From Desulforegulaceae bacterium (GTDB lineage Bacteria; Desulfobacterota; Desulfobacteria; Desulfobacterales; JACKCP01): a DNA stretch of 64,000 bases. Below are positions 1 to 64,000 of the stretch, piece by piece. The position numbers and the translations under genes are program-made. Within the stretch, counting starts at the first letter, position 1, and every line of letters begins with the position of its first letter. The notes beneath the pieces are model-generated. The model made no database searches and was not told the DNA's origin. It saw nothing but the letters and a program-made list of their open reading frames with translations. Location of the stretch: assembly GCA_034006035.1 (NCBI GenBank), contig JAVETN010000001.1, positions 62,001 to 126,000 of the forward strand, written 5' to 3'.

Positions 1-2
1 AA

Positions 3-248
3 ACAGACCCTCTTTATCAATTCAATTCATTAAATAATGAATTAAGACTTTTTAATCCTCAAATTCTTAAAAAGAAACAAATAATTGTTTTAAATAAAAT
101 CGATTTAACAGAGTCCGTTGAAAAAGTTGATATATTCAAAAAGCAATTCCAGGGTAAAAGAGTTTTTGAAATTTCTGCTGCCACAGGCAAAGGAGTTGAG
201 CAGCTTGTCAAATTTTTAGGGCAGGTTTTAAAAAGAGATGATAAATAA
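3..248 (+). CDS. obgE: GTPase ObgE/CgtA, C-terminal end (partial)
   Basis: The 5' part lies outside the window. The visible 81 codons carry the end of an Obg-type GTPase domain: the G4 motif LNKID, which reads the guanine base, and the G5-like motif ISAATGKGV. Obg GTPases bind the 50S subunit and act in ribosome assembly and stress control. The stop codon lies 11 bases inside proB, so the two genes are probably translationally coupled. The order obgE then proB-proA is common in proteobacteria and supports the call. Other TRAFAC GTPases share these motifs, but the neighbours favour ObgE. Confidence 0.82.
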   Translation, partial: TDPLYQFNSLNNELRLFNPQILKKKQIIVLNKIDLTESVEKVDIFKKQFQGKRVFEISAATGKGVEQLVKFLGQVLKRDDK

Positions 249-1371
249 CAAAGAGCATATAGAAACTGCAAGAAGAATAGTAATTAAGCTTGGGAGTAAT
301 GTTCTTACAGGAAAAAATGATCTTAATATTTCAGTAATAGCTTCTTTGTCCAAACAGGTTAATTCCTTAATTCAATCAAATAAACAGGTTATAATCGTAT
401 CTTCAGGGGCAATGGCTGCTGGGCTTAAAAAAATGGGGCTTAAAAAAAGACCGGTTCTTTTGCCTGAACGTCAGGCTGTTGCCGCAGTTGGTCAGACCAG
501 GCTTATCATGGAATATGACCGTGCTTTTTCTGTTTATGGGATAATTGTCAGTCAGCTTCTTCTGACCTCGGAAGATCTTGGTGAAAGAAAACGGTATTTG
601 AATGCCCGTAATACCTTAAACACTCTTTTGTCTAAAAATATAATTCCAATTATAAATGAAAATGATACAGTTTCAATTGATGAAATTGCTTTTGGGGACA
701 ATGATAACCTTTCTGCAATGGTTGCAATGCTCATGGACGCGGATCTGCTTATCAACCTTACAGATATTGATGGAGTATATACAAAAGATCCAAGAAGATT
801 TGAAGATGCTGAGCATATAAGTCTTATAGATTCAATTACTGAAGATATTGAAAAAATGGCTGGAGATATTCCAGGTGCTCTTGGTACCGGAGGGATGAAA
901 TCTAAGATCAAAGCCGCAAAAAAAGTTATGATGCACGGAATTCCAATGATAATTGCAAACGGACTTCATTCTCATACCATAGATGATATATTTTCTTTTA
1001 AGGCAAATGGAACTTTTTTTGTTCCTTTAAGGGAAAAAATTAAGAGCAGAAAGTCCTGGATAGCTTTTAATCTTAAGCCTAAAGGATCAATAGTTATTGA
1101 TGAGGGTGCAAAAAAAGCCCTTGTTAAAAATGGAAAAAGTCTTCTTCCCGGAGGAATTATAGTTGTAAATGAAGATTTTCATATGGGAGAACCAGTTAAG
1201 ATTCTAGATAAAAAAGGTGAAGAAATAGGCTCAGGACTTGTGAATTATTCCTCTGCTGATATAAGAAAAATTGCGGGAAGAAAAACCGATGAAATTAAAA
1301 AAGTTCTTGGCCTTAAGCCCTATGATGAAATTATACACAGGGATAATCTTGTTATAATACTTACAAAATAA
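238..1371 (+). CDS. proB: Glutamate 5-kinase (AAK kinase + PUA domain)
   Basis: First step of proline synthesis: it phosphorylates L-glutamate with ATP to give gamma-glutamyl phosphate in the cytosol. The 377 residues match the full family length. The amino-acid-kinase domain shows KLGSNVLTG near residue 17, VSSGAMAAGL, INENDTVS, FGDNDNLSA and the GTGGMKSKI loop. The C-terminal 100 or so residues fit a PUA domain. The ATG overlaps the end of obgE. proA follows after 115 bases, so product and next enzyme are encoded together. No attenuator or feedback element is evident. The identification is secure. Confidence 0.96.
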   Translation: MINNKEHIETARRIVIKLGSNVLTGKNDLNISVIASLSKQVNSLIQSNKQVIIVSSGAMAAGLKKMGLKKRPVLLPERQAVAAVGQTRLIMEYDRAFSVYGIIVSQLLLTSEDLGERKRYLNARNTLNTLLSKNIIPIINENDTVSIDEIAFGDNDNLSAMVAMLMDADLLINLTDIDGVYTKDPRRFEDAEHISLIDSITEDIEKMAGDIPGALGTGGMKSKIKAAKKVMMHGIPMIIANGLHSHTIDDIFSFKANGTFFVPLREKIKSRKSWIAFNLKPKGSIVIDEGAKKALVKNGKSLLPGGIIVVNEDFHMGEPVKILDKKGEEIGSGLVNYSSADIRKIAGRKTDEIKKVLGLKPYDEIIHRDNLVIILTK

Positions 1372-1486
1372 TTTTTTGCTGGTGCGATTTAATTGGGTTT
1401 AATCTTCTTCCCCTATTTGTTTCCAATTATTGATTAATATTTCAGACCAAAGATTTAATATTGAAAACTTGAAATCGGGGTGAAAA

Positions 1487-2737
1487 ATGGAAAAATTAAT
1501 AACCGAAATTGCTCAGAGTGCAAAAAATGCCTCAAGAAAAACAGCCATCCTTTCAACAGATCAAAAAAACAAGGCTTTGAAAGAAATAAAGTTAAGCCTT
1601 GAAAAAAACTACAAAAAAATTCAGGAAGAAAATTTAAAAGATATTGAAAAAGCAAGGGAAGAAGGACTTTCATCTGCAATGATAGATCGACTGACTTTGA
1701 GTGATAACGTAATGAACTCAATGATTTCAGGAATAGATGAAGTTATTCTTCTTGACGATCCTGTTGGGAGAATAGGTTCCATAAAAAAAAGACCAAACGG
1801 CCTTGAAGTAGGGAGGATGAACATTCCAATCGGAGTGATAGGAATGATTTATGAATCAAGGCCAAATGTTACAATAGATGCCGGTGTTTTATGTCTTAAA
1901 GCAGGTAATGCCGTTATTCTAAGAGGGGGAACAGAAGCTTTTCACTCAAACCAGATTCTTGGTTCAGCAATTTCGGAAGGCCTTGAAAATGCTGGTCTTG
2001 ATAAAAAAGCTATCCAGATAATTCCTGTAAAGGAAAGGGAGGCTGTTGATTTCCTTCTTAACCAAGAAGGTCTTATTGACTTGATGATCCCAAGGGGTGG
2101 AGAAGGGCTTATAAGATTTGTAACTGAAAATTCAAGTATTCCTGTTCTCAAACATTATAAAGGGGTTTGTCATGTCTATATTGATAAATTTGCAGAACTT
2201 GAAATGGCCATTGAAATAGCTTTTAATTCAAAAGTTCAAAGACCTGGAGTGTGCAATGCAATGGAAACACTTTTGGTTCACAAAGATATTGCAGACAAAT
2301 TTCTTCCTCATATTGGTAAACTATACAATAATTCAGGGGTTGAAATTAAAGGCTGTCCTAAAACCTGCGAAATAATAAAAGAAGCAGCTTTAGCAAGCCA
2401 AGATGATTTTGGGGTAGAGTTTTTAGATCTTAAAGCATCAATAAAAGTTGTAGACAGTTTTAATCATGCCCTGGATCATATTTCAGTTCATAATTCAGGA
2501 CATACTGAATCAATAGTTACCAAAGATTATTCAAGGGCAAGACGGTTTTTAAGAGAAGTTGATTCTTCTGTTGTTCTTGTAAATGCTTCAACAAGGTTTA
2601 ATGACGGCAATCAGCTTGGACTTGGAGCTGAAATAGGAATAAGCACAGACAAGCTCCATGCATATGGGCCCATGGGAATTGAAGAACTTACAGCAAGAAA
2701 ATTTATAGTGTTTGGCGATGGACAGATCAGAAACTGA
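1487..2737 (+). CDS. proA: Gamma-glutamyl phosphate reductase
   Basis: Second step of proline synthesis: NADPH-dependent reduction of gamma-glutamyl phosphate to glutamate-5-semialdehyde. It is an aldehyde-dehydrogenase-superfamily protein of 416 residues, the usual length. The catalytic cysteine is C256 in RPGVCNAMET. Other family signatures include IGMIYESRPNVT and NASTRFNDG near the C-terminus. A GGGGTG ribosome-binding site precedes the ATG. It lies between proB, whose product it uses, and nadD, which starts inside its last codons. Confidence 0.96.
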   Translation: MEKLITEIAQSAKNASRKTAILSTDQKNKALKEIKLSLEKNYKKIQEENLKDIEKAREEGLSSAMIDRLTLSDNVMNSMISGIDEVILLDDPVGRIGSIKKRPNGLEVGRMNIPIGVIGMIYESRPNVTIDAGVLCLKAGNAVILRGGTEAFHSNQILGSAISEGLENAGLDKKAIQIIPVKEREAVDFLLNQEGLIDLMIPRGGEGLIRFVTENSSIPVLKHYKGVCHVYIDKFAELEMAIEIAFNSKVQRPGVCNAMETLLVHKDIADKFLPHIGKLYNNSGVEIKGCPKTCEIIKEAALASQDDFGVEFLDLKASIKVVDSFNHALDHISVHNSGHTESIVTKDYSRARRFLREVDSSVVLVNASTRFNDGNQLGLGAEIGISTDKLHAYGPMGIEELTARKFIVFGDGQIRN

Positions 2738-3368
2738 GCAAAGAACAGGGATTTTCGGCGGTACTTTCAATCCTTTTCATAAAGGCCATTTAAATGCGGC
2801 TGAAGCTGCTTTTAAAGGCCTTAACCTTAAAGAGCTTATTTTTATTCCAGTTTACCTTCCTCCTCACAAAGGTTATTCAACTCTGGCATCTTCTGAGGAT
2901 AGGATAGAAATAATTAAAAAATCCATTGAAGGTAAAAAAAATTTTTTTATTTCTGATCTTGAAATAAAAAGAAAAGGCCTTTCTTATACTATAGATACAC
3001 TTAAAGAGATAAAATCTGGCAAAAAAGGAGAGTTTTTTTTTATAATGGGATCAGATTCTTTTTTAAGTTTCAATAAATGGCATAGGTATAAAGATATTTT
3101 AAAAATTTCAGGCCTTGCAGTGGCAAGTCGACCAGGATTTGACCCTGAAATTGAAACTCTGGGTATTAAAGGATATTATTTAAAAAATAAGGGGCATTAT
3201 TCCCATAAAGAGTATAAAGATATTTGTTTTTTTAAGATCAATGAAAAAAACATCTCTTCAACAGGTATTAGAAAATTGATAAAACAAGGACAAAGTTTAA
3301 AAGATTATCTTGATGAAAAAGCAGCTGATTACATAGAAGAAAAAGGGCTTTATAAAGATGAAAAATGA
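2718..3368 (+). CDS. nadD: Nicotinate-nucleotide adenylyltransferase
   Basis: Joins nicotinate mononucleotide with ATP to give deamido-NAD in NAD synthesis. The nucleotidyltransferase signature GIFGGTFNPFHKGHL, with the HxGH-type ATP site, is at the N-terminus, and SSTGIRKL near the C-terminus is the family's second nucleotide-binding motif. I start it at the ATG at 2718 (216 residues) and not at an in-frame TTG six bases upstream. It overlaps the end of proA, and its own end overlaps rsfS by 11 bases. The nadD-rsfS pair is widely conserved. Confidence 0.94.
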   Translation: MDRSETEQRTGIFGGTFNPFHKGHLNAAEAAFKGLNLKELIFIPVYLPPHKGYSTLASSEDRIEIIKKSIEGKKNFFISDLEIKRKGLSYTIDTLKEIKSGKKGEFFFIMGSDSFLSFNKWHRYKDILKISGLAVASRPGFDPEIETLGIKGYYLKNKGHYSHKEYKDICFFKINEKNISSTGIRKLIKQGQSLKDYLDEKAADYIEEKGLYKDEK

Positions 3369-3798
3369 AATAGAAGAATTTGCACTTCCTTTTGTTGCTG
3401 CGGTTTTGGATAAAAAAACAGAAGGGGTTATAGCACTGGATGTGTCAAAGCTTACTTCGGTTGCAGATGTTTTCATTATAGGCAGCGGGAGATCTGTAAG
3501 ACAGGTCAAGGCCATAGCCGGGCATGTGAGAAGAAAGTTAAGAGAAAAAGGCAAAAAATCTTTAAACATTGATGGCGAAAATGAAGGAAATTGGGTTTTA
3601 TTAGATTATGGTGATGTGGTAATTCACCTTTTCCTTGAATCAACAAGAAGATTTTACGATCTTGAAGGATTGTGGATGGATGCTCCAAAAATTTTAAAGG
3701 ATTTTATAGATAAGAAAATTTCTGAGACAGTTTATGACGACGATGAGGAAGATGATGACTTCTGGAGTAGTGAAGAAAATGAGTATGAAGAATATTAG
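3358..3798 (+). CDS. rsfS: Ribosomal silencing factor RsfS (Iojap/YbeB)
   Basis: Binds ribosomal protein L14 on the 50S subunit and blocks joining to 30S when nutrients are short. The 146 residues show the DUF143/Oligomerisation core: LDVSKLTSVADVFIIGSG, RQVKAIA and WVLLDYGDVVIHLF. The C-terminal tail is unusually acidic (DDDEEDDDF and similar) and extends beyond the normal RsfS core of about 110 residues; whether the tail has a role is unknown. The start overlaps nadD and the end overlaps gpmI. Confidence 0.93.
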   Translation: MKNEIEEFALPFVAAVLDKKTEGVIALDVSKLTSVADVFIIGSGRSVRQVKAIAGHVRRKLREKGKKSLNIDGENEGNWVLLDYGDVVIHLFLESTRRFYDLEGLWMDAPKILKDFIDKKISETVYDDDEEDDDFWSSEENEYEEY

Positions 3799-5314
3799 GC
3801 CTTGCCTTCTTATGATTTTAGATGGCTGGGGCAAAGGTGAAAACTACCCGGGTAATGCTGTAAAAGCGGCCAACACTCCTAATCTTGATTTTTATTCGGC
3901 AAATCACCCCATGGCTGAGTTAAAGTGCTCAGGTGAAGCTGTTGGGCTTCCTTCCGGTGTTATGGGTAACTCTGAAGTAGGACATCTTAACATTGGTGCA
4001 GGAAGAGTTGTTTATCAAGACCTTTTAAGAATTGACAAAGCCATTGAAGATAAAAGTTTTTTTTTAAACAAAGCTTTTAATGATCTTTTTGATAAAACTA
4101 AAAAAAATAATGGCAAAGTTCATTTTTTGGGTCTTTTGTCAAATGGAAGAGTTCACAGCAGCCTTGATCACCTTTATGCCCTTATTGAAATGGCAGTTAA
4201 AAAAAATATCAAGGCAGTGGTTCATCCTATAATGGATGGAAGGGATACTTCTCCAGACAGCGGAATAAAATTTTTAAATGAGCTTAGAAAAAAAATTGCT
4301 CCCTTTAAAAATATAACCATAGGCACAGTCTGCGGAAGATTTTATGCCATGGACAGGGACAAAAGATGGGAAAGAGTGGAAAAAGCCTATAATCTTTACA
4401 CAAAAGCAGAAGGTGAGGTTTTTGGCTCAGCAGAAGATTCAATACTTTTTTATTATGAAAATAAAATAACAGATGAATTTATAAAACCTTCAATAATAGA
4501 TAAGGAAAGCATTGTAAAAGATAATGACGGAGTTATTTTTTTTAACTTCAGAGCTGATAGGGCAAGGGAAATTACCAGTGCTTTTACATCTGAAGAGTTT
4601 GGTGAGTTTGAAAGAAAAAACAGGCCAAATCTTTCGGGTTATGTGTGCATGACTTCCTATGATAAGGATTTTGATCTTGAGGCGGCATTTCTTCCCATGG
4701 AAGTAAAAAACAATTTAGGCGAATTTATTTCAAATCAGGGATTAACTCAGCTTAGAATAGCAGAAACTGAAAAATATGCCCATGTAACATATTTTTTTAA
4801 CGGGGGAAATGAAGAGCCATACCCAAAGGAAGATCGAATCCTTGTTCCATCTCCAAGGGAGGTGGAAACCTATGATAAAAAGCCTGAAATGAGCGCAGAA
4901 GAAGTTTGTAATTCATTTGTAAAGGCATTTAAGGAAAATGATTATTCTCTTTGTGTTTTAAACTATGCCAATATGGACATGGTTGGGCACACAGGAGACT
5001 TTGACTCAGCAGTAAAAGCCTGTGAAATAGTGGATAAATTTGTAAAACCGGCTGCTGATTCAGTTCTTGCAAAGGGGGGATTTGTAATTATTACTGCAGA
5101 TCATGGAAATCTTGAAAAAATGTGCGATGAAAACAGCTGTGCATATACGGCCCACACCACAAATCCTGTTAATTTTATTCTTGTGGATAATGAAAAAAAA
5201 AACTTGCTTAAAACCCGGGGAAAACTTGGAGATATTGCTCCGACAATTCTTGAGGTTATGGGTTTGGAGCTTCCCTTGGAAATGACAGGAAAAAGCCTTG
5301 TAAGGAGAGATTGA
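3785..5314 (+). CDS. gpmI: 2,3-bisphosphoglycerate-independent phosphoglycerate mutase
   Basis: Interconverts 3- and 2-phosphoglycerate in glycolysis and gluconeogenesis using two Mn ions and a phosphoserine intermediate. Visible signatures are LMILDGWG (metal-binding Asp), MGNSEVGHLNIGAGR with the phosphorylated serine at S63, GRDTSPDSG, a DRDKRWER segment, NYANMDMVGHTG and TADHGN near the C-terminus. I use the ATG at 3785, giving 509 residues, the normal length; a longer frame from 3734 would add residues with no homology that read the rsfS coding sequence in another frame. An ATG at 3779 is an equal alternative. The gene overlaps rsfS. Confidence 0.95.
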   Translation: MKNIRPCLLMILDGWGKGENYPGNAVKAANTPNLDFYSANHPMAELKCSGEAVGLPSGVMGNSEVGHLNIGAGRVVYQDLLRIDKAIEDKSFFLNKAFNDLFDKTKKNNGKVHFLGLLSNGRVHSSLDHLYALIEMAVKKNIKAVVHPIMDGRDTSPDSGIKFLNELRKKIAPFKNITIGTVCGRFYAMDRDKRWERVEKAYNLYTKAEGEVFGSAEDSILFYYENKITDEFIKPSIIDKESIVKDNDGVIFFNFRADRAREITSAFTSEEFGEFERKNRPNLSGYVCMTSYDKDFDLEAAFLPMEVKNNLGEFISNQGLTQLRIAETEKYAHVTYFFNGGNEEPYPKEDRILVPSPREVETYDKKPEMSAEEVCNSFVKAFKENDYSLCVLNYANMDMVGHTGDFDSAVKACEIVDKFVKPAADSVLAKGGFVIITADHGNLEKMCDENSCAYTAHTTNPVNFILVDNEKKNLLKTRGKLGDIAPTILEVMGLELPLEMTGKSLVRRD

Positions 5315-5316
5315 TA

Positions 5317-5826
5317 ATGGATTGTATAAAAGACTATTTAACAGGAAAAGAAATTAATTTAACTGGAGCAGAAGAAAACCGCCAAAAAGTTATGAAATTT
5401 CTTGTAGAAGAAAAAGGTTTTTTAAAGTCAGATATAAAAGCCAGGGTAGAGTTTGAGATTTTAATTTCAGGGGAACCTTACAAAACAGAAATAGATCTTT
5501 TAATTTTAATAAACAAAATGATTGTTGCTGTTTTTAAAACTCCTGCAGGTTCCCTTTCTTCCTGGGATAGAGAAATTATTTCCGGAGCAAGAATTCTTCT
5601 GCCTGATTATCAAATACCTTTTGCAATAGTTTCTGACGGAGAAAACGCAGAGATTTTCGATACTGTCAAAGGTGAAAAGATTGGAAGAGGGATTGAAAAT
5701 ATTCCTTCAAAAGAAGAGATTCAAAACTATCTTGATAAGAATCCTTTGACAGAGTTTCCAAAGGAAAAAACTGAAAGACAAAAGCTGGTATTTAAAACTT
5801 ATGATGAATTAAATATAAATAGATAA
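5317..5826 (+). CDS. Small protein with type I restriction R-subunit N-terminal-like (HSDR_N) fold
   Basis: The 169 residues resemble the stand-alone HSDR_N_2 family, a PD-(D/E)XK nuclease-like fold first seen at the N-terminus of type I restriction R subunits. Supporting segments are YKTEIDLLILINKMIVAVF, where E-x-D followed by a beta strand resembles the nuclease core, then WDREIISGARIL and PFAIVSDGENAEIFD. The usual catalytic E-x-K appears degenerate (VAVFKTPAG, with K), so activity is uncertain. The ATG at 5317 has a good upstream TAAGGAGA. It follows gpmI by two bases and is probably the last gene of the operon. Function unknown. Confidence 0.6.
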   Translation: MDCIKDYLTGKEINLTGAEENRQKVMKFLVEEKGFLKSDIKARVEFEILISGEPYKTEIDLLILINKMIVAVFKTPAGSLSSWDREIISGARILLPDYQIPFAIVSDGENAEIFDTVKGEKIGRGIENIPSKEEIQNYLDKNPLTEFPKEKTERQKLVFKTYDELNINR

Positions 5827-5903
5827 AATAAAATCAATCAAGTTTTGCTTTTCTCGCTTTAACTTAAAAAATCTGTTTTTGTCTGATTTTTAAATAAAAA
5901 ACT

Positions 5904-5950
5904 AAAAGTTTTCGTCTGACTTTGTAAACCAGTCAGCGAAAACTTTTTTT
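5904..5950. terminator. Strong hairpin between convergent genes
   Basis: AAAAGTTTTCG-TCTGAC and GTCAGCGAAAACTTTT form a stem of about 15 pairs with one mismatch and a short loop, flanked by A-rich sequence on the left and a run of seven T on the right. It lies between the end of the gpmI operon and the end of the reverse-strand zinc-ribbon gene and could terminate transcription from both sides. Confidence 0.85.
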
Positions 5951-5974
5951 ACTTATGAACTGAAAAATTTAAGT

Positions 5975-6643
5975 TCAATTTAGTTCTTTTCCGCAGTGTT
6001 TGCAGACTTTTGCCCTTCTTTTGATTATTTCAGCACAAAAAGGACATTCTCTTGTAAAGCATCTTCCATGGATTTTACCAACAGCAAGCTCTATTGCGTC
6101 TGCTACCTTTGTAGTGGGTGGTTTTATATTTCTCAAAGGTTCAATTGCTTCTATTATATCAGCACAGTCGCCAAGCATTTCAATTGATTTCAGCCTAACT
6201 CTAATAGGTTCCAAGTTATCTTGAGCCATGGAAATTATCTTGATGAAGTCTTTATTTACATAGCAGTCTGCCAGGATTGAAAATCCAGTTTTAATTCTTT
6301 CTTCGATTTCTTCTTGTTCATTAATTAATTCTTCTGAAACTATCTGCCCTTCTCCTCCAGCCTTTCCAAATACAGACATAAGCTCAAAAGTATTTGTAAA
6401 AGGATAGTTAATACATCTAAACGATGCCCTGTGTCCGTAGGTTTCTTCAATATCATCCCATCCGCTTACAAAAGGGGGACAATCATCATTGAAACATACA
6501 AAAAGAAAGGGTTCTCCCCAACCAAGACCGTCACTAAAGGTTATAGGAGGAACTTCCCATATATTCATTTCTTTGCCACAATGGGGGCAATTCGGTTTTT
6601 TTATTTCTAAAAGTTTTTGAAGGTACTCATCCCTTGTTTGCAT
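5975..6643 (-). CDS. Hypothetical protein with two zinc-ribbon modules around a HEAT-like helical centre
   Basis: I do not recognise a named family for the whole protein. The N-terminus has NCPHCGKEM (residues 18-26) and, further on, CFNDDCPPF, together a likely four-cysteine zinc site. The centre (about 110-195) is alpha-helical with a repeated pattern of adjustments such as EPIRVRLKSIEMLGDCADIIEA, which resembles HEAT-type repeats. The C-terminus ends CPFCAEIIKRRAKVCKHCGKEL, a typical double CxxC zinc ribbon. It is a cytoplasmic, probably protein- or nucleic-acid-binding protein. It is convergent with the gpmI operon across a strong terminator. Confidence 0.7.
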   Translation of the reverse strand: MQTRDEYLQKLLEIKKPNCPHCGKEMNIWEVPPITFSDGLGWGEPFLFVCFNDDCPPFVSGWDDIEETYGHRASFRCINYPFTNTFELMSVFGKAGGEGQIVSEELINEQEEIEERIKTGFSILADCYVNKDFIKIISMAQDNLEPIRVRLKSIEMLGDCADIIEAIEPLRNIKPPTTKVADAIELAVGKIHGRCFTRECPFCAEIIKRRAKVCKHCGKELN

Positions 6644-6739
6644 ATAAAATCTCCTTTTAACATAAATATAGATATTGAAGATAACAATGAGTTATGGGAT
6701 TGGCAAGTCTGTGTCATAAATTTGTCGCATTCTTTTATT

Positions 6740-6766
6740 CCGGCATTTTATTGCCGGTGTTTTTTT
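6740..6766 (+). terminator. Intrinsic terminator with no obvious upstream gene
   Basis: CCGGCA and TGCCGG form a six-pair GC-rich stem with a short loop, followed by TGTTTTTTT on the forward strand. The nearest upstream protein gene (5975-6643) reads away from it on the reverse strand, so the terminator has no coding partner. It may end a short transcript beginning in 6644-6739. Confidence 0.55.
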
Positions 6767-6930
6767 CCTGATTTTTTCCCGGTTTATAGCTCATCCCCTA
6801 TATTTTATTTAGCATGAGTTGGCCTTAAATAAACAAGCTCAAGGAGTTAGTTCATGACAAGAATTGATTTTTATTAGTGTTGGTATGAGTTTTGTATAAT
6901 AGTCTTTAAATGCAAAACTCAGGAGCTTTT

Positions 6931-7971
6931 ATGAACAAAAAATATTTAAGAACCAATTCAGAGTTTTTTTTACCTAGTTTTTTAAATTTTACAAGAATAA
7001 AAGATTTAAAAAGGCTTAACAGATACCTTATAAATATACATCAAGCAGTAAATTTTGAAGAGATTACTTTAGAGCTTTCAAAATGCATTTCTGATATTTT
7101 TGTTCATGAATTTTTTGGACTTGCTGTTCAAGATAAAGATAAGTTAATGGTCTGGATTGAACCTTCAGTTTTCAAGGCTAGAATTGAAAGCATTGTAAGA
7201 AAAGATTTTTCTTTTGATGGAGACCTGGAAATTCATTCTATTAATTCATCAAAAACAGGTTTTCTTGAAGAAAACAGTCTTGAAAAATCATTGCTTGGAA
7301 AAGAGTTTTATGGAACCAATTTTAAAGCAAAGCTTTATATTTTACCTGGTAAAAAAATAATTGGGAAATACCATGGTGAAATTATATCTGATATGGTGAC
7401 AGGTCTTGAAAATGCGGTTTCTTCTTTTATAAAAATGAAATCATTGGAAGATGCAGCTTCCATTGATTTTCTTACAGGATGCTATAATAGAAGAGAGTTT
7501 AATCTAAAGCTTGAAGGGCAGTTTTCTTTTTGCAGGAGGTATGAAAAAGATTTCAGTCTTGTTATGTTTGATATAGATTATTTCAAAAAAATTAATGACA
7601 CTTACGGACATGATTCAGGAGATCAGATTTTAAAGGAGATCTCAGGAAGAATAAAAAAAATGATTAGAACAGAAGACAGTTTATTCAGGTATGGAGGAGA
7701 GGAGTTTGCAGTTATTCTTCCTGGAACTGAAGAGTCAAAAGCAGCAGTCCTTGCAGATAGATTAAGAGAAGAAATAGCAGCTCAGCCTTTTATTATAGAT
7801 AATCACCCTGTTTTTGTTACTTCAAGTTTCGGGGTTTCTTCTTTTGCCAGGGCAAAAACATCAGAGGAGCTGGTTAAAAATACTGATAAGCTTTTGTATA
7901 GAGCAAAAAACAGTGGTAGAAACAAAGTAATGCCCAAGGTTCTAAGACTTTATAAACAAGTGGCAAAATAA
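6931..7971 (+). CDS. Diguanylate cyclase with an N-terminal GAF-like sensor region
   Basis: The C-terminal half is a complete GGDEF domain: DFLTGCYNRREF, FDIDYFKKINDTYGHDSGD and the active-site loop RYGGEEFAVILPG, so it should make cyclic di-GMP from two GTP. The first 170 or so residues have no clear signature and no membrane segment; they may be a GAF-like sensor. I begin at the ATG at 6931 because AGGAG stands seven bases upstream; an in-frame ATG at 6910 has no such site. A TATAAT lies at 6895-6900. It is monocistronic, followed by a structured terminator region. Confidence 0.9.
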   Translation: MNKKYLRTNSEFFLPSFLNFTRIKDLKRLNRYLINIHQAVNFEEITLELSKCISDIFVHEFFGLAVQDKDKLMVWIEPSVFKARIESIVRKDFSFDGDLEIHSINSSKTGFLEENSLEKSLLGKEFYGTNFKAKLYILPGKKIIGKYHGEIISDMVTGLENAVSSFIKMKSLEDAASIDFLTGCYNRREFNLKLEGQFSFCRRYEKDFSLVMFDIDYFKKINDTYGHDSGDQILKEISGRIKKMIRTEDSLFRYGGEEFAVILPGTEESKAAVLADRLREEIAAQPFIIDNHPVFVTSSFGVSSFARAKTSEELVKNTDKLLYRAKNSGRNKVMPKVLRLYKQVAK

Positions 7972-8025
7972 GCTGGTTGTAAAAAGTCAAACCTGATTAA
8001 AATTTATCTGAAACAGTAAATTAAT

Positions 8026-8079
8026 AAGGGAATTTGGGTTTTTGGAAAATATTTAAGATTTCCGGGGTCAAATTCCCTT
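8026..8079 (+). terminator. Nested hairpin, possible terminator of the diguanylate cyclase gene
   Basis: AAGGGAATTTG (8026-8036) pairs perfectly with CAAATTCCCTT (8069-8079). Inside the loop GGAAA (8044-8048) can pair with TTTCC (8059-8063). The outer stem is followed by T-rich sequence. It lies between convergent genes ending at 7971 and 8179. A terminator is the simplest reading, though the two-tier stem is larger than usual. Confidence 0.45.
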
Positions 8080-8178
8080 TAATTATTTCGTATATCTGAA
8101 AAATGCCTTATTATCAGATTTTAAGACTTATACTATAAGCTGCTGAAGTCTTTTTAAATTAAAACCTTGTTCCTTTGC

Positions 8179-8811
8179 TCAATTGTTTTTGATTATTGAA
8201 TTAAGCTCCATTACAAGTTTTTTCAATTCGTTTTGATATTCAGGGGGAACCATAACTGCTCCTGGTGTCTGGTTTTCAACAAACTTTGAGGTGAAAAGAG
8301 GGTTGGAACCGTGAACAATCAGATCTATCAAATTTCCGCTTAACCCATCGTAATCTAAAAGCTCTACAAATTGCTGAACTAGATTGTTTATTGACATTGT
8401 TTTTTCATCGATTTCAGAAACACCTGATTTGGAGCAATCTTCGAATGAAAGCTGGACTCTGCATGCCAGTGGTCTTATATCATAAATAATACATTGATTT
8501 TCATACAAAAAAGGGCATTTGATATTTGTTTCAGGGATGTATTCTTCGGGAAGATCCTGGTCAGTCATGGAAATGTTTGCAATGGCATTTATTGTTGTTT
8601 TAGGCATAAATCTTTCATAGTCAAGATAGTCTTCAAGCTTTTTTTTAAGACTGGAGCTGATTTTGCCCATTATAAGCTCTGCTTCAAGAGATGTTGCAGC
8701 TATGTTTATTGTGCAGCATTTATCACAGCCTTTGCTGCAAAAAAAATTATTGTTTTTTATCCATTTTTCATGGACTGAATACATTTGTTGAAGTTTTTCA
8801 ATTCTGTTCAT
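8179..8811 (-). CDS. YkgJ-family cysteine-cluster protein
   Basis: The 210-residue protein has the layout of the YkgJ/putative zinc- or iron-chelating family (PF03692): an N-terminal cluster CSKGCDKCCT near residue 25, then IKCPFLYENQCIIYDIRPLACRVQ with three more cysteines and the diagnostic R-P-L-A-C-R. The cysteines probably hold an Fe-S cluster or metal ion; the biochemical role of the family is unknown. It stands alone between two intergenic spacers and reads toward the GGDEF gene. Confidence 0.85.
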   Translation of the reverse strand: MNRIEKLQQMYSVHEKWIKNNNFFCSKGCDKCCTINIAATSLEAELIMGKISSSLKKKLEDYLDYERFMPKTTINAIANISMTDQDLPEEYIPETNIKCPFLYENQCIIYDIRPLACRVQLSFEDCSKSGVSEIDEKTMSINNLVQQFVELLDYDGLSGNLIDLIVHGSNPLFTSKFVENQTPGAVMVPPEYQNELKKLVMELNSIIKNN

Positions 8812-9002
8812 CTGACTTTCCTTTTATCAATTCACTGGTAAACTCAAAACTTATAGGATGATAGAGAAAGAATAAAGAGTTTAGTTAAGCTCAATTTGAA
8901 TCTTGAGATATTAGAATGACATACAGCAAAGACAAAGTTATTTCAAACTTTGAGAAAAATTTTGTAAAAAAATAAAGTCTTTTGTTTAGGTATTCAAAGA
9001 AA

Positions 9003-9032
9003 TTAAAACCTGGAAAGATGACAAGGTTTTAA
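9003..9032 (-). terminator. Hairpin downstream of the response-regulator gene
   Basis: TTAAAACCT and AGGTTTTAA form a nine-pair perfect stem with a 12-base loop, 20 bases past the stop of the reverse-strand gene at 9052. On that strand the arm ends in TTTTAA and T-rich sequence. The stem is AT-rich, so efficiency is uncertain. Confidence 0.45.
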
Positions 9033-9051
9033 TGCTCGATAAAAATTGTGA

Positions 9052-10101
9052 CTATAATAAATTCAAAAACTTTTTCACTTTTAAAAAGGCAGCGTCCAAA
9101 TCATTGTTTTCTGTGAAAAATTTTATTTCTTTTAAAACTTTGAGATGATTTTCATTTAACTTTGATCTGGTTAATTCATATATTATTGTTTCAGCATCAT
9201 TTGTCTTTTTTTGTTTCAGGTAGGTGGCAAGCCTTAACAAATTGTTTTTAATAGCCATGGGATCTGCCTGTTTAAATATTTCAGGGCTTTCCTCAATTTG
9301 TCTTTTGGGTTCAGGCTGAAATATTTTTTCAATGACCTCCATGGTTTTTATAAAATGTTTTTCAAGGGAGGCTATTGATTCAAGGGAAATTAGGTCTGGA
9401 TTTTTATTGATCAAGTTTTCAAACTCTATTGTTTCTTTGTTAAGCTTAATTGCACAGATCTGGGCTGAAACACCTTTAAGTTTGTGAAGAGTAAATTCTA
9501 AATCCTTATATTTTTTATTTTCAATAAGAACTTTCATTTTATCAACATAGCCTGTGTAGTTTTTATAAAATTTAATTAAAAGCTTTTTAAAGATATTAAA
9601 ATTGTCCCCTAAATAAGTAATTCCTTTTTTAATATCTATTTCATCTTGCTCATAAACATCAAAAACAGATTTGTCAGATGAATTTTCAAAGTTTTGTTTT
9701 TTAATTTCTTTATTAAAACCAGAAGAGTTTCCCAGGCTGTTTTCAATTATTTCTATCAAGGCTGCAGGCTTTGCAGGTTTTGCTATATAATTGTTTATTC
9801 CTGAGTTGATAATGGAGTTTATTTCATTTTCTTCCTGGTAGCCTGTCATGGCTATGATAGGTATGTTTTTTATTAATGGATTTTTAGAGCTTCTTATTTG
9901 TTTTGCTGTTTCAATCCCATTTAATTCAGGCATGTTTATGTCTAGAATTATAAGTTCAAATCTGGGGTTTGTTTTTAATATTTCAACTACCTGTTTTCCA
10001 TTTTCTGCTGTTGTTACTTCAAATTCAAATTTGGTTAAAACTATTTGAAGCATTTCTCTTATCATGGGATCATCGTCAGCTAGAAGAATTTTTGTTCTCA
10101 T
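9052..10101 (-). CDS. Response regulator with receiver and HPt domains
   Basis: Residues 1-122 are a CheY-like receiver: acidic triad ADDDP at 8-12, phospho-acceptor D54 in LIILDINMP, the switch threonine in IAMTGYQ and the conserved lysine in IAKPAKP. Residues from about 155 to 245 form a histidine-phosphotransfer domain with H206 in TLHKLKGVSA. The last 90 residues are helical, like tails found after HPt domains in hybrid kinases. No output or DNA-binding domain is present, so it probably relays phosphate between a hybrid kinase and another regulator. No kinase gene lies beside it. Confidence 0.88.
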   Translation of the reverse strand: MRTKILLADDDPMIREMLQIVLTKFEFEVTTAENGKQVVEILKTNPRFELIILDINMPELNGIETAKQIRSSKNPLIKNIPIIAMTGYQEENEINSIINSGINNYIAKPAKPAALIEIIENSLGNSSGFNKEIKKQNFENSSDKSVFDVYEQDEIDIKKGITYLGDNFNIFKKLLIKFYKNYTGYVDKMKVLIENKKYKDLEFTLHKLKGVSAQICAIKLNKETIEFENLINKNPDLISLESIASLEKHFIKTMEVIEKIFQPEPKRQIEESPEIFKQADPMAIKNNLLRLATYLKQKKTNDAETIIYELTRSKLNENHLKVLKEIKFFTENNDLDAAFLKVKKFLNLL

Positions 10102-10534
10102 AAAACGGTTTCCATCAATACTTTATTAGATAATATATTGAAATTGTTTTTATAAGTATTCAGTATTTTGATTTTTTGTAAAGGAATATTCTTTAAAGAG
10201 AATAGAAAACAAGGGCATTGGCTTTATAAAAGTTGATTCCAGGGGTAACATTTTAGAAAAAAAGAAGCTTTTAAATTGAAATAATAGTTTTTAAACTGGG
10301 CTACTAAAAAACGGGGTTCAGAGCTTTGTTTTTTTGCTTATAAGTTTAAAAACTCTTATAAGTAACAGGAGATTATAAAGATTTTCTATGGTTTTACTGA
10401 TCTTAGAATCGAATAGCTGTTTAAACTTAACTTGAGGTAAAAAATTTAGATAAAAATATTGATTTAAAAATTATAATTTATGGTAGACTTTTTGTTTGAA
10501 ATTTAAGTTAAACTTTTTTAAAGGATTTTAAGCT
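10102..10534. other. 433-base intergenic region between divergent genes
   Basis: It separates the reverse-strand response regulator from the forward-strand channel gene and must hold both promoters. The sequence is very AT-rich. The palindrome CTTATAAG occurs twice (10339-10346 and 10357-10364), 10 bases apart, and could be an operator. No coding frame, RNA gene or convincing -35/-10 pair was found. Confidence 0.5.
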
Positions 10535-12853
10535 GTGAGATCAGTAAAAATAACCGCGGAAATTTTTATTCTTATATGTATAATTTTATCTTGCCTAATT
10601 ATTCCCATAGATTATATTTTTCCGTCTTATGGAAGCGTATGGATAAAAATTGAAATATTTTTTGCTGTTCTTTTTTCAATTGAGTACTTAATTAGATGGT
10701 CATTTTCAGAAAATAAATTAAAGTACCCATTTTCTTTTTATGCAGTAATAGATCTTCTGGCAATTCTCCCCTCACTTTTGTTGCTGAGCACAAACTTCAT
10801 GATGTTCAGGCTTTTTAGAATGGCAAGATTTTTAAGGCTTTTAAGACTTGTAAGATATAATGCATATCTTTACGATTACCTTAACAATCTGCAAAATAAA
10901 TTTTCTGTTTTAAGAGACGAATATCAGCTTGATAACCTTTATCATCTCCTCATTATTTCTGCCTTAGCTCTTGTTCTAGGGGCAAACATTTTGTATTTTA
11001 TAGAGTTTGAGTTCTCAGGAGTTGAAGGGCCTTTCAGTGACTATTGGGACTCTTATTGGCATATGGTTATTGTGCTCCTCTCAGGGATTGAGGAAAAGGA
11101 ACCTATCTCTCTTGTTGGGCGAGTCGTGATAACATTTTTTATGATTGCAGGTGTCTGTGTAGTAGGTATGCTGACAGCTGAAATAGTGTCTATTCTTGTA
11201 AGAAAACTCAACAGGAAGGGCAAAGTAAGGCTAAAGCCTGTTAATTCAATTATGGAAAATCATATTGTTATTTTAGGACATAACACTCATTTTGATTATT
11301 TGATCCGCCAGCTCTACAGTGCTTTTGGGGGCAGATATTATATTCTTGCTGTTTGTGATCTTGCCGATCAAATACCGATATCAATACCTTTTGTTTATAA
11401 ACATGTTGTTGCTCTTAAAGGAGATCCTCTTAACCCTGAAGTTTTAAAAAAGTCAGATATAGATTTAGCAAAAAGAGTAATTGTGCTTTCAGAAAATAAA
11501 GAATCAGCAAATAGTGTTTCATCAGATCACAATTGTCTTATGAAGGCCATTGCTGTTAACTCAATTAATAAAATGGTTCCAATCACTGTTCAGCTAAACT
11601 TTCTCAGCAGTATGAAGTTTGCAAAAGTAATGGATAACACAGATTTTATTGTAAGCTCGGTTTATTCTGAAAAACTTATAAGCCAAGGAGTTTTAAACCC
11701 AGGAGTAACGGAAATTTATCGCTCTTTAATGACTTTTTCGTTTGATTCATGTGAATTTTACAGGGTAAAGCTTCCAGAGTTTTTTGGAACAACAAGTTTT
11801 AATAAAGTTCAGAAATTCTTTTTAAATGAAAAAAAGAAAAGTATTCCTGTTGGAGTATATAAGTACAATAAAAACATAGGCCTTTATGATTTAAAAATCA
11901 ATCCTTGCTTAGACCATTCTAAACCCAATGAATATTTTGACCTTGAAATTGAGTCATCTGATTACCTTATTGTTTTGGCTTATGAAGAACCAAACTTTGA
12001 GCCAGAGCGACGAAAGGTTAAGAAAAAGAAAAAACAAAAGCTTAAATATTTTACAAGTAATGCTTTTAGTTGCATTGATGACCGCTGTATAAACTCTTCT
12101 TTTAAAAGCCTTGAAAATAACAATGTTATTATCTGTAATGTAAATTCAAATTTGAAAAGTATCGCTGATGAGCTTTTGTACGGAAGCAGGGAAAGATATT
12201 TTAAGCTTACAATAATAATTCAAGATGAAAATATAATAAAAAATCATCCGGAATGGTGTCCTTCTGAAGGTGAGAATTTAAGGTTTATCTACGGCAGCCC
12301 GGTAAAAAAAGAAATTCTTGAACAGGCCGGGGTAAGAGATTGCGGAGCCGCAATTATTTTGTCGGATCCAAATTATGGAGATTATGCTGATGCACCTTCT
12401 GCACTTACAGCCATGGCAATTGAAACTATAAATCCCGCAGTTCACACTGTAATGGAGCTTCTTAATTCATCAAACAGGGAGTTTATTGATTTTAATATTA
12501 TAAATGAAGCTGTGTGCCTTGGGGACATGACCGAAAAGCTTCTTGCCCAAAACTCCTTTAATCCGGGGGTGATAGAAATTTTTGACAATCTTCTTACTTC
12601 TGGAAAGGGAACTCCGGAGATTTTTTTGGTAAAAGTTCCTGAAGAATTAAAAGATAAAAGTTTTTATGAAATTTACGAAATCAATTTGGATTTAAAGCTG
12701 CCTTTTATAATTATTGGGTTTATCCAGAACAACGAGTATTTTATAAATCCTGACTTTGATAAGTTTGTTTTTAGGAAAATGTCAGGCAGGGATTCTAGAT
12801 TTATTGTGATAGGCCATGATTATGAAGCAATAAATTTTAATGGGTTTTGTTAA
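10535..12853 (+). CDS. Voltage-sensor-type ion channel with two RCK (TrkA-N-like) domains
   Basis: The membrane part has six segments: four at about 5-110, ending in an S4-like helix FRLFRMARFLRLLRLVRYN (91-109) with arginines every third residue; S5 at 135-155; a pore loop at 168-190; and S6 at 194-222. The rest is cytosolic: one Rossmann-type RCK module starts at HIVILGH (243) and a second at NNVIICNV (about 530), as in GsuK and CASTOR/POLLUX channels. The pore reads VLLSGIEEKEP where potassium channels have TVGYG, so selectivity is unknown. GTG start with AAAGGA upstream. Single gene, convergent with ald. Confidence 0.85.
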   Translation: MRSVKITAEIFILICIILSCLIIPIDYIFPSYGSVWIKIEIFFAVLFSIEYLIRWSFSENKLKYPFSFYAVIDLLAILPSLLLLSTNFMMFRLFRMARFLRLLRLVRYNAYLYDYLNNLQNKFSVLRDEYQLDNLYHLLIISALALVLGANILYFIEFEFSGVEGPFSDYWDSYWHMVIVLLSGIEEKEPISLVGRVVITFFMIAGVCVVGMLTAEIVSILVRKLNRKGKVRLKPVNSIMENHIVILGHNTHFDYLIRQLYSAFGGRYYILAVCDLADQIPISIPFVYKHVVALKGDPLNPEVLKKSDIDLAKRVIVLSENKESANSVSSDHNCLMKAIAVNSINKMVPITVQLNFLSSMKFAKVMDNTDFIVSSVYSEKLISQGVLNPGVTEIYRSLMTFSFDSCEFYRVKLPEFFGTTSFNKVQKFFLNEKKKSIPVGVYKYNKNIGLYDLKINPCLDHSKPNEYFDLEIESSDYLIVLAYEEPNFEPERRKVKKKKKQKLKYFTSNAFSCIDDRCINSSFKSLENNNVIICNVNSNLKSIADELLYGSRERYFKLTIIIQDENIIKNHPEWCPSEGENLRFIYGSPVKKEILEQAGVRDCGAAIILSDPNYGDYADAPSALTAMAIETINPAVHTVMELLNSSNREFIDFNIINEAVCLGDMTEKLLAQNSFNPGVIEIFDNLLTSGKGTPEIFLVKVPEELKDKSFYEIYEINLDLKLPFIIIGFIQNNEYFINPDFDKFVFRKMSGRDSRFIVIGHDYEAINFNGFC

Positions 12854-12870
12854 AGGCTTTTTAGTTATAA

Positions 12871-12904
12871 ATCCAAAGACCGGAGATTTTTCCGGCCTTT
12901 GGAT
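12871..12904. terminator. Hairpin between convergent genes
   Basis: ATCCAAAG-CCGGA and TCCGG-CTTTGGAT give a 13-pair stem with one mismatch and a four- or five-base loop. It lies 18 bases past the channel gene and 26 bases past the end of ald and can serve both. A long T-run is missing on the forward side. Confidence 0.7.
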
Positions 12905-12929
12905 GCTCAAATTTATTGAAAGTCTTATA

Positions 12930-14042
12930 TTAAAGAAAGTTTTCAATGGGTGTATAATCAAGATTAAAAGCCTGGGCAACTCCTTTGAAAGTTATTTTTC
13001 CGTCAACCATATTTATTCCGGGCTTGATTGAATCATTTTCTATTGCCGCCTGTTTCCAGCCTTTATTTGCAATTTCAACTGCATAGGGAAGGGTTGCGTT
13101 GGTAAGTGCCATTGTGGATGTTCTTGGTACAGCACCAGGCATATTAGGGACACAATAATGAACTATTCCTTCAACTTCATAAGTAGGATTGCCGTGGGTT
13201 GTAGGCCTTGATGTGGTAAAACATCCGCCCTGGTCAATTGCAACGTCAACAATAACAGCACCTTTTTTCATTGTTCTAAGTATTTCTTCATCAATGAGCT
13301 TTGGAGCTTTTTCACCTGGAAGAAGAACTGCTCCGATTATTGCGTCTGCCTTTTTTGCAAGATCTCTTATTGTTGCAGGTGAACTCATCAGGGGAAAACA
13401 ATTTTTGGGCATAAATTCAGAAAGTTTTCTCAGTCTTTGAAGGTTCATGTCAAGAATATAGACTTGTGCTCCAAGTCCGCAGGCCATAAGAGCTGCGTTT
13501 GTACCAACTATTCCTCCGCCTATTACAAGCACTGTTGCAGGAGTTACCCCTGCAATTCCTCCCATTAAAACCCCTCTTCCGCCCTGGGCACTTTCAAGGT
13601 ATTTGGCTGCTTCCTGGGTTGACATTTTACCGGCAACTTCACTCATTGGAGTAAGAAGGGGAAGACTTCCGTCAGGATTTTCAATTGTTTCATAAGCTAT
13701 TGCAACAGGGCGTCTTTTTTGCATTTCCCTGGTAAGAGACTCGTTTCCTGCAAAATGAAAATATGCAAAAAATATCTGATCTTTTCTTATCATCTCATAT
13801 TCTGAAACTTGAGGTTCTTTAACATGCATTATCATTTCGGAAGCTTCATAAATTGTTTTTGGGCTGTCAACTATTTCTGCTCCGGCTCTTTTATAGTCTT
13901 CATCTGAAAATCCGCTTCCAATTCCGGCATTTTTTTCCACCAGTACTTTGTGCCCGTTGTTTTTCATTATTTCAACACCGGCAGGAGTCATTGCGACTCT
14001 GTTTTCTTCAGCCATTATTTCCTTTAGAATTCCAACTATCAT
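12930..14042 (-). CDS. ald: Alanine dehydrogenase
   Basis: Reversible NAD-dependent deamination of L-alanine to pyruvate and ammonia. The protein begins MIVGILKEIMAEENRVAMTP, the usual start of the family, and carries the NAD-binding loop VLVIGGGIVGTNAA and the signature VDVAIDQGGCFTTSRPTTH. With the ATG at 14042 it has 370 residues, the typical length; this start has AAGGGG seven bases upstream, while an in-frame ATG at 14048 sits directly against it. It reads alone, with a long upstream spacer. Confidence 0.96.
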   Translation of the reverse strand: MIVGILKEIMAEENRVAMTPAGVEIMKNNGHKVLVEKNAGIGSGFSDEDYKRAGAEIVDSPKTIYEASEMIMHVKEPQVSEYEMIRKDQIFFAYFHFAGNESLTREMQKRRPVAIAYETIENPDGSLPLLTPMSEVAGKMSTQEAAKYLESAQGGRGVLMGGIAGVTPATVLVIGGGIVGTNAALMACGLGAQVYILDMNLQRLRKLSEFMPKNCFPLMSSPATIRDLAKKADAIIGAVLLPGEKAPKLIDEEILRTMKKGAVIVDVAIDQGGCFTTSRPTTHGNPTYEVEGIVHYCVPNMPGAVPRTSTMALTNATLPYAVEIANKGWKQAAIENDSIKPGINMVDGKITFKGVAQAFNLDYTPIENFL

Positions 14043-14429
14043 AGACATTCCCCTTGTTTAAGCTGTGTTTTAACTAAATTTTATTCACTTACTGTATTAA
14101 TTTGTGTTCGCGATAAACTTGAAAAGATTTTTAATTAGCTGTGGATTGATTTATGTCCATTTTAACCCTGGCAACTAAAAACTAACCCTTAAAAAAAACC
14201 TGAATTTCTGAAATTAATTTTTTATCAATTCTTTTAAATGAAAGAAAAACATAATTTCATACCGATTGTTGGTCAGGTTTTATTTTTGCAAAAAATAGAC
14301 TAAAAAGCTTGGAGTGTCAAAAAAATAATTAATTTGAAGATAAAAGGTTTTGTTTTTTATCTGGAATTTAATTAAAATCAGTGTGTTTTTTTAATCTTCC
14401 TATCGGGGATGAATTTTTGACTGATATTT
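14043..14429. other. 387-base intergenic region upstream of ald
   Basis: AT-rich and without a coding frame. AAAACCTGA (14195-14203) and TCAGGTTTT (14273-14281) are complementary, 69 bases apart, and the second is followed by ATTTTTGC; this could be a long-range stem or chance. No recognised riboswitch or promoter was found. Confidence 0.4.
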
Positions 14430-14708
14430 CTAGTTCTTTCTAAAAATTCCATTGAAAATAAAAACTATTCCTCCGGCTATCAATAAAAGTATATAAATTT
14501 GAAGATTGAAAATTTTATCAAGGCCGTTTGTTACAATTTCAGATGGAAGATTTGCTATCCACAAAGTTTTTTCTTTTCCAAGAAGTTCATAAAGATTTAT
14601 GGTGTGAAGGTTTGATTCTTGTTGCATAAGTTCAGCCAACATCCCAAATAAATACATGATTCCGGCTCCAAGGCATAAACATCCAGCTAAAAGATTTGTT
14701 TTGTTCAT
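14430..14708 (-). CDS. Small two-segment membrane protein
   Basis: About 92 residues from the ATG at 14708, which has GAGG nine bases upstream. Hydrophobic segments lie at the N-terminus (LLAGCLCLGAGIMYLFGML) and C-terminus (YILLLIAGGIVFIFNGIF), joined by a 40-residue loop, and a short basic tail RKN follows. No family recognised. A second small membrane protein lies upstream on the same strand and begins with the same MNKT residues; the two may be related or co-regulated. Confidence 0.55.
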   Translation of the reverse strand: MNKTNLLAGCLCLGAGIMYLFGMLAELMQQESNLHTINLYELLGKEKTLWIANLPSEIVTNGLDKIFNLQIYILLLIAGGIVFIFNGIFRKN

Positions 14709-14859
14709 AATTATCAGCCTCAATAGGAGGTTATAGTTCAATCTAATTGAATAAAAATTTTGATTTTCAATTAAGTGTCAATCTAGTATTTTTTGTTTTA
14801 AAAAGAAATGCTTAATTATAAATTAACTCAAATTTACAATTGATTTTTTAAGTTTCAAC

Positions 14860-15288
14860 CTAAGATATTTTTACCACAGCTTCAGGCTCAAAATCAGGGA
14901 AATAATAGATTACAATTCCTGATTCAGTTACCTGAAGGTTGCAAATTCCATTTTTATACATTTTGTCAAGCTTAACTTTTGAATCTTCAGGGCTTATTCC
15001 GCTTTCCAGGGAAAACTCTTTTGAAGTAATTTGTCCGCTGTATTTTGAAAGTATTTTGGACATATCTATATTTTCTTTTTCACTCTTATTTTTTTTGTAG
15101 CCAATAATAGAAAAGATTAAAAAAAAGGTTCCTCCAATTCCAAGAATTAATGCAAAAGGAAAATAAAAAAAGTGGCTAAAGATTTTATTTGAAAGAAAAG
15201 TTTCTGTTTTTTTAAGAGAAAATAAAATTATACAACCAGCCAGGCTTGTTAATCCTGTTATCTGAAGCAGCCAGATAGTTTTGTTCAT
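14860..15288 (-). CDS. Membrane protein with a winged-helix-like cytosolic tail
   Basis: 142 residues. Two transmembrane segments at about 6-25 and 40-64, then a charged linker and a C-terminal region (about 78-142) whose helix-helix-hairpin pattern, SGQITSKEFSLESGISPED then KLDKMYKNGICNLQV, resembles a winged helix. No named family recognised. Located just upstream of a small membrane protein on the same strand and downstream of recD2, with 74 bases between. Confidence 0.6.
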   Translation of the reverse strand: MNKTIWLLQITGLTSLAGCIILFSLKKTETFLSNKIFSHFFYFPFALILGIGGTFFLIFSIIGYKKNKSEKENIDMSKILSKYSGQITSKEFSLESGISPEDSKVKLDKMYKNGICNLQVTESGIVIYYFPDFEPEAVVKIS

Positions 15289-15362
15289 TTGATAATTCCT
15301 TGTACATCAACAGAATTTAAATAATTTTAGTTTTAGTTTTAGTTGCCTATTATCAGATTATA

Positions 15363-17534
15363 TCAGTTTAAAACAGAGCAGAGTCTATGTTTTAAGTGTG
15401 AATATCTTTTGGATGCTCTATTTTCATTTACTGCAATTTCCATAGCCCTTGAGCTTCCCACAATAATAAGCAGGGCTTTTCCCCTTGTCATTCCAGTATA
15501 TAAAAGGTTTCTTTGTAAAAGTGGAAAGTGCTGGGTCATCAGGGGAAGTATAACTGCTGGATATTCCGAACCTTGGGACTTGTGAACTGAAATTGCATAG
15601 GCAAGGGAAAGTTCTTCAAGTTCATCAAAGCTGTATTCAACAATTTTGTGCTCAGAATAATCAGGGTAGGCAACTTCAACAATTTCATCTTTAATTTTTA
15701 CAGATTTTATTCTTCCAATATCACCGTTAAAAACTTCTTTTGTATAGTTGTTTACAAGATGCATTACCTTGTCACCTTTTTTAAAAATATTTGATCCTGA
15801 TTTTATATTTTCTTTTGATTTGTTGAGTTTTTCCTGGAGAATTTTGTTGAGATTAAAAGTTCCTGTTTCTCCTTTATGCATGGGAGTTATTACCTGGATT
15901 TCTTCCATTGGATCAAGGCCAAACCTTTTAGGAATTCTTTTTGTTAAAAGCTCCACTATTGTTTCAACTGCTTTTTTAGGACTTTCATTTCTTATGAAAT
16001 AAAATTCTGACAATTCATTGTCGTTTGAGTCCTTAATAGGAAGTTTTCCTGAATTTACCCTATGGGCATTCATTATTATGGGGCTTTGTTTTGCCTGTCT
16101 AAAAATTGTTGTAAGGGTAAAAGAAGGAATTTTTGAAGATCCTATAATATCAGACAAAAAATTACCCGGGCCCACAGAAGGCAGCTGGAAAATATCACCT
16201 ACAAAAATTATTCTGGTATTAATTGTTACTGCTTTTAAAAGATGGTAGCATAAAATTATATCTATCATTGATGATTCATCAATGATTATAACATCTGCAT
16301 CAATTGGCTCTGATTCATTTTTGTCAAACTCTTCAGTTGTGGCATTGAATTTTAAAAGCTTGTGAATGGTTTCGGCTTTTTGCCCTGTTAATTCACTCAG
16401 CCTTCTTGCCGCCCTTCCTGTTGGAGCTGCAATTGCGGTTTTTTTTTTAAGATGATGAAAAATTTTGCAAAGTGCTTTTATAAGAGTTGTTTTACCAGTA
16501 CCGGGGCCTCCTGTTATTATCCCTGCTTTTTGTTCAATAATTCCTTTGATTGCATCAAATTGTTCATTGGAGGGAATTACTCCAAGATAACTTGCTGTGA
16601 TTTCTTTTATTTCATCATCAGTTATTGGAAGTTTTTCAGGAGGGATTTCAAAAAGTGCATTAAGTTTATCAGCAGTTCCTTTTTCAGCCCTGTAAAGGTG
16701 GAAAGGATAAATAACTTCTTTTGAATCTATAATTTCTTTAATTATTATAGACTCATTTAGTAAGCTTTCAACTGAATTTTCAATTGATTCGTTATTTGAA
16801 CCTGTAAGTCTTTTTGTTTTAAGTTTTAGCTCTTCAACTTCAAGAAAACAATGACCGTTGTTTGAAGCCTTTTCAAGAACACAGACTACTCCAGCAGAAA
16901 TTCTTGATTTGTCAAAAGGCTCAATCATGGCTTTTTGGCCCAGCCTGTCAATTATTTCAAAATTAAAATATGGATTTTCTTTTACAATTCTGTATGGATC
17001 TTTTTTTACTACATCAAGAGAAAAGGAACCGTATCTTAAAATTATCTGGGGAGTGTATTCAGAGGGAAGTCCGGCTTCATGGAGATATTGGCGAAGCTGT
17101 CTTGCATAGCTGTGATTTTTCCAGGCGGCTGCAATTGATTCAGCTTTTTTTATTCCTACTCCGGGAACATCTGCTAAAGACTCAGGGCTTGATTCAATGA
17201 TTGAAATTGCTGAAGTTCCAAAGAAATCCACTATTTTTGAAGCAGTTGATTCGCCTATTCCTTTGATAATTCCAGAAGTTAAATACTTAATTATCTCTTC
17301 TTCAGTATCTGGAAGAATTGATTCATATGAATGAACCCTGAATTGTTCCCCAAATTTTTCATGTTCTTCCCATTTACCTGTAACTTCAAGCTTTTCACCA
17401 GGGAAAATTTCATCCATGATTCCAACCATGTTGGTTGTGGATGAAAATTCAGCCTGCTTTAATTTGGCAACAGTGTATCCATTGGAAGGATTATGAAAAG
17501 TAACATTTAAAACTGTTCCGGAGATAGTTATCAT
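15363..17534 (-). CDS. recD2: RecD2-type ATP-dependent DNA helicase
   Basis: A superfamily 1B, 5'-3' helicase of 723 residues, the length of RecD2 proteins that act without RecBC. The N-terminal region has helix-hairpin-helix segments (SGIIKGIGESTASKI and LADVPGVGIKKAESI). The motor shows Walker A GGPGTGKTTLIKAL, Walker B IIDESSMID, the GDIFQLPSVGPG motif and YAISVHKSQGSEYPAV near the C-terminus. Known members act in DNA repair and replication stress. The ATG overlaps the last base of gmhB, so rlpA-gmhB-recD2 is likely one transcript. Confidence 0.93.
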   Translation of the reverse strand: MITISGTVLNVTFHNPSNGYTVAKLKQAEFSSTTNMVGIMDEIFPGEKLEVTGKWEEHEKFGEQFRVHSYESILPDTEEEIIKYLTSGIIKGIGESTASKIVDFFGTSAISIIESSPESLADVPGVGIKKAESIAAAWKNHSYARQLRQYLHEAGLPSEYTPQIILRYGSFSLDVVKKDPYRIVKENPYFNFEIIDRLGQKAMIEPFDKSRISAGVVCVLEKASNNGHCFLEVEELKLKTKRLTGSNNESIENSVESLLNESIIIKEIIDSKEVIYPFHLYRAEKGTADKLNALFEIPPEKLPITDDEIKEITASYLGVIPSNEQFDAIKGIIEQKAGIITGGPGTGKTTLIKALCKIFHHLKKKTAIAAPTGRAARRLSELTGQKAETIHKLLKFNATTEEFDKNESEPIDADVIIIDESSMIDIILCYHLLKAVTINTRIIFVGDIFQLPSVGPGNFLSDIIGSSKIPSFTLTTIFRQAKQSPIIMNAHRVNSGKLPIKDSNDNELSEFYFIRNESPKKAVETIVELLTKRIPKRFGLDPMEEIQVITPMHKGETGTFNLNKILQEKLNKSKENIKSGSNIFKKGDKVMHLVNNYTKEVFNGDIGRIKSVKIKDEIVEVAYPDYSEHKIVEYSFDELEELSLAYAISVHKSQGSEYPAVILPLMTQHFPLLQRNLLYTGMTRGKALLIIVGSSRAMEIAVNENRASKRYSHLKHRLCSVLN

Positions 17535-18097
17535 TAAGAGCCTGTGTTTTTAATTATCCAATTATGGGCATCAAAAAGATTGTCTGCAATATAATCTGGA
17601 ATTATTTGTTTTTCTTCAAGTTCTTTTTGAGATTTTTTCCCGTTTCCTGTTAAAACCAGAATTTTAAATTTTATATTTGCATTTTCAGCTGCAATGATAT
17701 CTTTTGAACTGTCGCCTATCATTACTGAATTTGAAAGGTCAAGATTGTATTTATCTTTTGCCTGGAAAAAAAGGCCGGGTTTTGGTTTCCTGCATTGGCA
17801 ATTGTCACTGGGAATGTGAGGGCAAAAAAATATTTCTTTAATTTCTCCTTGGTTTTCTTTTACTGAATCAAGCATTTTATCAAATATTTGCCTTAACCCA
17901 TCCATGGTAACCATTTTTCTTCCAATTACAGACTGATTTGTAATTGTAAAAATTTCATATCCCAGTTTACTCAGGTTTGCTATTGCTTCAATACTTCCGG
18001 GAATAAAAAACAATTCTTCACAAGATTTTATATAATCAGGAGAGTCAAAATTGATTACCCCATCTCTATCAATAAAAATTACAGGTTTTTTTTTCAT
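17534..18097 (-). CDS. gmhB: D-glycero-D-manno-heptose-1,7-bisphosphate 7-phosphatase
   Basis: A HAD-superfamily phosphatase for ADP-heptose synthesis, needed for the LPS inner core. Diagnostic features are the catalytic DRDGVIN at the N-terminus, TNQSVIGR, the zinc-loop CPHIPSDNCQCRKPKPG that marks the GmhB and histidinol-phosphatase branch, and MIGDSSKDI. The length of 187 residues is normal. It shares one base with recD2 and follows rlpA by 15 bases. Histidinol-phosphate phosphatase is the alternative, but no his genes are nearby. Its presence supports a Gram-negative cell envelope. Confidence 0.88.
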   Translation of the reverse strand: MKKKPVIFIDRDGVINFDSPDYIKSCEELFFIPGSIEAIANLSKLGYEIFTITNQSVIGRKMVTMDGLRQIFDKMLDSVKENQGEIKEIFFCPHIPSDNCQCRKPKPGLFFQAKDKYNLDLSNSVMIGDSSKDIIAAENANIKFKILVLTGNGKKSQKELEEKQIIPDYIADNLFDAHNWIIKNTGS

Positions 18098-18112
18098 AAT
18101 AATATAACCTTT

Positions 18113-18793
18113 TTAGTCAAGGGCCATTGCAAAAGCATTTGAATGGCCTTGTTTTCTTAATTTGGTCTCGTTTATTTTTGCTTCTTCAAGAGTGTTGAAC
18201 TTTCCGGCTCTGACTCTGTAAAATGTTTGTCCGTTTATTTTTGTCTGGAGAATAAACACATGGTTAAAGTCTTTTAAAAGAGTTTTTTTAAAATTGACCG
18301 CATTGTCATAATTGGCAAATGAAGCTGTTTGAATAGTGAATTCACCATGATTAAAATCTGCCTTTTTTACTGATTTTATTCTTACCGGGGCAGTTCCGGA
18401 AATGTCTATCCCAAGTTCTTTGGCAGCTTTATATGAAAGATCTATAATCCTGCCTTTTACAAAAGGTCCTCTGTCATTTACTCTTAGGATGATTTTTTTT
18501 CCGTTTACAAGATTTTCAACTTCAAGCTTTGTATTAAAGGGAAGGGTTTTGTGGGCACAGGTCATTGAGTGCATATTGTAGGTTTCTCCATTGGCTGTTT
18601 TTCTGCCATGAAACTTTTTACCATACCACGAGGCTATGCCTGACTGATTAAATCCTTTTGCACTTTTTATTGTAGTATATTTTTTCCCAAAAACATAATA
18701 GGAAGTGCCTTTATTGTTTTTTTCATGTTTAGAAGCACAAGAAGTAAAAATAAAAAGAGCTATCATACAAGTTAGAAAGATTTTTGTTTTCAT
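18113..18793 (-). CDS. rlpA: RlpA-like lipoprotein with SPOR domain
   Basis: Septal-ring lytic transglycosylase-type protein. The N-terminus is a lipoprotein signal: a hydrophobic run ending in a lipobox-like FTSC at about residue 19. The double-psi beta-barrel core carries GIASWYGKKFHGRKTANGE, the DPBB signature, plus LRVNDRGPF and IDLSYKAA. The last 75 residues are a SPOR-type repeat (FTIQTASFANYDNA, FYRVRAGKF) that binds denuded peptidoglycan at the division site. It heads the rlpA-gmhB-recD2 group, just after the lon terminator. Confidence 0.92.
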   Translation of the reverse strand: MKTKIFLTCMIALFIFTSCASKHEKNNKGTSYYVFGKKYTTIKSAKGFNQSGIASWYGKKFHGRKTANGETYNMHSMTCAHKTLPFNTKLEVENLVNGKKIILRVNDRGPFVKGRIIDLSYKAAKELGIDISGTAPVRIKSVKKADFNHGEFTIQTASFANYDNAVNFKKTLLKDFNHVFILQTKINGQTFYRVRAGKFNTLEEAKINETKLRKQGHSNAFAMALD

Positions 18794-18796
18794 AAT

Positions 18797-18844
18797 AAAA
18801 AATCCGCATCCTTAAAATTAGAGATAAGCTTCTTAAGGATGCGG
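18797..18844 (-). terminator. Intrinsic terminator of lon
   Basis: On the reverse strand CCGCATCCTTAA (complement of 18833-18844) pairs with TTAAGGATGCGG (complement of 18804-18815), 12 perfect pairs, followed by ATTTTTTATT. It starts 20 bases past the lon stop and separates lon from rlpA. Confidence 0.9.
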
Positions 18845-18863
18845 CAGTTTGTTTGATTTGATA

Positions 18864-21212
18864 TTATTGCTCTATTGCCAATTTAACCACATCCATCATT
18901 TTTCTGACAAAATGAAATTTTATTTCTTTTTTTACTTTCTTTGGTATTTCATCTAAATCTTTTTCATTATCCTTGGGAAGAATAAGGGTTTTTATCCCTA
19001 TTCTATGGGCAGCAAGAACTTTTTCTTTTATACCCCCAACAGGGAGCACTTCCCCTCTTAATGTTATTTCTCCTGTCATTGCAAGGTCTTTTATTGTTTT
19101 TTTGCCAAGAGCAAGGGAAGTAATAGCTGAAAGCATAGTAACTCCGGCTGAGGGCCCATCTTTTGGGATTGCTCCTGCCGGCACATGAATATGAAGCTCA
19201 TGCTCTTCAAAAAAATTATCAGGAATCTCAAGTTTTTCCTTGTTTGCTCTTATGAAACTTAAAGCAGCACTTACAGACTCTTTCATTACATCACCCATTT
19301 GTCCTGTAAGTATCAGTCCCTTTTTGCCTTCCATGGCAGCAGCTTCAACAAATAAAACATCCCCTCCTGCAGGAGTCCATGCAAGACCAAGGGCTACTCC
19401 CGGAGAATCAATTTTTGGTTTTGATTCAGGAGATATTTTTGCAGGGCCCAGATATTTTGAGAGATTGTTTACTTTTATTGTTACTTCTTTTACTTCTTCC
19501 TGGGCAACTTGAGTTGCAACCCCTCTTATTGCAGATGCTATTTCTCTTTCCAGGTTTCTAAGTCCTGCTTCCCTTGTATAATCGCTTATTATATGTTTGA
19601 CAGCACCCTGGGTAAAAGAAACCTGTTTTGAGTTAAGTCCATGGGCCTCTCTTTGTCTGGGAATTAAATATTTGTTGGCAATATTTAATTTTTCATCTTC
19701 AGTATATCCTGAAAGCTCAATTATTTCCATTCTGTCTTTTAGAGCCGGAGGAATGGTGTGAACCACATTTGCAGTTGTGATAAACATAACCTTTGAAAGA
19801 TCAAAGGGAACATCAAGGTAGTGATCTACAAAAGCATTGTTTTGTTCAGGATCAAGCACTTCTAAAAGTGCAGAAGAAGGATCCCCTCTGAAATCATTGC
19901 CAAGCTTGTCAACTTCATCAAGAATAAACACAGGGTTGTTTGTTCCGGCCCTTCTTATTCCCTGAATTATTCTTCCTGGCAAAGCTCCTACGTAAGTTCT
20001 TCTGTGGCCTCGTATTTCAGCTTCGTCCCTTACTCCTCCAAGGGCAATTCTTACAAAATCCCTTCCAAGAGCATTGGCAATAGACATTCCAAGAGAGGTT
20101 TTTCCTGTGCCCGGAGGTCCTGAGAAGCAGATTATTGGACCTCTTGAATCAGGTTTTAGTTTCCTTACAGCAAGATATTCAATGATTCTTTTTTTTGGCT
20201 TATCAAGGCCGAAGTGATCTTCATCAAGAATTTTTCTGGCTGCTTTTATATCAAGATTATCCTTTGAGGATTCATCCCATGGAATTGCAGTTATCCAGTC
20301 AAGATAGGTTGATGCAACAGTATATTCAGAAGACGAAGGATGCATTCTTGAAAGCCTTTTAAGCTCTCTTTCGGCTTCCTTATTTGCCTCCTCAGGCATA
20401 TTGGCCTTTTCTATTTTTTCTCTGTATTCTTCAATTTCAAGATTTAAATCATCTGTATCCCCAAGTTCCTGCTGGATTGCTTTTAATTGCTGACGCAGGT
20501 AATATTCTTTTTGTTTCTGGTTCATGTCTTCTCTTATCTGAGACTGAATTTTTGAACCTATCTGCAAAATTTCAAGTTGATAATTTACAAGTTTGGTAAC
20601 TTCTTTTAGACGTTTTTTAAGGTCTATTATTGAAAGAACTCCCTGTTTTTCCTTAGGTGTTGCATTAATAGTTGAAGCAATCATATCAGCAAGTACAGCT
20701 GGTTCTTCAATGGTTTTTGCAAGCTGGATCATTTCCCGGGGAAGTCCGGGAGACAATTCTATTATTTTTTGGTAAAGTTCCAAAAGGTTGTTGCTTATAG
20801 CCTGGACTTCCTTGTCATTGTTAGTGGGCTCTTCAATTTGTTCAATATCAGCAGTTATATAAGGGTCATGATTTGTAATTTCTTTAAGGCGGAATCTTTT
20901 AACTCCCTGGACAAGAAGTTGAATTTTTCCGTCTTCTGATTTTGCCATTTTAAGTATGATTGCTCCACAGCCTATTTCATAAAGATCGTCAGCAGTGGGG
21001 CTTTCTACCTCTTTTCCTTGTTTTGAAACAATAAAGCCCACAAGCCTGTTTGAAGCCATGGCATCGTCTATTAGCTTTTTTCCCTGTTCGTGTTTTACAA
21101 TCAGGGGAAGTACCATTTTTGGGAATAATGTAACATCAATCAGTGGCATTATGGGTATATTAGCAGGAAGATCCTGCTTAGTTAATTCTATAGATGGCTT
21201 TTGTTCCTGCAT
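18864..21212 (-). CDS. lon: ATP-dependent protease Lon
   Basis: Degrades damaged and regulatory proteins in the cytosol. An N-terminal substrate-binding domain begins NIPIMPLIDVTLFPKM; a coiled-coil section follows; the AAA+ module has Walker A GPPGTGKTSLGMS and Walker B FILDEVDKLG; the C-terminal protease has the catalytic serine in PKDGPSAGVTM and the lysine in GGIKEKVLAAHR. I choose the ATG at 21212 because GGAGGT stands just upstream, giving 782 residues, close to E. coli Lon. hsp20 lies 68 bases upstream on the same strand, so heat-stress co-expression is plausible. Confidence 0.97.
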   Translation of the reverse strand: MQEQKPSIELTKQDLPANIPIMPLIDVTLFPKMVLPLIVKHEQGKKLIDDAMASNRLVGFIVSKQGKEVESPTADDLYEIGCGAIILKMAKSEDGKIQLLVQGVKRFRLKEITNHDPYITADIEQIEEPTNNDKEVQAISNNLLELYQKIIELSPGLPREMIQLAKTIEEPAVLADMIASTINATPKEKQGVLSIIDLKKRLKEVTKLVNYQLEILQIGSKIQSQIREDMNQKQKEYYLRQQLKAIQQELGDTDDLNLEIEEYREKIEKANMPEEANKEAERELKRLSRMHPSSSEYTVASTYLDWITAIPWDESSKDNLDIKAARKILDEDHFGLDKPKKRIIEYLAVRKLKPDSRGPIICFSGPPGTGKTSLGMSIANALGRDFVRIALGGVRDEAEIRGHRRTYVGALPGRIIQGIRRAGTNNPVFILDEVDKLGNDFRGDPSSALLEVLDPEQNNAFVDHYLDVPFDLSKVMFITTANVVHTIPPALKDRMEIIELSGYTEDEKLNIANKYLIPRQREAHGLNSKQVSFTQGAVKHIISDYTREAGLRNLEREIASAIRGVATQVAQEEVKEVTIKVNNLSKYLGPAKISPESKPKIDSPGVALGLAWTPAGGDVLFVEAAAMEGKKGLILTGQMGDVMKESVSAALSFIRANKEKLEIPDNFFEEHELHIHVPAGAIPKDGPSAGVTMLSAITSLALGKKTIKDLAMTGEITLRGEVLPVGGIKEKVLAAHRIGIKTLILPKDNEKDLDEIPKKVKKEIKFHFVRKMMDVVKLAIEQ

Positions 21213-21280
21213 ATTTTTACCTCCAGGGTTAATTTTTTCCAGTTCAGACAGAAATACAGGCATATGTCTAAGCTAATAAC

Positions 21281-21715
21281 TTATTTCTCTTCTTCAATCT
21301 TTATGGAGTGAAATGTTTTTGTTGAAACTTTTCCCATTGTTAAATGTAAAAAACCGTTTTGATAGGAAGCTGATACTTTTTCTGTGTCTATTTGAGAAGG
21401 AAGAAAAATAACCCTTTCAAATTTACCGTATTGAATTTCAGCCAGTCTGTATCTGGCATCTTTTGTTGGCATTATCGGCCTTCTTATTCCGCTTATTCTT
21501 GCGGCTTTCTTATCAATTTCAATTTCAAGCTCTTCTTTTTTTACTCCTGAGATTTCAGCGGTGAGAATGATTTCTTCTTCTGTTTCATAAATATCCATTT
21601 GGGGTTTCCATTTGTCTTCAAAGGAAAACATTGGATTTATTGTCTGAAACGTTTGATAGCTGCTACTTTTAGTGCAGTTGACTGGGTTACCAAAGATGAT
21701 TTTTATGTAACTCAT
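21281..21715 (-). CDS. Small heat-shock protein, Hsp20/alpha-crystallin family
   Basis: 144-residue ATP-independent holdase. The alpha-crystallin domain covers about 38-140: MDIYETEEEIILTAEISGVK, then KKEELEIEIDKKAARISG and FERVIFLPSQIDTEKV, ending YQNGFLHLTM, which replaces the common A-x-x-x-n-G-v-L motif. The C-terminal IXI-type anchor is poorly defined (SIKIEEEK). GGAG lies eight bases before the ATG. It precedes lon on the same strand, a protein-quality-control pair. A second, more typical Hsp20 is at 25148. Confidence 0.9.
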   Translation of the reverse strand: MSYIKIIFGNPVNCTKSSSYQTFQTINPMFSFEDKWKPQMDIYETEEEIILTAEISGVKKEELEIEIDKKAARISGIRRPIMPTKDARYRLAEIQYGKFERVIFLPSQIDTEKVSASYQNGFLHLTMGKVSTKTFHSIKIEEEK

Positions 21716-21857
21716 TTACAAGGCTCCTTTTGTTTGAGCTTTTGTTTCTAGGATGGATCTTTCCTGCAAGGCTTATTTTAATATTTAATGTTTAAAATAT
21801 AAATTACAATTATAGTTTTTCAAGAGGCTGGTGTTTTTTATCCATAATTTCAGGAAA

Positions 21858-22586
21858 TTAATTGGTGTTTTTATGGTTTGTGGTTATGAAATTTTCCTGA
21901 TCTTTTATTTGTTTATGGATTTTACCGTTGAAAAAAATCTTTCCAGGTTTTTTTCCAAAATACATTGAATTCTTTTTGTTTTTTTCCACAAAAACTCCGC
22001 TGCCTTCAGGGATGGCAACACAAAAATCTCCGGGATTAAGGATGGAAAATTCAGTCAGTCTTTCATCCCTTGTTTCTCCTCCGTGATTTTCAAATAAAAG
22101 ATCTGTGTAATGGGGATTGATTTGAAAGTTTGCAGTGCCAAGGCCTTGAAAGTCAAGGGGTTGAACTATGGGCATATCGTTTGTTGTTTTAATGGAAATC
22201 CCGCCAAGATTTGCTCCAGCACTCCAGCCTGAATATAAAAAATCAGGCTCTGAAATTTTTGACTTGAGCTTGCTAAATATATTTTCATCTTCAAGTCTTT
22301 TTTTAAGCACAAAAGTGTTTCCGCCGCCTATAACCACAGAATCACAATCTTTGATGGCTTTGATTTTTTCTGCAAACCCATGAATTGATTTAAACCTTTT
22401 TTTATCCATGGAAAGAGCTTTTAAAACCATATCTTCATATTGATCAAAGGAAAATCTTACAGCAGCATAGGGAATAAATATGATATTTTTTCTTGATTTT
22501 AAAAAATCATTTAAAATTTCTTTGCACCATTGAAGATATGGGGCTTTTGGCATTGAAGAATTGCTTAATAAAAGAGATTTGTACAT
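21858..22586 (-). CDS. pepE: Peptidase E-like serine peptidase (S51)
   Basis: Aspartyl dipeptidase of the class-I glutamine-amidotransferase fold, releasing N-terminal Asp from dipeptides. The nucleophile serine is in YSGWSAGANLGG, the GGGNTFVLKKRL loop precedes it, and NPHYTDLLFENHGGETRDERL holds the histidine and conserved acid. The length, 242 residues, is slightly above the family norm. It lies 11 bases after the DEAD-box helicase gene and is probably in one transcript with it. Confidence 0.88.
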   Translation of the reverse strand: MYKSLLLSNSSMPKAPYLQWCKEILNDFLKSRKNIIFIPYAAVRFSFDQYEDMVLKALSMDKKRFKSIHGFAEKIKAIKDCDSVVIGGGNTFVLKKRLEDENIFSKLKSKISEPDFLYSGWSAGANLGGISIKTTNDMPIVQPLDFQGLGTANFQINPHYTDLLFENHGGETRDERLTEFSILNPGDFCVAIPEGSGVFVEKNKKNSMYFGKKPGKIFFNGKIHKQIKDQENFITTNHKNTN

Positions 22587-22597
22587 AAAAGGCCTTT

Positions 22598-24022
22598 TTA
22601 TTGTTCAATCCTAACCATTTTACCGTTTTTATAAACTGTCTTGGCCATTTTTTTCTTAACAACAGGCTTTGGAGATCCAGCTCTGGTATTCACAGGCTGA
22701 GTTTTTTTATTTACAGGTCTGGGTCTGGAAGTGTTGTCTGATATCCGGCTTTTTTTAAAAGGCTTGATTGTTTTTTTCGGCTTTATCTCCATTGTTTGCT
22801 TCAGAGCTTTTTTAAGAGGCGGAGGAGCAGGGGGAAGAATAAGCCATTCTTCAGGGGGATATTCACAATCGAACTTTGTTTCTGTAAACTCTTCTATTGC
22901 GGGTATATAAAACGAATCTTCCTGGCAGGCAAAACTTATTGATTTGCCTTTTTTTCCAGCTCTTCCTGTACGTCCGATTCTGTGAACATAATTTTCAGCT
23001 TTGTTGGGCATATTATAGTTTATTACATGGGACACATTGTCTATGTGAAGCCCTCTTGCTGCAACATCGGTTGCAATAAGAATATGGGATCTTTCTTTTT
23101 GGAAATCTTCCAGGGCTTTAAGTCTTTTGTTCTGTGGAATATCACCTGTTAAAAGACGACAATTTACCCCGTATCTTCTTAGTTTGTCATAAATTTCTTT
23201 TGCAACGTATTTTTGGTTTGTAAAAACAATTGTGTTTTTTGCTTTTTTCTTTTTTACAAAATTTAGAAGAAGGGGAAACTTTTCTTCACTTGTTGCAAGA
23301 TAAGTTTTTTGTTCAATATTTTGGGATGTTATATTTTCCGGGTCAATTCGGATTTCTTTTGGATTAACAGTCCAGTTCAAAGCAATTCTTGTAATTTTTT
23401 CAGGAAGGGTTGCACTGAAAAACAAGGTTTGTCTTTTTCCCTTTGGAGGGATTTTTGATTCTATTCTTCTCACATCAGGCATAAAGCCCATGTCAAGCAT
23501 TCTATCTGCTTCATCAATTACAAAAACTTCAACTTTTGAAAGATTAATTATTCTTTCTTCCATAAATCCCAGCAGTCTTCCTGGAGTTGCAATTATAACT
23601 TCTGGATTTTCCTTAAGAAGCTGTCTTTGTTTGTTCATATCGTCGCCACCGTAGATGCATACGGATTTTAAATCTGTATATATCCCGATTTTAACGGATT
23701 CATTATAAATTTGAACAACAAGCTCTCTTGTAGGGGCAAGGATAAGAGACCTTGGCTGGCCATGGGTTGGTTTTGATTTTAAAAGTCTGGAAAAAAGGAT
23801 GGTAAGATAGGCAACTGTTTTCCCTGTTCCTGTTTGTGCCTGACCTATAATATCCCTTTGCTGAACTCCTTTTGGGAGTGATTTTTTCTGGATTGGGGTA
23901 AGACCTTTAAAATTAAGGTCATAAAGGGCTTTTTTAAGCTGGGGTTGAATTTCCAGTTTTCCCACAGGGTCTTTAAAAAAAAGATAGAAGTTTTTCTTTA
24001 AGCTTTTTAAAAATAATTTCAT
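22598..24022 (-). CDS. DEAD-box ATP-dependent RNA helicase
   Basis: Unwinds or remodels RNA. Core motifs appear in order: F-x-G-L-T-P-I-Q (Q motif), Walker A AQTGTGKTVAY, PTRELVVQ, TPGRLLGF, DEADRMLDMGF, FFSATLP, then in domain 2 TDVAARGLHID and HRIGRTGRAG. The C-terminal 80 residues are very basic and rich in K, P and R, typical of RNA-binding tails of the RhlB/RhlE group; I cannot separate these subfamilies by eye. It starts two bases after the isochorismatase-like gene. Confidence 0.93.
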   Translation of the reverse strand: MKLFLKSLKKNFYLFFKDPVGKLEIQPQLKKALYDLNFKGLTPIQKKSLPKGVQQRDIIGQAQTGTGKTVAYLTILFSRLLKSKPTHGQPRSLILAPTRELVVQIYNESVKIGIYTDLKSVCIYGGDDMNKQRQLLKENPEVIIATPGRLLGFMEERIINLSKVEVFVIDEADRMLDMGFMPDVRRIESKIPPKGKRQTLFFSATLPEKITRIALNWTVNPKEIRIDPENITSQNIEQKTYLATSEEKFPLLLNFVKKKKAKNTIVFTNQKYVAKEIYDKLRRYGVNCRLLTGDIPQNKRLKALEDFQKERSHILIATDVAARGLHIDNVSHVINYNMPNKAENYVHRIGRTGRAGKKGKSISFACQEDSFYIPAIEEFTETKFDCEYPPEEWLILPPAPPPLKKALKQTMEIKPKKTIKPFKKSRISDNTSRPRPVNKKTQPVNTRAGSPKPVVKKKMAKTVYKNGKMVRIEQ

Positions 24023-24023
24023 T

Positions 24024-24575
24024 TTATTTTACCAATTCTAAGATCTGTTTAAATTCTTTTGCTTCGCATGTTTCAAGCATTTCAAATAAGGCTGATTCAC
24101 AGCCGGTGATAATTGCTTTTTCCTGAATCATTCTTTTTATGCCAATATCCAAGTCTGATTTTTTTCTTGATGATACGCAGTCAGCAACAAGATGAACATT
24201 AAATCCTTTTTGAATAAGATCTCTTGTGGACTGCATCACACAAACATGAGCTTCTATTCCGCAGATAAAAATGTTTTTTATATTGATTGATTCAAGATAA
24301 GTGAAAAGTTTTTCATGTCCTTTGAGGCCAAAGGTCATTTTGTCAAATTTTTTTGGCATGAATCCAAGGTCTTTGATTTCACTTATTGTGCTTCCAAGAC
24401 CTTTTGGGTTTTGCTCAAGAAATAATCCAGGGATTTTTAAAATTTCAAATCCTTTGATGAGTTTTATCAGGTTTTTTTTTAGCTGTTCTTTTTCAAAGAT
24501 TGAGTTAAATAAATTTCCCTGAACATCTACTACAAGAAGGGCCGTGTTTGTTTTTAATTTATTTTCATTTTTCAT
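24024..24575 (-). CDS. Isochorismatase-like cysteine hydrolase
   Basis: 183 residues. Catalytic triad positions of the family are visible: Asp in LLVVDVQGNL, Lys in KKFDKMTFG and Cys in ICGIEAHVCVMQS, with the adjoining cis-peptide segment. Members hydrolyse amide or ester substrates; the close branch (YcaC-like) has no firm substrate. First gene of a likely helicase-pepE transcript, which gives no hint of function. Confidence 0.85.
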   Translation of the reverse strand: MKNENKLKTNTALLVVDVQGNLFNSIFEKEQLKKNLIKLIKGFEILKIPGLFLEQNPKGLGSTISEIKDLGFMPKKFDKMTFGLKGHEKLFTYLESINIKNIFICGIEAHVCVMQSTRDLIQKGFNVHLVADCVSSRKKSDLDIGIKRMIQEKAIITGCESALFEMLETCEAKEFKQILELVK

Positions 24576-25147
24576 AGTCTTAGATTATACTAAACTCCTT
24601 TATAAGTCCAACTGGAAGATTCCATCTTTTGCTTGTTGAAATTTTTTTATGTGTTTGTTTTCAGTGTGAAAATTCATACAGTCTCAGATTTATCTACAAA
24701 ACAAAAGACAGTTTTTACCTAAATCAGCATTTATAGGATTGGTGGTTCTTTGTTAATATTAAAAATAAAGTTCCAAGCTCAATTGAGCATGGAGTTTAAG
24801 TTTAATATAATTGATTGTTTTCTTATAATAAAATTATTTTTTATTCAATTAAACAATATCCCTTAGGAAATGTGTTGACAAGGTTCAAGAGCTGATTATT
24901 TTTATTTCATAATCAATCTGTTTTATATAAAAGTTTTAACTATCTATTATTTGACTTGTTGAGTTAATGCATTATTTTAATCCAAGTACCTGTTATTTAT
25001 CTGATAAGTTGTAAAAAGCAGTACTTGACATTTTTGGGATGATGATTACTTTAAGTTGGAATTAAATTTTTATAACTAGCTGTAGTTTAAGCTTATAAAG
25101 TTTATAAATTTTATTATAACAAAACAAGTAATTAAGGAGGTATTGAA
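24576..25147. other. 572-base intergenic region between divergent genes
   Basis: AT-rich spacer between the isochorismatase-like gene and hsp20. TTGACA occurs at 24875-24880 and 25025-25030, but neither has a good -10 box at the usual distance. No CIRCE inverted repeat and no coding frame are seen. A heat-regulated promoter for hsp20 is expected here but I cannot place it. Confidence 0.4.
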
Positions 25148-25600
25148 ATGGCAATTGTAAGATGGGAACCTATAAGAAACGTTGTAAGTCTTCAGGATAG
25201 GATCAATAGAATGTTTGACGATGCTTTTTCAAGAATGGAACCTTCAGAAATGGAAGAGGGTTCAATGGGAGCATGGAGACCTTCAACAGATATTTATGAA
25301 ACAGAAAACTCAATAATTATTGAGGCTGAGCTTGCCGGTCTTAAAAAGGAAGATGTGGATGTTGAAGTAAATGACAATGTCCTGTCAATCAAAGGTGAAA
25401 AAAAGACTGAAACAGAAGAAAACAACGAAAACTACTATAGAAGAGAAAGGGTTTCAGGAAAATTTCATAGGGCGTTTACTCTTCCAATGGATGTGGATGT
25501 GGAAAAAATATCTGCAAAATTCAAAGATGGTGTTCTTGTTTTGGATATTCCAAAGCCTGAAGAAAAAAAGCCAAAGAAAATTAATGTTGCTCTAGACTAA
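25148..25600 (+). CDS. Small heat-shock protein, Hsp20 family
   Basis: 150-residue class A small heat-shock protein. It starts MAIVRWEPIRNVVSLQDRIN, typical of bacterial Hsp20s, and the alpha-crystallin domain shows WRPSTDIYETENSIIIEAEL, VEVNDNVLSIKGEKK, YRRERVSGKFHRAFTLP and FKDGVLVLDIPKPEEKKPKKI with the C-terminal I-x-V anchor (INVAL). A strong AAGGAGG site precedes the ATG. Monocistronic, followed by a clear terminator. It is more canonical than the copy at 21281. Confidence 0.95.
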   Translation: MAIVRWEPIRNVVSLQDRINRMFDDAFSRMEPSEMEEGSMGAWRPSTDIYETENSIIIEAELAGLKKEDVDVEVNDNVLSIKGEKKTETEENNENYYRRERVSGKFHRAFTLPMDVDVEKISAKFKDGVLVLDIPKPEEKKPKKINVALD

Positions 25601-25653
25601 TAAAAAAACTGCAAAACCAAAACAAGATTTTATACCATAAGTAATTATTATAG

Positions 25654-25689
25654 ATGGCGGCTGATCTAAGGCCGCCATTATATTTTTGT
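25654..25689 (+). terminator. Intrinsic terminator of hsp20
   Basis: ATGGCGGC and GCCGCCAT form an eight-pair GC-rich stem with a nine-base loop, followed by TATATTTTTGTTT. Confidence 0.88.
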
Positions 25690-25758
25690 TTAAATCCAGA
25701 CTTTACAAATTAAATACTTAGTTGGATAATGCTTTCTTTTTAAGTAGGCAGGTAGATT

Positions 25759-26799
25759 TTGGAAACAAAAAATCAATGGACAAAAAGTTTGTCAGATCTT
25801 GTGGGAATTGATGAAATTTGCAGTAAATTTAATATAAATTCAGATATTTTCCGGGTTCATCAAACTTATCCCTTTAAAATTAACAGGTATTTTTTCTCTC
25901 TTATAAAAGAAATTAATGACCCTATTTGGGTTCAGTCAATTCCAGATAAAAAAGAACTTTTGGATGGTTTGGGAACTGATGACCCTTTTTTAGAAGAAAA
26001 TATTTTATCCCCGGTTAAAAACCTCATTCACAGGTATGACAACAGGGTGATTCTTCTTGTTTCAAACAAATGTGCGGTTTATTGCAGGCATTGTATGAGA
26101 AAAAGAAGGGTGGGGCTTTGTGAAGAAAGTTTTTTTGATAAATTTGATGATATTTTAGCCTATCTTTCTTCCCATAAAGAAATTGACGATATTATTCTTT
26201 CAGGAGGAGATCCTCTCCTTCTTTCCGATGATAAAATAGACTTTATTCTTTCAAGTTTAAGGAAAATTAAAAAAGATTCTATTTTAAGGATTCATTCCAG
26301 AGTTTTTTCAACCCTTCCCCAAAGAATTACTGAAAATTTATGTAAAATCATAAAAAAATACGAACCTGTTTATATAAACACCCATTTTAATCATTCAATG
26401 GAAATAACAACTCAGGCAAAAAAAGCAGCATTTACAGCAGCTGATTTTGGAATTCCCCTGGGATGCCAAAGTGTTTTTTTAAAAGGGGTTAATGATGATT
26501 GGAAAACTCTTTCAGAACTTTTTGCCAATCTTTTAAAAATAAAAATAAAGCCTTATTATCTTCATCATCCTGATCCCATAAAAGGAATATCTCACCTTCG
26601 TCCAAAGATTGAAAAAGGTATAATCATAATGAAAAAATTAAGGGGTCGGATAAGCGGAATGGCTGTTCCATACTATGTGATAGATCTTCCTGAAGGCGGG
26701 GGAAAAATTCCTCTTCTTCCTGAATATATAAAAAATATTGAAAAAGATTTCCTTGAGGTTGAAAACTTTAAAGGAAAATTATACAAATATCCATTATAA
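25759..26799 (+). CDS. KamA-family radical SAM protein (EpmB / lysine 2,3-aminomutase-like)
   Basis: Radical-SAM iron-sulfur enzyme. The cluster motif CAVYCRHCMRKRRVG (C-x3-C-x2-C followed by M-R-K-R) is the signature of lysine 2,3-aminomutases, and SGGDPLLLSDDKI follows. Its 346 residues match EpmB, which makes beta-lysine for elongation factor P, better than the longer catabolic enzymes. No epmA or efp gene is in view, so the substrate is open. TTG start with an AGGCAGG-like site. dapF follows, which may suggest a link to lysine or diaminopimelate metabolism. Confidence 0.85.
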   Translation: METKNQWTKSLSDLVGIDEICSKFNINSDIFRVHQTYPFKINRYFFSLIKEINDPIWVQSIPDKKELLDGLGTDDPFLEENILSPVKNLIHRYDNRVILLVSNKCAVYCRHCMRKRRVGLCEESFFDKFDDILAYLSSHKEIDDIILSGGDPLLLSDDKIDFILSSLRKIKKDSILRIHSRVFSTLPQRITENLCKIIKKYEPVYINTHFNHSMEITTQAKKAAFTAADFGIPLGCQSVFLKGVNDDWKTLSELFANLLKIKIKPYYLHHPDPIKGISHLRPKIEKGIIIMKKLRGRISGMAVPYYVIDLPEGGGKIPLLPEYIKNIEKDFLEVENFKGKLYKYPL

Positions 26800-26913
26800 T
26801 TAATGATCTAGATTTGGAGTTTCATTTTTTAAAGGGACTTTAAAATTGTAAGCCATTTACAAGGCAAAGTTGAAAACTTTTTAATCAAGTGCAAAAGTCT
26901 GCGGAGAAAATTT

Positions 26914-27789
26914 ATGCGGATCCATCTTTCTAAAATGCAGGGAATCGGGAATGATTTTATTCTTGTTGATGACAGAAGCTCATTTATTCTTAAAGAAATT
27001 GACTATAGCAGTCTTGCCAAAAAACTTTGTAATCGAAGATTCAGTCTTGGAGCAGATGGACTTATTTTTGCTGTAAGATCAAATACCCATGATATTGGTT
27101 TTAAAATATTTAATCCCGACGGCAGTGAAGCTGAAATGTGCGGTAATGGAATGAGATGTTTTGCAAAATATGTTTATGAAAAAGCCATATTTATGCAAAA
27201 GATTATAAATGTTGAAACCAAAGCAGGATCTATAGTTCCCCTTCTTGATATAAATTTTGACGGGATAGTTGATTCTGTAAAAGTTGATATGGGTGAGCCC
27301 ATTCTTGAATCTGGGCTTATTCCATCCACTATAGATAAAGAAAAAATTATATCTGAAAAAATTAATGTTTGCGGTAAAGAACTGGAAATAACAGCAGTTT
27401 CCATGGGAAATCCCCATTCTGTTATTTTTATTGATGATGAAATTGAAGATTCTCTTTTTTTTAAACTTGGGCCTGCCATTGAAAATCATGAATTTTTTCC
27501 GGCTAAAACCAATGTTGAATTTGCAAGGGTGATTTCTGAAAATGAAATCTTTGTAAGAGTTTGGGAAAGAGGAGCAGGAGAAACCCTGGGGTGTGGAACC
27601 GGAGCTTGTGCTTGTGTTGTTGCAGGAGTTTTAAATCATAAAACTTCAGATAAGGTAAAGGTAAGACTTAAAGGCGGTTCTCTTGATATAAAGTGGAACA
27701 AAGCCAACAACCACATTTTTAAGACAGGCCCTGCAAAACTTGTTTATGAAACTTCAATTGACTTGGAAAGGATAAAAAATGATTTATAA
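26914..27789 (+). CDS. dapF: Diaminopimelate epimerase
   Basis: Converts LL- to meso-diaminopimelate for lysine and peptidoglycan. A cofactor-free enzyme with two active cysteines, seen here in AEMCGNGMRCFAKYV and in LGCGTGACACV. The start MRIHLSKMQGIGNDFILVDD and the segment WERGAGETLGCGTGA are diagnostic. The 291 residues are slightly longer than average. Its end overlaps the purine nucleoside phosphorylase gene by 11 bases. Confidence 0.95.
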   Translation: MRIHLSKMQGIGNDFILVDDRSSFILKEIDYSSLAKKLCNRRFSLGADGLIFAVRSNTHDIGFKIFNPDGSEAEMCGNGMRCFAKYVYEKAIFMQKIINVETKAGSIVPLLDINFDGIVDSVKVDMGEPILESGLIPSTIDKEKIISEKINVCGKELEITAVSMGNPHSVIFIDDEIEDSLFFKLGPAIENHEFFPAKTNVEFARVISENEIFVRVWERGAGETLGCGTGACACVVAGVLNHKTSDKVKVRLKGGSLDIKWNKANNHIFKTGPAKLVYETSIDLERIKNDL

Positions 27790-28591
27790 CAGAGCTTTAA
27801 AAGCAGCTGAATTTGTGGAAGATGTTTTTGCTGAGGCTGAAACAGGGATTTTTCTTGGGACAGGGCTTGGGGGCTCTGTTGATTTTATGAAGGTGATTGA
27901 GAGCGTTCCCTATTCTGAAATTCCACATTTTCCAATTTCAACTGTAGAAAGTCATGCAGGGGAAATGATTTTAGGTGAAATTTCAGGTAAAAAAGTAATT
28001 GCAATGAAAGGCAGATTTCATCTTTATGAAGGCTATACAGCAGCTCAGGTTTCCTTCCCTGTAAGATTGATGCAGGTTCTTGGAATAAAAAATCTTGTAG
28101 TTACAAATTCTTCAGGAGGCCTCAACCTAAGCTTTAAACCCGGAGATTTGATGATTATTGAAGATCATATAAATCTTACAGGAGAAAATCCCCTTGTTGG
28201 AATAAATGATGAAAATCTGGGTCCAAGATTTCCTGATATGAGCTGTGCCTATGATTTGGAATTAAGAGAGTTTGCTTTTGAAGCAGGTGAAGAACTTGAT
28301 ATTTATATTCAAAAAGGTGTTTATGCTGGTCTTAAAGGTCCTTCACTTGAAACTCCTGCTGAAAACAGGTTTTTAAGAACAATAGGAGCAGATGCAGTAG
28401 GTCTTTCAACTGTGTGCGAAGTTATTGCAGGCAATCATGCAGGGATGAGGGTTCTTGGAATGTCCATTATAACAAATATAAATAACCCAGATGAGCCTGA
28501 AGAAGCAAAGCTTGAAGATATAATAGATGTAGCCGAAGACTCAGCTGACAAACTTGAAAAGGTTTTGAAAATTATAATAAGAAAGATTTGA
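27779..28591 (+). CDS. punA: Purine nucleoside phosphorylase (trimeric PNP class)
   Basis: Phosphorolysis of purine nucleosides to base and ribose-1-phosphate. Signatures of the trimeric 6-oxopurine class: IFLGTGLGG phosphate loop, ESHAGEMILGE, MKGRFHLYEGY, VTNSSGGLN, GPRFPDMS, and the base-site residues in STVCEVIAGNH and SIITNIN, where Glu and Asn fit inosine/guanosine. It overlaps dapF and is followed three bases later by an MTA/SAH deaminase, which would make the inosine-type substrates this class prefers. Confidence 0.92.
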   Translation: MIYNRALKAAEFVEDVFAEAETGIFLGTGLGGSVDFMKVIESVPYSEIPHFPISTVESHAGEMILGEISGKKVIAMKGRFHLYEGYTAAQVSFPVRLMQVLGIKNLVVTNSSGGLNLSFKPGDLMIIEDHINLTGENPLVGINDENLGPRFPDMSCAYDLELREFAFEAGEELDIYIQKGVYAGLKGPSLETPAENRFLRTIGADAVGLSTVCEVIAGNHAGMRVLGMSIITNINNPDEPEEAKLEDIIDVAEDSADKLEKVLKIIIRKI

Positions 28592-28594
28592 TAA

Positions 28595-29896
28595 ATGACA
28601 GACAAAGCAGATCTTTTGCTTACCAACGGTACAATAGTTACAGTAGATGAAAATAATACAATAATTGAAAATGGAGATTTAGCATTAAAAAACGGAAAGA
28701 TCTCCGCCATAGGAAAAAATCTTGATATCAGGGCTGATAAAACCCAGTCTCTTGAAGGGGCAATAATCTTGCCTGGACTTATAAATACTCACACCCATGC
28801 TGCAATGACTCTTTTAAGAGGTTATTCAGACGATCTTCCCTTGATGGAATGGCTTGGTGATATTCAATCTGTAGAAGGTTTGCTTGAAGCCGGGGACGTA
28901 TATGCAGGGACATTTCTTGGATGTCTTGAAATGCTTAAAGCAGGAACTACATGTTTTACAGATATGTATTTTTTTGAAGATCAGGTTGCAAAAGCTGCTA
29001 TTGATTCAGGAATTAAAGTTTTTGCTGGGGAAGGGATTTTAAATTTTCCAACAGTCAGTGCCAAATCCCCTGAAGAAGCTCTTCAAATTACTGAAAATCT
29101 TTATTTTAAATACAAAAACCATCCTTTAGTAAAAGTATGTGTTGCACCTCATTCGGTTTATCTTTTAGATGAAAAATATCTTTGTAAAGCCAGCGAACTT
29201 TCCACGAAGAATAATCTCCCTTTAATTATTCATCTTTCTGAGACAGCTTCAGAAGTTTCAGAAGTTATTAGGAAAACAGGTAAAACTCCAGTAAGATACT
29301 TAAATGATCTTGGGCTTTTAAACAAAAATGTTCTTGCAGTTCATTGTGTTGTTGTTGATGATGAGGAAATTGATATTTTAAAAAATCATAATGTAAAAGT
29401 TTCCCATAATCCTGAAAGCAATATGAAGCTTGCATCAGGAATAGCTCCTGTGCCTGAAATGCTTGAAAAAGGTATTTGTGTGGGGCTTGGTACAGACGGA
29501 GCTGCCAGCAATAATGACTTATGTCTTTTAAGTGAAATGGATACAGCAGCAAAGCTTCACAAGGTAAACAAACTTGACCCCACTGTTGTTTCAGCAAGAC
29601 AGGCTCTTAGAATGTCAACTATAGATGCGGCAAGATGTCTTGGAATAGAAAATGAAACAGGTTCAATTGAAGTTGGAAAAGCCGGGGATCTTCTTGTTTT
29701 AAATCATCAGCTTCCAGGGTTGAATCCAATGTATTCTCCTGAATCTCATATAGTTTATTCAGCCTCAAGAAGAGAGGTTAAAGATGTTTATGTAAATGGG
29801 AAAAAAGTTGTTTCAAATGGAGAAGCAATTTTTGCAGATACTGCCCAGGCCATAAAAAATGTAAATAAAATCATAAAAAAATTTAAAAAAAGATAA
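28595..29896 (+). CDS. mtaD: 5-methylthioadenosine/S-adenosylhomocysteine deaminase
   Basis: Amidohydrolase of 433 residues that converts MTA and SAH to the inosine forms. Metal ligands are visible in INTHTHAAMTLLRGY (HxH), HLSET, AVHCVVVDDEE and GLGTDGAASNND. The phrase VSHNPESNMKLASGIAPV is typical of the MtaD group, which separates it from guanine deaminase and TrzN. It sits between PNP, which can cleave methylthioinosine, and adenine deaminase. Overlap-like spacing with punA (3 bases) supports co-transcription. Confidence 0.92.
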   Translation: MTDKADLLLTNGTIVTVDENNTIIENGDLALKNGKISAIGKNLDIRADKTQSLEGAIILPGLINTHTHAAMTLLRGYSDDLPLMEWLGDIQSVEGLLEAGDVYAGTFLGCLEMLKAGTTCFTDMYFFEDQVAKAAIDSGIKVFAGEGILNFPTVSAKSPEEALQITENLYFKYKNHPLVKVCVAPHSVYLLDEKYLCKASELSTKNNLPLIIHLSETASEVSEVIRKTGKTPVRYLNDLGLLNKNVLAVHCVVVDDEEIDILKNHNVKVSHNPESNMKLASGIAPVPEMLEKGICVGLGTDGAASNNDLCLLSEMDTAAKLHKVNKLDPTVVSARQALRMSTIDAARCLGIENETGSIEVGKAGDLLVLNHQLPGLNPMYSPESHIVYSASRREVKDVYVNGKKVVSNGEAIFADTAQAIKNVNKIIKKFKKR

Positions 29897-29929
29897 ATTT
29901 AAGCAAATTTGAAAACTTTGTAATATCTG

Positions 29930-29980
29930 GTCTAAATAAAAATCTCGTCTAAATAAAAACAAGGTCTAAACAAAATGAAA
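29930..29980 (+). repeat. Three 17-bp tandem repeats at the start of ade
   Basis: GTCTAAATAAAAA begins at 29930 and 29947 and a third, slightly changed copy GTCTAAACAAAA at 29964. The period is exactly 17 bases and the third copy runs into the ATG of ade at 29975. It may be an operator array, a translation-control site or simple slippage. Confidence 0.7.
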
Positions 29981-31654
29981 AACCAGGCAGATCTTTTACT
30001 TAAAAATTTGAAAGTGGTTAATGTTTATACAGATGAAATTGAAAAAAAAGACATTGCTATAAAAAATGGGATGATCATAGGTTTTGGTGATTATTTTGCA
30101 AAAGAAGAAATAGACTGCAAAGGTTTTTTTGCAGCTCCAGGCCTTGTGGATTCCCATGTACATATTGAAAGCTCAATGGTTTCTGTTCCTGAATTTGCCA
30201 AGGCTGTATTAAAAAGCGGGACAACAACTGTGGTGGCAGATCCCCATGAAATTGCCAATGTTCTTGGAACAAAGGGAATTGATTATATGATTTCTGAATC
30301 AAAAGATCTTCCCGTTGATATATTTTTTATGATTCCTTCCTGTGTTCCTTCAACCGATATGGAAACTTCAGGAGCAGTTCTTGAAGCAGAAGATATAAAG
30401 CCTTATTTGAAAAATCCAAGGGTTGCAGGTCTTGGGGAGGTAATGAATTATCCCGGAGTTATTTCTGGAGATCCAAAAATTATTGCAAAAATAGACGCCT
30501 GTCTTGAAACTGGAAAAGTTGTTGATGGACACGCTCCCTTTGTTACAGGAAAAGATCTTTGTGCTTATGTTAATGCCGGAGTTGCAAGTGATCATGAGTG
30601 TGTTTCCCATGAGGAAGCTCTTGAAAAACTTTCTCTTGGAATGAGAATAATGGTAAGGGAAGGTACTTGTGCTAGAAACTTGAATGACCTTTTTCCTGCA
30701 ATTAATGAAAAAACATCTGAAAGAATGATGTGGTGCACAGATGACAGACATCCCCATGATTTAATTTCAGGTCATGTAAGTGAAATAATTTCAGATGCAA
30801 TATCTTTTGGTCTTGATCCAAGCACAGCAATCAGAATGGGAACCTTGTCTCCATGCGAATATTTTAAATTTTTTGACAGGGGGGCAATTGCTCCGGGAAA
30901 AATAGCAGATATTATCCTTTTTAAAGATTTGGCTGATTTCAAACCCAGCATTGTTTATAAGTCAGGAAAAAAAGTTTTTGAAAATGGAAGCTACTCAGAA
31001 TCAGTGAAATTTAAACATTCTGAAAAAAGCCCTTCTTTGATGAACCTTGATCCTGAAATCCTTGATTTTTCCATTCCATCTGAAGAAGGAAAAAGGATAA
31101 ATATAATTGGTGTGGTAGAAGATCAAGTTGTAACAAAAAGGTTTTGTGAGTTTCCAAAAAATGAAAACGGATTTGCAGTTTCAGATATAAAAAGAGATAT
31201 ATTAAAGCTTTGTGTAGTGGAGCGTTATTCAGGAAAAGGCAAAACTGGAAAAGGTTTTGTAAAAGGCTTTGGAATACAAAAAGGGGCTTTTGCTTCAAGT
31301 GTGGGCCATGATTCCCACAATATAATAGCCTGCGGAGTCAACGATGAAGACATGAAAACTGCAGCAGCAAAAGTAATTGAAATGAAAGGCGGATTTGCAG
31401 TTGCTGATAATGGAGTGGTTATTGCTTCGCTTGCTCTTCCCATTGCAGGGCTGATGTCAGAAAAATCTCTTGAAGAGGTAATTCTTGAGCTTGATGAAGT
31501 TTTAAAAGCTGTTTCCAATCTTGGTGCAAATCAAAAAGATCCTTTTATAAGCTTGGGCTTTTTATCCCTTCCAGTTATACCCGAGCTTAAACTTACTGAC
31601 TTTGGACTGATTGATGTGGAAAAATTTCAGCCAATTCCTTTATTTACAGATTAG
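29975..31654 (+). CDS. ade: Adenine deaminase
   Basis: Converts adenine to hypoxanthine and ammonia in purine salvage. The 559 residues match the AdeC type, a two-part amidohydrolase. Metal and active-site segments are LVDSHVHIESSMV, VVADPHEIANVLG, ASDHECVSHEEA, and CTDDRHPHDL; the C-terminal domain carries VGHDSHNIIACGVNDEDM. It follows mtaD after 78 bases containing a tandem repeat, so it may be separately tuned. Together with punA and mtaD it handles adenine-containing compounds by deamination. Confidence 0.95.
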   Translation: MKNQADLLLKNLKVVNVYTDEIEKKDIAIKNGMIIGFGDYFAKEEIDCKGFFAAPGLVDSHVHIESSMVSVPEFAKAVLKSGTTTVVADPHEIANVLGTKGIDYMISESKDLPVDIFFMIPSCVPSTDMETSGAVLEAEDIKPYLKNPRVAGLGEVMNYPGVISGDPKIIAKIDACLETGKVVDGHAPFVTGKDLCAYVNAGVASDHECVSHEEALEKLSLGMRIMVREGTCARNLNDLFPAINEKTSERMMWCTDDRHPHDLISGHVSEIISDAISFGLDPSTAIRMGTLSPCEYFKFFDRGAIAPGKIADIILFKDLADFKPSIVYKSGKKVFENGSYSESVKFKHSEKSPSLMNLDPEILDFSIPSEEGKRINIIGVVEDQVVTKRFCEFPKNENGFAVSDIKRDILKLCVVERYSGKGKTGKGFVKGFGIQKGAFASSVGHDSHNIIACGVNDEDMKTAAAKVIEMKGGFAVADNGVVIASLALPIAGLMSEKSLEEVILELDEVLKAVSNLGANQKDPFISLGFLSLPVIPELKLTDFGLIDVEKFQPIPLFTD

Positions 31655-31666
31655 TTTGGATTTTAA

Positions 31667-32410
31667 ATGAAACTTTCTGATTTAAAAGAACCAGTTATTG
31701 CAGCCCATAGAGGATTGTCTTCTCTTTTTCCCGAGAATACAATGCCAGCTTTTATTGCAGCTCTTAATTTGGGTTGTGTTATGATTGAGCTTGATGTGGG
31801 AACAACAAAAGATGGAGAGGCTGTTGTTATCCATGACGCTACATTGGAAAGAACAACATCAGGCCTTGGGAGGGTGTCTGAAAAATTTTTTTCAGATATT
31901 TTTTTTAAAGCAGATGCTGGCATCCGTTTAAGCTCAGGTAAAATTTCTACAAAAGTTCCAAGGCTTGAAGAAGTTTTAAATCTTGTAAAAAAAAGAGCTG
32001 TTTTAAATATTGAAATAAAATCTGAAGTTTATATCAAAGGCGATGATAGAAAATCATCTGAAGCAATGATTCTTGAGCTTGTAAAACAAAAGGGAATGAT
32101 GGAACAAGTGGTTTTTTCATCTTTTAATCATAAAATTCTTTTAAGATTAAGAAATCTTTCCCAAGCTGCAAACCTTGGGATTTTAACCTCTGGAGAGCCA
32201 AGGCCTCCCATTGGTTTGACAAGAAATCTCAATGCCTATTCCTGGCATCCTGATCAGAGAAATCTTTCAGCAAAACATATAAAAGACTATAAGAAACACA
32301 CAAACAAAAAAGTAATTCCATATACAGTAAACAAGTCAAAAAGAGCTTCACGACTTATCAAAGCCGGAGTAAGTGGATTTTTTACGGATTATCCTCAAAA
32401 ATTTATTTAA
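31667..32410 (+). CDS. Glycerophosphodiester phosphodiesterase
   Basis: Cleaves glycerophosphodiesters to glycerol-3-phosphate and an alcohol. Diagnostic N-terminal motif AAHRGLSSLFPENTMPAF, then MIELDVGTTKDGEAVVIHD with the metal-binding E-x-D and catalytic His, and LNIEIKSE. No signal peptide, so it is probably cytosolic like UgpQ. The 247 residues are normal. It lies 12 bases after ade; the grouping with purine genes is probably just shared transcription. Confidence 0.93.
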   Translation: MKLSDLKEPVIAAHRGLSSLFPENTMPAFIAALNLGCVMIELDVGTTKDGEAVVIHDATLERTTSGLGRVSEKFFSDIFFKADAGIRLSSGKISTKVPRLEEVLNLVKKRAVLNIEIKSEVYIKGDDRKSSEAMILELVKQKGMMEQVVFSSFNHKILLRLRNLSQAANLGILTSGEPRPPIGLTRNLNAYSWHPDQRNLSAKHIKDYKKHTNKKVIPYTVNKSKRASRLIKAGVSGFFTDYPQKFI

Positions 32411-32460
32411 AATTTATTCTATTTCTAAGCTTTATAGCGGATGAGTTTTTTAACTTACTT

Positions 32461-32496
32461 CCTGATTTTTAAGATTAAATCAGGTTAAATTTGTTT
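32461..32496 (+). terminator. Probable terminator after the phosphodiesterase gene
   Basis: CCTGATTT and AAATCAGG pair over eight bases with an eight-base loop, followed by TTAAATTTGTTTTTTG. It would end the dapF-to-phosphodiesterase transcript. Confidence 0.55.
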
Positions 32497-32600
32497 TTTG
32501 TATATTTCTATCTATAATTAGTAAGATATTATTTGTATTCCTGGAACTTATAAATTGTCCAGCTGACAAAAACGAATAAAACAACAAGGTGTTGATCTAA

Positions 32601-33761
32601 ATGACTTTCAATTTAGCAGTGGTAGAAAACAACATCATAGGCTTGATAATATGCCTGATAATTTATTTCAATATCAGCCCTGATAAAAAAAAGGTAAAAG
32701 CTGATGAAAAGCTGTTTTTACTCCTTATATTTTCAATCTCATTAATTTTGGTTTTTGAAATATTAAGGACTTTTGTTCAAGGCACGCCTGAATTAATGCC
32801 TAGAAAAATACATATAAGTTTGGTATTAATTTACTTTATTCTTACACCTGTGCCGCCTTTAGTCTGGTTTCTATATACTTATTTATATATTCATAAAAGT
32901 GTAAGACGACTTAGGAAAATAATTCCTTTTGCTGTTATTCCAGCAGTTGTAACTATTGGTTTATCTTTTCTCAGTGTTTATAATAAAGCTGTGTTTTTTG
33001 TAGATGAAAACAATTTATACAATCGTGGGAATTTATATTGGATAAATGCTGTATTATATTATTCTTATGTTGTTGCTACTTATGTCCTTATAATAGGGAA
33101 CAGAAAAAATCTGGATAAAAAAAACTTTTATACACTTCTTATGTTTGGAATTCTGGCTGCAGTGGGTGGGGGATTACAAATAGTTAATGTTAATGCATCG
33201 TGTCTTTGGCTTAGTGCATCTTTATCTTCCCTGATAGTATATCTGAACATACAAAATGTTGAAATTTATGAAGACTATTTAACAGGGCTTTATAATAGGC
33301 GGCATTTAGATATGTATTTAAAAAAGTGTATAAGAGAAGAAGAACAAAACTTATCAATACTATTAATAATGCTGGATATTGATTTTTTTAAACAAATAAA
33401 TGACACCTACGGGCATTTGGAAGGAGATGAAGCTTTAAAACAAACTGCAAATTTGTTAACAGAAAGTTTTAGAGCAGATGATTTTATTTCAAGATATGCC
33501 GGAGATGAATTTGTAGTTATTGCAAAATTAAAAGACAAAAGTCGTAAGAAAGAAATAGTACAAAGACTTAAGAAAAAATTTGAAGATTTTAATAACTCAA
33601 ATATTCTTCCCTACAATATAAGTATTAGTTTGGGTTATGATATTTATGAGGCTGAGTCAAAAATGGACGCTGATGGTTTTATCAGGCATGTTGATAAGCT
33701 TATGTATAAAGATAAGCTTGCTCATAGAAGTAGCCAGGGCATATTTAAAAATCAGGAATAG
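32601..33761 (+). CDS. Membrane diguanylate cyclase (multi-TM sensor + GGDEF)
   Basis: The N-terminal 215 residues hold about seven hydrophobic helices with short loops, a 7TM-type sensor as in LytS- or 7TMR-like inputs. The GGDEF domain begins DYLTGLYNRRHLDMYL and has ISLGY at its end. The active loop reads RYAGDEFVVIAKL, an AGDEF variant that is found in active cyclases, so it should make cyclic di-GMP. No EAL domain. It stands alone just before the CRISPR locus and is unlikely to be part of it. Confidence 0.9.
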   Translation: MTFNLAVVENNIIGLIICLIIYFNISPDKKKVKADEKLFLLLIFSISLILVFEILRTFVQGTPELMPRKIHISLVLIYFILTPVPPLVWFLYTYLYIHKSVRRLRKIIPFAVIPAVVTIGLSFLSVYNKAVFFVDENNLYNRGNLYWINAVLYYSYVVATYVLIIGNRKNLDKKNFYTLLMFGILAAVGGGLQIVNVNASCLWLSASLSSLIVYLNIQNVEIYEDYLTGLYNRRHLDMYLKKCIREEEQNLSILLIMLDIDFFKQINDTYGHLEGDEALKQTANLLTESFRADDFISRYAGDEFVVIAKLKDKSRKKEIVQRLKKKFEDFNNSNILPYNISISLGYDIYEAESKMDADGFIRHVDKLMYKDKLAHRSSQGIFKNQE

Positions 33762-33804
33762 AAATAAGTTTGGCATTACAAATAGGATTATTATTTTTTC
33801 AAAT

Positions 33805-33834
33805 TTGACTTGATTAACAATTAATGAATAATAT
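33805..33834 (+). promoter_or_regulatory. Candidate promoter of the WYL-cas operon
   Basis: TTGACT (33805-33810) and TAATAT (33829-33834) are separated by 18 bases and lie about 37 bases before the ATG of the WYL gene. The match to sigma-70 boxes is fair. Confidence 0.4.
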
Positions 33835-33870
33835 TGGTAAATAAAAAATAAAAAACACCGGTATTATTAA

Positions 33871-34842
33871 ATGAACAAATCAGAACGGATATTTAGGTTT
33901 CACAGGCTTGTTAAATCAGGCAGACGACCTTCCTTAAAAAAAATTGCTTATGAACTTGAATGTTCTGAGTCTACAGTTAACAGAATCAAGCAAACCCTTA
34001 TTTATTATTTTTCAGCACCTTTAAAATATGATCCATCGGCAAATGGATATTATTATGATGAGTCTGTTGAAAAATTTGATCTTCCCGGATTTTGGCTGAG
34101 TCCTGATGAAATTTATGCATTGTTTGTTTGTGTTCAGGTTATTGAAAAGAATCAGGAAGTTGGAATTTCATCAATTATAAATCCTTTGAGTTCAAAGATT
34201 GAAGAAATAATCAAGGGGCTTGGCCATTCACCCCAGGATTTGAAATCCTTGATCAAAGTCATGCCTTTGTATTCAAGAGTTTTAAGGAAAAAAGATTTTT
34301 CAAAAGTTTGTTCATCACTTGTCAACCGTGAAATAATAGAAGTTCAATACTACAAAAGAACTTGCGGCAGCAAAAGCCTTAGAAAACTCCACCCCCAGCG
34401 AATATTACATTATAAAGACAATTGGTATCTTTGTGCTTATTGTGAAAAACACAAAGAATTCAGGGTTTTTTCTGTTGAAAATATAAAAATTATAAATATT
34501 GAACCAGGTGCAAAAATTTTTTCCAAAGAAAAAATAGATTTATTTATGGAAGACGGGTTTGGGGTTTTTTCAGGAAAAGCAGAGCATACTGCAAAATTAA
34601 GGTTTTTTGAGCCGAATTTAAACTGGGTCAAAGACGAAATCTGGCATAAAAATCAAAACCAATATTATGATGGAAAAGATCTTATTTTAGAAATTCCTTT
34701 TAGCAATCCAACCGAGCTTGTGATGGAGGTTTTACGCCATGGCGAAGGCGTTGTTGTTGAGTCTCCAAAGTTTTTAAAAGACCTTGTAGTTGAAAAACTT
34801 AAAAAAAATTTAAAAAAATATTTGGGGTCTGTCAGTCTGTGA
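33871..34842 (+). CDS. WYL-domain transcriptional regulator of the CRISPR-Cas locus
   Basis: 323 residues. The N-terminus is a winged helix-turn-helix: RPSLKKIAYELECSESTVNRIKQ (about 20-42). The middle and C-terminal parts match WYL regulators: LHPQRILHYKDNWYLCAYCEKHKEFRVF contains the W-Y-L triplet and conserved R, and the WCX-type tail has EVLRHGEGVVVESP. WYL proteins often control CRISPR and other defence genes in response to a ligand, possibly nucleic acid. Its stop codon overlaps the GTG of cas1, so it is co-transcribed, which fits self-regulation. Confidence 0.88.
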   Translation: MNKSERIFRFHRLVKSGRRPSLKKIAYELECSESTVNRIKQTLIYYFSAPLKYDPSANGYYYDESVEKFDLPGFWLSPDEIYALFVCVQVIEKNQEVGISSIINPLSSKIEEIIKGLGHSPQDLKSLIKVMPLYSRVLRKKDFSKVCSSLVNREIIEVQYYKRTCGSKSLRKLHPQRILHYKDNWYLCAYCEKHKEFRVFSVENIKIINIEPGAKIFSKEKIDLFMEDGFGVFSGKAEHTAKLRFFEPNLNWVKDEIWHKNQNQYYDGKDLILEIPFSNPTELVMEVLRHGEGVVVESPKFLKDLVVEKLKKNLKKYLGSVSL

Positions 34843-34871
34843 CAGAGCTTGTGTGGTATGGTTGGTTAAAA
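34825..34871 (+). promoter_or_regulatory. Hairpin element across the WYL/cas1 junction, copy 1
   Basis: TCTGTCA and TGACAGA form a perfect seven-pair stem around the cas1 GTG start, followed by CTTGTGTGGTATGG. 32 of 38 bases match a second copy at 52602-52639 without gaps. The stem covers the cas1 start codon, so it could control translation of cas1 or bind the WYL protein as an operator. Confidence 0.5.
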
Positions 34872-35903
34872 ACAAAACCCAGGAGGCTTAAAATTCAGCT
34901 TATTATTAATTCACCAGGGACGATTATTAAGCAGAAAGATGAGTGCTTTAGAATACAGAATGAAACAGACAGAATGGACATTGCCGCACCAAGGGTTGAG
35001 TCCATAATTTTGTCAAATAAAGTTATGATAACAACTCAGTCCATTGTCCTGGCTTTAGAAAATAATATTGATGTGATTTTTCTTGATAATTACGGTGATC
35101 CGCTTGGCAGAGTCTGGTTTTCTAAAATGGGTTCAACTGCTTTAATTAGAAGAAAACAGCTTGAAGCTACTGAAAATGAAAAAGGGATTAATATTGTTTT
35201 AGAGCTTATTCAGAAAAAATTAGAAAATCAAATTGAGTTTTTGAAAAAGCTTAAATATTCAAGGCCGGGTAAAGAAAGTGTTTTTAATACTCCTATAAGA
35301 ACAATAAGTAACTCTTTGGATTTTTTGGTTTCAATAAAGAGCAATATTAGCGAAGCAAGGAGCCAGATTTTAGGAATAGAAGGCACAGCTGGTAGAGCTT
35401 ATTTTCAAACTGTTTCAAAAATAATGCCTGAAAAGTATAGGTTTAGCGGAAGATCCAGAAGGCCTGCAAAAGACCCTTTTAATGCAGTTTTAAATTATTG
35501 TTATGGAGTCTTATATTCTATGGTTGAGAAAGCATGTATAATCGCTGGTCTTGACCCGTTTGTGGGTTTTATGCACACTGATAATTATAATAAGAAGTCA
35601 CTTGTTTTTGATTTTATAGAACCTTTTAGAATCTATGCTGAAACTGTATCTGTTTATCTTTTTACAGGGAAAAAAGTAAAAGAGAGTTATTTTGATGTCT
35701 CCTCAAAAAGTACAAGCCTTAATCAACAAGGAAAGCCTTTTGTCATAGATAGTCTTCTCAAGCATCTGGATGAAAAAATTCGTTATAAAAAAAGAAATGT
35801 AAAAAGAAAATATATTATAAACCATGAGGCACACAGACTTGCAAACTTTCTTTTAAATGACGAAAAAGAAATAACTAAATGGCTTAATATAAAAGAATTT
35901 TAA
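34839..35903 (+). CDS. cas1: CRISPR integrase Cas1
   Basis: Metal-dependent integrase that, with Cas2, inserts new spacers. The 354 residues include the N-terminal beta domain and the catalytic helical domain. Metal ligands can be placed at E181 (ILGIEGTAGRAYF), H246 (FMHTD) and D258/E261 (LVFDFIEPFR), so it should be active. The GTG start overlaps the WYL stop and lies in a hairpin. Here it opens the cas gene set with cas2, while cas4, its usual neighbour in type I-B, is seven genes away. Confidence 0.95.
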   Translation: MTELVWYGWLKTKPRRLKIQLIINSPGTIIKQKDECFRIQNETDRMDIAAPRVESIILSNKVMITTQSIVLALENNIDVIFLDNYGDPLGRVWFSKMGSTALIRRKQLEATENEKGINIVLELIQKKLENQIEFLKKLKYSRPGKESVFNTPIRTISNSLDFLVSIKSNISEARSQILGIEGTAGRAYFQTVSKIMPEKYRFSGRSRRPAKDPFNAVLNYCYGVLYSMVEKACIIAGLDPFVGFMHTDNYNKKSLVFDFIEPFRIYAETVSVYLFTGKKVKESYFDVSSKSTSLNQQGKPFVIDSLLKHLDEKIRYKKRNVKRKYIINHEAHRLANFLLNDEKEITKWLNIKEF

Positions 35904-35914
35904 GGATAAATATT

Positions 35915-36214
35915 ATGCTCAGAACTCTTGTGTGGATAATATATGATATTACAGATGATAAAATAAGAGGAAAGATTGCAAAGGAATGTAAAAAATCCGG
36001 TCTTACTCGGGTTCAAAAAAGTGTTTTTCTTGGCAGGATTGACTGGAACAGATTTGACGAGCTTGCTGAAAGATTTGATGAATTAATCATTAAAAAAACA
36101 GACAGTGTTTATATTTTTCCATTTTGTCAGGAAGATTTTAAGAAAATCAGAGTGCTTGGCCAGGGTTTTGATAAAAAATATGTAAATGATGAAATTCTTG
36201 CAAAGTTTTTTTGA
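35915..36214 (+). CDS. cas2: CRISPR-associated Cas2
   Basis: 99-residue ferredoxin-fold protein that bridges two Cas1 dimers during spacer integration. The first strand RTLVWIIYDITDDKIRGKI carries the conserved Asp after the hydrophobic strand, SVFLGRIDWNRF is the second core part, and VYIFPFC the third. It is 11 bases downstream of cas1. Confidence 0.93.
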   Translation: MLRTLVWIIYDITDDKIRGKIAKECKKSGLTRVQKSVFLGRIDWNRFDELAERFDELIIKKTDSVYIFPFCQEDFKKIRVLGQGFDKKYVNDEILAKFF

Positions 36215-36232
36215 ATTATAAGGAAGATTAAT

Positions 36233-36895
36233 ATGAAAAAGGCAACTCTTACATTAAATGATATTAATTTAAAACCAAATGAGATTCATAAATTCAGAGG
36301 TTATGTGGGCAGGCTTTTTGAAAAATATGATCTGGTTCATAATCACAATACTCATGATGGTAAAAATATTTACAGATATCCGTTAATACAATTTAAAATA
36401 ATTAATAACAAGCCAGCCATTATAGCTTTAAGCGAAAAAGCGGTTGAAGTATTTACAGATATTTTTATGAATCTTGAAGAAATAAAAATTGAAGATACTA
36501 TAATCCCTGTATTTGAAAAAGACTTAAAAGTTGAAGAAACTGGTTTTGGTTATTCTCAGGAACATTTTTTATATAAGTTTAAAACCCCGTGGATTGCATT
36601 GAATCAGAAAAATTATAAGAAATACAGAGGTTCTCGTATGTCTGAAAAAAAAGAATTATTAAAACAAATTCTTACAGGAAATGTTTTATCTATGTGCAAA
36701 TATCTTGGAATTATTTTGAATGAAAACGAGAGAATTAATTCATTGGTAGATGTTGAGCCGATTGATACAAATTTGAAAGGTAACAAGGTGTTGGGTTTTA
36801 AAGGGGTTTTTAAGATAAATTTTGAAATTCCTGATTTTGTGGGAATTGGTAAATCTGTTTCAAGAGGTTTTGGAATGGTGGAAAAAATTTTGTAA
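36233..36895 (+). CDS. cas6: CRISPR pre-crRNA endonuclease Cas6 (Cas6b-like)
   Basis: Cuts the array transcript within each repeat. The 220 residues fit the Cas6b family: NLKPNEIHKFRGYVGRLF near the N-terminus, a histidine-rich HNHNTHDGKNIYRYP that probably supplies catalytic His, LIQFKIINNKPAIIAL, and the C-terminal glycine-rich loop GIGKSVSRGFGMVEKI. The repeat in this array has almost no hairpin, matching Cas6b enzymes that bind unstructured repeats. The expected crRNA 5' tag is AUUGAAAC. Confidence 0.88.
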   Translation: MKKATLTLNDINLKPNEIHKFRGYVGRLFEKYDLVHNHNTHDGKNIYRYPLIQFKIINNKPAIIALSEKAVEVFTDIFMNLEEIKIEDTIIPVFEKDLKVEETGFGYSQEHFLYKFKTPWIALNQKNYKKYRGSRMSEKKELLKQILTGNVLSMCKYLGIILNENERINSLVDVEPIDTNLKGNKVLGFKGVFKINFEIPDFVGIGKSVSRGFGMVEKIL

Positions 36896-36918
36896 ATTCA
36901 AATTAAAAAGGAATTTTC

Positions 36919-38718
36919 ATGATACATAAAATGTATAAGCTCCATGAGTATATAGATGATGAATTTTTTGAAGAAAATCCATACGGTCTCGTTATAGATG
37001 AAAGGGAAGAAGAAGTAATTATTTTAGAATTTAAATCAGGGGAAAATGAAAACTCATTTGATTATAAAGGAATTTATTTAGAAAAATTTAATGTTGAAAA
37101 AAACAAGCAAAAAATTTTTTTTAAAAAAGTTGCGGCAAGAGGGACTTCTGAATTTCCATCAGTGTTTGTCACATTTAAAGATATAAATGAAAATGAAGAC
37201 TATTTTTCAGAGAAAAAGAAAAAAGGAAAAATAATAACCATTCTTCAAAAATATAATGAAGATGAAAAAATTTCTTCCTTGTATGATTCTTTTTTACAGA
37301 ATTCTGAACAGATTAAAGAGTCAATTAAAGAATCCATGCAGGGGCGTAAATCTGATAAGGATCTTTATATTTTGAGTCTTAAAATTGATAATAAATATAT
37401 AGGTGACTCAGATATTTTTAAAGATATTAGACAAAAAACAAAGGAAAATTTATTAGCACCTTATTTCACGCTTGATAATAAAGTTTTTAAAGAAGTAAAT
37501 AAATTTTGTTCTGTATGTTTGAGTGAGAATAAAGAAGTGTGGGGGTATGTAAGTACATTCAATTTTTATACTGCCAAAACTGAGTTTGCTCCCATTGCAG
37601 GAGGGCTGGATAAAACAAAAGCATGGAAAAATTATCCTGTATGTCCCGAATGTGCAGTTAAATTAAAAGATGTTAAGCCAATAATAGAAGATTACATGAA
37701 TTACTATTTTTGTGGATTTAGCTATTATTTAATTCCAGAATTTTTAATTTCCCACCCTGATAATGCTGAGATTATGGATTTCTTTCTAGATAAGGAAACT
37801 GCTTTGGGAAAATTCAGCATGTCAGAACAAACAAGAAATTCGATAACTAATTCAAAGACTGATATTTTAGATATTATAAAAGATACAGATAATCGAGTTA
37901 ATTACTCAATGCTGTTTTATAAGAAAAACAATAATGAATTTAAAATTTTAATGAATATTGAGGATGTTTATCCTTCTCAGTTTAAGCAAATTTTTGATGC
38001 TAAGAATAAAGCAGAGGAAAATCATATTTTTAAAAATTTAAAAAGCTCAAAAAATGTTTATGATTTAAAGTTTAAATTTGAGTTTATTAAAGATTTTATG
38101 GGCGAGTTGGAAAAAAGTTTTTTAGAGGTAGTAAGGTCTGTTTTTTTACAAAAAAAAATTGATTACTCTTTTCTTATGATAAAAATTGTTGACTCTATCA
38201 GGACAAAGTTTGCAAACAATGAAAATATAAGTCTTTCTGTTTTGAAAAGTTTTATGACTTTAAAATTTTTGAATAATTTAAACATAATAAATCTGTCTTT
38301 AAATAAAAAGGAGGATAAATTGGAATCAGAATATAATGATTTTTTTAATGAACACAAAGATTTCTTTAATAATCCGGCTAAAAAAGCTGTTTTTCTTGAA
38401 GGTGTTTTATGTCAAAAATTATTGAATATTCAGTATAGTAAAAGAGAAGCATCTCCATTTAGAAATAAATTGAATGGTCTGAAATTAAGTCCCAAATTAA
38501 TAAAAAAATTATTCCCCGAGATTATTTCAAAATTAGAACAATATGACTCAAATTATTATAAAAAACTGGAAGAAACCATTTCAAAATTATTTCTGGAATC
38601 CAATTTTGATGACATGTCAAATGATGAAATCAGTTTTTATTTTGCCGTAGGAATGACCCTTCATAAAGAAATAATAAATAATCAATCTGATAAAAATAAC
38701 AATTCAAAAACAGAGTAG
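36919..38718 (+). CDS. cas8b: Cas8b-type large subunit of Cascade (TM1802/Csh1 family)
   Basis: 599 residues, type I-B large subunit expected to recognise the PAM. It has a four-cysteine zinc site C197-x2-C200 and C242-x2-C245 (FCSVC and CPEC), as in the TM1802 family, followed by a large, lysine- and asparagine-rich helical region. Sequence similarity within Cas8 is weak, so the assignment relies on the zinc motif, length and position between cas6 and cas7. An integral small subunit (Cas11b) from an internal start may lie in its 3' part but I cannot place one. Confidence 0.83.
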   Translation: MIHKMYKLHEYIDDEFFEENPYGLVIDEREEEVIILEFKSGENENSFDYKGIYLEKFNVEKNKQKIFFKKVAARGTSEFPSVFVTFKDINENEDYFSEKKKKGKIITILQKYNEDEKISSLYDSFLQNSEQIKESIKESMQGRKSDKDLYILSLKIDNKYIGDSDIFKDIRQKTKENLLAPYFTLDNKVFKEVNKFCSVCLSENKEVWGYVSTFNFYTAKTEFAPIAGGLDKTKAWKNYPVCPECAVKLKDVKPIIEDYMNYYFCGFSYYLIPEFLISHPDNAEIMDFFLDKETALGKFSMSEQTRNSITNSKTDILDIIKDTDNRVNYSMLFYKKNNNEFKILMNIEDVYPSQFKQIFDAKNKAEENHIFKNLKSSKNVYDLKFKFEFIKDFMGELEKSFLEVVRSVFLQKKIDYSFLMIKIVDSIRTKFANNENISLSVLKSFMTLKFLNNLNIINLSLNKKEDKLESEYNDFFNEHKDFFNNPAKKAVFLEGVLCQKLLNIQYSKREASPFRNKLNGLKLSPKLIKKLFPEIISKLEQYDSNYYKKLEETISKLFLESNFDDMSNDEISFYFAVGMTLHKEIINNQSDKNNNSKTE

Positions 38719-38738
38719 TTTTAATAAGGAGATAAATA

Positions 38739-39644
38739 ATGACTATTAAAAACCGCAGAGAACTTCTTTTTATTTATGATGTAAAAAATGCAAATCCAAA
38801 TGGAGACCCTGCCGATGAAAATAAACCAAGAATTGATGAAGAAACCGGCTTAAATATTGTTACTGATGTAAGACTTAAAAGGACTGTAAGAGATCAGTTT
38901 TTTAATTTTATGGGTTATAACGGTAAAGAGGATAAAGATATTTTTGTCAGAACAACAGATTCTGAAAAAGGCGGTATAAAAGACGGAAAAGCAAGAGCTA
39001 GAGATTTTGGCTCTTTAAAAAAAGATATGATGGAAGATATACTAAAAAAATGTATAGATATCAGGCTTTTTGGCGGTGTCATTCCAATGGATAAAGATTC
39101 TATAATTTTTACGGGGCCAGTTCAGTTTAAAATGGGAAAATCTCTTCATAAAGTACAGGTTAAATATATAAAAGGAACTGGTGCTTTTGCAGGGAAAGAA
39201 GGTGCTAATCAGCAGACTTTCAGAGAAGAATATATTTTGCCGTATTCGCTCATTTGTTTTCACGGAATAATAAACGAAAATGCCGCTAAAGAAACCAGGC
39301 TTACAGATGAAGATATTGAAGAATTGAAAAAAGCAATGTGGGAAGGGACTAAAAACCTTATTTCCCGTTCAAAATTTGAACATAGTCCTCAAATGCTTAT
39401 CGAAGTAAAATATAAGGAAGAAAACTTTTTTATTGGCGAACTTGATAAATATATATCCTTTGATTCAGACCTCCCAGACGAAAAAATAAGGGATATTTCT
39501 GATGGTATTTTAAATCTTAATGAGCTTAAAAAGATTGTTGAGTTTAATAAGGATAAAATTGAATCTGTTGAATTAAAACAAAACAACAGGGTTAAATTTG
39601 AAGGGTTTGAACTTTCAGAAGGGCTGAATTACAGAAAGGTCTGA
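38739..39644 (+). CDS. cas7: Cascade backbone protein Cas7 (Csh2)
   Basis: RAMP-family protein that binds the crRNA spacer in six or so copies. The 301 residues begin RRELLFIYDVKNANPNGDPADENKPRID and later give VTDVRLKRTVRDQF, both diagnostic of Csh2-type Cas7 in subtype I-B, and DIRLFGGVIP. An AAGGAG site precedes the ATG. It lies between cas8b and cas5. Confidence 0.95.
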   Translation: MTIKNRRELLFIYDVKNANPNGDPADENKPRIDEETGLNIVTDVRLKRTVRDQFFNFMGYNGKEDKDIFVRTTDSEKGGIKDGKARARDFGSLKKDMMEDILKKCIDIRLFGGVIPMDKDSIIFTGPVQFKMGKSLHKVQVKYIKGTGAFAGKEGANQQTFREEYILPYSLICFHGIINENAAKETRLTDEDIEELKKAMWEGTKNLISRSKFEHSPQMLIEVKYKEENFFIGELDKYISFDSDLPDEKIRDISDGILNLNELKKIVEFNKDKIESVELKQNNRVKFEGFELSEGLNYRKV

Positions 39645-39649
39645 TAAAT

Positions 39650-40360
39650 ATGACTTTTATACCGGAAAAAATATTAGTATTTGATATTTTTGGTGATTAT
39701 GCTCAGTTCAGAAAATTTTTTACCAATATGTCGCCTTTAACTTTTTCCATACCTCCAAGAACTGTTCTTGCAGGTATTATGGGGGCTATTGCAGGTATTA
39801 AAAAAGAAGAAAACCCAGAGTCTTTTTTAAAAGCAAATTCTTTTATATCTTTAAAAATTAACAATCCTGTAAAAAAGGTAAAAATACCTTTGAATTATAT
39901 AAAAACGGAGAGCAGAACCAAAATATACAGATATGAGGCTCATAAACCTACAAACGTTGAATTTTTAAAAGATCCGTCCTTCAGGGTTTATTTCTCGCAC
40001 AAAGATTTTGAACTGTATTCAAAAATTAAAGAAAATTTAAAATTCCATAAGTCTGTTTATACTTTAAATCTTGGAATAAGCTGTTGTATTTGTGATTTTA
40101 AGTTTCTTGGTGAATTTAACCTTGAAGAAAAACAAGGCAAAGCTTCTATGTCTTCAGTAGTTCCTAAATCTAAAATTAAGACCATTGAATTTGGTGATTC
40201 ATTGATACAGCAGTGTACTCTTCCAAATATTTATCTAAACAGCCGTGAAGTTCAGGAATATAAGGAATTTTTGTATGAAATTAAGGGCGGTCTGATTAAA
40301 GGAGAGATGGAACATTATTATAAAATAGATGAAATGGAGGAAAATATAATTGAAATGTAA
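39650..40360 (+). CDS. cas5: Cascade protein Cas5 (Cas5h-like)
   Basis: RAMP protein that caps the 5' crRNA tag. It has the N-terminal strand KILVFDIFGDYAQFRKFF, then the Cas5 signature SPLTFSIPPRTVLAGIMGAI and a mid-domain HKSVYTLNLGIS. 236 residues, normal for Cas5b/h. Five bases after cas7; its end overlaps cas3 by 11 bases. Confidence 0.93.
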   Translation: MTFIPEKILVFDIFGDYAQFRKFFTNMSPLTFSIPPRTVLAGIMGAIAGIKKEENPESFLKANSFISLKINNPVKKVKIPLNYIKTESRTKIYRYEAHKPTNVEFLKDPSFRVYFSHKDFELYSKIKENLKFHKSVYTLNLGISCCICDFKFLGEFNLEEKQGKASMSSVVPKSKIKTIEFGDSLIQQCTLPNIYLNSREVQEYKEFLYEIKGGLIKGEMEHYYKIDEMEENIIEM

Positions 40361-42686
40361 GCTGATGTCTCATCCTGGGAAACTATTAAAAACACATCTT
40401 GAAGGTACGCTGCAAAATGGAATGGATATTTTTAAAAGAAACGGGATTTATAAAAAACATGAAAATTTTATTAATCCTGTTTTACTGCTCCATGATCTGG
40501 GTAAGGCATCTTCATATTTTCAGGATTACATCAGCGGTAGTAAACAAGTAAAAGATACTTTAAAGCGGCACGCTGAAATATCTGCATTATGGTTTTACTT
40601 TTATTCAAAAGAAATTTTAAATTTAAGTGAAAAATTTTGTGTATTTGGATACATTTTGATTAAGTATCATCATGCTGATTTTATAAATTTTGATAAGATG
40701 TGTGCCGCTTCATTAAATAAAGAAGAAATTTTTCAAATCAATAATGAAATTGATTATGATGAATTGAAATTTATTTATAAAGATAAGCTTGATTCAGAAT
40801 TTTTTAATAAAAAAAACTTTGAAAACAAATATGAAAATTACACAAATAGTGGCGGAATTAAAAGGGTTTTTAAAATAAGAAAAACTCTTGAAATAAAAGA
40901 TTATTTGCTTTTAAATTATTTTTTTTCAATTTTACTTACAGCAGATAAAAGTGATGCAATTTTAAATGACAGAATTATTCCTGTAACTCCAAAATGGCCT
41001 GAAAATGCTGTAGATGAGTATAAGAAACAATTTTTAGAAGATGATAATATTCTTACCATTGTAAGAAATAAAGCTTATTTGGAAGCTGAGTCCAATTTAA
41101 ATACGAATTCAAGATTTTTTTCCCTTAATCTTCCAACCGGTGCAGGAAAAACACTTAATGTTTTAAATACAGCTTTGAAATTAAAGAAAAATAAAAATTT
41201 AAATAAAATAATTTATTGTCTTCCATTTACATCGGTAATAGACCAGAATGCAAAAGTTTTTGAAGATGTTTTAAATTATAACAATATCCAACCTTCATCT
41301 GATTTAATCCTCAAGCACCATCATTTAACAGAACTTAGTTATATCAGGCAATTTGAGGACGAAAATAAAATTTATTCTTCAAAAGATTCTGAGTTTTATA
41401 TTGAAGGCTGGGAAAGTGAACTGGTTGTTACAACTTTTTTTCAGTTACTTCATACTTTTTTTTCTAATAAAAATAAGTCCCTAAGAAAATTTCACAATTT
41501 ATCTAACTCTATTGTTATTTTAGATGAAGTTCAGTCTATCCCTTTAAAATATTGGGAGCTTATTAACCTGATTTTTAAATATTGTGCAGAAGAGTTTAAT
41601 ATTTATTTTATTTTGGTTACGGCAACAATGCCTTTGATATTTTCCGAAGAAAAAAAGGAAATTGAAGAACTGGCCAAATCTAAAAAGAGCTATTTTGATT
41701 CTATGAGCAGAATAAAACTTAATACTGATAATCTTAAAGAAAAAATTCATATAAATGACTTTAAAAAAACTGTGCTGCATGATGTTCAGCAAAATCCAGA
41801 CATAAGCAGACTTTTTATAATGAATACCGTGAAATCATCCCTTGATTTATTCAATTATTTAAAAGAGCATATTCCTGAAGACAATCTGGTTTATCTTTCA
41901 TCAAATATAATTCCAAAGGAAAGAATAAATAAAATTTCAGATATCAAAAAGAATCCGCAAAGCAGGATAATTGTATCAACCCAGCTTGTTGAAGCAGGTG
42001 TTGATATTGATATTGATGTTGTTTACAGAGATATAGCTCCTTTGGATTCAATTTTTCAGGCTTGCGGAAGATGCAATAGGAATAATAAATCGTCTGATCT
42101 TTCAGAAGTAAAGTTGTTTTTGATAACAGATGATAAAAAACTTTATTCATCATATATTTATGATCAAGTTTTTATAGACAGTACTTTGGAAGTTTTAAAA
42201 TCAAAAAAAGAGTTTCATGAAAAAGAATTTCTTAATTTATCGGAGTTGTATTTTCAAAAAATTAAAGAACGTTATGAAGTTTCAGATTCAAAGAATATTT
42301 TAAAAAATATTGAGTCTTTATTTTATTTTAATGCTTTTAATAAATCGGCAAAGCCTGAGCATAAAATTTTCGAGCTTATTGAGCCGTTTTCAACAGTTTC
42401 GGCTTTTATAGAAATTGATGATGAAGCTTCAAATATATATTGTTCGTATCAGGAATTGCTATTGTCTGAAATTGAAGACCCTTTTGAAAAAAGACTTTTG
42501 TTTAAGGATGCATACAAAAAAATGTCACCTTATATAATAAATATACCTGAGCCAAGGGCAAAAAACTGCGGATATGATGAAACTTTGGGTAAAATATGGT
42601 TTATAACAAGACCTATGGTTGAAGAACTTTATAATACTGAAACAGGCTTTAATAGAGACAGAGAAGTTGTTGATTTTATTTTTTAA
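40350..42686 (+). CDS. cas3: CRISPR nuclease-helicase Cas3
   Basis: Degrades target DNA recruited by Cascade. The N-terminal HD nuclease has H7 (MSHPGK), H48-D49 (LLHDLGKAS), H74 and HH at 107-108. The superfamily 2 helicase shows Walker A NLPTGAGKTLN (260-270), DEVQ (392-395), TATMPL, and motif VI QACGRCNRNN. All key residues are intact. 778 residues. TTG start with GGAGGAAA upstream, overlapping cas5. Fused HD and helicase is the normal form in subtype I-B. Confidence 0.95.
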   Translation: MKCKLMSHPGKLLKTHLEGTLQNGMDIFKRNGIYKKHENFINPVLLLHDLGKASSYFQDYISGSKQVKDTLKRHAEISALWFYFYSKEILNLSEKFCVFGYILIKYHHADFINFDKMCAASLNKEEIFQINNEIDYDELKFIYKDKLDSEFFNKKNFENKYENYTNSGGIKRVFKIRKTLEIKDYLLLNYFFSILLTADKSDAILNDRIIPVTPKWPENAVDEYKKQFLEDDNILTIVRNKAYLEAESNLNTNSRFFSLNLPTGAGKTLNVLNTALKLKKNKNLNKIIYCLPFTSVIDQNAKVFEDVLNYNNIQPSSDLILKHHHLTELSYIRQFEDENKIYSSKDSEFYIEGWESELVVTTFFQLLHTFFSNKNKSLRKFHNLSNSIVILDEVQSIPLKYWELINLIFKYCAEEFNIYFILVTATMPLIFSEEKKEIEELAKSKKSYFDSMSRIKLNTDNLKEKIHINDFKKTVLHDVQQNPDISRLFIMNTVKSSLDLFNYLKEHIPEDNLVYLSSNIIPKERINKISDIKKNPQSRIIVSTQLVEAGVDIDIDVVYRDIAPLDSIFQACGRCNRNNKSSDLSEVKLFLITDDKKLYSSYIYDQVFIDSTLEVLKSKKEFHEKEFLNLSELYFQKIKERYEVSDSKNILKNIESLFYFNAFNKSAKPEHKIFELIEPFSTVSAFIEIDDEASNIYCSYQELLLSEIEDPFEKRLLFKDAYKKMSPYIINIPEPRAKNCGYDETLGKIWFITRPMVEELYNTETGFNRDREVVDFIF

Positions 42687-42700
42687 TATTTAGGTTTCTT

Positions 42701-43297
42701 ATGGTAAATAGTGGTTTTTCTATAACAGCAAGCCTTATGCTTGAATTTTTGTATTGTCCAAGGTTTACATATTTTGAGTATGTTCTTGGAATTCCTCAAA
42801 ATGAGGGGAAAAGATTTAAGGTAGAAAAGGGTAGGAACGTTCATGAAAAAGTTAGGACTGTAAATCCTGATTATTTGAGAAAAAAAATTGGGGTTAAATC
42901 CAAAGAAGCTGATGTTTATTTATCTTCAAAGTCAGGGATTCGGGGTATTGTTGATGAAATATTGTTTCTTGAAGATGGAACTGCCGCACCTTTAGATTAT
43001 AAATATGCAAAATACGAAGAGAAAATATTTAACACTTACAAATTTCAGCTTGTTTTTTATGCAAAACTTATTGAGGAAAATTATAATATTAATGTTAAAA
43101 AAGGTTTTTTGATTTATTCAAGAAGCCAGAATAAGCTTGTTGAAGTTGAAATTGGTAAGAAGGATTATTCTGAATTAAACAATCTTTTACAGGATATAAA
43201 TTCAGTTATTTCGGACTGCAAATATCCTGAAGCTACAAAAGTTGTCAGAAGATGTCCTGACTGCTGCTACAGAAATATTTGTGAAAAACAGATTTAA
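42701..43297 (+). CDS. cas4: CRISPR-associated exonuclease Cas4
   Basis: RecB-type nuclease with an Fe-S cluster that trims prespacers and selects the PAM during adaptation. 198 residues. Cluster cysteines are in LEFLYCPRFTYFEY and the C-terminal CPDCCYRNIC. The nuclease core has GIVDEILFLEDG (Asp), APLDYKYAK (D-x-K) and FQLVFYAKLIE (QxxxY). It is the last cas gene, 152 bases before the array. In most I-B loci it stands just before cas1-cas2. Confidence 0.94.
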   Translation: MVNSGFSITASLMLEFLYCPRFTYFEYVLGIPQNEGKRFKVEKGRNVHEKVRTVNPDYLRKKIGVKSKEADVYLSSKSGIRGIVDEILFLEDGTAAPLDYKYAKYEEKIFNTYKFQLVFYAKLIEENYNINVKKGFLIYSRSQNKLVEVEIGKKDYSELNNLLQDINSVISDCKYPEATKVVRRCPDCCYRNICEKQI

Positions 43298-43449
43298 GTG
43301 AAATTCTTATGTATAATCGGTGTGTTATTTTACTATGGTTAAGAATGTTGAGATAAAAACATTGAAATTTTTTTCATATTTAGTTAAATTTCGGTCTTTG
43401 ACAATTTTATTTTACTTATTGATTTTATTTTGAATTTTTATAATTTGCT
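43298..43449 (+). promoter_or_regulatory. CRISPR leader
   Basis: 152 very AT-rich bases between cas4 and the first repeat. It contains TTGACA at 43398-43403 and TATAAT at 43439-43444, too far apart to be one promoter; TATAAT lies six bases from the first repeat and would start transcription inside it. Orientation is set by the repeat end GGATTGAAAC, which gives the standard crRNA tag on the forward strand, and by the adjoining cas genes. Confidence 0.8.
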
Positions 43450-46400
43450 CTTTTAGAATTACTTCCAAGACAACAAGGATTGAAACGAAGAGGCAGAAGA
43501 AAGGTTTGAAAGATTGAGTATTCCTTTTAGAATTACTTCCAAGACAACAAGGATTGAAACATAATCCGCTTCAGCTGCTCCCACATTAGCTCTAGCTTTT
43601 AGAATTACTTCCAAGACAACAAGGATTGAAACTTTCCTCTGACGCTCCAAGCTCTTCCAGTGTTTCAGCTTTTAGAATTACTTCCAAGACAACAAGGATT
43701 GAAACTTTGCTGTAAAGTACTATTTAAAGATTTTCCTTGTCTTTTAGAATTACTTCCAAGACAACAAGGATTGAAACAAAATCAGCCTTATGATTATTGC
43801 CCTCAAGAAGTTTCTTTTAGAATTACTTCCAAGACAACAAGGATTGAAACGAATTTGAAATATTGGGTGATGTTTCTAGCATTGACTTTTAGAATTACTT
43901 CCAAGACAACAAGGATTGAAACTTTCTTATTGGCTCTCTCCTAACACCCATAAATTTTCTTTTAGAATTACTTCCAAGACAACAAGGATTGAAACGACTT
44001 GGTTGAGTGTGCTTAATGAATGCTATTCCACTTTTAGAATTACTTCCAAGACAACAAGGATTGAAACCAATCTCTTGAAAAAGCTATCAAAGAAAATACA
44101 ACTTTTAGAATTACTTCCAAGACAACAAGGATTGAAACAAGATTTTCCTTGTGTATTAAAACTTTCAGAACCTCTTTTAGAATTACTTCCAAGACAACAA
44201 GGATTGAAACATAAATAGGTATAAAGTACTGATATTATAATAAAACTTTTAGAATTACTTCCAAGACAACAAGGATTGAAACTGCACTGATCTTTGAGTA
44301 GGACAGTGTAACAGCACACTTTTAGAATTACTTCCAAGACAACAAGGATTGAAACAGAGGTGTTGCAAAATATTCACCCTCGGCCATATCTTCTTTTAGA
44401 ATTACTTCCAAGACAACAAGGATTGAAACCTTAAGCTTGCAACGGCAGACAAGCAGGGCTCTAAATCTTTTAGAATTACTTCCAAGACAACAAGGATTGA
44501 AACTTTTTTCGTTTTTAGTTTTGGTTCTTACATACTCTTTTAGAATTACTTCCAAGACAACAAGGATTGAAACCCTGAAGATGCTCAGAATAAATACTTT
44601 TCTGAGCCTTTTAGAATTACTTCCAAGACAACAAGGATTGAAACACCAGGTGCCTGCTTTTGTGGCTGAAAACTGGATTCTTTTAGAATTACTTCCAAGA
44701 CAACAAGGATTGAAACATTGGTGCACCTATGGCAGCACCAAGAGCCAGAGTCTTTTAGAATTACTTCCAAGACAACAAGGATTGAAACAAAGACCGGTTA
44801 CCCTGCCGACAAATCCGGCCTCACCACTTTTAGAATTACTTCCAAGACAACAAGGATTGAAACAGCAGGGCTGGGTTGATATTAAGGACCGGGTAAAAAC
44901 TTTTAGAATTACTTCCAAGACAACAAGGATTGAAACTCCGCTTGAAATCCTGTGATTTACATCTTCAATAAACTTTTAGAATTACTTCCAAGACAACAAG
45001 GATTGAAACTTGGTCATAATGTTGCTGACAGGCAGCTTATAGAACTTTTAGAATTACTTCCAAGACAACAAGGATTGAAACGGTATCAGTATCGGTGCTT
45101 CCATGTCTTCTGGTGTCTTTTAGAATTACTTCCAAGACAACAAGGATTGAAACATATCTGGCTGAACGGGCTTGCATCGAGGGAGATTATTCTTTTAGAA
45201 TTACTTCCAAGACAACAAGGATTGAAACTCCGGACGGAATTGCAACGGGGCATGACTTAATCTTTTAGAATTACTTCCAAGACAACAAGGATTGAAACAA
45301 CGTCAGGTGTGCAGCAGCTTCCCCTTTGGTCATCTTTTAGAATTACTTCCAAGACAACAAGGATTGAAACAGCCAAATGACTGGACTTCAAGTCCTGCTC
45401 CTGCACCTTTTAGAATTACTTCCAAGACAACAAGGATTGAAACGCTGCTGCAAATAAACGTTACCATGGACTCTATATCGCTTTTAGAATTACTTCCAAG
45501 ACAACAAGGATTGAAACTTGTTCGTGGCTTGACTGGCGAAGAGTTTGCAAGGCTTTTAGAATTACTTCCAAGACAACAAGGATTGAAACCTTGGTGAATG
45601 GAGAGATGAAAAATCAGGGAAGGAACTTTTAGAATTACTTCCAAGACAACAAGGATTGAAACCTGCAAAAGAAGCTGCACAAGGCCTTGAATTTTCTTTT
45701 AGAATTACTTCCAAGACAACAAGGATTGAAACAAATCAGGAAACACTCATGAAGGGTAGCCCGGCACTTTTAGAATTACTTCCAAGACAACAAGGATTGA
45801 AACACCCTCAGAATGTTATTAATAATCTGCAATCAGAACTTTTAGAATTACTTCCAAGACAACAAGGATTGAAACAAAACAATAGGAGCTTACATGAATA
45901 AAAAAACTGCTTTTAGAATTACTTCCAAGACAACAAGGATTGAAACGACTCTGCGTCTTCTTCTTCCTGTATCCCCCAGTCTTCTTTTAGAATTACTTCC
46001 AAGACAACAAGGATTGAAACAGTTCTGCTCGGACTTCTTCTTTTGCTTCAAATCTCTTTTAGAATTACTTCCAAGACAACAAGGATTGAAACCTTAAGCT
46101 TGCAACGGCAGACAAGCAGGGCTCTAAATCTTTTAGAATTACTTCCAAGACAACAAGGATTGAAACATATAGAAAGCATCTGAGTCCTCCTCTAATCCGA
46201 ACACTTTTAGAATTACTTCCAAGACAACAAGGATTGAAACTGTGTTTCATTGTCTTCATATTCCTTATTCTGAAGCTTTTAGAATTACTTCCAAGACAAC
46301 AAGGATTGAAACAATATTCTGGGAAGGGAAAAAAATAATGGAAAATTCTTTTAGAATTACTTCCAAGACAACAAGGATTGAAACATAAGTATTATTGCAG

Positions 46401-48418
46401 GGGGGCTTCTTGTTCGTCCGCTTTCAGAATTACTTCCAAGACAACAAGGATTGAAACATTGCTCTTGGTGCTGCCGGGCTTGCATATTCAACTTTCAGAA
46501 TTACTTCCAAGACAACAAGGATTGAAACCTGAAATAATAGGCGAACTTGAAACAGGATTGAATACTTTCAGAATTACTTCCAAGACAACAAGGATTGAAA
46601 CAAAACTGGGTAATGAGCGAGATTGCAGGTTTTGTTCTTTTAGAATTACTTCCAAGACAACAAGGATTGAAACCTTGAACTTCAAAAGTACAACTTTCAC
46701 GAATATCTTCTTTTAGAATTACTTCCAAGACAACAAGGATTGAAACATATCTACCATTCCACAAAACAAACCACTTGGGTCCTCTTTTAGAATTACTTCC
46801 AAGACAACAAGGATTGAAACCTGGGAAGAACACGATCTGCAAAAGAAGAAGACTCTTTTAGAATTACTTCCAAGACAACAAGGATTGAAACTTAAGTTTT
46901 TGTCCTGTATCTGAAAAACCCTTATTAACTTTTAGAATTACTTCCAAGACAACAAGGATTGAAACAATAATTTTGTCTAATAAAAATAAATTCTTCTTTT
47001 GCTTTTAGAATTACTTCCAAGACAACAAGGATTGAAACCATTGCCCATGAAGGCCTTGAACTATTACTCTGTCTTTTAGAATTACTTCCAAGACAACAAG
47101 GATTGAAACAATTCTTTATTGCCAGAAAGTTAAAAATTAATAAACTTTTAGAATTACTTCCAAGACAACAAGGATTGAAACTAAAACTTTCCGTCAATAG
47201 TCTTTATTTGGTCCTCTGCTTTTAGAATTACTTCCAAGACAACAAGGATTGAAACAATCGCTCCTGCGGCATTCTAGGCGCTATGGCGAGCTTTTAGAAT
47301 TACTTCCAAGACAACAAGGATTGAAACAAGCTGAACGCATTGCTTGATATGCAGGCGGACATCTTTTAGAATTACTTCCAAGACAACAAGGATTGAAACA
47401 GGGGAGCACCTCGGGGGCGAGCCGGTGAACCCCTTCTTTTAGAATTACTTCCAAGACAACAAGGATTGAAACAGAATTCTTTCTTTTCCTAAATATTTTT
47501 TTCTTTTTCTTTTAGAATTACTTCCAAGACAACAAGGATTGAAACTATAATTGAAGAATGCCATAAATATTTTGATTCTACTTTCAGAATTACTTCCAAG
47601 ACAACAAGGATTGAAACAAAGACCATAGAACTTGTACTTGCGGAAAATTTCATCTTTCAGAATTACTTCCAAGACAACAAGGATTGAAACGTCTTTTTGT
47701 GGTGGTGAAAAAATGATTCCAGTAACTTTCAGAATTACTTCCAAGACAACAAGGATTGAAACGCCTCTGAAGCAGGGTTAACAAATAAACCATTAAACTT
47801 TCAGAATTACTTCCAAGACAACAAGGATTGAAACAGCCATGCAGAATTGTTCTGTGTGGCTTTTTTTGTCTTTCAGAATTACTTCCAAGACAACAAGGAT
47901 TGAAACACCGCAAGAACATCTGCCAGAGCTAAATTATAAACCTCTTTCAGAATTACTTCCAAGACAACAAGGATTGAAACAATCTGTCCAGCATGCCTTT
48001 TCGTTCAAGCTGTTTTGCTTTCAGAATTACTTCCAAGACAACAAGGATTGAAACCAAACAGTAATACAAGTCTGGAACAGCTTGGAGCTGCTTTCAGAAT
48101 TACTTCCAAGACAACAAGGATTGAAACTAGACAGTTCTCATCATGGAATTTCTGAAAATGGCACTTTCAGAATTACTTCCAAGACAACAAGGATTGAAAC
48201 GATATTTTCTTGCGGGGAATGATACATGGAAAAAACTTTCAGAATTACTTCCAAGACAACAAGGATTGAAACTTCTCTGGCCGACTATGGCAGATAACAT
48301 GACGGTTTCTTTCAGAATTACTTCCAAGACAACAAGGATTGAAACGGCTTTCCAACTTCCATGGTTCGTGCAGGAAGAAAACTTTCAGAATTACTTCCAA
48401 GACAACAAGGATTGAAAC
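43450..48418 (+). CRISPR. CRISPR array, 69 repeats of 37 bp, 68 spacers, type I-B
   Basis: The repeat starts CTTTTAGAATTACTTCC and ends AAGGATTGAAAC. I counted 69 copies at an average period of 72.5 bases; spacers are 33-38 bases. All repeats are identical except position 5: T in repeats 1-41 and 45-57, C in repeats 42-44 (46421, 46492, 46565) and 58-69 (from 47581). Spacer 14 (44430-44466) equals spacer 37 (46093-46129). Spacer 4 ends and spacer 10 begins with the same 14 bases. The repeat has little self-pairing. Transcription is expected left to right from the leader. Spacer targets cannot be identified from the window. Confidence 0.98.
47835..47869 (+). terminator. Spacer 61 reads as an intrinsic terminator
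   Basis: AGCCATGCAGAA and TTCTGTGTGGCT pair over 12 positions (two are G-U), with a three-base loop TTG, then TTTTTTGT. The direction is that of the expected pre-crRNA, so it could stop array transcription before the last eight repeats. Confidence 0.6.
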
Positions 48419-48450
48419 AGCATTTGGACTCAAAGAGCAGACCAAATGCT
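48419..48450. other. Hairpin directly after the last repeat
   Basis: AGCATTTGG (48419-48427) and CCAAATGCT (48442-48450) are a perfect nine-pair inverted repeat with a 14-base loop starting at the first base past the array. No T-run follows. It may mark the array end or be part of an old, decayed spacer. Confidence 0.6.
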
Positions 48451-48500
48451 GAAAAATATTTCAAAAGTAAAGTCTTAAAAAATACAAAAGAGGTGATAAA

Positions 48501-48863
48501 ATGGGAAAAAGAAAGCTATTTATCGGGATTGATAAAGGGTATAAGTGGCAGATTTATGATGAAAAATACTCAGGTTTAGATGATATCCCTGATCTTCCGG
48601 GTGGTTATTCCCATGCTGAAGAGCTGGAGGGTATCTTTATAAGACTTCTGGTTAACAGAGGAAAAATGATAGAGGCTTTATCCCAGGATCTGGAAGATCT
48701 TAAAAAGATGGAGCCTTATTTTGATAAGTATGATTTTTTTAAGGAAGAGGTTGATTTTAAGGTTGGTTATTTTGAGGATGAATACAAACCTGTAGAAGAA
48801 TTTAGCGGTACTGTGGCAGGCGGGTTCAGGTTTATAATGGAAAAGCTTGAAGGTTATGAATAA
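48501..48863 (+). CDS. Hypothetical 120-residue protein downstream of the CRISPR array
   Basis: A good AGAGGTG site lies before the ATG. The protein starts MGKRKLFIGIDKGYKWQIYD, is rich in aromatic and acidic residues in its second half (MEPYFDKYDFFKEEVDFKVGYFED) and has no membrane segment or cysteine cluster. I recognise no family. It could be read through from the array transcript or use its own promoter. It is the last intact-looking gene before a run of transposon debris. Confidence 0.6.
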   Translation: MGKRKLFIGIDKGYKWQIYDEKYSGLDDIPDLPGGYSHAEELEGIFIRLLVNRGKMIEALSQDLEDLKKMEPYFDKYDFFKEEVDFKVGYFEDEYKPVEEFSGTVAGGFRFIMEKLEGYE

Positions 48864-49032
48864 GAAGAGCAATATAGCCGCAAATGGCCTGAGTTTTTTG
48901 CGACCGTTTAATCTTTTTGCTAGGTTTTGGCACTAGTTTTATGGAAGTTCCATTTTTAATAAATGTCCACATTTTCACATTTCAATGCTCTAATTCTGGG
49001 GGAAAAGAGGGTAGCTAAGCTTGATTTAGTTC

Positions 49033-49312
49033 TGGTAGCCTAAAATTGACCCACCCAAAGCAAACTTCTGATAATCTAAAAATATACAAAGACCAGATAT
49101 CAGGAGAGGAGATGATAAACGTGGATCAATATGAAATAGGCACAGCTTATAGAAGCTATGATAAAAAATCAGAGAAATTGTAAAAGAAACCGGACATTCA
49201 AGAAATACAATAAGAAAAGTCCTAAGAAAAGAACATAGGGTACTCAGAAAGACAAAGCCAGCCTTATCCTGTATTGGGCTCTTATATAAAAACAATAGAC
49301 AACTAGCCTGAC
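49033..49312 (+). pseudogene. IS21-family element remnant: left end and start of istA
   Basis: The segment TGGTAGCCTAAAATTGACCC resembles an IS21 left end. From the ATG at 49112 the reading begins INVDQYE, then a frameshift, then KIRE-IVKETGHSRNTIRKVLR, the N-terminal helix-turn-helix of IstA transposases, then another shift into YPVLGSYIKTIDN, the next IstA motif. Nothing of the catalytic domain or istB follows. At least two frameshifts and a truncation make it dead. Confidence 0.75.
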
Positions 49313-49350
49313 ACAGGGGAATATTAAACTTTCCATTATAAGTCCTTTTT

Positions 49351-49643
49351 TTATTCAATCCGGAATAAAGCTGATTCGATTTGGCCATTTTTACAATTAG
49401 GGCATTTTCCCGGCTTTTTGAATTTCTTTCTTTAAAAACAAAGCCACAGGAAAGGCAGCGAAAGGGTTCTACTAGTAGTTTTTTATTCTGGCGTTTTAAT
49501 GATTTTTCAGCAGAAATCAAATGTTCAAATACTTCTTTTTCCATGATACTGACGGATTGAGAGATATCTCGTATTGTTGCCGGCCCTTTGGACAGCAATT
49601 TTATAATTTCTTGTCTGATTGTATGTTTTCTTTCTTTTAGCAT
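49351..49643 (-). pseudogene. Frameshifted HTH + zinc-ribbon regulator (COG3357-like)
   Basis: The reading starts MLKERKHTIRQEIIKLL, has a helix-turn-helix-like ATIRDISQSVSIMEKEVFEHL and reaches FRCLSCGFVFKER. The frame then breaks at about 49420-49431 in an A/T-rich run; in the next frame it continues KFKKPGKCPNCKNGQIES and ends ALFRIE-stop at 49351. Joined, this is a normal small predicted regulator of about 97 residues with a four-cysteine ribbon. One missing base explains the break. It could be a sequencing error or true decay. Confidence 0.75.
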
Positions 49644-49981
49644 CGAATAAATTTTGCCTGACGGTAATATTTTTTTACTTTTAAAATAACTAACCCTCTT
49701 TTACGGTTAAACAGCCAATTTTGCAATCAAAATGGGCTGTTTAAAAAATAAGGTTAAATCAAATCTCTTTCGGCCGGCTTTTAAAAAGCCGGATAAATGG
49801 ATAGTCCACAGCAACTATACCCTGAATCAAAAGCCTTTATCCCCGCTGCCAGAAAAAAAAGGTTCATCCGGAAATCGCGTACTTCTAAGAAGAAAGACAT
49901 TAAAAAAATAATTTGAGAAAAAGAAAAGGACATGCTCAATTTTAATTTTTTGCACGCAAATACAAAAATAGAAAGAGAGAC
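49644..49981. other. Intergenic region with two strong palindromes
   Basis: The first palindrome (49707-49744) has arms TTAAACAGCCAATTTTG and CAAAATGGGCTGTTTAA, 16 of 17 matching, with a four-base loop. The second (49774-49792) is CCGGCTTTT-A-AAAAGCCGG. They separate the regulator pseudogene from the ISL3 remnant and may be transposon-associated ends, terminators or a small repeated element. No coding frame is seen. Confidence 0.6.
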
Positions 49982-50956
49982 ATGTCCACAAGTTTTATAT
50001 ACCATGCTTTATCATTAAGAGACCAGAATTATAAAAGAACTTTTTTTCAAAATGGAAAAGTCCTTTTTGAAGTTGAGCCAAAACCTAAATCCATAAAATG
50101 CCCTCAATGCAATAACAGGAATGTTGTGAAAAGAGGGAAAATTATTCGGGAATTAAAATCATTGGCTCTCGGCACAAAAATACATGGATTAAAGCCAATA
50201 TTCAAAGAGTCTGGTGTTGTAAATGCAATACTGTGCGACAAATTGAACTTAGTTTTGCAGATAATAAAAAAAGTTATACGAAAGCGTTTGCAAGGTATGT
50301 CCTTGAACTATCATCAAAAATGACAATTAAAGATATTGCCAGCCACCTCAACACAAGCTGGGATTTAATAAAAAGTATCCAGAAAGAGGATTTTAAGAGG
50401 AAATATAAAAACATTAAATTCGGCAAATTAAAAAGAATAGGTATTGATGAAATTTCAATAGCTAAAGGCCATAAAGATATGACAATTGTTATGGATCTGG
50501 ACTCAGGAAAAATAGTTTATGCAAATAAAGGAAAAGGGTCTGATTCTTTGACTGAATTTTTTAAAAAACTAAAAGCATCCAAAGCAAAAATAAAAGCTGT
50601 TTCAATGGCTTTTATTAAAAAAACCGAAAAATATTAAAAAAGAAATAGAAAAAAACCGATTGAAGTCAGCCTTAAGAATTAATGAACCTCTTGCCAAAGC
50701 GTATTATATGAAGGAAGAACTTAGGCAAATATGGTCTCAGTCAGATAAAGATAAAACTTCTGAAATCATAGATGACTGGCTAAGACTTGCAAGAGAATCA
50801 AAATATAAAATTATTATTGAGTTTGGTAATAAGCTTAAGATCTATAAAACAGGAATATTGAATTTTTATGACCATTCAATATCAAGCGGTCCGCTTGAAG
50901 GTCTTAACAATAAAATAAAAACTATCCTTATTGAATTGGCTTTTTTACCCCTTTAA
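49982..50956 (+). pseudogene. ISL3-family transposase, broken
   Basis: Three frame segments make one ISL3 transposase. 49982 onward gives the N-terminal zinc-finger half IKCPQCNNRNVVKRG; after a frameshift near 50180 the second half is RVWCCKCNTVRQIELSF, then the DDE core starts with RIGIDEISIAKGHKDMTIV. After VSMAF near 50610 the frame stops and the part that should hold the second catalytic Asp is deleted; the end (50660-50956) returns with SSGPLEGLNNKIKTI, which has the catalytic Glu. The element cannot transpose by itself. Terminal inverted repeats were not found. Confidence 0.85.
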
Positions 50957-51114
50957 ATCATCTACTTTTCCAGGCTTGAAAGGCATATTTTTTTATGTAA
51001 TACTCCTTTCATTTCAAATATCAGTCGTTTAAATCCTGGAGCAAAATTAATTGTCCATGGGAATAGGGCAAAGTCAGGATTTTAATTTTATATAACTATG
51101 CATAGGAGAAAAAT

Positions 51115-52545
51115 ATGAAATTGTCTCGTTTGTTTATGAGCTTTCTTGTTTTAAGTTTTCTTGTCACTTCGGTAGAAGCAGCTCCAAAAGCCTCTCGTTC
51201 GTCTAATACGATCAGGGTAGTGGAACCACTTACGGAAGAAACTCTAAAAATTGTCAAGACTGAAGCTGTTAAAATAGATCCTAAGCGTTTAGAGTTTAAC
51301 CTGAATAAAGTTTCAAATTCAGATATTGTCAAAATTTGTTCAATGTATCCAAAGATGAATTCACTTGTGGTTTCAAGAAGCAAAGATGTTACTGATATTT
51401 CTCCAATTGCTCAGCTCAAGTCTTTGAAAAGCCTGAATCTCTCACTGGATAATGTCAAAGATTTTACTCCCCTTTCTCAGCTTGTTCAGGTTGAGCGTCT
51501 CACTGTTGGGGGTGACAAAATTGGACCTGATCTTAAGTGGATGTCTGGTTTGGTAAACTTAAGTTATCTTCATATCAATGGTGGTTCACAACTTATTTCT
51601 CTGGAGGGGCTTCCTTCCCTGCCTGGATTGACAAGGGCAACTATAGGCAAGGTTAACGGTGCCAACCTTACTCCCATTACCATATCTTTGCCTTCCTTGA
51701 CCAAGCTGGAACTTACCGGTTCTACCATTAATGATCTTACCCCTTTGACCAAACTGGCAGATTTGAAAGAGCTGAGCCTTTATGGTGCAAATGTAAAGGA
51801 TTTTACGCCGCTTAAAAATTGTTCCAAATTAAAGACTTTGAACTATTATGCAACAAAAAATGCTGATTATTCATCCCTTGGACAACTAAAGCAGGTAACC
51901 TATCTAAAGGGCGGTCTTACTTCTTTGAGTGATATTTCTTTTGTGGCTGAATTACCTAATTTAAAAAGATTAGATGTGTTTGCCGAATACATTACAGACT
52001 ATTCTCCTTTGGCCAAGACCAATATAGAAAGGCTTCAAATCTGGAATATGCGTAAGCCTGTGGGTGATCTTGCTTCAGTAGGACAGATGCCCAAACTTAC
52101 CCGTCTAAAACTTTGGTCAGTTGATTATGCCACAAACACCAAGGCTCTTGCCGGGCTTTCTGAGCTTAAAGAATTTACCATTACTTCCGATTTCAATAAT
52201 AAGAGCAAGGATCCTTTTGATATGGATGCCGCAAAGGGGTGGGATAAAGTTGAAAAAATCGATATCACAAAGGCCATGCTCATTAATGGGGGAAATCTTT
52301 CCAATCTAAAAGAGCTTAAAGACCTGAAACTTAACAAAATAAATGAATCAGGTGAACCTTTCAGCCTTGCAGGTTTCAGCAATCTGCCCAAGTTGAGCTA
52401 TGTCTCAATCAGCTCTTCCAATGTTAAGGATATTGGTGTTCTAAAATCTTTGCCAAACCTTAAAAGACTGACCATTAATAAAGTATCTGTTCCTGAAGCA
52501 GATCTCCAGGGCTTTGCTCCCAATGTTAAGGTAACTATTAAGTAA
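51115..52545 (+). CDS. Secreted leucine-rich-repeat protein
   Basis: 476 residues. A signal peptide (KLSRLFMSFLVLSFLVTS, cleavage probably after VEA) is followed by about 15 LRR units of 20-24 residues of the SDS22/internalin type, for example LKSLKSLNLSLDNVKDFTPL and LADLKELSLYGANVKDFTPL. No transmembrane anchor or sorting motif at the C-terminus, so it is periplasmic or exported. Codon use is visibly richer in G+C than the neighbours, consistent with transfer. It lies in transposon debris. Ligand unknown. Confidence 0.85.
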   Translation: MKLSRLFMSFLVLSFLVTSVEAAPKASRSSNTIRVVEPLTEETLKIVKTEAVKIDPKRLEFNLNKVSNSDIVKICSMYPKMNSLVVSRSKDVTDISPIAQLKSLKSLNLSLDNVKDFTPLSQLVQVERLTVGGDKIGPDLKWMSGLVNLSYLHINGGSQLISLEGLPSLPGLTRATIGKVNGANLTPITISLPSLTKLELTGSTINDLTPLTKLADLKELSLYGANVKDFTPLKNCSKLKTLNYYATKNADYSSLGQLKQVTYLKGGLTSLSDISFVAELPNLKRLDVFAEYITDYSPLAKTNIERLQIWNMRKPVGDLASVGQMPKLTRLKLWSVDYATNTKALAGLSELKEFTITSDFNNKSKDPFDMDAAKGWDKVEKIDITKAMLINGGNLSNLKELKDLKLNKINESGEPFSLAGFSNLPKLSYVSISSSNVKDIGVLKSLPNLKRLTINKVSVPEADLQGFAPNVKVTIK

Positions 52546-52601
52546 TAATTCTCTTGGCAAGGTAAGGGGTGAAGTCTTTGCTACACGATTTAACTCTTTC
52601 T

Positions 52602-52648
52602 GGGTCTGTCAGTTTCTGGCAGACCTTGTGTGTTATAGTGATTAAAAA
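52602..52648 (+). repeat. Hairpin element, copy 2 of the cas1-start element
   Basis: GGTCTGTCAG and CTGGCAGACC pair around a TTT loop with one mismatch, followed by TTGTGTGTTATAGTG. It aligns without gaps with 34825-34862 (32 of 38 bases). Here it does not precede any cas gene; downstream lie decayed gene pieces. TATAGT could be a -10 box. Confidence 0.5.
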
Positions 52649-52721
52649 TTAAAATAAATAATAGCGCGGGAGTCGCGGGGTCGGACCAAAACAAAGTACT
52701 GAAATAACAGAATAAACAAAA

Positions 52722-53108
52722 TCAAATTACCCAGTTTTTAGCCCTAGAAGGCTCTTCACAAATTTTATTCTTAAGTTTTTTGAGTCTGTTTTTTATACTT
52801 TTTTCATTAGTTGTTACAGGGAAGATTTTAATTAATTCCAAATCATCATCAATAATATTCAAACTGTTCACATAACCTAAAATTTGAGGGAAATGTTTTT
52901 CTATTTGTTGAATATTTATGGATTTTTCTTTAATTTTATTTTCAATAAAGAAATCAAATAATCCTTTAATTCTGCCATCTGGTACTGATTGAGAATTTGG
53001 ATTTTTTATCTGATTATCGTATTTTATAAGTTCTAATGTAGAATCTTCCATTATGATTTGTAAAATATTTGTAACTGTATTTGAATTAAGTTTTTCAAAT
53101 ACAGCCAA
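52722..53108 (-). pseudogene. PD-(D/E)XK nuclease-like fragment
   Basis: The stretch SVPDGRIKGLFDFFIENKIKEKSINIQQIEKH has the P-D-x(n)-I-E-x-K spacing of a PD-(D/E)XK nuclease core as in DUF4263-type and defence nucleases. The reading frame runs upstream to about 53170 (TYSTTENQVKSTILAVFEK) without an ATG or GTG; only a TTG at 53108 would start it. With 128 residues and no typical C-terminal part it looks like a truncated gene. Confidence 0.45.
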
Positions 53109-53220
53109 TATTGTAGATTTTACTTGATTCTCAGTTGTGCTATACGTTGAAAAAATTGAACTTGATATAAAACTTCTTTTCTACTTATTACAATAATATT
53201 TGGAAGTAAAAAATTTTACT

Positions 53221-53349
53221 TCAAGAAACCTCATAATTTTCTATTATTTTTTTTAAATCAGAAATTATCTCTTCTACCATTTTTTGGGGTTTTAAAACTT
53301 TAGCATCAGATTCATAGGATAAAACCCATTTTTCATAAAATTGTGCTGT
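53221..53349 (-). pseudogene. C-terminal fragment of a second WYL-domain protein
   Basis: Translated on the reverse strand it reads QFYEKWVLSYESDAKVLKPQ, then MVEEIISDLKKIIENYEVS and stop, which resembles the C-terminal extension (WCX) of WYL regulators, where a W-x-L-S-F/Y-G-x-x-A-x-V-L-x-P pattern is usual. No N-terminal part remains. It differs from the WYL protein at 33871, so it is a separate relic. Confidence 0.5.
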
Positions 53350-53468
53350 TTACTTGATATTAAAGAAGATGAATATAAACCAGAAATAGATAATGTATTA
53401 AATAAACTTTTGCTTATTGAAAAAATATTTTAAATTCGGATTTTTGTACAATTTAAACTGGAGAAAAA

Positions 53469-53666
53469 ATGAATCTGGAATTATTTCAATCTATTATAAA
53501 ATTAAAAGATAATCCTGTAATTGTTATGGAAGGCAAAAGAGATATACCAGAATTTTACAGTAAAAAAGCATTTGAGCTTGGATATCATCTGGCTTTAAAT
53601 TTCGTTCCGGAAATGCAAAAGGTTCAGATGAGGCTTTTATAAAAGGAAGTGAGCTGGTTCAGTAGA
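53469..53666 (+). pseudogene. SLOG-like nucleotide-binding protein, fragment
   Basis: From the ATG at 53469 (GGAG-like site upstream) it reads MNLELFQSIIKLKDNPVIVM, EGKRDIPEFYSKKAFELGYH, then shifts frame into FRSGNAKGSDEAFIKGSELVQ and a stop. The R-S-G-x-A-x-G-S-D motif is the phosphate-binding loop of SLOG/DprA-like proteins, some of which act in defence signalling. A deletion joins the two pieces and the C-terminal half is lost. Confidence 0.5.
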
Positions 53667-53852
53667 CATAATACCTGGCTATCCTTATATTTTTTTAAAG
53701 TCTAGCTTTCAGTTTTTACTTTTAAACCTTGATTTGCAGATTTAAACTTTCCTGAATTAATAACATCAGTTTGGGAAAGCCTTAGTTTTGTATCGATTAA
53801 AATAATTAAAAAAAAAATCACAAAGAAAGTATTAAAATTTTAAATTTGGTTT

Positions 53853-54055
53853 TTTTAAAAAGGAGAGCAATTTGGTTGAATTTGATTTTAGCAAAAATGA
53901 AAAGTTTCATCTTTGTATTAATAATTATCAATACCCGGATCCAGGGATTGATTCCATAGGTTATGACAGAAACTGGTTAAGTGTTTATATCAAGGTAGAA
54001 ACCAGCAAAGACTCGTGGGAAAGCCAAAGTCCATCTTTATTGACATGGGAATTGG
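53853..54055 (+). repeat. 203-bp direct repeat, copy 1
   Basis: Matches 56018-56220 at about 92 percent without gaps, from AAAAAGGAGAGCAATTT through ATGGGAATTGG. Both copies hold the ribosome-binding site and first 60 codons of the same small gene. The two copies bracket the zraP-like and FMN-reductase genes. Confidence 0.9.
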
Positions 54056-54325
54056 AAATGATGATAAATGAATTTAAAAACCTCAAAAAAGAGCCTCTTA
54101 TCCAGGAAAACAATTTCCTTTATTGAACCAAATCTAATGTTTAAACTTTTTCCATTTGAAAGCGATGCTATTAGAATGCGTGTTTATTTTGACGCTGAAA
54201 GTAAACCCCAGTCATTTTCAAAAGATGAAGACTGCTTTATTGAAGGCTGGTTTTCATTGGAAAATTTGTTAGTGGTTGCTGATTCTCTTCAGGATGAATT
54301 AAATAAATATCCTTCAAGAAAATGA
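53872..54325 (+). pseudogene. Small immunity-like gene with a frameshift (WapI-like?), copy 1
   Basis: TTG start after AGGAGAG. The first frame reads FHLCINNYQYPDPGIDSIGY, DRNWLSVYIKVETSKDSWES and LLTWELEMMINEFKNL, then stops at 54126. The next frame carries on FIEPNLMFKLFPFES to a normal end at 54325. One extra base near 54105-54120 explains the split. Joined it is about 150 residues and resembles WapI-type immunity proteins (NWL-x-V ... SW ... L-T-x-E-L). No toxin gene is nearby. The family match is by eye only. Confidence 0.45.
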
Positions 54326-54344
54326 AAATTGTATTTTCAATAAA

Positions 54345-54367
54345 CCCTTGTGTCAGGGTAGTTGTCT
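54345..54367 (-). repeat. 23-base inverted partner of 49297-49319
   Basis: The reverse complement reads AGACAACTACCCTGACACAA then GGG; 49297-49319 reads AGACAACTAGCCTGACACAG then GGG on the forward strand, 21 of 23 the same. The pair points inward around 5 kb of accessory DNA (49297-54367). Confidence 0.5.
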
Positions 54368-54400
54368 TGTTTTTTGATTAAAAAATATTTTTTAATTTAA

Positions 54401-54444
54401 GTCCCTCCTCTTTCCTGTGCAATTGTATAGGAAAGAGGAGGGAC
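54401..54444 (-). terminator. Perfect 16-pair hairpin after the zraP-like gene
   Basis: GTCCCTCCTCTTTCCT and AGGAAAGAGGAGGGAC pair completely around a 12-base loop. It starts 20 bases past the stop at 54465 on the reverse strand and is followed by AT-rich sequence, so it is a likely terminator. Confidence 0.75.
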
Positions 54445-54464
54445 ACGTTGTATTAAAGTAAGCC

Positions 54465-55001
54465 TTAATAACCCCTTCGGCCGCCACCAGGACAAGCCCA
54501 GCCACGATCTCCAAACTCTTGTCGGCACCAGGTCAGATATTGGTCGTATTTTCGATTCAACTTGGAGCGTAACTCCGCTATTTGGTCTGATAACGCTTTT
54601 ACCTTTTTAGTATCTGGGTTTTTTTGGTCCCAAGCCACCTCAAGTTCCATTTGTTTGGCACTCAACTCTTGCCGTAGCGGCAATGTATCCTGCATAAACT
54701 GGGAGCGAGCCTGTCTCCACTGTTCACGTTGCTCAGGGGACATGCCTTGCCACCCTTGTGAGTCAGGGGCTATCCCATGCATCCCGCGGCCCATGTGGTA
54801 ACCATCACCCATCATTCCAGGCCCCCGTCCGTGGTAACCTGACCCTGGTCCCATCATTCCCGGTCCCATACCTCCTCCAGCTCTATATTCTAAACCTGAA
54901 GAGGATCGATTTTGTGTATGCATTGGTTGGTTGCCAGCCGCCCACAGGGAGGTAGCCAGCAAAAGCGATATTGCCAAACAACTAATGATTGTGTTTCTCA
55001 T
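54465..55001 (-). CDS. Spy/CpxP/ZraP-like periplasmic protein
   Basis: 178 residues from the ATG at 55001, which has AAGGAG seven bases upstream. Signal peptide NTIISCLAISLLLATSLWAA, then a Gly/Met-rich section (GGGMGPGMMGPGSGYHGRG) and a helical LTxxQ-type core SPEQREQWRQARSQFMQDTL, followed by LRQELSAKQMELEVAW, and a tail with two cysteines and GGGRRGY. Such proteins act as zinc-binding periplasmic chaperones in envelope or metal stress. The gene is much richer in G+C than the genome around it, suggesting acquisition. No zraSR-type pair is visible. Confidence 0.82.
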   Translation of the reverse strand: MRNTIISCLAISLLLATSLWAAGNQPMHTQNRSSSGLEYRAGGGMGPGMMGPGSGYHGRGPGMMGDGYHMGRGMHGIAPDSQGWQGMSPEQREQWRQARSQFMQDTLPLRQELSAKQMELEVAWDQKNPDTKKVKALSDQIAELRSKLNRKYDQYLTWCRQEFGDRGWACPGGGRRGY

Positions 55002-55007
55002 GGTCAC

Positions 55008-55318
55008 ACTCCTTTTGTTTAAAAAATGTTATTATTAACTTCCTGCCTTTTCCTAAACTGGTCGTTTTGCTGTAATAAAAAGTCGTGGTTGTTGTTTTAT
55101 GCGTTGTCCCCAACCGTGAAAAAAATTAAGCGTAAAAATGGTAACCTCAGCCCATTGGCAGAACCACTCCTCATTCTTATTTAACCCTGTACCGACTTCA
55201 TTATGATTCGGACATGTCTGTATAAGTTAGATGCTGCTTTTTCCATGGGCAGAAGTGGTTCACTAGGGGTGAAATTACAAAGAACTGTATGCATAAAACA
55301 TAAAGAACAATTTTCTCG
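55008..55318 (-). other. Intergenic stretch with an unidentified coding remnant
   Basis: On the reverse strand 55229-55053 stays open: TCPNHNEVGTGLNKNEEWF, then CQWAEVTIFTLNFFHGWGQR, ending KRPV-stop. It lacks a start codon and has a stop just upstream, so it may be the 3' end of a lost gene. Base composition is like the neighbouring G+C-richer genes. No family recognised. Confidence 0.3.
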
Positions 55319-55876
55319 CTATTGTTGCACATTTGTAGCAACCCATTTTTCAAAGGCTGCCATAAAGCTATCCAGGAAGGTTTTGGTAGAGTCGTTTGTA
55401 AGCTTTCCCTTATCGTCAAAAAGTGCTGCAGCTCCTCCAATGTAAGCTTCAGGCTGTGCCATGGTGAGCACATTAACAAAAACCAGCGATTGACGTAAAT
55501 GATGATTGGCACCAAAGCCACTAATGTTTCCAATAGAAACACTGATAATAGCTCCAGGTTTACCGTCCCAGCAATTTTTACCATAAGGACGGGAGCCTAC
55601 ATCAATGGCATTTTTTAAAACACCGGGTACCGAGCGGTTATATTCAGGTGTCAAAAAGAGAAGACCATCAGCAGCGATGATTTGCTCCCGGAATTTTACC
55701 CATTCCTTTGGTGGAGTAGCTTCCAGGTCTTCATTAAACATCGGAAGGTCAGCTATGTTTAATATTTCAAGAGATAATGTTTCTGGTGCATTCGCTATCA
55801 ATGCTTTGGCTGTTTTCAGGTTAAAGGATTCTTTACGAAGGCTTCCTACGATAACTGCAATTTTGTAATTTTTCAT
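55319..55876 (-). CDS. NADPH-dependent FMN reductase (ChrR/YieF-like)
   Basis: 185 residues of flavodoxin-like fold. The FMN phosphate loop is VGSLRKESFNLKTAKAL at the N-terminus, the family signature LFLTPEYNRSVPGVLKNAIDV lies in the middle and KPGAIISVSIGNISG follows. Such enzymes reduce quinones, chromate or azo dyes by two electrons. Together with the zraP-like gene it forms a short G+C-richer insert on the reverse strand, between two copies of a direct repeat. Confidence 0.9.
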   Translation of the reverse strand: MKNYKIAVIVGSLRKESFNLKTAKALIANAPETLSLEILNIADLPMFNEDLEATPPKEWVKFREQIIAADGLLFLTPEYNRSVPGVLKNAIDVGSRPYGKNCWDGKPGAIISVSIGNISGFGANHHLRQSLVFVNVLTMAQPEAYIGGAAALFDDKGKLTNDSTKTFLDSFMAAFEKWVATNVQQ

Positions 55877-56017
55877 AGTTTTGCACCTTTTCCCATTAGG
55901 TATTATTAAATTAAAGATCTACCATTTTCCAGCTTTCCTTCAAAAATACATAATAAAAACTTTATACTTTTTTGCCTTTTGTCAAGAAACAGCTAAAAAG
56001 ATTCAAGATTTCCACCA

Positions 56018-56220
56018 TTTTAAAAAGGAGAGCAATTTGATTGAATTTGATTTTAGCAAAAATGAAAAGATTTGTCTTTGTATTAATAATTATCAATACC
56101 CGGATCCAGGGATTGATTCCATAGATTATGACAGAAACTGGTTGGGTGTTTATATCAAGGTAGAAAACAGCAAAGACTTGTGGGAAAGTCAAAGTTTGTT
56201 TTTATTAAGATGGGAATTGG
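56018..56220 (+). repeat. 203-bp direct repeat, copy 2
   Basis: Partner of 53853-54055. The copies are 2,165 bases apart. This one diverges sharply after ATGGGAATTGG, where the gene it carries is cut. Confidence 0.9.
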
Positions 56221-56225
56221 TATAG
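56037..56225 (+). pseudogene. Small immunity-like gene, truncated copy 2
   Basis: TTG start in the same setting as copy 1 (AAGGAGAGCAATTTG). It reads LCINNYQYPDPGIDSIDYDR, then NWLGVYIKVENSKDLWE and LLRWELV, then a stop at 56225. The second half of the gene is missing. About 62 residues are left. It is probably a relic of duplication or recombination. Confidence 0.6.
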
Positions 56226-56266
56226 ATTGTTTTTATACTCCAGATACTATGGTTGAACTTCTAGTA

Positions 56267-56296
56267 AAATTATCCCCACCCGGGTGGGGATAATTT
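56267..56296. terminator. 30-base perfect palindrome between convergent units
   Basis: AAATTATCCCCACCC joins its exact complement GGGTGGGGATAATTT. It lies eight bases past the chemoreceptor stop and 41 past the truncated gene. GC-rich core and T-rich flank fit a bidirectional terminator. Confidence 0.75.
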
Positions 56297-56303
56297 GAAC
56301 TTG

Positions 56304-58325
56304 TTAAACTTTAAATTTTTTCATCTGATCTTGAATTTTTTCAGTTATTGATGATTGTTTTTCAACTGTTTCCAAAGTTTCATAGCTTCCGTTTTTAATT
56401 TGTTCCACAGCACCACTTACCGAGTTGATTGCACTTGCAATTTCTCCAGATAATGCACTCATAGACTGGCTTTGAGAGTTTGAATCTTCAACATACTCTG
56501 AAGATTGTGAAAGATTTGATGATACTTCATTTACAGCAGAAGACTGTTCTTCAATTGCAGCAGCTATGGCACTTACTATTTCGTTGACATTGTAAATAGA
56601 CTTTACAATTACTTCCATATCTGTTTCTGCTCTTTGTGAAGCTTCCTGGATGCCTGAAATTTGAGTGCTTATGTTCCTTGTTGCACTTGAGGTTTGGTTG
56701 GCAAGTTCTTTTATTTCATTTGCAACAACAGCAAATCCTCTTCCTGCTTCACCAGCTCTTGCCGCTTCAATGGTTGCATTTAAGGCTAGAAGGTTTGTTT
56801 GCTCTGAAATATCATTTATTGTTTCTGTAACTTCGCCGATTTGAGTGGCTGCAAGTCCAAGTTCTTCCATTATTTCAGAAAATCCCTTTGCTTTTTCAGC
56901 TGCATCTTCTGACTGGGCATTTGCTTCTGCTGTGTTTGAAGCAATTTCTGAAATAGTTGCTGACATTTCCTCCATTGCAGAAGCAACTGAATTCAAGTTG
57001 TTGGCTGCTCTTTCCATACTGTCAGACATTGTTATTGCCGAATCATTCATTTCTTTTGCAGCCATGGCAACATTTTGGGAACTTGAGCTTGACTCATCTG
57101 CTCCCTTGGCTGTTTCAGCTGCTATTGAAGAAAGCTGAGTTGTTGAATCTGAAAGGATTTGGCTGCTTTCTGCTATTTCAGCAATCATTTTTCTCATATT
57201 TTCAGCAAACTCATTAAAAGTTTTTGCAAGCTCTGCAAGCTCATCTGAGCCTTTTACAGGCAGCCTTTTTGTAAGATCTCCTTCGCCTCTGGCAATTTCA
57301 TCCATGGATTTTTTTATATTATTAATGTTTCTTACAATATTGATAATTACAAAAAAGATAATTAACGAGGTTATTATCAATGTTAAACCTGTGACAACAA
57401 ACGCCCTTATTATTTCAACTTTCATTTGTTTGATTGCTGTGTCAATTCTAAGATCTATATCGTCAAGGCTTTTTTGAACAATTTTTCCAATATCATCTAT
57501 TTTTTTGGATACAGGTCTCCAGAATGTGTCAGGGGAAATCCTGAAGTTGCCTGTACCGGCTTTAAGAAGAACTTCATTGAAAATCCTGGTTGTTTCTGCC
57601 CATTCACGGCTTGTTTTATTGGTTTCTAATTCTTTTTCTATTTCAGGAGAAAGTGCAAGTGCAGGAGAGTCAAGGTTTGTGTTTGTTGCAGCATTAAGTG
57701 TTATAATATGTGAAAATTTATCTTCTGGAATAGCTGTGTTTTTTGCAAGAATACTGCTTACATTTGCACGTAGAAGCCCGGCATTTTCTTTGGCTATTTC
57801 AAGAACTAAAAGGCTTGTCATTATTTTTCCAAAGCCTCCTGTAGTTTTTGCATTGGCTGCTTCTGACTGCATTTCCAAAAGGTTGTTTATAACCTGGGTG
57901 TATTCTTCAATTTGATTTGGCTGCAAATCAAGGTTTTGAGTATTGTATTTGTTTCTGATTTGATTGAGTTTGGTCTGAAGGCTGGCTGTTTCATGAAATG
58001 CTTTGCTTCTTTCTATTTTACAATTGCTTCTTGCTGTTTCCCAGCTTTCAAAAACTGAGTCTGTTTCTTTTCTTAATTTTTGTACTGAATCAATTTTTGC
58101 TCCCCCATTTAGAAAAACAGCAGTACGTCCCCTTTCTTTTTGCAAATGACCAATAAGCTGTGAGCTTACATGTTGCATTTGAATATTGTCTTTCATATTG
58201 TTTAAAATTTTCATTTCTTTAAGTTTTAAATTGATATTAAAACTCTGGCTAAAAAAAAGAATGACAAGGGGGATAATTCCGATAACAGCAATTTTTTTTC
58301 CTATACTTAAGTTTTCAAGGTTCAT
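56304..58325 (-). CDS. Methyl-accepting chemotaxis protein with NIT sensor domain
   Basis: 673 residues. A first membrane helix ([18 protein letters not shown]), a large periplasmic section of about 270 residues with [20 protein letters not shown], which is the start of the nitrate/nitrite-sensing (NIT) domain, a second membrane helix (about 310-335), then HAMP ([20 protein letters not shown]) and the signalling tip [19 protein letters not shown]. It should report to CheA/CheW; no che genes are in view. Ligand inferred from the NIT family only. Reads alone toward the palindrome terminator. Confidence 0.93.
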
Positions 58326-58620
58326 TGTTAATTCCTCTATATATAAAATTGTTTTTTTACTAACTATTATTGATAATTGTTATTTATAAATATTAAACTC
58401 ATTGAAGATAGTCAATTTGATTTTTTTATTTATGGAAATTTGATTCTTAAAAGAAACCATAGTTTATGAAAAGAGCTTTGGAATAAACTGAGGCATAAAA
58501 GTTTTGATATAAAAGGAATTGACCTGAAAAAAGCTTGCCACTTGTGAGTTTAATCTGTTTGAAAATTAACAAGTGACAAAGAAGCTGAGATTTATTAAAA
58601 AACCAGCTGATTTTCAGGTT

Positions 58621-60789
58621 TTAAATAAAACGTCCAACATCATTTCCAGAAGTAATTGCCTGCCATCCGCTTTCAGGTTGTCTTGAGTCTCCTATGGAAA
58701 AAAGATCTCCTTTAAAATCAGACTCTGATATTTCAGTGTAAAAAGAGTTTTCAGACAAGGCTCCTGTTGCAAAGATTATAAAATCTGTTTCAACTTTAAT
58801 TTCTTCTGTGTTTTCAGGATTAAGTTTTTTGTCAAAAGGATTATGAATATTTTCAGGAATAAGAGTGTGCCAGGGAGTAAAAGGATCTTTTCTTTTTTTG
58901 TTTGCTTTAACAATAATTGAATTTTCTTTTATTTCCAAAACCTTTGAAGATGTAAATGCCTTAACAGGATTTTTTATCAATGGATCTTTTGAATTGTCTG
59001 TTGAACCAAGCCCCATCATAAGCCATAAAAGCATGGAACGGTTTGCATGGATAACACCTTTCATAAGGTCTTTTTCCAATTCAATTATTGTTATTTCAAT
59101 ATCTTTGTATTTTGCACCCAATTCACAGGCAAGTTCACAACCAACAATACCTCCGCCTATAATTGTGATTTTTTTAAATTTTTCATTAAGTAAAAGATCG
59201 TTTTCAAGAAATGTTCTTGAATCTGTGTGTTCTATATTTTCAAGTCCTTTAATATCTAAAATCAAAGGCTTTACTCCGGTAGCACAAATTATTGAATCAA
59301 AAGATGAAATTAAGTCTTTTTTTGAAGGAATTGTATTTAACTTTATTTCAAGGCCTTTATCTTCCAAAGATTTAAGCCGGTTTTTAAGATTATTTAAATA
59401 TAATTTAACATCGTGTTTTATCTGCATTTTTGAGGCAAGAAAAAATTGTCCCCCAATATTTTGACTTTTTTCAAAAAGAGTAACTTTGTGTCCTCTTTTT
59501 ACTGCTGTAATTGCAGCCTCGCATCCGCCCGGGCCAGCTCCAACTATTGCCACATTTTTTATTTTTGTTGCAGGAGTTAAAATTTTAACATCCTCAAAAC
59601 CAGCATAGGGATTTACACTGCAGCATGGATGTCCTCCAAGAATAAAAGACTGAATACAAGCATCCTGATCTCCTATGCAATGGACAATTTCATTTGATTT
59701 TCCGGTTCTTACTTTTTCCGGCCAATAAGGGTCTGCTAAAAGCGGTCTTCCAAGCATTATCATATCTGCTGTATTTGTTTTTATAACTTCCAGGGCAGAT
59801 TCAGGCCTTCCAAGTTTTCCAACAGCAATTACAGGAGCTTTTATATTTTCTTTTTCAAAAAACTTTTTTAAACTTCCCGCCATTTCTTCAACATAGGGTT
59901 TGTCCTTAAAATAAGCCGGAGGGTGGGGGAAAAACCAGTTGTCATAACAGCCTTTATCAACATCAAAGGCATCAACTCCTGATTTATATAGTTCTTTGCA
60001 AAATTCAAGACCTTCTTCTATGGTTCTCTCCATTCCCATGAATCTTTTTTTGAAAATTTCTTTTCCATAACTAAATTCAAGCCCCTGGGTAAGATCAACT
60101 CTGTAAATTACAGGAAAGTCCTTTCCGCAGATATTTTTAATTTCTTTTACAATATCTATGGCAAACTGAAATCTGTTTTTGTATCTTCCAAATTTTCTTC
60201 TATTCCATGGAAGGGAAGTAAGCTGATCCATTAAATAGCCTTCATGGCCGTGAAGATGAATTCCGTCTGCTCCGCAAACTTTTGCATTTATTGCACTTTG
60301 GCCAAAGCTTTTTATTATTTTTTTTATTGCCATATCTGTAAGGGGAAAATGGGGAATAGCAGGAAGATAAAAGTTTTTGTTAAAAGATGCTGATTTAGGG
60401 ATTTTTAATTTTAATGCACATTCAGGGGAACCAACCCTTCCAAGTCCTGCTGAGAGCTGAATGAAAAATTTTGAATCATAGGAATGAAGAGTGGAAATAA
60501 GATCTCTCCAGCCTGACATTCTAGTTCTTGATGAGCCGTCAATTCTTGGGAAATATGTTGTGTTGTTTTCTTCTGAAATTGTTGGATCAATTCCAAAAGA
60601 TACAGGAACAAGACCGCTTATAATAAGTCCTGTTCCTCCTTTTGCCCTTTCCTCAAAATATGAAATCATTTTTTGAAGGGGTCTTCCGATTGGATCTGCC
60701 ATGTTTATATTTCCCATGGGAGCCATTACTATTTTATTTTTTATATTGGTTTTGCCAATTTTTATGGGAGAAAATAGTTCTTTGTGCAT
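58621..60789 (-). CDS. FadH-like NADH:flavin oxidoreductase (OYE barrel + Fe-S + FAD domains)
   Basis: 722 residues, 2,4-dienoyl-CoA reductase architecture: FMN barrel (about 1-360) with KIVMAPMGNI and LHGHEGYLMDQLTSLPWNRR, a cluster-binding linker, and an FAD/NAD(P) part with VAIVGAGPGGCEAAI and ITIIGGGIVGCELACELG. The cluster motif normally reads C-x2-C-x3-C-x11-C. Here it is CIGDQDAC (C371, D374, C378) then HPCCS (C389, C390), so the second ligand is Asp and an extra Cys stands by the fourth. The barrel motif also lacks D-E-Y-G-G. The substrate is unknown; an enoate or dienoyl-CoA is likely. Confidence 0.9.
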   Translation of the reverse strand: MHKELFSPIKIGKTNIKNKIVMAPMGNINMADPIGRPLQKMISYFEERAKGGTGLIISGLVPVSFGIDPTISEENNTTYFPRIDGSSRTRMSGWRDLISTLHSYDSKFFIQLSAGLGRVGSPECALKLKIPKSASFNKNFYLPAIPHFPLTDMAIKKIIKSFGQSAINAKVCGADGIHLHGHEGYLMDQLTSLPWNRRKFGRYKNRFQFAIDIVKEIKNICGKDFPVIYRVDLTQGLEFSYGKEIFKKRFMGMERTIEEGLEFCKELYKSGVDAFDVDKGCYDNWFFPHPPAYFKDKPYVEEMAGSLKKFFEKENIKAPVIAVGKLGRPESALEVIKTNTADMIMLGRPLLADPYWPEKVRTGKSNEIVHCIGDQDACIQSFILGGHPCCSVNPYAGFEDVKILTPATKIKNVAIVGAGPGGCEAAITAVKRGHKVTLFEKSQNIGGQFFLASKMQIKHDVKLYLNNLKNRLKSLEDKGLEIKLNTIPSKKDLISSFDSIICATGVKPLILDIKGLENIEHTDSRTFLENDLLLNEKFKKITIIGGGIVGCELACELGAKYKDIEITIIELEKDLMKGVIHANRSMLLWLMMGLGSTDNSKDPLIKNPVKAFTSSKVLEIKENSIIVKANKKRKDPFTPWHTLIPENIHNPFDKKLNPENTEEIKVETDFIIFATGALSENSFYTEISESDFKGDLFSIGDSRQPESGWQAITSGNDVGRFI

Positions 60790-61160
60790 GATTTTGCTCC
60801 AAATAATAATATTTTTATTGTAGTGCTGAAAATAAAATCCGTTAATTTGTTTTTCTGAAAAATTTTAAGTTAACTGTTTTTATATAATCCTGATTAAATA
60901 GTTATTTTCGCATCAGGATTATAACCATATAAAGAATAAAAAGGTCAAATTTTTACGGGTTTTTTCATAAATTTTTAATGCTTCAAATTTATTTTCTGCT
61001 GCTTCCACATTGTATCTAAAGGTTTCCAGAAGTCCCGATAAAGTAAGTCTCAAAACTTAATCCCTCAAACTCAAATATTCTAGCCCAATTTGCAAAATAT
61101 TGATTTTAATTGTATTGTATAAAAATCTACCTATACATTAATCAAATTCAGGAGAGGTTT
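60790..61160. other. 371-base region between divergent genes, with a 12-pair hairpin
   Basis: TATAATCCTGAT (60893-60904) and ATCAGGATTATA (60922-60933) are perfect inverted repeats with a 17-base loop. It lies about 100 bases from the start of the flavoenzyme and 230 bases from the betaine-binding protein. It could be an operator or a stem-loop. Two TATAAA/TATAAT-like boxes are present but no clear promoter. Confidence 0.5.
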
Positions 61161-62084
61161 ATGAGGAAGATTGTCTTATTGGTTATTTTAATTTTAGTCA
61201 TACCAGCACTTTTATGTGCAGATACAATTCGGTTTGGGGTTCCTCCATGGCCGGGCGTTACAGTAAAGACAGAAATTGTTTGTCAGATAACTAATGCAAT
61301 GGGTTATGAAACAGAGCAAAAAGAAGTTGGTCCTCCAATAATCTACAAAACCATGACAATAGATCAGATGGAAGTGTTCCTTGGTGCATGGACTCCTCAC
61401 CAGAATGCTATGATTAGCCCTCTTGTTAAAAAGGGCGAGGTCGAAAAAGTTGGATTAAATATTGATGATTGTAAAATAGGCCTGTGTGTACCAACTTATG
61501 TTTGGGATGCGGGTGTAAAAGATATGGGTGACCTTGATCCAAACAAAGAAAAATTTAAAAAAACAATATATAATATTGAACCTGGTTCGGGTATGCATAA
61601 TTCAATGGAAGATATAATAAAAAATAATGCAGCAGGTCTTGGAAGCTGGGAGCAGGTTGGAAGCACAACGCCTGCCATGTTGAGTCAGGTAAAGTCAAAA
61701 ATGAAAGACAAAGAGTGGGTTGCCTTTGGATGTTGGAGCCCCCATTGGATGACCATAGAAGTTGATATGAAATTTCTTGGCTCAGTTCCTGGTACTGAAA
61801 CATTTATCAGTAGCAGCAAGGTTTACACAATTGTAAATAAAAATTTTCATGCCCGATATCCTGAATTATATAAATTTATGAAACAGCTTAAAGTTTCTAC
61901 CCAAGTTCAGAGTAAATGGATTTATGAATATGGTTATAAAGAAAAAGAGCCTGCCCAGATTGCTAAATCCTGGATATCGAAAAACCACAATATTGTCTCA
62001 GGCTGGCTTAAAGGAGTTAAGGCAAAAGACGGTAAACCTGCCATGGAAATAATAAAAAAAGCATTTCCTGCCTCCCAGTCTTAA
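61161..62084 (+). CDS. Glycine betaine/proline ABC transporter substrate-binding protein (ProX/OpuAC-like)
   Basis: 307 residues from the ATG at 61161 (AGGAGAGG upstream). Signal peptide KIVLLVILILVIPALLCA. The mature part starts DTIRFGVPPWPGVTVKTEI and has VFLGAWTPHQNAM, NIEPGSGMHNSMED and FGCWSPHWM, whose Trp and aromatic residues match the betaine aromatic cage of OpuAC proteins. Periplasmic binding of quaternary ammonium osmolytes. No ATPase or permease gene is adjacent; a terminator follows directly, so it must work with a transporter encoded elsewhere. Confidence 0.92.
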   Translation: MRKIVLLVILILVIPALLCADTIRFGVPPWPGVTVKTEIVCQITNAMGYETEQKEVGPPIIYKTMTIDQMEVFLGAWTPHQNAMISPLVKKGEVEKVGLNIDDCKIGLCVPTYVWDAGVKDMGDLDPNKEKFKKTIYNIEPGSGMHNSMEDIIKNNAAGLGSWEQVGSTTPAMLSQVKSKMKDKEWVAFGCWSPHWMTIEVDMKFLGSVPGTETFISSSKVYTIVNKNFHARYPELYKFMKQLKVSTQVQSKWIYEYGYKEKEPAQIAKSWISKNHNIVSGWLKGVKAKDGKPAMEIIKKAFPASQS

Positions 62085-62149
62085 TTGGAGCGATGAGTAC
62101 AAAAAATTAGTAGCCAATTAGTTTAAAAAAGGGTTATTAAAATAAGTTT

Positions 62150-62187
62150 AAACCCGGTATATTTTTATGTATGCCGGGTTTTTTTGA
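62150..62187 (+). terminator. Intrinsic terminator of the betaine-binding protein gene
   Basis: AAACCCGG(TAT) and (ATG)CCGGGTTT form a stem of eight GC-rich pairs plus AT extension, followed by TTTTTG. It lies 65 bases past the stop. Confidence 0.9.
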
Positions 62188-62489
62188 TTGGCACTGGCAT
62201 AAATTTTAAATTAACCATACTGTTATCTTCACCCGATTTATGTACATTCGTTAAATATTTTGATATTTTTATTTTTAAAGTCCTACTCTGTAAACTAAAT
62301 CGCTGATTTTAATTATTATAGATTCTTGTGTTTTTAATAGTTTGATCTGCAAAAAAATGTTGTAGTAAAATTTTTGTTTCTAAGACTGATATTTAGTTTA
62401 AAGATTAGATTTTACTAAATTTATTGCATATTTTTTAAAAATGTGTCAAATAATTCAGTTTTCTTAATATAAATTAAGGTAGAAGTATA
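62188..62489. other. 302-base spacer before der
   Basis: Very AT-rich, with no coding frame, repeat or RNA gene seen. It must hold the der promoter, but no convincing boxes are found. A TAAGGTAG-like ribosome-binding site lies ten bases before the ATG. Confidence 0.4.
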
Positions 62490-63893
62490 ATGAAAAAGAC
62501 AGTAGCTCTCTTTGGAAGACCCAATGTTGGGAAATCAACGATTTTCAACAGGCTTACAAAATCAAGGGATGCCATAGTTGACAATATGCCCGGGGTTACA
62601 AGAGACAGGAACTACGGTGATGTGGTTTATGATGATAAATCTTTTCTTCTTGTTGATACGGGCGGTTTTTTATCCAATGATACAGACTCTTTTGCCCAGG
62701 AAATAAAAAACCAGCTTCAAATGGGAATTGAAGAATGTGATATAATTGTTCTTGTTTTTGACGGTAAATCCGGGATTTCTTCCTATGATCAAGATCTTTT
62801 AAAGCTTGTAAGAGATGTGGACAAGCCCAAATTTTTTCTTGTAAACAAGATAGATTCCCTTGAAAAAGAAGATTTGATTTACGATTTTTATCAAACAGGA
62901 GTAGAGCATCTTTTTCCTGTTTCAGGTGAACATGGTTATGGAATAAATGATTTTCTTGATGCCTTGTCTGAGTTTATTCCTTCAGAAGGTGATAAGGATC
63001 CAGATAGTGAGCTGATTAAGATTGCAATTGTAGGCAAGCCTAATTCAGGAAAATCATCACTTACAAATAAAATTCTTGGAGAAGAAAGAATGGTTGTAAG
63101 TGATGTCCCGGGTACAACCAGAGATTCCATAGATTCCAGACTGAGTTTTAACGGAAAAAACTATCTTATTGTTGATACTGCTGGGATAAGAAGAAAAAGC
63201 AAAGTAAATGAAAAGATTGAAAAATTTTCAGTTATAAAAGCTTTAAGAAGTCTTGATAAATGCGATATTGCCTTAATTCTTATAGATGCTTCCGAAGGAA
63301 TTACAGAGCAGGATGTTAAAATTGCAGGCTATGCAGAGGAAAGAGGCTGCGGTGCAATTTTTGTAATAAACAAATGGGATCTTGTGGAAAGGGATCCAAA
63401 GGCACAAAAGCGGTTTGTTGATGATGTGAGATATCATGCCTCTTTTCTTTCCTATGCTCCTATAATTACAATCTCAGCAAAAACTGGAAAAAGAGTTCAA
63501 AAGATTTTTGGGTTGGTAAATAAAGTTTATCAGCAATACTCCACAAGAATTTCAACCTCAAAAGTAAATGAGATAATAAATACTGCTGTTGAAAGAAACA
63601 CCCCGCCTTACCATAAAAGCAGAAGGCTTAAGTTTTATTATTCAACCCAGGTTACGGCCTGTCCTCCAACTTTTATTTCATTTGTGAATTATCCTGATGC
63701 AGTTCATTTTTCCTATAAAAGATTTTTAATAAATCAAATACGGACAAAAACCGGACTTGAGGAGACTCCTCTTGTGTTTTTTATGAAACAAAGGAAGGGA
63801 AAAGAAGGTTTTATGGACAAGCTTCCAACAAGGCCTTCAATTAAAAAGGCCAGCAAAAGGGGTAAAAATAAAAGACTTAGAAAAAGGCGTTAA
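62490..63893 (+). CDS. der: Ribosome-assembly GTPase Der (EngA)
   Basis: Two tandem GTPase domains and a KH-like C-terminal domain; needed for 50S assembly. Domain 1: GRPNVGKSTIFNRL and VDTGGF, with LVNKID. Domain 2: GKPNSGKSSLTNKI, VVSDVPGTTRDSID, VDTAGIRRKSKV and VINKWDLVE. The C-terminal part has RRLKFYYSTQVTACPPTFI. It ends in a basic tail, KASKRGKNKRLRKRR. The 467 residues are normal. rarA follows at once. Confidence 0.97.
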   Translation: MKKTVALFGRPNVGKSTIFNRLTKSRDAIVDNMPGVTRDRNYGDVVYDDKSFLLVDTGGFLSNDTDSFAQEIKNQLQMGIEECDIIVLVFDGKSGISSYDQDLLKLVRDVDKPKFFLVNKIDSLEKEDLIYDFYQTGVEHLFPVSGEHGYGINDFLDALSEFIPSEGDKDPDSELIKIAIVGKPNSGKSSLTNKILGEERMVVSDVPGTTRDSIDSRLSFNGKNYLIVDTAGIRRKSKVNEKIEKFSVIKALRSLDKCDIALILIDASEGITEQDVKIAGYAEERGCGAIFVINKWDLVERDPKAQKRFVDDVRYHASFLSYAPIITISAKTGKRVQKIFGLVNKVYQQYSTRISTSKVNEIINTAVERNTPPYHKSRRLKFYYSTQVTACPPTFISFVNYPDAVHFSYKRFLINQIRTKTGLEETPLVFFMKQRKGKEGFMDKLPTRPSIKKASKRGKNKRLRKRR

Positions 63894-63895
63894 AT

Positions 63896-64000
63896 TTGGA
63901 TTTGTTTGAGCAGAATACAGATAAATTTCTTTATCAGCCTTTAGCAGAGAGGATGAGGCCTGCTTCTTTGTCTGAAGTTATAGGGCAAAAACATATTACA
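63896..64000 (+). CDS. rarA: Replication-associated recombination protein RarA (partial, 5' end)
   Basis: Starts with TTG two bases after the der stop (a second in-frame TTG is at 63902) and runs off the window. The 35 visible residues include YQPLAERMRPASLSEVIGQKHIT, the N-terminal signature of RarA/MgsA clamp-loader-like AAA+ ATPases (L-A-x-R-x-R-P-x-x-L-x-E-x-x-G-Q). RuvB or DnaX share the pattern in part, but the spacing and leader favour RarA. Confidence 0.8.
   Translation, partial: MDLFEQNTDKFLYQPLAERMRPASLSEVIGQKHIT

Follow-up and report, generated by a model that had tools for sequence, protein, structure and literature searches.

Overlapping spacers in a type I-B CRISPR array of a Desulforegulaceae bacterium point to a TTA or TTN PAM

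A complete type I-B CRISPR-Cas locus

The window analysed here is a stretch of 64,000 nucleotides from a Desulforegulaceae bacterium (contig JAVETN010000001.1, positions 62,001 to 126,000). It carries a CRISPR array and, upstream of it, a complete operon in the order WYL regulator, cas1, cas2, cas6b, cas8b, cas7, cas5b, cas3, cas4 (Table 1). The CRISPR-Cas system is a complete, ordinary type I-B. The large subunit gene cas8b belongs to the Csh1/TM1802 family according to TIGR02556 and TIGR02591, and it is accompanied by cas7 (Csh2), cas5b, and a cas3 with HD and helicase domains. PADLOC identified cas6b together with the adaptation genes cas1, cas2, and cas4, and an array with ATTGAAAC-ending repeats adjoins the operon. 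Since Cas8b scores above the profile cut-offs of both TIGR02556 (TM1802, 156.95 bits) and TIGR02591 (Csh1, 104.05 bits), it was assigned to the Cas8b1 type, as in Thermotoga maritima. A pattern search for Cas8b relatives in GTDB contigs found none. In related systems, Cas4 aids the selection of PAM-flanked prespacers.

Table 1. Genes and features of the CRISPR-Cas locus, in coordinates of the window
Feature	Coordinates	Strand	Evidence or content
WYL-domain regulator, first in cas operon	33871..34842	+	PADLOC WYL, 96.9 bits
cas1 (Cas1b-like), GTG start	34839..35903	+	PADLOC Cas1b, E 2.7e-126; TIGR00287
cas2	35915..36214	+	TIGR01573; PADLOC Cas2b
cas6 (Cas6b)	36233..36895	+	PADLOC Cas6, E 2.4e-75
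cas8b (TM1802/Csh1 family)	36919..38718	+	TIGR02556, 207.7 bits; TIGR02591, 169.2 bits
cas7 (Csh2)	38739..39644	+	TIGR02590, E 4e-94
cas5b	39650..40360	+	TIGR02592, E 1.4e-32
cas3 (HD + helicase)	40350..42686	+	PADLOC Cas3b, E 6e-210; TIGR01587 and TIGR01596
cas4 (Cas4b)	42701..43297	+	PADLOC Cas4b, E 4.7e-82; TIGR00372
Likely leader	43298..43449	+	152 bp, 80% A+T, from cas4 to repeat 1
CRISPR array	43450..48418	+	69 repeats of 37 bp (CTTTTAGAATTACTTCCAAGACAACAAGGATTGAAAC), 68 spacers
Spacer 2	43561..43595	+	Encodes LELMWEQLKRI on the reverse complement; conserved motif of phage DNA methyltransferases
Spacer 4	43706..43740	+	TTTGCTGTAAAGTACTATTTAAAGATTTTCCTTGT; last 14 bases at 43727-43740
Spacer 10	44139..44173	+	AAGATTTTCCTTGTGTATTAAAACTTTCAGAACCT; first 14 bases at 44139-44152

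Anatomy of the array

Parsing the array from the sequence gave spacers of 33-38 bp, 67 of the 68 being distinct. The repeats end in AAC at the 3' side and contain the usual ATTGAAAC 5' handle of the crRNA. The stretch between cas4 and the first repeat is likely the leader. A one-base repeat variant, CTTTC in place of CTTTT, is found in repeats 42-44 and 58-69 (46421-46601 and 47581-48418). Because most of the variant copies are found toward the distal end, new spacers are taken to enter at the left. A single switch of repeat type did not produce the array, since the common CTTTT form sits between the two CTTTC blocks; recombination inside the array is a possible source of the split.

Several further features of the array were recorded. 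Spacers 14 (44430-44466) and 37 (46093-46129) are identical over 37 bp and have different neighbouring spacers; they reflect either two captures of the same protospacer or the duplication of a unit inside the array. Across all spacers (43487-48381), T is enriched at spacer position 6 (34/67, 20.6 expected), and the largest positional deviation was reached by 8 of 300 permutations. Position 6 is among the unpaired bases in type I Cascade. At the first spacer position, A is enriched (32 of 67). Directly 3' of the last repeat, a perfect 9-bp inverted repeat (AGCATTTGG...CCAAATGCT, 48419-48450) may form a terminator-like hairpin that closes the array.

Spacers 4 and 10 overlap end to end

The last 14 bases of spacer 4 and the first 14 bases of spacer 10 are the same sequence, AAGATTTTCCTTGT, in the same orientation and without a mismatch. 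Merging the two spacers yields 56 bases, TTTGCTGTAAAGTACTATTTAAAGATTTTCCTTGTGTATTAAAACTTTCAGAACCT. The bases preceding protospacer 10 can then be read within spacer 4 as TACTATTTA, ending in TTA at 43724-43726. Re-parsing the array reproduced exactly the coordinates, the 14-base match, and the 56-base merge given in the preliminary description, which had also read the TTA triplet correctly.

This dovetail is the longest in the array, the runner-up being 8 bases (spacers 26 and 22). We simulated arrays of 67 distinct spacers with a first-order Markov model and counted both strands. Dovetails of at least 14 bases were seen in 0 of 1500 simulated arrays, and the longest, 13 bases, was seen once. 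Analytically, 4e-5 same-strand dovetails of at least 14 bases are expected. The preliminary description had argued from the length of the match that chance was unlikely, and these figures support it in substance. Length on its own is weaker evidence, because spacers 18 and 42 have a longer internal match of 15 bp on opposite strands, and internal matches of 15 bases arise in 2 of 400 simulations. The significance of the match between spacers 4 and 10 lies in its placement, since it extends exactly to the end of each spacer that faces the other. The overlap is real and non-random.

Spacers 18 (44717-44751) and 42 (46458-46491) share their 15 bases in the same reading frame (ALGAA), and they probably derive from homologous coding targets in related viruses.

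Search for the target DNA

A single target spanning both spacers, as anticipated in the preliminary description, was sought with the merged 56 bases in phages, plasmids, IMG/VR, GTDB contigs, and the genome of the bacterium itself; no sequence with both protospacers, or with one of the two, turned up. The merged 56-mer is absent from its own genome, where all spacers matched only the array itself and no convincing self-target was seen outside it. In IMG/VR, the merged sequence was not found by an exact 33-mer, nor by a codon-degenerate pattern across the junction of spacers 4 and 10, nor when every third base of the pattern was set to N so as to allow third-position changes in both open frames. 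The junction patterns likewise had no match in GTDB contigs. When all spacers were compared with phages and plasmids by blastn (the plasmid query omitted three AT-rich spacers), spacer 2 alone matched, in methyltransferase genes. Genomes from the same order, class, and phylum (about 390 sampled per level) gave no convincing protospacer when the best two first-look candidates per genome were scored, the phylum and class searches being run with subsets of the spacers. A weak match in these samples (G750; 80%) had E 7e-4 for the single genome, which becomes about 0.3 across 395 genomes, and was discarded as no better than chance. Neither a chimeric query built from spacer peptides nor wobble patterns for spacers 20 and 14 gave a match. 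The collections searched yielded no target, so the one shared target is something that we infer, with statistical support, from the overlap.

The merged 56-mer showed some similarity to Nostoc phages. It aligned with an intergenic region of Nostoc phage YongM (84% with gaps, E 9e-3) and, over 26 bases, with intergenic DNA of two related Nostoc phages (E 0.1); the best E value of the reversed control was about 1 among the matches listed. In a motif scan each phage had a single strong copy, and the same scan in IMG/VR found nothing. We treat this similarity as a lead only.

The sequence flanking the protospacers

The preliminary description had proposed a TTA PAM that fits the T-rich PAMs of type I-B systems. 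This proposal is plausible and is the best supported one, drawing on the flank inside spacer 4, on sites homologous to spacer 2, and on the literature on Cas8b1 systems; the direct reading comes from a single internal flank, which does not tell TTA apart from TTN or YYD. TTA or TTN is thus our best estimate of the PAM, not a proof of it. A random flank drawn from the base composition of the spacers would be TTA in about 3% and TTN in about 9% of cases. Within the spacers, TTA is mildly under-represented (34 observed, 48 expected, z -2.0), and other triplets are more so.

The sites homologous to spacer 2 have comparable flanks. An Aeromonas phage site is identical at 32 of 35 positions and has TTA at its 5' flank, a Vibrio phage site has TTG, and the sites on seven IMG/VR contigs have TTA, TTT, TTA, TTT, TTG, TTA, and TTT. 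With 3 to 7 differences from the spacer, these sites are homologues, not the true target. Their TTN flank is forced by the protein, because the next residues, Ile-Lys, are conserved. The flanks at these homologues lend weak, independent support to a TTN-type PAM and do not establish one.

TTA is an expected PAM for such a system, in agreement with the flank read inside spacer 4, because Cas8b1 relatives with AAC-ending repeats use TTA (Parageobacillus thermoglucosidasius), YYD (T. maritima; PMC13199841), or TTN/TNA (Hungateiclostridium thermocellum, as cited in PMC13199841). TTA is the preferred motif of P. thermoglucosidasius for interference as well as among newly acquired spacers (PMC10551041). 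According to the authors of PMC13199841, all characterised Cas8b systems have a pyrimidine at -2, and the I-B PAMs of a large spacer-mapping study include TTA and TTN (PMC8482600).

Proposed origin of the overlapping pair

We consider it probable that spacers 4 and 10 stem from two captures, separate in time, of protospacers that overlap on the same strand of one invader or of two near-identical ones, and that the PAM is TTA or TTN. The protospacers would start 21 bp apart and have 14 bp in common. Spacer 10 is likely the older, because the leader is at the left and spacer 10 lies farther from it. Spacer 4 would be the later capture, from the DNA immediately upstream of protospacer 10, on its PAM side, which is why the triplet 5' of protospacer 10 can be read within spacer 4. 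Cas1, Cas2, and Cas4 would most likely pick prespacers beside TTA or, more loosely, TTN, and a Cascade of the Cas8b1 type would recognise the same motif. Two captures so close together would be unusual under random sampling of a whole virus genome, which suggests a hot spot or priming, and spacer 10 may have primed the acquisition of spacer 4. Primed adaptation has been shown for the type I-B system of P. thermoglucosidasius (PMC10551041). A more specific version is fairly doubtful: the older spacer 10 would have guided Cascade to its target, spacer 4 would then have been cut from the adjoining PAM-side DNA of that strand, and the pair would preserve a record of re-acquisition, primed or driven by interference, at a single hot spot, perhaps in a non-coding element of a phage. 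The non-coding target is suggested by the weak resemblance of the 56-mer to an intergenic stretch beside thymidylate kinase in Nostoc phages.

Other readings of the overlap were weighed against this one. A chance match is very improbable: the AT content of the spacers is high and some other pairs that look unrelated have 12-13 internal bases in common, but the simulated arrays never produced a 14-base dovetail and the real array's next longest falls far below it. It is also unlikely, though less so, that the two spacers came from different, related invaders with a conserved stretch, so that the flank in spacer 4 would belong to another molecule than the source of spacer 10. That related targets do occur in this array is suggested by the opposite-strand match of spacers 18 and 42, in the same frame with differing surroundings. 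The match between spacers 4 and 10, however, reaches the facing ends exactly, as one continuous target would, and no mismatch marks two alleles; if the invaders were near-identical, TTA would probably be common to both anyway.

The alternative that we take most seriously, at somewhat below even chances, accepts the shared target and assigns the system a wider or another PAM, of the YYD or TTN/TNA kind, with TTA as one accepted or slipped site. The consensuses of T. maritima and, as cited, of H. thermocellum agree with it, both being Cas8b1 systems with AAC repeats, and so do TTT and TTG among the flanks of the spacer-2 homologues. Nothing decisive stands against it. TTA fits every such consensus, so a broader PAM would refine the proposed TTA reading and would not contradict it.

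An array alone can suffice to estimate a PAM when no virus has been sequenced, since each of two overlapping spacers can expose the flank of the other. The present pair provides a testable PAM (TTA/TTN) for an uncultured lineage, which helps to assign viruses to their host.

Comparison with known type I-B systems

The locus is a standard type I-B one whose array contains overlapping spacers; the proposed PAM is already known from relatives, and knowledge of type I-B systems is unchanged. The type I-B system of P. thermoglucosidasius NCIMB 11955 (PMC10551041; PMC13199841) is alike in gene content, Cas8b1-type large subunit, and AAC repeat end, and it uses TTA, the PAM proposed here. Its PAM was measured by interference assays and from new spacers, whereas the one proposed here was derived from one spacer overlap. 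The type I-B1 system of T. maritima MSB8 (PMC13199841) shares the Cas8b family (TIGR02556, named after TM1802) and the AAC repeat end, and its YYD consensus includes TTA; its broad PAM was established biochemically, in contrast to the sequence-derived motif proposed here. Hungateiclostridium (Clostridium) thermocellum DSM 1313, as cited in PMC13199841, likewise has a type I-B system with Cas8b1 and an AAC repeat end. Its PAM was mapped experimentally and, as TTN/TNA, includes TTA and is broader than TTA alone.
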